Shown here: one piece after another, positions 1 to 29,361 of the stretch
How the letters are laid out: each line of letters opens with the position of its first letter
Numbering within the stretch: position 1 is the stretch's first letter
Virus record (IMG/VR): IMGVR_UViG_3300010354_000419
Location: 1-29,361 of that record
Length of the DNA: 29,361 nucleotides
Origin: a virus
Reading direction: 5' to 3' (one strand)
The notes under the pieces: model-generated
The model's input: the letters and a program-made list of their open reading frames with translations, nothing else
Databases searched by the model: none
Told to the model about the DNA's origin: nothing
Made by a program: the position numbers and the translations under genes

Positions 1-1782
1 CGCCTGTGGGCTGAGTGCGGTTACATCTCGGTCGATGCGGAAGCCGCGCAACTTAGACAACTCGTCATTACTGATGTATTCTGCTTCTTGGATACGGGCC
101 ATGCCTGGGCCGTAGCGCAGTTCGTCCGGTCCCTTCAGTGAGCCAGAGACGCGCAGCGCCTCGTATACATCGTCGCGGAACATGAGGGGAACCCAGCCCT
201 CACCAAGGTTTCCGACCTTAAAGCCGGCATCAATCTTCAACTGTCGAGCGTTGTTGAGTTGTATGCGCAAACCATCAGCCGCCATTTTGGCTGCCGCATC
301 CAGTTCCTCAAGGTCAGCCTGCGACCACTTCTTCTCAAGTCCTTCTGTCAGGCTGGCAGCCAGCGTTGTATTGGTGGACACGGGAGCAAATGCCTGGTTG
401 TAGTAGAACTTCAACTGCTCATCATAGTACTTAGCCTTTTGTGGGTCGGTGATACCTTGACGGATAGCCTGTATTGAACTGGCAACTGCGGCCTCAATAG
501 CAGTGAACTGGTTAACATTTCTGTTGAACGCAGCCATCTGGTCTTTGAAATCCACAAAACGGTATACGTCGTCCTTGGCAATGTTTGCTTTCAACTTAAT
601 GCCAGGAATCATGGCCTTCTTGGTCTCGGCCCAGGCGCGACCGAACTTACCTTGGAAGTTGCGAGACACCCACTGCCCACCAGCAGATGACGATGCGCGG
701 AAGAATGCTTCGTTAGCAACCTTGTTCACTGCATTAGATTCAAGGTTAGCGGAACGCAATTTTGCAATCGGCTTGCCACTAAACGGAGTCTTCAGGTAAA
801 TACCGCCAGCCAGGAGTTTGCCTGTCTCAGAACCAAGTTCCTTTGGCAGGGACTCCAAGAACTCTTTAGCGGCTTTATCGGCCACCTCTTTGGCTGCACC
901 AGTTGAAACAAACAGTTCAGATGCACCACGAACAACACCATCTCGACCATAGCGGTAGAGGTTTGAACCAAGGAATGCGCCGAAGTGATTGCCAGCAATC
1001 TTTGTCTTAAGTGCTTTGTTGATGCCACCGGCAGGGTCAGTCAGACGCTGCACAATGCGCTCGTGCCCCAAGTCATATAACTGACCAGCGGGAGAACTCT
1101 GGAACAGTTTATCAATCACCTTGCTGCTATCGATGCCATTGTTAGAAAGGGCCTTAGCCATTGGAGTGAGCATATTCTCACCATCGCGTACAGCCAAGGT
1201 AGCAATAGACTTACGAGACAGTGGTCCACCGATAGTGCCAATCCAACTTACAGGGTCAAGGGCTACGTCAAAAGCAAATGCACCAGCCCACTTAGCAAGA
1301 CGAGTACCGAAGTTATCACCTTCGTTGACACGGAACACATCGCCACCAGTGATAGCAAACTCACCTTTAAAGGAACGGAACGCTGCCTCAAATGGGTTGT
1401 ATTCTTCAAGGGCTTCTTGCGCCTCTTGGTCATCGAAAGGAATATTTGCAACATCGGCAGTAAAAGCAGTAATCGCACGGAACGGAGCAGAGAGAATACC
1501 AGTCTCCTGGCTTAACAGTTTGCTAAGCATGCCCTCTCGTTTCTTATCCTTAGGCTTGGTGCCAAGGGCATTGAGAGCCGTGGTGCTTTTCTGCACCGAG
1601 TTGATACGGTCAAGCAGGTCTTTAAACGATTGATTGGAGGCAGTGCGCACAGCAAAGTTGTTGCGCTCTTGCGTGATGCCGCCATCATTAAACAAAGATA
1701 CCGCAGATGGTGCGGCTTTCTTCTTCGTTTTCTTCCGACCCCTTGCGAGGTATTCTTGAATGAACTCGATGTCTGTTGCCAT
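1..1782 (-). CDS. Large virion protein, probable internal/ejection protein (cut by left edge)
   Basis: The frame is open for 594 codons from an ATG at 1782 to the window edge, so the C-terminus is missing. It opens MATDIEFIQEYLARGRKKTKKK, a basic N-terminus, and then carries long helical, Ala/Lys-rich sequence. The segment around residues 195-205 (FDVALDPVSW) is of a kind often seen in very large podovirus internal virion proteins. It is the last visible gene of the leftward structural block, 5 nt after the stop of the 463-aa internal virion protein. The start lies just after a GGGAG-AATAA-CTCCC hairpin that holds both the ribosome binding site and the upstream stop codon, which suggests translational coupling. 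A tape-measure or fused-enzyme protein cannot be excluded because the rest is not visible. The virion role is inferred from size, composition and position. Confidence 0.6.
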   Translation of the reverse strand, partial: MATDIEFIQEYLARGRKKTKKKAAPSAVSLFNDGGITQERNNFAVRTASNQSFKDLLDRINSVQKSTTALNALGTKPKDKKREGMLSKLLSQETGILSAPFRAITAFTADVANIPFDDQEAQEALEEYNPFEAAFRSFKGEFAITGGDVFRVNEGDNFGTRLAKWAGAFAFDVALDPVSWIGTIGGPLSRKSIATLAVRDGENMLTPMAKALSNNGIDSSKVIDKLFQSSPAGQLYDLGHERIVQRLTDPAGGINKALKTKIAGNHFGAFLGSNLYRYGRDGVVRGASELFVSTGAAKEVADKAAKEFLESLPKELGSETGKLLAGGIYLKTPFSGKPIAKLRSANLESNAVNKVANEAFFRASSSAGGQWVSRNFQGKFGRAWAETKKAMIPGIKLKANIAKDDVYRFVDFKDQMAAFNRNVNQFTAIEAAVASSIQAIRQGITDPQKAKYYDEQLKFYYNQAFAPVSTNTTLAASLTEGLEKKWSQADLEELDAAAKMAADGLRIQLNNARQLKIDAGFKVGNLGEGWVPLMFRDDVYEALRVSGSLKGPDELRYGPGMARIQEAEYISNDELSKLRGFRIDRDVTALSPQA

Positions 1783-1797
1783 GGGAGTTATTCTCCC
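1783..1797 (-). promoter_or_regulatory. Start-codon hairpin hiding the ribosome binding site
   Basis: On the minus strand GGGAG-AATAA-CTCCC lies directly before the ATG at 1782. The 5' arm contains the GGAG ribosome binding sequence and the loop contains the UAA stop of the upstream gene. Ribosomes ending the upstream gene would open the stem. Confidence 0.5.
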
Positions 1798-3179
1798 AAG
1801 TTAGGCAGTAGCAAGGTGGCCCTGTTAGGGTACATTTGGATAAACTCTTCAGGTGTAGGAGAGCCTTCGAATTGCTTAGTAATCTTCTCCATCTCCTTGT
1901 AAGCATTCTTGTCAGTTGCTTTAATGTACTTAATCTGCCATGCTGCATCTTCAGCGGCGCGGCCCTCACCAAGCAAGTTAGCCTCAGCCTCAAACAAGAA
2001 CTGGTTGCGAGCAGCATTACGCTGGTTTGCGTAGTTTGCAGCGGCCTGCTGAGCATTAGCAACACGCTGTGCGTTAATGCGGCGTTGCTGTGCAATCTGC
2101 TCTTGCTCTGCCATAGCCAACATATCCAAGAATCCTTGCGTCATACCAGCCCCCTGTAGTGCCTGTGCGGAAGCAATATCGTAAATATTGCGCGCCTCAG
2201 AACCTGTTGCGGCGGCCAAGTAGTTAGCAAGGTTTTGACCCTCGGACGGAACTGTCTGTGCGGCGGTTGCCATTTGACCAGCAACTGGTGCAAGACCAGC
2301 CGTAGGTGAACCCTCCGCAACAACAGGAGCGCTGGCTTGTGCGCCAAGGCGGTTGTACAGGTTCTCAATGTCTGCAGCAAGGTTAGTCCCACCACGCTCA
2401 ACGGCTTGGCCTGAGCGGGCGCGGGCAGCAGAGACACCACTAAACAGTTGATTTAATGCCTGTGCACGGTTAGTGCCATACTGGTTCAAGGTGGCCCAGT
2501 AGTCGCGAAGAATCTGCATCTCTTGTTCACCAAGAGCCGAAGCAGCGCCGCCACCACCGCCACCGCCACCGGCTGGGTTGTACTTATCCCAAAGTGCGGC
2601 ATAATCTTCAATACTCATACGGTTGTCTGGAGGCATAGGAATGGCTCCCTCAACCATCTTGTTAGTGTCTTCATCAAAGTACTCGAATAGGGCGCCACCA
2701 AGACCACCAATTCCAGCACCAATAAGTGTTGCTCCAGGAAGTGGTATAAAGGACCCAATGGTTCCACCAACACCTGCGCCCCTTGCAATGTTTCCAAGAT
2801 AGTCTCGCACACCACCAGTGTCTCCGTTTTCCCCTTGAATTAAACCACCAGCCATCAATCCAGCGCCAACTGGACCAGCCCATTTAAGTAAACCAGGGTT
2901 TTTTGGCATAAACTTGGCAAACCTACCAGCAGAGGCAGCGGCCTCAGCGGCTGGTGTCAATGTTCCAGTAACGGTAGCAGCCGTCTGTGGAATAGCAGTA
3001 GACGTAGGCTGTAGAGCGCTTATAACTGCCGGCAGTCCTGGCGGCATATAACGAACCGGCAATCCAGGCGGTGTGTAAGGAACTGGAGGACCAGGTGGTG
3101 TGTACCGAACTGGTAGTCCAGGCGGTACATACGGAACTGGCAAGTACGGGGACGAGCCCCAAATGTTTGCGTCTGACAT
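1788..3179 (-). CDS. Internal virion (DNA ejection) protein with Pro-rich repeats and Gly-rich membrane-active segment
   Basis: A 463-aa protein. Residues 12-50 are four 9-residue repeats of the form Y-x-P-P-G-(L/P)-P-V-(R/P). Residues about 95-165 are Gly/Ala-rich and hydrophobic with GxxxG patterns (for example VGAGLMAGGL and GAGIGGLGGAL), as in proteins that insert in membranes during DNA ejection. A run of eight glycines follows near residues 202-209 as a linker. The C-terminal half is Ala/Gln/Arg-rich helix with probable coiled coil. Its ATG overlaps the stop of the upstream 326-aa gene (TAATG). Composition and neighbours fit podovirus internal core or pilot proteins; no enzyme motif is seen. 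The role is inferred. Confidence 0.6.
   Translation of the reverse strand: MSDANIWGSSPYLPVPYVPPGLPVRYTPPGPPVPYTPPGLPVRYMPPGLPAVISALQPTSTAIPQTAATVTGTLTPAAEAAASAGRFAKFMPKNPGLLKWAGPVGAGLMAGGLIQGENGDTGGVRDYLGNIARGAGVGGTIGSFIPLPGATLIGAGIGGLGGALFEYFDEDTNKMVEGAIPMPPDNRMSIEDYAALWDKYNPAGGGGGGGGAASALGEQEMQILRDYWATLNQYGTNRAQALNQLFSGVSAARARSGQAVERGGTNLAADIENLYNRLGAQASAPVVAEGSPTAGLAPVAGQMATAAQTVPSEGQNLANYLAAATGSEARNIYDIASAQALQGAGMTQGFLDMLAMAEQEQIAQQRRINAQRVANAQQAAANYANQRNAARNQFLFEAEANLLGEGRAAEDAAWQIKYIKATDKNAYKEMEKITKQFEGSPTPEEFIQMYPNRATLLLPNLGE
3040..3147 (-). repeat. Four 27-bp tandem repeats inside a coding region
   Basis: Four in-frame 27-bp units start at 3040, 3067, 3094 and 3121 and encode 9-residue proline-rich repeats at the N-terminus of the internal virion protein. 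The units differ mostly by substitutions. Confidence 0.8.
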
Positions 3180-4159
3180 TATCCTCTACCTCCCAATGGT
3201 GAGCCTTGAATAAGTTTAGCCAAATCTGCGTTCGAAAGTGCGGCAACTTGTAGTGCGCGCCAGTCATCAAGGTCGGTGCGCTTACGACGTCCAGTATCCA
3301 TGACGGATTGTTCATCACGCAAGAACTGTTCAAGGGCTGCTGAACGTGCAGCCTCAGCAGACAGGGCACCAGCGGCACCAGTACCATACACTTGGTCGAG
3401 AGCGGCACCAAGTAGGGCTGGTGAAGTGCCAAGACCAAGGCCGGCCATAGCGGCACCGACATCCACAGCCTGCCCAGCAGCCTGACGCCTTGCGGCACGA
3501 CGCTGCTCAGCGGCCTGCAAAAGTGCAGCGCGGCGAGCAAGACGTGCATTTGCCATAGCCTGCTCTTCCTCGGTTCGCGCACGGCTCAACTGTTCTTGAT
3601 ACCAACGCTCAAGTTCTGGAGGAAGACTTGGAAGGGCCTTTCCAGTGTTTGGGTCAATCTTGGTTTTTCCACCCTTGCCACCTGCACCACCATAACCAGC
3701 ACCAGTGCCAACCTTGCTTCCGCCACTCCAGGTTTCTGCTGACCTTATACCAGTATAGGCCTTAGCGTTTTGATTAGCGGCTGGTTTCTGAATAGATGCT
3801 GAAACAAACGGAGAGTTGCGCTGACGCTGACCTGTAGTTCTATTGATAAAAACTTGTGCCATTGGGTCATAGTACCACTGCCCAGCCTGGGAAGTCCCCA
3901 TTTGAGCCTGTGGCGCAACCATACCATTGGTTGGATAATGCGGACTGCTTATTCCGCTGTAATTCCGTGGGTATGCGGATGATACTGTAGTTGTACGAGG
4001 GGCGCCACCAGTCATCAAGGTTCCCTGCATACCAGCATTCTGCATTGCACGAACATCTGCAGCCGAGGGCTGGTATGTGCTACCGCCAGCAGAACGGCGC
4101 ATAGCCTCTTGGCGCTGTCTTTCCTGCTGGTCTGCAGTCTGTGTTGGTTTCGGTGCCAT
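3179..4159 (-). CDS. Probable internal virion protein, disordered N-terminus and Ala-rich coiled coil
   Basis: A 326-aa protein. The first about 165 residues are polar and low in complexity (Gln, Ser, Thr, Gly), with a Gly/Lys-rich stretch near 150-165. Residues about 185-235 are a highly charged Ala/Arg/Gln helix that looks like a coiled coil, and a small hydrophobic Gly/Ala/Leu stretch follows. The start is supported by an AGGAG site 6 nt upstream, which forms the end of the leftward promoter-like element at 4166-4192. It is followed by the 463-aa ejection-type protein with stop/start overlap. I do not recognise the family; the virion role rests on position and composition. Confidence 0.55.
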   Translation of the reverse strand: MAPKPTQTADQQERQRQEAMRRSAGGSTYQPSAADVRAMQNAGMQGTLMTGGAPRTTTVSSAYPRNYSGISSPHYPTNGMVAPQAQMGTSQAGQWYYDPMAQVFINRTTGQRQRNSPFVSASIQKPAANQNAKAYTGIRSAETWSGGSKVGTGAGYGGAGGKGGKTKIDPNTGKALPSLPPELERWYQEQLSRARTEEEQAMANARLARRAALLQAAEQRRAARRQAAGQAVDVGAAMAGLGLGTSPALLGAALDQVYGTGAAGALSAEAARSAALEQFLRDEQSVMDTGRRKRTDLDDWRALQVAALSNADLAKLIQGSPLGGRG

Positions 4160-4165
4160 ATCAAT

Positions 4166-4192
4166 CTCCTACTAAAAGCCTCAAGTGGGGAA
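4166..4192 (-). promoter_or_regulatory. Leftward late promoter-like element, copy 1
   Basis: The minus strand reads TTCCCCACT-TGA-GGCTTTTAGTAGGAG and runs directly into the ribosome binding site of the 326-aa gene. It matches TCCCCACT-N3-GGCT shared by five sites in the window and fills the gap after the tail gene stop. Confidence 0.6.
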
Positions 4193-7075
4193 CTACTGGT
4201 CGCCAATCCGAGGGGTATTGCCCGTAATCCAGAACGAGGCGGACTGGAGTTGGACATATCCGGTAAAGGTAACGGTGGCCGAGCACATGGCCTGAGGGCC
4301 AATACCGGCATTAACCATAAACTCCCCAATGATTCCTTTATTGCTAAAGGCTCGGTTAAGGGTGGTGGTATACTGAACATCTGGCAGGCTTACCGCTCCT
4401 GGAACATTCAAGGCACCAGTTGATTGGACCTTGACGGTCCCCACAGTGCAACTGGTGGGGGTTGAGAAGGTCATGCCGAACTTGTGCCAGTTGGTGCGAA
4501 GGTGGCTGGCGGCATCTCCTGCCGTAAGTGTGGACACGGTAATGGTAAGAGGAGAGTTATCGTAAGTAGCGCGCTCAGTGTCGGGGGCATATGCGCACAT
4601 TCGGCACACCTTCCCACCCATCACGAAGAACAGTTCTTGCCCAGCCCCAATCATTGAACTGATAGAGGTAGGAACATTCACCTCGGTCCAGCATGCGGTA
4701 CCACTGCGTCCATCAGGAGAAGACTCCATCATAGTCAAGCACAGCAGGCGACCGTCTCTCCAGATGAACAGGTTCTTACCAAGTTCTGCGGCATGGTCAT
4801 CATCGGTAGCACCCTTTGGTTGCAGTGGGCCATAGCGGTCCAAGCGGTCGCATTCTTTGCCGTTAGTGTACCAGATACCACCGAGGCGGTCAATGAATAC
4901 AACGACGCCAGCATCAGACCATGTGGTTGAGTACGCCTTATAAGTATTGGCTGTGCGCTTAGGTGCGCCAAGTCCACCACGAACCAGTTCAATACGGACG
5001 GCGTTAGGGTCGCTGGCCTCACCATACTGAATGAGGCGTTCAATCTTTCCGCGAATGCGGTACACACCGTCGTTCTGTGAGCCAGCCGTAGTGATAGCAA
5101 TCAAAGTGTCATCGAGCGTATGCAGTCCCACAACCTGCACATCGGTCTTGCCGACATTCAACACACCACGAGGGTCATACATGTCCAAGTCTGCGCCTGT
5201 GCTGAAGTACACAGCGCTGCGATGCGGACCAGTGTTCGAGTCATTGAGTAGGTGAGTGGCAGTGTTCAAGTTGGTCACTGCCTTAAGTTGCATTCCAGCC
5301 ACATCAGAGGTAACCCAAATGTCGGTCCAGGAGTTAGGAATGGTTTGATACTCACCAACATAGTTCAAATAATCGTAGCACACGGCGCGTCCAACCGGCG
5401 AGACGGCGGTTCCAGAAGCGGCGGCGGATGCAACGGTTGCACCGCTGGCATATTCAAACACCGTAGCCGATACAATCTTGTTGATAACGTGTAGGCCGTT
5501 AAGTGCAGCATCGACGCCGGCGATGTATACAGTATCGCCCTCCAAGAAGTGGTGGTTGCCTTGGGTCGTAATGATTGCCTTGGTTCCATTGGCCTCTTTA
5601 TTGGTTACGTTAACCACTGGTCTACCGTATGGTGATACTGCCGTACCGGTCGCAGCAGCAGATGCAATTGTGGCCGCACTGGCAAACTCAAACACTGTGC
5701 CAGATACAATGTTATTGATAACATGTAGTCCGTTTAATGCTGCGTCTACGCTGTCGAGATACACCGTATCTCCTTGTACGAAGTTGTGGTTCGTAGAGGT
5801 TGTAATGATTGCTTTAGTGCCGTTGGCTTCCTTGTTGCTTACGTTAACTGGCGCTGGCGACGTATCTGGTTTGGTTGTATTTACCGAAAATGTATAGGTT
5901 GTTGGAGAAGCGTTAACCTCAAATGTGCCGTTGTACTGAGCACCAAGGCGAGAAATCTCAACCGTCTCACCCTCCAAGAATCCGTGTTCCTCAATGGTAG
6001 TAAAGGTGGCCACGCCGCTTGTAATGTTGTAGTTTACAATCGTGCCAACCATGTTCGAGTCATTCTTGAAGTAAGCAACGTTTCCGTCATGGATGTAGAT
6101 GACTCGGGAGAAAGACGGAATCTCGGCAGGCCAGTTAATCTGGTACTCATCGTTAGCGAACTCGTTCACACCAGACACGCTGGAAAGGAACACCTCTGTC
6201 TTGGTGGGCACATCGATAGCAAGGTCTGAGCGCCACTCAATATCTCCGAGCATGAGCATTCCCTGATGGTATACACCAGTGTTGCTGCGCGGGACGATGC
6301 CGGTGCCAGGGAGCAAAGCAGCATCGGCATCCAAGTACAGGTACGGATGCATGGCCCTGTATGGAGATGTGTCGGTGAACCAGTTTGGCACAGACACATA
6401 GGTGTCATCTCCAACAAATGCCTTGATGAAATCACCCTCCTCTTTATCGTGTAGGGGGATGCGTCGGGCGTTGGGGAATGTGATGGCCTTGCATGAGTCA
6501 TTGGTAGTGTCCACAAACACAATGACAACCTGCTGTCCGGCCCCATCAGCGGCACCGTTCAAGGTCGTGCTGTTGAGCACCACTGCACTCGTGCTTGTCA
6601 GCGCAAACGCTGGCGTGCTGTCCTTACTCGGATTATCAGCATCGGCAGGGTCGGGAGTGGTGGCGTACTTGTAGGTTTGAAGCGGGATAGTGCAGATGAA
6701 CTTGTAGTCAGTGTTTGACTGGATATTGATGGTCGAGCCAGAGGCATCTTTGTTTTCTGCTGTCGTAAGTTGTGTCCACGATATGGCATTAGCGACAGTG
6801 TATGCAGAGGTGACGGCAGGAGACTTTGCCCACCAGATAGTACCGTTAGTCTTGATGGCAATCAGGTAGGTTCCAGTTGTAGCGACAAGTGGATACACGG
6901 CTCGCACACCAGTGAAGGATGAGCCGACAGTCTGCATTGGCCATTGGCTCTCGAAGTTCAACTCAGAAGTTGGGATGATGCCCTTAAGTTGTGCCCATTG
7001 GCGCGCACTGAAGTCATCTGGAATAGTAGATTCCTGGATGCCTCCTGAGAAGTCGTTGATGGTAACTTTTTTCAC
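4193..7075 (-). CDS. Tail nozzle-like / tail tubular protein B-like protein with repeated beta domains
   Basis: A 960-aa protein starting at GTG (7075), 8 nt after a GGAGG site. It follows the adaptor gene by 12 nt, the place of gp12-type nozzle proteins in podoviruses. The N-terminus (MKKVTINDFSGGIQES) has the look of phage tail proteins beginning with an FxGG segment. Residues 410-487 and 488-565 are near-identical 78-residue repeats (each starting VNV(S/T)NKEANGTKAI), preceded by a diverged copy at about 349-409. These are probably beta-sandwich or oligonucleotide/oligosaccharide-type inserts. The remainder is Thr/Ser/Gly-rich beta sequence with propeller-like stretches. The specific nozzle assignment is inferred from size and gene order. 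Confidence 0.65.
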   Translation of the reverse strand: MKKVTINDFSGGIQESTIPDDFSARQWAQLKGIIPTSELNFESQWPMQTVGSSFTGVRAVYPLVATTGTYLIAIKTNGTIWWAKSPAVTSAYTVANAISWTQLTTAENKDASGSTINIQSNTDYKFICTIPLQTYKYATTPDPADADNPSKDSTPAFALTSTSAVVLNSTTLNGAADGAGQQVVIVFVDTTNDSCKAITFPNARRIPLHDKEEGDFIKAFVGDDTYVSVPNWFTDTSPYRAMHPYLYLDADAALLPGTGIVPRSNTGVYHQGMLMLGDIEWRSDLAIDVPTKTEVFLSSVSGVNEFANDEYQINWPAEIPSFSRVIYIHDGNVAYFKNDSNMVGTIVNYNITSGVATFTTIEEHGFLEGETVEISRLGAQYNGTFEVNASPTTYTFSVNTTKPDTSPAPVNVSNKEANGTKAIITTSTNHNFVQGDTVYLDSVDAALNGLHVINNIVSGTVFEFASAATIASAAATGTAVSPYGRPVVNVTNKEANGTKAIITTQGNHHFLEGDTVYIAGVDAALNGLHVINKIVSATVFEYASGATVASAAASGTAVSPVGRAVCYDYLNYVGEYQTIPNSWTDIWVTSDVAGMQLKAVTNLNTATHLLNDSNTGPHRSAVYFSTGADLDMYDPRGVLNVGKTDVQVVGLHTLDDTLIAITTAGSQNDGVYRIRGKIERLIQYGEASDPNAVRIELVRGGLGAPKRTANTYKAYSTTWSDAGVVVFIDRLGGIWYTNGKECDRLDRYGPLQPKGATDDDHAAELGKNLFIWRDGRLLCLTMMESSPDGRSGTACWTEVNVPTSISSMIGAGQELFFVMGGKVCRMCAYAPDTERATYDNSPLTITVSTLTAGDAASHLRTNWHKFGMTFSTPTSCTVGTVKVQSTGALNVPGAVSLPDVQYTTTLNRAFSNKGIIGEFMVNAGIGPQAMCSATVTFTGYVQLQSASFWITGNTPRIGDQ
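5381..5848 (-). repeat. 234-bp in-frame tandem duplication in the tail gene
   Basis: Units 5381-5614 and 5615-5848 encode two 78-residue copies of the same domain in the nozzle-like protein, with about 80% identical residues by eye. A third, more diverged copy lies upstream in the gene. Confidence 0.85.
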
Positions 7076-7087
7076 GCTACCCTCCTA

Positions 7088-7750
7088 CTACTCTGGCCTG
7101 AACCAGGGGAAGTACTTCCTCGTGTTAAGCCCATTCTCACCAAGTTGGAAGGTGCGGGAGTCGTGGTCAAGTTCATACAGGTCGTACATGCCGGCCAGAA
7201 GAACGCCGTACTCATTCAAGAAGGTCTCTGCACGCTGAGTGTCATCTGACAAGAACTGCAGCACCTTGACAGCGGCGCGATAGGCGAGCATCACATGGAA
7301 CTGCTCATCGAACGAGGGGACATCCGTGTTCGTGGCAAGGTTCACATTGGTGCGAGTGTAGCGAATCTTTACCGTCAAGTCGGTACGCTGTTCTGGAGTG
7401 AAACGGAACACACCAGAGAAGTTCACATCGTAAGAAACCTTAGGGTCGTCGTTCTCGATGTGGTCAAGTTCAGGCACCTGAGACATTTCCTCAACCTGTC
7501 CGTTGTCATTAATCAGGTACGCAGACAGGACACGACGGGTGCCGTTAGTCAAGTTAATCGTGTGAATGCCGGCAACGGGGGCAGGCACCAGCCCAGAGTG
7601 TGTCTGTTCCAGCCAGTCCCAGTCCCGCTCGCGGGCAACCTCATTATACGCCTCGTTAACCCAGGTGTTGATGAGGGTGTCTGAAACCACATCGCTGGAA
7701 TACACGCCGGTTAGGTCCCGTACATGTTGCCGAAGTGCAGAAAGGTTCAT
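7088..7750 (-). CDS. Head-tail adaptor protein (SU10 adaptor / gp11-like)
   Basis: A 220-aa protein. The N-terminal helix MNLSALRQHVRDLTGVYS and the following WVNEAYNEVARERDWDW segment are typical of podovirus adaptor proteins that dock on the portal, known from phage SU10 and T7 gp11. A middle beta region (about residues 65-135) and C-terminal helices (about 150-195, with RAAVKVLQFLSDD) follow. Size and position between capsid and nozzle-like gene fit. A leftward promoter-like element (7766-7792) and a capsid terminator lie upstream, so the tail block is probably transcribed on its own. Confidence in a connector role is good; the exact family is inferred. Confidence 0.75.
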   Translation of the reverse strand: MNLSALRQHVRDLTGVYSSDVVSDTLINTWVNEAYNEVARERDWDWLEQTHSGLVPAPVAGIHTINLTNGTRRVLSAYLINDNGQVEEMSQVPELDHIENDDPKVSYDVNFSGVFRFTPEQRTDLTVKIRYTRTNVNLATNTDVPSFDEQFHVMLAYRAAVKVLQFLSDDTQRAETFLNEYGVLLAGMYDLYELDHDSRTFQLGENGLNTRKYFPWFRPE

Positions 7751-7765
7751 ATATTCTCCGTGTAG

Positions 7766-7792
7766 TCCTCACTTAGAGCCGTGAGTGGGGAA
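7766..7792 (-). promoter_or_regulatory. Leftward late promoter-like element, copy 2
   Basis: The minus strand reads TTCCCCACT-CAC-GGCTCTAAGTGAGGAC. It is preceded by the capsid terminator and followed by the adaptor gene about 15 nt later, with a separate GGAG site. It carries the fully conserved TCCCCACT-N3-GGCT core. Confidence 0.6.
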
Positions 7793-7812
7793 CTTGTCCC
7801 CATAAAGGCTAA

Positions 7813-7841
7813 GGCCCCCGCCCCACTGGGGAGCGGAGGCC
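7813..7841 (-). terminator. Hairpin terminator after the capsid gene
   Basis: On the minus strand GGCCTCCGCTCC and GGGGCGGGGGCC pair as a 12-bp stem (two G-U pairs) around a CCAGT loop, followed by TTAGCCTTTAT. It starts 25 nt after the capsid stop. It probably ends the scaffold-capsid transcript before the next leftward promoter-like element. Confidence 0.75.
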
Positions 7842-7866
7842 GTTGCCTTCCGAGGTTCTACTAAGA

Positions 7867-8859
7867 TTAGTAGGTGCGGATGAGGACGCCGTTCGCGCGA
7901 CGCTCGGTGGTCCCGAAAGTGAGGGACGAAGCGAGCGGTACGACGGTGTCGAGGGTGCCTTCGAGAGGCTGTGCTGGGAACGCCTTCATGAACTCACCTG
8001 AGCAGTATGCGAAGCGCAGGCTGTCGGTGTTCAAGAAGTAGGCGCGGTCGTCAGCGCAATCTGGGTCGAGGCGGACTTCCAAGTCCCCGAACTTCACCGA
8101 GGTGAAGCGGGTCTGGGCCTGGCCACCCTGCAGCAACTGGTACTGCCCCTTCTCGACGAGGTAAGCCTCGAACTCTTCGTAGACATCGAAGCCCACGATT
8201 GCGACGTTTGGACGCTTGCGTGAGTTCTTGTAGATGTCGTTGGTCACCGTGCGGAACGCAGCCACCACGTCAGCGGCGGAGTCTGCGATTTCGAAGCGGC
8301 TTGAAGCCCAGTAGGACTTACCAGCAGAGTTCGGGTTGATGCCACCAACTGGAGTCCAGTCGGCGTTGGAACCATCGAAGTAGGAGTCCGAAGAAGCGTT
8401 GCCGAAGACCATGTCCAACGGCATGAGGTTGCCGGTTTCGAAGTCTGCGGTGTTCTTGTGGAGTTCTGCCACGATGAAGTCACCATGGTCTGCGGAAGCA
8501 GCCTTGACGTATTCCTCGACCAGGTTCACGATTTGCTCGGGACCAGAGTTCTGGAGAATGTCGCGGTGCTTGACGCGGAACGGGGTGATGATGGTGTCGG
8601 CCCATTCGTACACGGCGGAACCGAGGATGTCGGACGACACAGAAGTGCTGTGCGTGCCCGAAGCGTCGGTGTAGCCGGTAGCGGACAGGTTGGCCGCGCG
8701 TAGCGGAACAACCAGGCCACGGCCTGTGTTGGACTTAGCCTGTCCCTTGAAAAGGTCCAGAACTGGATGTGCTTTGAGCACGTTGTCCACCAACTGCTTC
8801 TCGTACTTTTGAAGCGTGCTGGTGAAAAGTTGGGTGAAGTTGTTGTCACCGAGTGCCAT
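7867..8859 (-). CDS. Major capsid protein
   Basis: A 330-aa protein with a near-perfect ribosome binding site (AGGAGGT) 7 nt before the ATG, the strongest in the window and as expected for the most abundant virion protein. It follows the scaffold gene. The N-terminal region (DNVLKAHPVLDLFKG) and the following strand GRGLVVPLRAA fit HK97-fold coat proteins of P22-like or related short-tailed phages. The segment about residues 215-250 (RPNVAIVGFDVYEEFEAYL) is typical of the capsid A-domain region. A hairpin terminator lies directly downstream. Assignment rests on motif look, length and gene order. Confidence 0.85.
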   Translation of the reverse strand: MALGDNNFTQLFTSTLQKYEKQLVDNVLKAHPVLDLFKGQAKSNTGRGLVVPLRAANLSATGYTDASGTHSTSVSSDILGSAVYEWADTIITPFRVKHRDILQNSGPEQIVNLVEEYVKAASADHGDFIVAELHKNTADFETGNLMPLDMVFGNASSDSYFDGSNADWTPVGGINPNSAGKSYWASSRFEIADSAADVVAAFRTVTNDIYKNSRKRPNVAIVGFDVYEEFEAYLVEKGQYQLLQGGQAQTRFTSVKFGDLEVRLDPDCADDRAYFLNTDSLRFAYCSGEFMKAFPAQPLEGTLDTVVPLASSLTFGTTERRANGVLIRTY

Positions 8860-8923
8860 GATGTTTACCTCCTGAGGTTGTTAAATATGGCTCAATACTG
8901 GTCTGTCCGTCAGGAGATTATCA

Positions 8924-9937
8924 TCAGTCGAGGGAGAGTTCTCCCATCGTCTGCTTGATAAGCGCCGTCAAGTCAGAGCCGTCTACTACTGGCTGGGAAC
9001 CTGCGGCTCCTGCACCAGACCGCCCGACAGCCGAGGCGGCTTTCTTCTGCTTGGCGCGCTCTGCAGTCTTTGCTGCGGCCTGCTTCTTCTTCTGAGTCTC
9101 TTCGTACTTGAGGGCCTTGTAGGCTGCTTCAAGGTTGGTCAACTCATTGTCATAGGCATACCGAGCGAGACGAGTGCGGAACGCATCACGCTGCGTCTGA
9201 TTCAACTTCAAACCTTCGGACGAGAGAATCCGGTCAACTTGGCCTTCGTACTCTTGCATTGCTTTCTGTACTTCAGCCTCGTATTCCATCTGTGCACGCC
9301 TCTGGTTCTCAGCCTCTTCAGACTTTGAAACCTTGCGACGCAGATTACTTACCTCAGACTCCTTGCCCCAGGCCTGCTTTACATCACTGGTAATCCCGAA
9401 CATGTCCAGGAACTCCTGCTCAAGGAGGTTGGCCGAAGCCAGTTCCTTGATTAGAAGCGCCACAGCATGTGTGGGGTTCTCAGTGTTGGATGCAAAGTGG
9501 GCCAACACTTGCACAGGATTCTCATCCCATGCGGCGTCGAGTTGCTGAAGAGAGCCGATAGTTTCGGAGTATTCCGATACTGCCTGCTCGAACTCCTGCT
9601 TCTCAGCAGCCAGAGCCTGAGCCTTGCGGGTGTAATCCGCTTGACGCTGGTATCCAGCAAGGGCTTCTTTGAGGCTAACCTCAACGACCTCGCCATCAAC
9701 CTTCACTTGGTATGTTTCGTCCAAGCGTGGGTCCTCATCCGCTACATCTTCCTCGGCGTCCTCTTCGGGTTGTGCCTCCTCGTCCTCGTCAACGAGACCT
9801 GCAATCAGGTCATCAACTGTGGCTTCGGTGTCATCTGGTTCCTCCACAACCTCCTGGTTGGCCGGTGCCTCGGGGGCTTCCGGCTCCTGTGCTGCAAGGG
9901 ATTCCTGAATGATGTCAGTGAGCGATTGATTTTCCAT
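8924..9937 (-). CDS. Capsid scaffolding protein
   Basis: A 337-aa protein. Start chosen at ATG 9937, which has GGAGG 8 nt upstream; a longer frame to 9979 lacks this. The first about 85 residues are extremely acidic (runs of Glu/Asp/Pro), then comes a long charged helix region (about 95-300), and the C-terminus is Lys/Ala-rich and basic before a short helix ending GELSLD. An acidic, helical protein with a basic capsid-binding end directly upstream of the coat gene is the standard form of podovirus scaffolds. A leftward promoter-like element lies 85 nt upstream. Confidence 0.85.
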   Translation of the reverse strand: MENQSLTDIIQESLAAQEPEAPEAPANQEVVEEPDDTEATVDDLIAGLVDEDEEAQPEEDAEEDVADEDPRLDETYQVKVDGEVVEVSLKEALAGYQRQADYTRKAQALAAEKQEFEQAVSEYSETIGSLQQLDAAWDENPVQVLAHFASNTENPTHAVALLIKELASANLLEQEFLDMFGITSDVKQAWGKESEVSNLRRKVSKSEEAENQRRAQMEYEAEVQKAMQEYEGQVDRILSSEGLKLNQTQRDAFRTRLARYAYDNELTNLEAAYKALKYEETQKKKQAAAKTAERAKQKKAASAVGRSGAGAAGSQPVVDGSDLTALIKQTMGELSLD

Positions 9938-10021
9938 GGTGTTTTCCTCCAGTGTCGAGTCCTTACCCAGGTGTCCCATTTAGGATTTGGTTCGGGATTG
10001 TTCGTGAGAGTACGGAATATA

Positions 10022-10048
10022 CTCCCTACATATAGCCCTTAGTGGGGA
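10022..10048 (-). promoter_or_regulatory. Leftward late promoter-like element, copy 3
   Basis: The minus strand reads TTCCCCACT-AAG-GGCTATATGTAGGGAG. It precedes the scaffold-capsid pair with an 85-nt leader. The end CTATA..GGGAG is reminiscent of T7-type phage promoters. Confidence 0.65.
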
Positions 10049-10062
10049 AAAAAATTCCCCAC
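10042..10062 (-). terminator. GTGGGGAA / TTCCCCAC hairpin between gene block and promoter
   Basis: A perfect 8-bp inverted repeat with a five-base A loop (T on the minus strand) starts 1 nt after the stop of the gene at 10064-10681. One arm is the TTCCCCAC half of the promoter-like element. The same structure recurs at 16022-16044. It may be a terminator or part of a regulatory site; there is no U-tract after the stem. Confidence 0.4.
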
Positions 10063-10063
10063 C

Positions 10064-10681
10064 CTAACGGCGGTACAGTTTTTTGGCTGCGGAAGCAGCC
10101 GTTTCCAGAGTTCCTGACCACTTTGGAAGCAGGTTAACGAAGGTTTGACGCTGCTCATTGGTCATGGGTCTCATTAAGTCTGAAATCTTTTGCACCGATA
10201 TAGGAATGTTATATTGTCCGTCGTAAACCAATAATCCAGCAGGTGCCCTATCCATGGCATCTGCAACTTTTCCAGTCCACTTTCGTGGTATTCCAGCGTC
10301 TTCCATCATCTTGAACCTCTCCAAATCCCAAACCGCGTCTGGTTCAAAAGCCCCTTTAACCATAGTTTTAAACCTTGTTTTTAAACTTGGATACTTTGAC
10401 CTATCTCTTTGTTTTTGCACAGCATCACTTAGAATAGTTAATTCTCTCCAAGCATTATCAGACTCTTGAGAAAGACGGAGGCCTAAATCACCATCGGCTA
10501 TACTCTCAGCCTCTCTGAGTTTATCCATAACGTCAACGTCATCACCAAGACCAGTTAGTTCCGAGAGTCTGCGATTAAACTCTGTACCGCTAATCTCACC
10601 TGGTTTCATCTGGGAAGGGCTCCAGCCCCAATCGTCTGCAACTTTAGCGAGTTTACCAATAGCCTCTTCACGAGCACTCAT
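10064..10681 (-). CDS. Unknown phage protein, probable virion-associated (205 aa)
   Basis: A 205-aa protein of mixed charge and high helical content, starting at ATG 10681 with a 4-bp ATGA overlap with the gene before it. The C-terminus (MTNEQRQTFVNLLPKWSGTLETAASAAKKLYRR, here described as residues 173-205) has the form of short C-terminal helices common in phage structural proteins. Neighbours are portal and scaffold genes, so a head-associated role is possible. No catalytic motif is seen. Base use is more A/T-rich than in the portal gene next door, which may point to a separate origin. Confidence 0.7.
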   Translation of the reverse strand: MSAREEAIGKLAKVADDWGWSPSQMKPGEISGTEFNRRLSELTGLGDDVDVMDKLREAESIADGDLGLRLSQESDNAWRELTILSDAVQKQRDRSKYPSLKTRFKTMVKGAFEPDAVWDLERFKMMEDAGIPRKWTGKVADAMDRAPAGLLVYDGQYNIPISVQKISDLMRPMTNEQRQTFVNLLPKWSGTLETAASAAKKLYRR

Positions 10682-11244
10682 ACTGGACCCTTCTCCCCGA
10701 ACAAGCGCATCAGTGCCTCGACAATGGTGGCGTTGGTCCGGTCCTCTACGGCGCTTTGTCGTGAGCGTCGTCTCATATATGCAGGTTCAGAATATTCAGC
10801 GGACCTTGGCGCAAGTCCCTCAAGTAAAGTTTCTGCTGCTCTTTTGTCGGCTACTTCGGACTCCATTTTAAACCAGTTTACTGCATCTTGGTCAAACCTA
10901 CTTGCTGGATTTCTAACTATAAAGTTTGTCCAATAGTTTACCGACTTTGGTATGTATGAACTTTCCATTCTCATGGTACTCCAAGGAGCGAGCACTGCAC
11001 TATCTTTCGAAAAATTACGTTGAGGTTTTCTTGCTCTGCTGTCCACTATTCTTCGTTGAATGGCCTCAGCCTGTAGACCATCAATTAGTTTACGAAACTC
11101 CGACACCGCACCCTCGGGAACCTGTCCGCGTTGGGTGGCCTTGAGGGCGCGCTCGAACATCTTAACGCCATCTTTCTCAAAGGCGCGGCCAGACCTAAGA
11201 AGGTCCAAGGCGACTTGGGCAGCAGTACCAGACAACAACGCCAT
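10678..11244 (-). CDS. Unknown phage protein between portal and scaffold (188 aa)
   Basis: A 188-aa protein starting MALLSGTAAQVALDLLRSGRAF, with a helical N-terminus and Arg-rich middle (about residues 62-72 and 155-163). It ends with a short basic/hydrophobic tail and overlaps the next gene by ATGA. Like that gene, its second half is more A/T-rich than the portal. I do not recognise it. Its place suggests a head or head-completion function; this is inference only. Confidence 0.65.
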   Translation of the reverse strand: MALLSGTAAQVALDLLRSGRAFEKDGVKMFERALKATQRGQVPEGAVSEFRKLIDGLQAEAIQRRIVDSRARKPQRNFSKDSAVLAPWSTMRMESSYIPKSVNYWTNFIVRNPASRFDQDAVNWFKMESEVADKRAAETLLEGLAPRSAEYSEPAYMRRRSRQSAVEDRTNATIVEALMRLFGEKGPV

Positions 11245-11247
11245 GGC

Positions 11248-11403
11248 CTACTCCTCGTCTTCGTACTCTTCGTCCTCGCCCATCATGAACTCATGCCCAC
11301 ACTTGGGGCACTTTGCCATATGGGGTTCGACCTCTGTGTACTTCTCCGACTTCTCTTCTTTGGCCATCTCTTTGATAGCGGCCATCTTCGTCATCTTATC
11401 CAT
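11248..11403 (-). CDS. 51-aa acidic protein with CPKCG zinc-knuckle half
   Basis: A very short gene starting with ATG at 11403, which overlaps the portal stop (TGATG). A GGAGG site inside the last portal codons lies 10 nt upstream. The protein (MDKMTKMAAIKEMAKEEKSE...) is Lys/Glu/Met-rich, has one CPKCGHEF motif (residues 32-39) and an Asp/Glu-only tail. A single Cys pair could bind zinc as a dimer or with the nearby His. The stop is 3 nt before the next start, so the packing strongly supports a real gene. Function unknown. Confidence 0.7.
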   Translation of the reverse strand: MDKMTKMAAIKEMAKEEKSEKYTEVEPHMAKCPKCGHEFMMGEDEEYEDEE

Positions 11404-13334
11404 CACAACATCACCTCCCCCGTACCTGCGGCAGGTACAGGAGCACCCCCGAGTCCGGCAAGGTCTTGCATCATCGGGCTATTCATCTCAGGCGAGACTG
11501 GTGCGCCTTGCTGCATCATCTGCAACAGTTCCGGCGGCAACTGCCCACCCATCTCTGGACCCATCGGTGGCATACCAGGCTGTATCGGTGGTTGCTGTGG
11601 GCGAACCAACATGTGGTCAGGGTTGAGACCCATGTACGACAGCGCTGTGCGCAGCGTTGGCTCAGGGTCATAACCAAGTTGTGAGAGAGCAGGAACAATC
11701 ACATTCAACATCTCAAGGCCTTGGCGAGCACGGCTTGCAGGGTTTACAGCCTGCGTTGAGCCACCCTCAGCCTCAATCGAGAACTCACCATCGATGTCGT
11801 CAGGAGACACTTCGAGCCACATTGGGGCATTCGGTCCAGCGATACGAATCGCCTTGTCTTCGGCCATGAACTGCTGACAGAGGGCCAACATGCGAGTACC
11901 AATCTCGCGTGCAGCCTTCTCCACATTCGTCATCTTCTCAAGAGCGCGGGTCGTGGTGGCACCCTCAAGGGCGGCGGCAGCCGTAGCCGGAACACGCGAA
12001 GCGGACTGGAGCGAACCGGCCTGCAAGTCGGTGATGCCCAAGATGCGCTGCATGTAGCCTTGAAGTTTGTCTTCCATGACATAGTTGTCAGCCGGCGTAG
12101 CAAGACGCTGCACTGGTTGCAAAACTTCCTGCATGCCCACGTTGCCAGGAAGGTCAACAGGAATCACTTGGTCAGGTCGGTTCTCAGCAAGTGCTTTGGA
12201 CAATTCTGGGGTCAGAACCTTCTTGTTGATGAAGTACTTGTTGCCCACACGCTTCAGGTCGTTGATTTCAGCAACCATGATTTCGTTCACCATCAACTGG
12301 ATGCCGGCCACGTTCTCAACGTCACCGAACGCCCAGCAGGTAGAGCCACCGTCTGAGAAGTTGCGCATGTGCACGAACGGCGAGAAGCGGTAGGCGTAAG
12401 GAATCTCACCTTCGAACAAGGCCTCTTCGGCATCGAGTTGGAAGATGCACAAGGTGCGTGACTTCATGTCGTAGAACTCAAACACTGTGCCGTACAAGAA
12501 TGCCTCGGGCAAACCCTCAGAGCGCATCTCGTACTGGTCCATCGTGTTGCGGTCAGCATAGTTGGTATCGGCCTTAAGGTTCTTCACAGCCGACTTCTTG
12601 AACATTGGGTTAGCGCGCAGTTCCTCAAGCGGGAGGCGAATGCGCTGGCAGACCCAGCGGGCAGTATTGATACGGCGGGCATCGGCAGGTAGGAACATGT
12701 CGAACGGAGACACGTACTCAACATACGGCTCATCTTGCTCAACCATCTGCTCAGTCAAAGCGACGGCATCAAGAATCTCTTTTACCACAGTCTCATCCAC
12801 TTGCAAGCCAACTTCATAGGCAGCAGCAGTGGCCTCGCTAATCATCGTCTGGGCGTCGAGCACCACATCCTCAGAAGCGCGGTCAACAGTTCTTTCAGTA
12901 TAGGCCCAGCCAACCTTGGCAAAGCCGTTGCCGAGAATCACCATGTCTTGAGTCACATCGCGCAACACGCTCGTGGCATCGGCGCGGCGCCAGTAGTAGT
13001 CAAGCACAGCCTTCGCAACTGACCCATTGCGCTCAACAACGTTAGGGTCACCATCAACAGGGGTCACCACAAACTTCGGGTCGCGTGCAGCAATCGAGTT
13101 GATGAGCAACGTCAAGTGCGGAAGAAGCATGTTCACGGTTCGAAGGAACGAGCCAGGGATAGGGAAAGGCAAAATACGGTTCAAGTCAATCTGAGTCAGT
13201 TCACGCTGGGCGCCGGTACGGTACAGGGCTTCGAGCATACGCCAGTGTTCATGCGCCGGCTCCATGCGACGGAGTGCGTCGCGAATAGCAGCCTGCTTGT
13301 CTTTCAATGTGTAAGTGCTTTTATATTCTGCCAC
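11403..13334 (-). CDS. Portal protein
   Basis: A 643-aa protein directly after the large terminase (14-bp overlap). The N-terminal part (about residues 1-75) has helices with RTVNMLLPHL, then a core with WAYTERTVDRAS and YVEYVSPFDMFLP, as seen in podovirus portals. The stretch VENVAGIQLMVNEI (about 330-345) and the helical segment at about 385-440 fit the portal stem/crown. The C-terminal 60 residues are Pro/Met/Gln-rich and probably disordered. It forms the dodecameric DNA channel and binds terminase and adaptor. Length, order and segments all fit. Confidence 0.85.
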   Translation of the reverse strand: MAEYKSTYTLKDKQAAIRDALRRMEPAHEHWRMLEALYRTGAQRELTQIDLNRILPFPIPGSFLRTVNMLLPHLTLLINSIAARDPKFVVTPVDGDPNVVERNGSVAKAVLDYYWRRADATSVLRDVTQDMVILGNGFAKVGWAYTERTVDRASEDVVLDAQTMISEATAAAYEVGLQVDETVVKEILDAVALTEQMVEQDEPYVEYVSPFDMFLPADARRINTARWVCQRIRLPLEELRANPMFKKSAVKNLKADTNYADRNTMDQYEMRSEGLPEAFLYGTVFEFYDMKSRTLCIFQLDAEEALFEGEIPYAYRFSPFVHMRNFSDGGSTCWAFGDVENVAGIQLMVNEIMVAEINDLKRVGNKYFINKKVLTPELSKALAENRPDQVIPVDLPGNVGMQEVLQPVQRLATPADNYVMEDKLQGYMQRILGITDLQAGSLQSASRVPATAAAALEGATTTRALEKMTNVEKAAREIGTRMLALCQQFMAEDKAIRIAGPNAPMWLEVSPDDIDGEFSIEAEGGSTQAVNPASRARQGLEMLNVIVPALSQLGYDPEPTLRTALSYMGLNPDHMLVRPQQPPIQPGMPPMGPEMGGQLPPELLQMMQQGAPVSPEMNSPMMQDLAGLGGAPVPAAGTGEVML

Positions 13335-15114
13335 GATAACTCCTTGGTGTCTGAATCAATTCGGTTGCCATGACGAATGATTCCATCGCCTGGCGTTGCT
13401 GCTCTTCCTCCCTCGCTCTCATCTCGTCGCGGTCCTCACGGAACTTCGCGATGTTGATAGTGGTTTTGGGGGTCCAAACAACATCCTCAACTATAGCCGC
13501 GTCTGGGGAGGCCTCGGTATACTCTTCAATCAACACCCATAGACCAATGGCAAGCGACATTACCAAGTCGTCGTGGCACCCAACATCTGCGGCATAGCGA
13601 ATGTTGCCGTTCGCGGTCTCTTGGGCTACGAACTGTCCAAGTTCTACACGCAAGGCAGGGTGCACTCCTTGCAAAATCGTGTCTTTGTCTTGCACCACCA
13701 GATACTTGGCGAGCCGGTCAATCACGGCACGGCGTCTATCAACCGTCATAGGGAACGCAAACAGGCGTGTGCCCCTTGATTTGCGCTGGCCGGCTGCAGT
13801 GTGAACGTAAGGGTTTGGATAGTCAAGGTGTTTATGCAGTTCGTTGATAGGAAGGGCTCCTTGACCACCTTGGTCTTCCACAGCCAACTTAGCAGCCCAC
13901 TCACGACCAGAAAAAAACCGGCCCATCCGGTCCAAAGACGCGGCAAACTCGGTTGGGTGGATGATATTGCTGTGGTAGTACCCCACAATCTCGGGAATGC
14001 CCTCCTCATCGAGGGTCATAACGTGCGCGGTGGCGTAGTCGTTGCCTACACCTTGCGAAGGGTCGGCCCCAATCACGTAAAATCCCTTCGGGTCTGGTTC
14101 TAAGGTCGCCAAATGCAGCGGACCGTTCGGGTCTGGCTCGAAACCTATGGTAGAATCGGTGCGCCACACCAAATCACCGCGAAACGGGTAGGCCTGGTAC
14201 TCAGATTCTGGTGGCAAGCCCACGAAACGGGGACGGCCTGACTCTCTGAACGCTTCTTCCTCTTGTTCAGGGTACTCTTGGAAGAATCTCCACGGCTGGT
14301 CAGCGAATTCCCGACGCTTCAGGTCATATTTCTGGCGGCACGGGGTCTTCTCACCGTCGTCACCGCTACACCAGTTGCAATGTGTGCCGCATTTCATGAA
14401 CGGAGACACCATCCAAGGCTTAAAGAACGACACAAACTGGCTTTCCTTCTTCTGTGCGGCCCTATAAGTCTTCGCAAAACGGTTGTACGCGCCTCGCGCG
14501 GTGCTCACAATCATCATCGAGCCACCCGCGTCCGTCGTCGGGAGCAGTGTGCGGAGCACATCTTCCTGCAAACTGGCTGGTTCGACAAGGGCGGCCTCGT
14601 CCCACAGCACAAAAGTAGCGGTTTCACCCGCGAACACACCGTTCGTAGCAGGGCTGGCCTTCAAGTTTGACACCATGCCGTCGTTAAACTCGAACGAAAT
14701 ACCCGTAGACGAGTCGTTCTTGATGTTCGGGCCACGCTCTTTCATCCAAGCCGGCAAAAACTGGTACGCCAAGCGGGCCTGGGCCAGGTTCTTGTTCGAA
14801 GACTTCTGAGTTTCTGAAACAATCAGGATGGTTGCACCAGGTCGGAACAAGGCAAGCCACAACGCATGGGCCATGCCAAGGGTAGTGAACCCAATCTGAC
14901 GGGCTTTAAGCGCAATCACGAAGCGGTTAGTCTTAGTCAAATCGAGCAACTCGTTTTGGTAGTCGAACAAATGGAACTTGGTTCTGCCCCTTGCGTCCTC
15001 CATCGACGGAATCCACACATAGTTGTTGATGAAGTAGGACTCATCTTGCGCACAACGGCGCCACTCCAACTCGACCCACAGGCGGTTCAGTTCTTTCTCG
15101 CGCTTGTTAGTCAT
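13321..15114 (-). CDS. terL: Terminase large subunit (packaging ATPase-nuclease)
   Basis: A 597-aa protein. Start chosen at ATG 15114 (MTNKREKELNRL); the frame extends to 15174 but the upstream part overlaps the small gene before it. The ATPase has a variant Walker A ARQIGFTT (residues 71-78) and Walker B TFVLWDEAA (167-174), with a coupling motif IVSTARG (near 192). The RNase H-like nuclease domain shows GADPSQGVGNDYAT (about 350), EDQGGQGALP (about 433) and the C-terminal acidic DDLVMSLAIG (about 530), the three metal-binding parts. Terminase cuts concatemers and pumps DNA into the procapsid through the portal. All diagnostic regions are present. Confidence 0.95.
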   Translation of the reverse strand: MTNKREKELNRLWVELEWRRCAQDESYFINNYVWIPSMEDARGRTKFHLFDYQNELLDLTKTNRFVIALKARQIGFTTLGMAHALWLALFRPGATILIVSETQKSSNKNLAQARLAYQFLPAWMKERGPNIKNDSSTGISFEFNDGMVSNLKASPATNGVFAGETATFVLWDEAALVEPASLQEDVLRTLLPTTDAGGSMMIVSTARGAYNRFAKTYRAAQKKESQFVSFFKPWMVSPFMKCGTHCNWCSGDDGEKTPCRQKYDLKRREFADQPWRFFQEYPEQEEEAFRESGRPRFVGLPPESEYQAYPFRGDLVWRTDSTIGFEPDPNGPLHLATLEPDPKGFYVIGADPSQGVGNDYATAHVMTLDEEGIPEIVGYYHSNIIHPTEFAASLDRMGRFFSGREWAAKLAVEDQGGQGALPINELHKHLDYPNPYVHTAAGQRKSRGTRLFAFPMTVDRRRAVIDRLAKYLVVQDKDTILQGVHPALRVELGQFVAQETANGNIRYAADVGCHDDLVMSLAIGLWVLIEEYTEASPDAAIVEDVVWTPKTTINIAKFREDRDEMRAREEEQQRQAMESFVMATELIQTPRSYRGRI

Positions 15115-15337
15115 TTTGGATTTCCTCTGCTTTATGCATCGTCGGCCAATAATCAAGATGCCACACAACCGCAACCTTATCGCTCAACTTATGGCAGCGC
15201 CCACCACACCAACATACGATAGGGGCATCACCATCAAAATCCTCATGCTCCAACCTGACAGCACCGTACCAGTACTGCATGTGCTTTTGCTGACCTTCGC
15301 CAGGGTTCTCGTTGAAAGCATGCAAGACAGTAATCAT
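15107..15337 (-). CDS. Small unknown protein between terminase subunits (76 aa)
   Basis: Start chosen at ATG 15337, which overlaps the stop of the small terminase gene (TGATG) and has GAGG 7 nt upstream inside that gene. It overlaps the start of the large terminase by 8 bp, so it sits in a coupled packaging operon. The protein (MITVLHAFNENPGE...) contains CWCGGRCH (residues 42-49) and several Trp/Tyr/His, so metal binding is possible. I do not recognise it. Confidence 0.6.
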   Translation of the reverse strand: MITVLHAFNENPGEGQQKHMQYWYGAVRLEHEDFDGDAPIVCWCGGRCHKLSDKVAVVWHLDYWPTMHKAEEIQND

Positions 15338-15819
15338 CACGGGGCCTCGCATTGCCACCCCATAGCACGCAACTTCTCAGCCACTACATCAGGCCCCACC
15401 GCCACCAGTGCCTGGCCAATCAGGTCCTCCAGGTCCATGCCGGCTAAGTCAAGGGAACGACTCGCGGCCTCCTCCTCTACGAACGGCTTGCCGTAAGTTT
15501 TGAAGTACAAGTCCAGATACTTTGGATTGCCCGATTTAGCGCCCTCTACGAGCGCAGCCTTCACAATGCGGTAGTCGCCCTCATCACCTTCTGGAAGGGC
15601 CGTAGGAGGCGTTGTAGGGGCCTCTGCGGGGCCGTTAGCCTCCAACTCAGCCTTGCGCTCAATAAACTCTGGTAGAGCCTTCCAGCGGCGCAATGTGCGC
15701 GTCGTGAGACCATTCTTCGTCGCCCACGCAGTCTCGGTGTCAATGCCGCCTCGTTCAGAGACAGGCTTCAACGACCAAAGAATGAATGCGTCCCATTGTT
15801 CGTTGACTGGTTTAAACAT
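15337..15819 (-). CDS. Terminase small subunit (likely)
   Basis: A 160-aa protein with ATG 15819 and GAGGTG 5 nt upstream. Residues about 27-50 (TETAWATKNGLTTRTLRRWKAL) read as a helix-turn-helix, followed by a Pro/Ala linker and a C-terminal helical region (about 85-160) with YLDLYFKTYGKP. This HTH plus oligomerisation layout directly upstream of the large terminase is typical of small terminases, which recognise phage DNA and start packaging. It is the first gene after the leftward promoter-like element at 16005-16030. Confidence 0.75.
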   Translation of the reverse strand: MFKPVNEQWDAFILWSLKPVSERGGIDTETAWATKNGLTTRTLRRWKALPEFIERKAELEANGPAEAPTTPPTALPEGDEGDYRIVKAALVEGAKSGNPKYLDLYFKTYGKPFVEEEAASRSLDLAGMDLEDLIGQALVAVGPDVVAEKLRAMGWQCEAP

Positions 15820-15947
15820 ACTGCACCTCGTGGTTAGGGTATACAGCAAACGGCATGGGCCGAGAGCATATGACCACAGTGCTCACCGTTGGGGGTGACA
15901 CACCGCACCCAACAGACAGACTCCGGTAACCAGTAGCCGGACTCCGT

Positions 15948-15970
15948 ATCGGCCCCTTTAGGGGGCCGAT
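15948..15970. other. GC-rich hairpin in the small-terminase leader
   Basis: ATCGGCCCC and GGGGCCGAT form a perfect 9-bp stem with a 5-base loop. It lies in the leader between the leftward promoter-like element and the small terminase gene, next to the 20-bp palindrome. Confidence 0.6.
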
Positions 15971-15990
15971 TCCGGTTACCGGTAACCGGA
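15971..15990. repeat. Perfect 20-bp palindrome TCCGGTTACCGGTAACCGGA
   Basis: The 20 bases are identical to their reverse complement. Related TCCGGTTACCGGA and ACCGGTTACCGGA sequences recur at 20551-20608, the other long non-coding region, and a partial copy is at 15922-15930. A protein-binding site is likely. Confidence 0.65.
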
Positions 15991-16004
15991 CCCCGTTCCC
16001 TGGG

Positions 16005-16030
16005 CTTTATATATAGCCGCGAGTGGGGAA
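16005..16030 (-). promoter_or_regulatory. Leftward late promoter-like element, copy 4 (packaging operon)
   Basis: The minus strand reads TTCCCCACT-CGC-GGCTATATATAAAG. It is the only such element before the terminase-portal block and leaves a leader of about 185 nt that holds the GC hairpin and the 20-bp palindrome. Confidence 0.65.
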
Positions 16031-16044
16031 TTTTTTTCCCCACT
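16022..16044. repeat. AGTGGGGAA / TTCCCCACT inverted repeat
   Basis: A perfect 9-bp inverted repeat with a TTTTT loop overlaps the leftward promoter-like element. The same repeat with the same 5-base loop length is at 10042-10062. Confidence 0.6.
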
Positions 16045-16059
16045 GTGACAAGAGTCACA
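16044..16059. promoter_or_regulatory. CRP-like operator TGTGACAAGAGTCACA
   Basis: Matches TGTGA-N6-TCACA exactly. It has no TTGACA at the usual 10-nt spacing on either side, but lies about 14 nt upstream of the leftward promoter-like element at 16030. Confidence 0.5.
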
Positions 16060-16250
16060 CCCTGAGGGTATACAGCAGGTTCCCAGGGGGCCAGAACCGT
16101 AGTTTCAGGGTCGCACTTGGGACACTTGGGTGTAGCGGAAATCACACCACCAGTTTCCGCTGTACACCCCCTATAAGTCCGCCGTATGTCCGTAGTTCGC
16201 GGTTTGCCGTGTCCGCCTCCAAAATCGAACAAAAAATACCGCTCGGCCAG

Positions 16251-16274
16251 TATATATATATGAGCGCGCGCGCA
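16251..16274. other. Alternating TA then GC dinucleotide tract
   Basis: Ten bases of (TA)n are followed after TGA by ten of (GC)n. Such tracts melt easily or adopt left-handed DNA, consistent with an unwinding element beside the iterons. Confidence 0.5.
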
Positions 16275-16302
16275 TGGGGGGAGCCAGGGGGCCCTGCTGC
16301 CG

Positions 16303-16339
16303 GTTGCCGTGTTGCCTGTTGCCCTGTTGTCTGGTGCCT
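16303..16339 (+). repeat. Degenerate GTTGCCY short tandem repeats
   Basis: Five consecutive 7-8 bp units (GTTGCCGT, GTTGCCT, GTTGCCCT, GTTGTCT, GGTGCCT) precede the G-run. Confidence 0.6.
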
Positions 16340-16344
16340 GTGTC

Positions 16345-16384
16345 GGGGGCGGGGGACAGGGGCGGGGGGCGGGGGTGCTTGGGG
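16345..16384 (+). other. G-quadruplex-type sequence
   Basis: Six runs of four to six G separated by 1-6 bases lie on the plus strand: G5-C-G5-ACA-G4-C-G6-C-G5-TGCTT(N)-G4. This meets the usual quadruplex pattern of four G-runs with short loops. Confidence 0.7.
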
Positions 16385-16386
16385 TC

Positions 16387-16400
16387 CTGTCTTACGACAG
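16387..16400 (+). promoter_or_regulatory. Full-length copy of the dispersed TTACGAC site
   Basis: CTGTCTTACGACAG has 5-bp inverted arms around TTAC. It is the first of the dispersed CTTACGACA sites and touches the iteron array. Confidence 0.6.
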
Positions 16401-16402
16401 CA

Positions 16403-16472
16403 TGCATAAGTATGCACGCACTTGCATAACTATGCATATGCATAACTATGCACAGGTATGCATGATTATGCA
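16403..16472. repeat. Four palindromic iterons TGCATA-N2-TATGCA
   Basis: Copies at 16403-16416, 16423-16436, 16439-16452 and 16459-16472 (the last TGCATGATTATGCA). Start-to-start spacing is 20, 16 and 20 bp. An array of near-identical 14-bp palindromes is typical of a replication-initiator or repressor binding region. Confidence 0.75.
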
Positions 16473-16481
16473 AGAAACAGG

Positions 16482-16535
16482 TGTGACACATGTCACAGGT
16501 CACCTGCTTGCATCGGGGCAACGGGTCCGGACTGT
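16482..16535 (+). promoter_or_regulatory. Rightward promoter cassette 1
   Basis: Operator TGTGACACATGTCACA (16482-16497), 10 nt, -35 TTGCAT (16508-16513), 16 nt, -10 GACTGT (16530-16535). It faces the leftward promoter of the 16612-16666 cassette. A hairpin AGAGTGC/GCACTCT (16549-16574) lies between them. Confidence 0.6.
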
Positions 16536-16611
16536 TACCAGGTTGGCCAGAGTGCGGGCGATTGGGTGCACTCTACCTGTACAGGCCATCGGGGGACAGG
16601 CAAACCTTGTT

Positions 16612-16666
16612 ACAGTCCGGACCAACAGACCCCCTGTCAAGTAGGTTAGGTGTGAAATATGTCACA
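16612..16666 (-). promoter_or_regulatory. Leftward promoter sharing an operator with cassette 2
   Basis: On the minus strand: operator TGTGACATATTTCACA (16666-16651), 10 nt, -35 TTGACA (16640-16635), 17 nt, -10 GACTGT (16617-16612). Spacing is identical to the rightward cassettes. It points toward cassette 1 and the structural genes. Confidence 0.6.
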
Positions 16667-16715
16667 CAAAAATCTTGGGGACCTACTTGACAAATGCACC
16701 GTAAGTCCGGACAGT
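16651..16715 (+). promoter_or_regulatory. Rightward promoter cassette 2 (bidirectional operator)
   Basis: Operator 16651-16666, then 20 nt instead of 10, -35 TTGACA (16687-16692), 17 nt, -10 GACAGT (16710-16715). The extra distance is one helical turn. The same operator serves the leftward promoter. Confidence 0.6.
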
Positions 16716-16772
16716 CTTACATGTCAAGACAAGCCAAGCCGAAAGGCAAAGGTAAAATCTTGGTAAGAATGT

Positions 16773-16811
16773 AAGGACCTACTTGACAAACGGTAGGTAG
16801 GTCCGGACAGT
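16773..16811 (+). promoter_or_regulatory. Rightward promoter cassette 3, without operator
   Basis: ACCTAC then -35 TTGACA (16783-16788), 17 nt, -10 GACAGT (16806-16811). The upstream 16 bases are not palindromic. It is closest to the SprT-like gene, with a leader of about 60 nt. Confidence 0.65.
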
Positions 16812-16824
16812 CTATAACACCGGC

Positions 16825-16843
16825 GCATCGGCGGACCCGATGC
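16825..16843 (+). other. 5'-UTR hairpin with CGGAC loop
   Basis: GCATCGG-CGGAC-CCGATGC, a perfect 7-bp stem near the 5' end of the transcript from cassette 3. The loop is shared with the hairpin at 19070-19090. Confidence 0.6.
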
Positions 16844-16876
16844 AACAAGTCCAACACACACAGTGAGGTAACACAC

Positions 16877-17512
16877 ATGGACACACAGACAGCAACGGAT
16901 GCCACATTGGCACCCACAATCGACGCCTTGCACCAAGCATGGCATGAGGCCGAAAAGGTGGCCGCCGAAAACGGCATCACCTTGCCGCCCGTCATCATCA
17001 CGGTGCAACGGTCCAAGAAATCATATGGCCACATCACCACGGGTAACACATGGCAAGCCGACGGCCAAGGCCGCTTAGAGGTCATGGTATCGGGTGAGAA
17101 CCTTGCACGCGGTGCGCGCGATGTATTCGGCACCGTATTGCATGAGGCGGCGCACGGCGCCAACATCGCACGCGGCATCATGGACTGTGACCAAAACCAA
17201 CGCCATAACAAAAAGTACAAGGCCGCCGCCGAACTGTTCGGTCTTGCCGTGGAACAGATGGGCCGCTACGGGTACGCCAAGACAACGGTGACGGACGAAA
17301 CGGCGGAACGCCATAAGGCCATCATCGCCACGCTTGACGCGGCCATCAAGGCCGCCGCCATCACGCAACCCGCAACCAAGAAACCCGCACGCGACAAGAA
17401 CAACCCAAGCGCCGTATGCGATTGCGGCAACAAGGTGCGCGCATCGCGTGAGGTCCTTGCACAAGGGATTACTTGCAACACATGCGGCACACAGTATGAG
17501 GTGCGCTCATGA
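16877..17512 (+). CDS. SprT-like zinc metalloprotease-domain protein
   Basis: A 211-aa protein, the first gene of the rightward module, with GAGG about 10 nt before ATG. The sequence VLHEAAHGAN holds the zinc-protease signature HExxH (His89, Glu90, His93), and RHNKKY (His110) supplies the third ligand position as in SprT/Spartan domains. The C-terminus has two Cys pairs, CDC (181, 183) and CNTC (200, 203), forming a zinc ribbon, also usual in this family. SprT proteins cut proteins bound to DNA; phage copies are common in actinobacteriophages but their role is not settled. The leader CCAACACACACA and the coding start ATGGACACACAGACA are duplicated at 17956. Confidence 0.85.
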   Translation: MDTQTATDATLAPTIDALHQAWHEAEKVAAENGITLPPVIITVQRSKKSYGHITTGNTWQADGQGRLEVMVSGENLARGARDVFGTVLHEAAHGANIARGIMDCDQNQRHNKKYKAAAELFGLAVEQMGRYGYAKTTVTDETAERHKAIIATLDAAIKAAAITQPATKKPARDKNNPSAVCDCGNKVRASREVLAQGITCNTCGTQYEVRS

Positions 17513-17766
17513 TATGGACAGAGGCGCCAAGCGCAACCTACACAGCGCACGGTGCGACGGGTATCCGATACACCATAGTGGGTAATCGGGGTGGTTCCTG
17601 TCTTACGGCAGAACAACCCGATGGCACGGCCATCAAGGTCCGCGCTGGCCGGAACGGCCTGACCCTGTGGGCCTGTTGCAACAACATCCTGGACGCGGTA
17701 CTCACCCTACAAATGCACGCCGCAATGATAGACAAGCGACAGGTAGAGGGGGTGACAAAGTCCTGA
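17509..17766 (+). CDS. Small unknown protein (85 aa)
   Basis: Starts with ATG overlapping the stop of the SprT-like gene (ATGA). The protein has a beta-rich first half (YTAHGATGIRYTIVGNRGG) and a Cys-containing helix (WACCNNILDAVLTLQ). It carries one CTTACGGCA variant inside the coding sequence and ends on a CCTGACTTACGACAGG site just before promoter cassette 4. No family recognised. Overlap and frame support a real gene. Confidence 0.6.
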   Translation: MIWTEAPSATYTAHGATGIRYTIVGNRGGSCLTAEQPDGTAIKVRAGRNGLTLWACCNNILDAVLTLQMHAAMIDKRQVEGVTKS

Positions 17767-17777
17767 CTTACGACAGG
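17764..17777 (+). promoter_or_regulatory. TTACGAC site on a stop codon
   Basis: TGACTTACGACAGG: the TGA stop of the 85-aa gene is the first three bases and the exact 9-mer CTTACGACA (17767-17775) follows, 10 nt before the operator of promoter cassette 4. Confidence 0.6.
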
Positions 17778-17785
17778 TAGGCAGG

Positions 17786-17839
17786 TGTGACGGGTACCAC
17801 ACCTGACCTACTTGACAAACGGTTCCCTGTCCGGACAAT
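17786..17839 (+). promoter_or_regulatory. Rightward promoter cassette 4
   Basis: Operator TGTGACGGGTACCACA (17786-17801, weaker right arm), 10 nt, -35 TTGACA (17812-17817), 16 nt, -10 GACAAT (17834-17839). The leader to the gene at 17956 is about 110 nt with a TGGCC-AAG-GGCCA hairpin (17854-17866). Confidence 0.65.
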
Positions 17840-17955
17840 ACAGGGGGTGCCGATGGCCAAGGGCCACGGTGGTTCAAGACCACACGGCACACGAACGGGG
17901 GCCACCGTCGTCCAACAGGTGGCAAGTCCAACACACACACATACGGAGGTATGAA

Positions 17956-18369
17956 ATGGACACACAGACAGATACGGAGGCACAGACAGTGTCACCAACC
18001 ACAACCCGCGCGGCATTCCACCGCGCTGGCAAGCGACTGGCAGAGCAGGGCATCCTGTTCCACATGTCGCAACCAACATGTTGCAGGTCATGCGCAGAGT
18101 TCCTGACTTACGACAACAATACCGAGGCACAACAGACGCCATCCGTTTTCGGGTTTCGGATTGACGGCAAGATGAACGACCGCCGCATGTTCTCATCGTA
18201 CTGGCACAGAGACTGGCCCGAATACCTTGGATGGGAGAACGAGAGCATGCCCGAGGGCGAGTTCCTGGTGGCCGTGGCCCGAGCGCTCATGGCCGAGGGA
18301 TTTACGGTGACCATACCCGAGAACAGCCACAAGTCCATTACCATCCGATACAACAAGGAGGTAGAGTGA
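17956..18369 (+). CDS. Unknown protein with CCxxC motif (137 aa), possibly DUF6891-like
   Basis: Start chosen at ATG 17956, 6 nt after GGAGG; a longer frame from 17812 would begin inside the promoter. Residues 15-50 read as a helix (FHRAGKRLAEQGILFHM) leading to TCCRSCAEF (Cys42, 43, 46). Later sequence alternates strands and a helix (EGEFLVAVARALMAEGFTVTIPEN). This layout recalls small bacterial proteins in which an N-terminal helix leads to a Cys-rich turn, such as DUF6891, but the match is by eye and weak. It contains one exact CTTACGACA site (18107-18115). Its N-terminus MDTQTDT and leader copy those of the SprT-like gene. Confidence 0.6.
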   Translation: MDTQTDTEAQTVSPTTTRAAFHRAGKRLAEQGILFHMSQPTCCRSCAEFLTYDNNTEAQQTPSVFGFRIDGKMNDRRMFSSYWHRDWPEYLGWENESMPEGEFLVAVARALMAEGFTVTIPENSHKSITIRYNKEVE

Positions 18370-18788
18370 TGACTTACGACAAGAACAAGAACCGACAGGT
18401 CCCCGATTGGGTGCGCATCGAAATCCGACACGACGAGTGCGCATCACTGGACGACTACGACGACGAGTGCATCACCGACGAGTTGTGTCGTAAGGTAGCA
18501 ACCGAACGGTTGTGGTGGGTGGGCATCATCGTCCACGACGACGCGACCGAGGAAAGCGAGAGCCTATGGGGCATCGACACCGAGGAGATGTGCGAGACCC
18601 ACGACGCCAACGCCAACTATGACCTGGACGAGCACGGTTGGGAGGTTGTGCAGGACCTCATCAGGGAACTGGCACGGGGCAGGCAGGACCGCCTTCGCAA
18701 GCAGGCCGAGGTGCTTCGCAAGCGAGCGCTGGCCTTGCAGTCCGAGGCCGACATGCTGGACATCGAGATTGTGGAGGTGGCATCATGA
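18369..18788 (+). CDS. Acidic early protein with C-terminal coiled coil (139 aa)
   Basis: ATG at 18369 overlaps the previous stop (TGATG). The first about 95 residues are very acidic (for example DDYDDECITDE) with Trp pairs; residues about 105-135 are a charged Arg/Leu/Ala helix, probably coiled coil. It begins MTYDKNKN because the start codon is embedded in ATGACTTACGACA, the dispersed site; a second site in reverse lies at 18486-18494. Unknown function; strongly acidic early proteins can act as DNA mimics, but nothing here shows that. Confidence 0.65.
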   Translation: MTYDKNKNRQVPDWVRIEIRHDECASLDDYDDECITDELCRKVATERLWWVGIIVHDDATEESESLWGIDTEEMCETHDANANYDLDEHGWEVVQDLIRELARGRQDRLRKQAEVLRKRALALQSEADMLDIEIVEVAS

Positions 18789-18991
18789 CTTACGGCAGCA
18801 TCAAGCCCGACCTTGGACCCCGAGCAGGGAGCAGGGTGCGCGTCATCGGAAAGGGATACGGTTCCGGCTGGCTGGCCACAGTGCTGGCCGTCGGACCATC
18901 CCGATGGGATGGCGGACTGGTATGGAAGGTGCAGTTCGACAACGGCAAGACGATTGCCAAACGGAGGCACCAAATACAGGTTGTGTCGTAA
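18785..18991 (+). CDS. Small SH3/Tudor-like beta-barrel protein (68 aa)
   Basis: ATG overlaps the previous stop (ATGA). The sequence GSRVRVIGKGYGSGWLATVLAV...VWKVQFDNGKTI has the strand-turn pattern of small SH3/KOW/Tudor-type barrels that bind nucleic acid or proteins. The start is in ATGACTTACGGCA (variant site) and the stop TAA is inside TGTCGTAAG (18984-18992), so both ends of the gene overlap the dispersed motif. The fold assignment is inference. Confidence 0.6.
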   Translation: MTYGSIKPDLGPRAGSRVRVIGKGYGSGWLATVLAVGPSRWDGGLVWKVQFDNGKTIAKRRHQIQVVS

Positions 18992-19000
18992 GACATGATG

Positions 19001-19054
19001 TGTGACAAAGTTCACACACAACCTACTTGCAAAACCGTGGCCACACCGGACTAT
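19001..19054 (+). promoter_or_regulatory. Rightward promoter cassette 5
   Basis: Operator TGTGACAAAGTTCACA (19001-19016), 10 nt, -35 TTGCAA (19027-19032), 16 nt, -10 GACTAT (19049-19054). Its 5' leader has the hairpin GCACACAG-CGGAC-CTGTGTGC. It drives the gene at 19140. Confidence 0.65.
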
Positions 19055-19069
19055 CTTGTGGCAACCGGC

Positions 19070-19090
19070 GCACACAGCGGACCTGTGTGC
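19070..19090 (+). other. 5'-UTR hairpin with CGGAC loop
   Basis: GCACACAG-CGGAC-CTGTGTGC, 8-bp perfect stem about 10 nt after the predicted start of the cassette 5 transcript. Different stem but the same loop as at 16825-16843. Confidence 0.6.
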
Positions 19091-19139
19091 AAGCAGTCCG
19101 AAAGGACACCAACAGCCCGAGAGGGCAGGAGACATACAC

Positions 19140-19427
19140 ATGCTACACAAAGTAGTAATCATCGACGCAACGCACGAGGAACCAATCACTTGGTCCCGTG
19201 AGGTGCGCCTCACATACCGTGGTGCATTGGTCACCATCGAACTCATCTACGAGGGAGAGGCCAACGGCTACGAAATCATCATCAAAGACATCGAGTGCTA
19301 CGACGAGGACGATACGGAGAACAGCCGCATTGCAAATCTCATCGAGGACGAACTCATGTCGCTTGGACAATCTGGTCTGTACGAACTGGACGAACTATCC
19401 CGCAAGGCAGTGGAGGTGTTGTCATGA
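19140..19427 (+). CDS. Small acidic protein of unknown function (95 aa)
   Basis: Start at ATG 19140 with AGGAG 8 nt upstream; longer frame to 19002 would cross the promoter. The protein is beta-rich at the start (REVRLTYRGALVTIELIYEG) and acidic later (CYDEDDTEN). It ends with TGA overlapping the next ATG. First gene of the cassette 5 unit. No family recognised. Confidence 0.6.
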   Translation: MLHKVVIIDATHEEPITWSREVRLTYRGALVTIELIYEGEANGYEIIIKDIECYDEDDTENSRIANLIEDELMSLGQSGLYELDELSRKAVEVLS

Positions 19428-19636
19428 CTTACGACAAGAACTATGGATTGTATGTATCCCTTGACGGTAACTTTGGATACACCGAGGACTTGGTGTTCGT
19501 GAACACGAGCACTTGGACCAAGGAGGACTTTGACGAGTTCGACAACTGGCTTGACGGCCAACGGTGGGACTTTGTTGCCACTGGCAAGGCCGCCACGGTT
19601 CGCCCGACAGAACATTCATGGGAGGTGGTATCGTGA
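19424..19636 (+). CDS. Small acidic protein (70 aa), start in dispersed motif
   Basis: ATG overlaps the previous stop (ATGA), and the start region ATGACTTACGACAAGAA is almost identical to that of the gene at 18369 (both begin MTYDKN). The rest differs, with aromatic and acidic residues (WTKEDFDEFDNWLDGQRWDF). The shared start therefore reflects the DNA site rather than protein homology. Function unknown. Confidence 0.6.
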   Translation: MTYDKNYGLYVSLDGNFGYTEDLVFVNTSTWTKEDFDEFDNWLDGQRWDFVATGKAATVRPTEHSWEVVS

Positions 19637-19821
19637 TATCAACCACAGCAAAAGCCAACGAGGTCTATGCACTGGCCCGCAAGCGAGCACGCATGGACTT
19701 GGAGGGCAGGGAGTTCCCGTCCCGTAAAGAGTACCGACAGGCAGAAGCCGAAATCATCGGACAGATACTGGATGGGTTTATCGCTCAACTCAATATACAA
19801 ATCAATGGAAGTCTGTCGTAA
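19633..19821 (+). CDS. Small helical protein, GTG start (62 aa)
   Basis: GTG at 19633 overlaps the previous stop (GTGA) and is preceded by GGGAGG. The protein is a charged helix (NEVYALARKRARMDLEG, then AEAEIIGQILDGFIAQL). The stop TAA is inside CTGTCGTAAGACAG (19813-19826). It ends the cassette 5 operon; a GC hairpin with a GCAA loop follows. No family recognised. Confidence 0.55.
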   Translation: MISTTAKANEVYALARKRARMDLEGREFPSRKEYRQAEAEIIGQILDGFIAQLNIQINGSLS

Positions 19822-19826
19822 GACAG
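19813..19826 (-). promoter_or_regulatory. Full-length dispersed site over a stop codon
   Basis: CTGTCGTAAGACAG contains the TAA stop of the 62-aa gene. As RNA it could form a 5-bp stem with a GUAA loop. Confidence 0.6.
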
Positions 19827-19835
19827 CAGGGACCC

Positions 19836-19853
19836 GTCCCCCGCAAGGGGGGC
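19836..19853 (+). terminator. CCCCC-GCAA-GGGGG hairpin
   Basis: A 7-bp stem with one G-U pair and a GCAA tetraloop follows the end of the 19140-19821 gene run. There is no U-tract. A similar hairpin follows the gene ending at 20311. Role as terminator or RNA-end protector is inferred. Confidence 0.45.
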
Positions 19854-19925
19854 TGGTTGCCACGGGAACAGTGGTGGTTGGTGTGTGTGCCGCTACTGTT
19901 CCCATGGGAGCCAACGTTCCCCGCC

Positions 19926-19944
19926 ACACCGTCGGCCACGGTGT
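19926..19944 (+). other. 5'-UTR hairpin with CGGCC loop
   Basis: ACACCGT-CGGCC-ACGGTGT upstream of the 112-aa gene, with a 9-bp stem GGGAACAGT/ACTGTTCCC just before it (19865-19904). The loop resembles the CGGAC loops of two other leaders. Confidence 0.5.
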
Positions 19945-19972
19945 AACAATACAAGCAACAAAGGAGATACCC

Positions 19973-20311
19973 ATGTCGGACAACGACAACACCAAACCAC
20001 GACAACACCGAGGCAAGGCAGCATTCCACCTATTTGAGTTGGACACGCTGGCCACCACGGTTATCGCTGATATGACACGCCACGCTGTCGCATTGCGAGA
20101 GCAGGCAGCAAGGGCATCAACCGAGGAAGAGCGCAACGAGTTGCGTTATGAGGCGGAAGGTGTATACCACGAGACGCAGGGCGTCATCGAACGGACTTAC
20201 GGCACAACCCGCAAAGCGGAGGAGGTCGATGCCTTGGTATACGCAGCCATCTCATCTATCAAGATGCCCGCCACTGAACTTGGGGACGATGTTCCCGAGG
20301 ACCTGTGGTGA
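19973..20311 (+). CDS. Unknown helical protein (112 aa)
   Basis: Start at ATG 19973 with AAGGAG 7 nt upstream; the longer open frame covers hairpins and is not used. The protein is mostly helical and charged (ALREQAARASTEEERNELRYEAEG) with an acidic C-terminus. It contains one variant CTTACGGCA site. It stands alone, ended by the long hairpin at 20312-20371. No family recognised. Confidence 0.6.
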   Translation: MSDNDNTKPRQHRGKAAFHLFELDTLATTVIADMTRHAVALREQAARASTEEERNELRYEAEGVYHETQGVIERTYGTTRKAEEVDALVYAAISSIKMPATELGDDVPEDLW

Positions 20312-20371
20312 TTACACAAAGGAAACCGGATGGTCCCCCCACAAGGGGGGCCATTCTTGGTTACTGTGTAA
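20312..20371 (+). terminator. Long segmented hairpin after the 112-aa gene
   Basis: Starts right after the TGA stop. Nested pairs TTACACA/TGTGTAA, AACC/GGTT, ATGG/CCAT and CCCCCC/GGGGGG enclose an ACAA loop. No U-tract follows. It is the strongest structure on the rightward side and probably ends or protects the transcript. Confidence 0.55.
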
Positions 20372-20444
20372 AGCGAGAAATCGAGAGGCGGTTGCCATCT
20401 GTCGTAAGGCAGGAAACCCAATGTTTGCAGGGGGTATACGGTGT

Positions 20445-20476
20445 TTGACATTACCGTTAGTGTGAATAAAGTCACA
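20445..20476 (+). promoter_or_regulatory. Promoter with CRP-like operator over its -10
   Basis: -35 TTGACA (20445-20450), 16 nt, -10-like TAAAGT (20467-20472). The palindrome TGTGAATAAAGTCACA (20461-20476) covers the -10, where a bound protein would block rather than help RNA polymerase. Confidence 0.5.
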
Positions 20477-20550
20477 CGCCTTGTGCAATCGTGGGGGAAA
20501 CAGGCACAATGTCCCGACATGACCCACATACAGCGGACCGTCAACGGTAG

Positions 20551-20608
20551 TCCGGTTACCGGACGGCACCGCAGGTGCCGTACCGGATACCAGTTACCGG
20601 TTACCGGA
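20551..20608. repeat. Cluster of TCCGGTTACCGGA palindromes and a GC hairpin
   Basis: TCCGGTTACCGGA (20551-20563), hairpin CGGCACC-GCA-GGTGCCG (20564-20580) and ACCGGTTACCGGA-like sequence (20595-20608). The stem can extend through flanking CCGG. Related to the 20-bp palindrome at 15971-15990. Confidence 0.6.
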
Positions 20609-20619
20609 CCACGGACAGA

Positions 20620-20673
20620 AGTGACAAATGTCACACGCAACCTACTTGCATTCTGTCTACCCATCCGGACAGT
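20620..20673 (+). promoter_or_regulatory. Rightward promoter cassette 6
   Basis: Operator AGTGACAAATGTCACA (20620-20635), 10 nt, -35 TTGCAT (20646-20651), 16 nt, -10 GACAGT (20668-20673). A short leader leads to the two-HTH gene at 20712. The leader end GACCACAGGAGGTACAT recurs before the gene at 23129. Confidence 0.65.
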
Positions 20674-20711
20674 AATCAAGACCAACGACCACAGACCACA
20701 GGAGGTACATT

Positions 20712-21311
20712 ATGTTGGATAAACTATTGGAGCACAGAAGCAGTGCACCATACGACCCCGAGGCACCCGTTGTCAAAGAACTACGGCGCCTTGGATACAT
20801 CGATTTGCACACCGCTGTCGATGAACTGGATGACATGACGGTTCGCACTGGCCGCGCACACTTGCGCTACCTTGCAGCCCTGTTGCCCGACCTTGACCGC
20901 ACACGATTGTCGCTGGCTATCACCGCCATCGTGTGCAACGACCGCCTACCCGAGCGCGACATCCGGTTGATACTGGATGGCAGGTCCTTGCAGGACCCGA
21001 CCCGCCGGACTAACGAGGTTCCGATTGAGGCCATCCAAACCGTGGGGCGCATGTTGTCCCAAGGCCGTGGCATCCGAGAGGCAGCCCGTGCCGCCCGTGT
21101 CGGCAAGAACACTGTCATGGCCATCGATAACTTTCTTGGACTTACGACAGCATACCAAGACAAGGTGTTGGATGACGCCATCATTGCAGTGCGTGAGGGT
21201 TGGAGCGTTCGTGAACTTGCGGCCACATCTGACCTGTCCAAATCACAGGCACACCGACTGATGCGGAAGGCCCGTGAAGTCCTTGTTGAAATCGGGGAGG
21301 TTGCACAATGA
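20712..21311 (+). CDS. DNA-binding regulator with two helix-turn-helix motifs
   Basis: A 199-aa protein with GGAGG 7 nt before ATG. The N-terminal half is helical and basic. Residues 119-141 (RGIREAARAARVGKNTVMAIDNF) and 163-188 (WSVRELAATSDLSKSQAHRLMRKA) are two clear helix-turn-helix motifs. Two tandem HTHs of the resolvase/sigma-4 type in one small protein suggest a sequence-specific DNA binder. It is served by promoter cassette 6 and by the operator-blocked promoter at 20445, so it may control itself. It also carries one exact CTTACGACA site (21141-21149). It is the best candidate for binding one of the repeated sites, but its target is not shown. Confidence 0.75.
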   Translation: MLDKLLEHRSSAPYDPEAPVVKELRRLGYIDLHTAVDELDDMTVRTGRAHLRYLAALLPDLDRTRLSLAITAIVCNDRLPERDIRLILDGRSLQDPTRRTNEVPIEAIQTVGRMLSQGRGIREAARAARVGKNTVMAIDNFLGLTTAYQDKVLDDAIIAVREGWSVRELAATSDLSKSQAHRLMRKAREVLVEIGEVAQ

Positions 21312-21484
21312 CCATCGAGCGTACTGAACTTGCGAACCGTGAGTACAAGAGCATCGTGAATGCGCAGCACCCAATGGTGGGACTTGCACAGGCCATGGTG
21401 GATGCCATCGCAGCAGGCAATGAAGCAGAGGTGGCCCGTATCAAGGCCATCTTGCGTGCCCGTCAAACATGGAGGCAGTCATGA
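21308..21484 (+). CDS. Small helical protein (58 aa)
   Basis: ATG overlaps the stop of the HTH gene (ATGA) and its TGA overlaps the next ATG. The protein (MTIERTELANREYKS...) is charged and helical with an AGNEAEVARIKAILRAR helix. Tight coupling on both sides supports it. Possibly works with the regulator, by position only. Confidence 0.6.
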   Translation: MTIERTELANREYKSIVNAQHPMVGLAQAMVDAIAAGNEAEVARIKAILRARQTWRQS

Positions 21485-21651
21485 CCCCTATCGAAATGTT
21501 TAGTAAGTGGCTGTCGAAGCAGTCCGACGAGACCTTGGAGACCATCTTGATTTTGTGTGGTGTTGGGTTGGTCATGCTTGCTTTGTATGTCTTGATTACC
21601 ATCGAGGGTGATGGCTACCGGATTATCCGCAGACGGAGGTGGGACAAGTGA
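21481..21651 (+). CDS. Single-span membrane protein (56 aa)
   Basis: ATG overlaps the previous stop. Residues about 22-43 (ILILCGVGLVMLALYVLITI) form one membrane segment, after an acidic N-terminus and before an Arg-rich tail (RIIRRRRWDK), so the C-terminus should be inside the cell. Followed with GTGA overlap by another membrane protein. A holin or superinfection-exclusion role is possible but unproven. Confidence 0.6.
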   Translation: MTPIEMFSKWLSKQSDETLETILILCGVGLVMLALYVLITIEGDGYRIIRRRRWDK

Positions 21652-21815
21652 GCGCAGTACTGTTGATTACATTCTTGGCCCTTGCATTCTTTGCACAATA
21701 TTCCTGTCGTAAGGCAGATGGCAATACACAGAAGGGTGTTGATGCATCGGTGAAGGCCGCAGCATGGGGTGTGCTTGCACTTGTGGCACTGGCATACTTG
21801 GTGGGGTGGGCGTGA
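21648..21815 (+). CDS. Two-span small membrane protein (55 aa)
   Basis: GTG at 21648 overlaps the previous stop (GTGA). Two hydrophobic segments (VLLITFLALAFFA, residues 4-16, and AAAWGVLALVALAYLVGWA, residues 37-55) flank a short polar loop. The loop codes CRKAD through the exact TGTCGTAAG site (21705-21713). Pair with the previous gene suggests a holin-like or membrane-modifying set, though no endolysin is nearby. Confidence 0.6.
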   Translation: MSAVLLITFLALAFFAQYSCRKADGNTQKGVDASVKAAAWGVLALVALAYLVGWA

Positions 21816-28792: not shown

Positions 28793-29361
28793 GCCATTCC
28801 CCTCCCACCGCGACCAGCGCGGTACATAGTTTCTGCGGCTTTGATTCTACGGGCCAATGGTTGACCTTCGGCCATACCAGCCAACATCTCAAGCAGTGCA
28901 TCCACATTGGGGCTACTATAAAGTCGGTCAACTGCAAGGATATCCTCGACGGTAGCGGGCCGTAGTTGATTAATCATCTGCATGAATGGGCCTTGCTGGT
29001 CGGGTAGTATCAAACCCATACGCTCTTGAAGTGTGCGGCCAAAATTGAGTGGGCTGGTGAGTATGCGGTACTGCTCGGGGGTTATGACGTCTGAGACTAT
29101 TTCGGCTCGCACGGCATCCCTCGCGGCACCACTCGCGGCAGAACTCGGTCTGGTACGCGCGGCCTTGTCTGCGGCATACCCCGCGGCAGTCCTCGCGGCA
29201 TCCATCGCGGCATCCCTCGCGGCACCCCACGCGGCCTGCGATGCGACACTCCACGCGCCAGCATCCGCGGTATTCCACGCCTCACCACTCGCCCGCGCCG
29301 CATCGTCACTCATCGTGGGAAGGAAGTTCAACAACCCACGAACCTGTGCCGCATTCGGACC
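28789..29361 (-). CDS. Virion-type protein with AAxx tetrapeptide repeats (cut by right edge)
   Basis: Open to the right edge with no start codon seen, so the N-terminus is missing. About residues 30-80 of the visible part are a run of four-residue repeats AA(R/M/W)(D/T/G)-type (AARDAAMDAART..), followed by VSDVITPEQYRILTSPL. This repeat followed by an ITPEQYxxLTxP segment is of a kind I recognise from phage proteins. The rest is helical. Virion role inferred from neighbours. Confidence 0.6.
   Translation of the reverse strand, partial: GPNAAQVRGLLNFLPTMSDDAARASGEAWNTADAGAWSVASQAAWGAARDAAMDAARTAAGYAADKAARTRPSSAASGAARDAVRAEIVSDVITPEQYRILTSPLNFGRTLQERMGLILPDQQGPFMQMINQLRPATVEDILAVDRLYSSPNVDALLEMLAGMAEGQPLARRIKAAETMYRAGRGGRGMA
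29112..29240 (-). repeat. 12-bp tandem repeats coding AAxx
   Basis: A 12-bp unit of the type CTCGCGGCATCC repeats about nine times with substitutions and one interruption. Each unit codes four residues, two of them Ala. Confidence 0.75.

Follow-up and report, generated by a model that had tools for sequence, protein, structure and literature searches.

What binds the four closely spaced palindromes that lie between the late and the early genes of this virus, and what might they do there? The window analysed here is the entire virus record, 29,361 bases in length, which is classed as linear and is therefore possibly a fragment. Its leftward late genes encode the portal protein and the large and small terminase subunits (terL and terS), while its rightward early genes encode a SprT-like peptidase, an HTH protein, a PD-(D/E)XK exonuclease, a helicase-type AAA ATPase and a sigma-region-4 protein. 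About 1 kb of noncoding DNA, in which the palindromes fall, separates terS from the SprT-like gene (Table 1), and the gene layout confirms that this region divides the two directions of transcription, as had been supposed. The terS candidate has no PHROGs match of its own.

Megablast found no DNA relative of the window among named phages, all of which remain below 60% identity in TerL, the best matches listed being at about 24-27%. Relatives were found in IMG/VR, the closest by TerL being L001 (88% identity), followed by L002, L003 and L012 (84-87%) and by others with lower values; a search by pattern with the SprT gene as the query retrieved no viral relatives. The window contains no tRNA and no structured RNA matched by Rfam.

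Table 1. Features of the early/late control region and of related genes, in coordinates of the window
Feature	Position	Strand	Remarks
Probable terminase small subunit (terS), first late gene	15337..15819	-	Place before terL; homology to the same-placed gene in relatives
CRP/GlxR-type palindrome TGTGACAAGAGTCACA	16044..16059	.	terS side
(TA)5 and (GC)5	16251..16273	.	(TA)5 at 16251-16260, (GC)5 at 16264-16273
GTTGCC repeats	16303..16339	.	GTTGC units start at 16303, 16311 and 16318; partly conserved in relatives
Six G-runs of 4-6, quadruplex-capable	16345..16384	+	
ARG-box pair 1, TGCATAAGTATGCA-N6-TGCATAACTATGCA	16403..16436	.	20 bp start to start; predicted operator, one ArgR hexamer
ARG-box pair 2, TGCATAACTATGCA-N6-TGCATGATTATGCA	16439..16472	.	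20 bp start to start
CRP/GlxR-type palindrome TGTGACACATGTCACA	16482..16497	.	Adjoins the array
Promoter-like module TTGCAT-N16-GACTGT	16508..16535	+	Overlaps GTCCGGAC palindrome; pattern only
Promoter-like module TTGACA-N17-GACTGT	16612..16640	-	Counterpart in L001 at 8481
CRP/GlxR-type palindrome TGTGAAATATGTCACA	16651..16666	.	Between divergent promoter-like modules; kept in L001 at 8455-8470
Promoter-like module TTGACA-N17-GACAGT	16687..16715	+	Overlaps GTCCGGAC; conserved in L001
Promoter-like module TTGACA-N17-GACAGT	16783..16811	+	Overlaps GTCCGGAC
SprT-like metallopeptidase, first early gene	16877..17512	+	PHROG 6361; Pfam SprT-like match under the curated cut-off
Sigma-region-4 protein of the phage	26229-26678		

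Arrangement of the palindromes and their surroundings

The pattern TGCAT-N4-ATGCA occurs four times in the 29,361 bases of the window, always in the array (starts at 16403, 16423, 16439 and 16459), compared to 0.03 occurrences expected from dinucleotide shuffling. The initial annotation described four TGCATA-N2-TATGCA palindromes spaced by 20, 16 and 20 bp; the positions and the spacing are correct, but the fourth box, TGCATGATTATGCA, differs from that formula by one base. The boxes were also regarded there as iterons about two helical turns apart, a view that we revise: the natural unit is the pair of boxes 20 bp apart, because in L001 (array at 8553-8633) the layout is 20/27/20, with a wider gap between the pairs but an unchanged spacing within each.

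The neighbouring elements reported earlier, namely the alternating TA and GC dinucleotides, the GTTGCC repeats and the six G-runs, are all present at the positions originally given. The number of G-runs in 40 bp is exceptional, as the maximum among 200 sequences simulated with a first-order Markov model was four. A leftward transcript across this stretch would be C-rich and G-poor. The element TATATATA, adjoining G+C-rich DNA, is found also in L001, L002 and L003, and L012 has TATTTTA.

Relationship to the arginine operators of Actinomycetota

The four palindromes are very probably ARG boxes, i.e. operators of the arginine repressor ArgR arranged as two pairs, as judged from the agreement of their sequence, pair spacing and genomic precedent with those of known operators. 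In particular, ARG boxes share the geometry of a 14-bp core and of pairing at 20 bp. The precedent comes from about 85,000 genomes, which were scanned in an unbiased manner with the pattern TGCATN4ATGCA-N5..7-TGCATN4ATGCA, after which the genes flanking the matches were examined; the bases fixed by the search pattern match by construction, but the gene context does not. Eleven of the 17 matches in Actinomycetota flank argC (TIGR01850; L024, L033, L037, L044, L046, L054, L070, L071, L073, L077 and L083), the pair being located about 20 bp upstream of the argC start in ten of them, while in L044 the array overlaps the called start. Another pair (L042) adjoins pheT at the edge of its contig, in the place occupied by argC in its relatives; one (L089) is found 17 bp upstream of carA, and the remaining four (L052, L056, L064 and L075) do not accompany any known arginine gene. 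A spacer of exactly 6 is shared by 10 of the 11 argC matches and the match next to pheT. The argC operator of L070, a member of Nanopelagicaceae, reads TGCATAAGTATGCA-N6-TGCATAACTATGCA and thus consists of the same two boxes as the first pair of the window.

Fragments of the Streptomyces coelicolor genome shifted by ArgR in vitro carry ARG boxes (PMC5839063), and 37 boxes from such gel-shift-positive fragments were used to build an ArgR matrix, with no phage data included. With the 14-bp core of this matrix the four boxes rank first to fourth in the window, and over 20 bp the top six positions of the window all fall within the array. The box at 16459 is the best match (24.2 bits); the phage boxes score 17-24, compared to 18.6-24.4 for host argC boxes. 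In the more distant phages L095, L131 and L136 the paired boxes are likewise the two best positions.

Like the actinobacterial arg operators (those of argC, argG and argH, and the ARG boxes of S. coelicolor, PMC5839063), the phage array has the 14-bp core TGCAT-N4-ATGCA, is intergenic, and comprises boxes paired at 20 bp with similar matrix scores. On the other hand, it is situated in a phage control region without a nearby arg gene, it comprises two or three pairs in the phages rather than the single pair of the arg operons, and no overlap of its boxes with the recognised promoter-like modules is seen, whereas such overlap is present in many arg operons.

The initial annotation interpreted the locus as an initiator-binding and unwinding region. 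A replication origin in which a phage-encoded initiator binds the palindromes as iterons is in our opinion very unlikely, even though the region is divergent and has TA-rich and G-rich stretches, genes for a helicase-type AAA ATPase and a two-HTH protein follow downstream, and the cumulative GC-skew reaches its minimum here, in the 16,000 bin of the window and in the 8,500 bin of L001. As an explanation of the palindromes, initiator iterons give way to ArgR operators, which they match in sequence, in spacing and in the argC precedent, as well as by the independent Streptomyces matrix. Moreover, L012 keeps the HTH protein at 65% identity while the boxes are absent. No known Rep or initiator family is encoded next to the array, the nearest early gene being the SprT-like one. 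The skew minimum does not show an origin, because the direction of transcription switches at the same place; together with the presence of the boxes in relatives (L012 being without them), it leaves an origin unrefuted. An origin at this locus, which is unproved, is a question separate from that of the palindromes.

Recurrence of the box pairs and the probable binding protein

The spacing of 20 bp within the pair is retained in L001, L002, L091, L095, L131 and L136. The layout of L002 is still 20/16/20, although its sequence has shifted towards TGYAT, and further boxes are found alongside. In L091 (TerL 67%, TerS 43% identity) a pair separates terS from an SprT-like gene, and in L095 (TerL 53%) as well as in L131 and L136 (TerL 46-47%), with a GC content of 34-37%, a pair precedes terS by about 430 bp. 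The boxes are absent from L012 despite its TerL identity of 85%, and the array is therefore dispensable in at least one close relative.

A scan of viral contigs for one strict and one relaxed box revealed 43 places with the spacing of 20 bp and three with the spacing of 25 bp, the latter being a control of a single spacing value in a different helical phase; about seven of the 43 are 10-bp tandem repeats that should be set aside. In L094, L096 and L113, which do not belong to the phage group, pairs likewise precede terminase genes, at a distance of about 450-650 bp. The array used as a DNA query produced weak, short matches alone among named phages, and the best of them, in Gordonia phage GMA3, was rejected as a cluster of overlapping palindromes with no clear pair. 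A viral contig (L105, positions 841-911) displays four ARG-like boxes spaced by 20, 17 and 20, which is nearly the layout of the window; the examined stretch of this contig has no match to the window's key proteins.

Neither an ArgR domain nor a cyclic-nucleotide-binding (cNMP-binding) domain was found in the phage records tested, which may be fragments, and a phage-encoded ArgR or CRP was accordingly discarded as the binding protein. As argR is missing from these records, the repressor is presumably that of the host, and we infer from the operator sequences that host ArgR would bind the array. The host is probably an actinobacterium, because the operators match those of that phylum and because the contig of L095 encodes WhiB (7551-7769 of the record), which among 14 control genomes was found in Corynebacterium only. 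WhiB-domain genes were observed also in L113 and L137, i.e. in phage contigs with ARG pairs, and the presence of WhiB genes in such contigs provides supporting evidence for actinobacterial hosts.

A repressor-binding array had been mentioned as an alternative in the initial annotation, and the kind of element was thereby correctly anticipated, but the phage two-HTH protein, suggested there for footprinting, was rejected as the binder, as this protein and the sites do not co-occur in L012. It is extremely unlikely that the boxes are operators of some phage-encoded repressor that shares the recognition sequence of ArgR by chance: the phage does encode an uncharacterised HTH protein, but, apart from the case of L012 and the lack of an ArgR domain in the phage records tested, the full geometry of the array, with its 14-bp core and 20-bp pairs, copies that of ArgR operators.

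The early/late control region and the possible role of the array

Perfect TGTGA-N6-TCACA palindromes, which like the repeated TTGACA-N17-GACAGT modules near the array do not figure in the initial annotation, are found five times in the window (16044, 16482, 16651, 19001 and 20461; 0.08 expected) and three times in L001. They agree with the consensus for CRP quoted in PMC4117774, a paper that reports a similar motif for Mycobacterium tuberculosis CRP. Two of them adjoin the array; that at 16651 is flanked by a leftward and a rightward copy of TTGACA-N17-GAC[AT]GT, an arrangement that is the same in L001. We regard TTGACA-N17-GACAGT as promoter-like because it is repeated and conserved; a general scan for ordinary sigma-70 promoters finds none, and the modules are weak sigma-70 matches. 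A further copy of the module, in the relaxed form TTG[AC][CA][AT]-N16..17-GAC[AT]GT and with TCCGGAC over its second part, is located at 20646 on the plus strand. The repeated module with TCCGGAC is probably a phage promoter combined with an operator, and it possibly serves the phage's own sigma-region-4 protein. A Xer/dif interpretation of the CTACTTGACA repeats was also considered, but their arms are not inverted repeats and the TTGAC core alone is kept in all the L001 copies, which is why we prefer to read them as -35 elements. Among the early genes, leaders and gene starts are themselves repeated (16846-16899 and 17923-17978 are 78% identical along about 54 bases, and the 19 bases at 16776-16794 recur exactly at 17805-17823), which suggests duplicated expression cassettes.

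If the modules are promoters, the array is upstream of the rightward ones and downstream of the leftward one (at about +130 to +200 in the window and +40 to +120 in L001), whose transcript would cross the array towards terS. Since the array adjoins this divergent promoter-like array with its CRP-type sites, its role is most likely transcriptional, and we consider it fairly likely that a double ArgR operator is placed in the early/late control region, where host ArgR, and perhaps CRP, would act on transcription. According to this scenario, an arginine-loaded hexamer of the host ArgR would dock on each pair of the predicted double operator and would modulate expression from, or past, the divergent control region depending on the arginine status of the host, be it by repression, by activation or by insulating the early from the late genes, while host CRP would provide a second nutrient input. 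Such an arrangement suggests a control region that reads both the carbon and the arginine state of the host. A simple roadblock is doubtful, because Escherichia coli ArgR bound downstream of the start site does not block transcription from carP1 (PMC6640053).

It is rather unlikely that the array is an ArgR sponge, in which a large number of replicating phage genomes with high-affinity operators would titrate ArgR and derepress the host synthesis of arginine (as well as of carbamoyl phosphate and pyrimidines), thereby providing for virion proteins and for nucleotides. The presence in each genome of two to three hexamer sites whose scores resemble those of host argC operators, the absence of overlap with the recognised promoter-like modules, and the recurrence of pairs in unrelated phages would agree with this idea, but a pure decoy would not need the conserved position between terS and the early genes.

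The position with respect to the terminase genes raises another possibility, by analogy to the cer site of ColE1, a mobile element that likewise recruits host ArgR, which works there with PepA (PMC2409434): ArgR might bend the DNA as an architectural factor in packaging (at a cos or pac site next to terS), in initiation of replication or in Xer-type dimer resolution. Within the phage group as well as in other lineages, terS or terL is preceded by pairs at a distance of about 430-730 bp, and the leader on the terS side is strongly conserved and rich in hairpins. Nonetheless, an architectural site appears improbable: the ArgR accessory site of cer adjoins a Xer core and needs PepA, whereas inspection of the phage sequence revealed no such core, the spacing between the pairs and the distance to terS vary, and a comparable proposal of ArgR action at loxP of phage P1 was tested experimentally and rejected. 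The terS leader itself (15830-16060, minus strand) contains many inverted repeats and shows strong conservation among relatives, with GTGGGGA...TCCCCACT followed by GCGGCTTATATAA kept in most of 11 relatives, and it could be a cos or pac site, a late promoter or an RNA leader. The conserved GTGGGGAATTTTTTTCCCCAC hairpin recurs in inverted orientation, identical over 22 bases, between two late genes at 10041-10062.

Returning to the transcriptional role of a double ArgR operator, it is tempting to extend it beyond this phage group. As a tentative proposal, towards which we are more sceptical than favourable, several unrelated lineages of actinobacterial phages may have convergently placed pairs of host ArgR operators ahead of the terminase genes; the arginine level of the host (together with cAMP and CRP) would then gate the early-to-late switch, or the phage DNA would titrate ArgR and thereby unlock arginine synthesis in the host.

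In the open-access literature, to which our search was largely confined, no phage with a confirmed ArgR operator came to light, and the only proposal encountered was the rejected one for loxP of P1. The nearest published parallel is provided by the NtcA sites of T4-like cyanophages (PMC3037559), a reported case of sites for a host nutrient regulator in phage genomes and, likewise, in phage control regions, which were inferred to let the phage use the metabolic state of the host. The regulator and its ligand (NtcA and 2-oxoglutarate) are different, and the NtcA sites are spread over many genes, whereas the ARG array is clustered at the early/late divide.

If ArgR acts at this locus, uncultured actinobacteria might be infected in a manner dependent on the arginine state of the cell. 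The ARG pairs with their 20-bp spacing also offer a sequence handle for assigning phages to actinobacteria and for finding the control regions of these phages.
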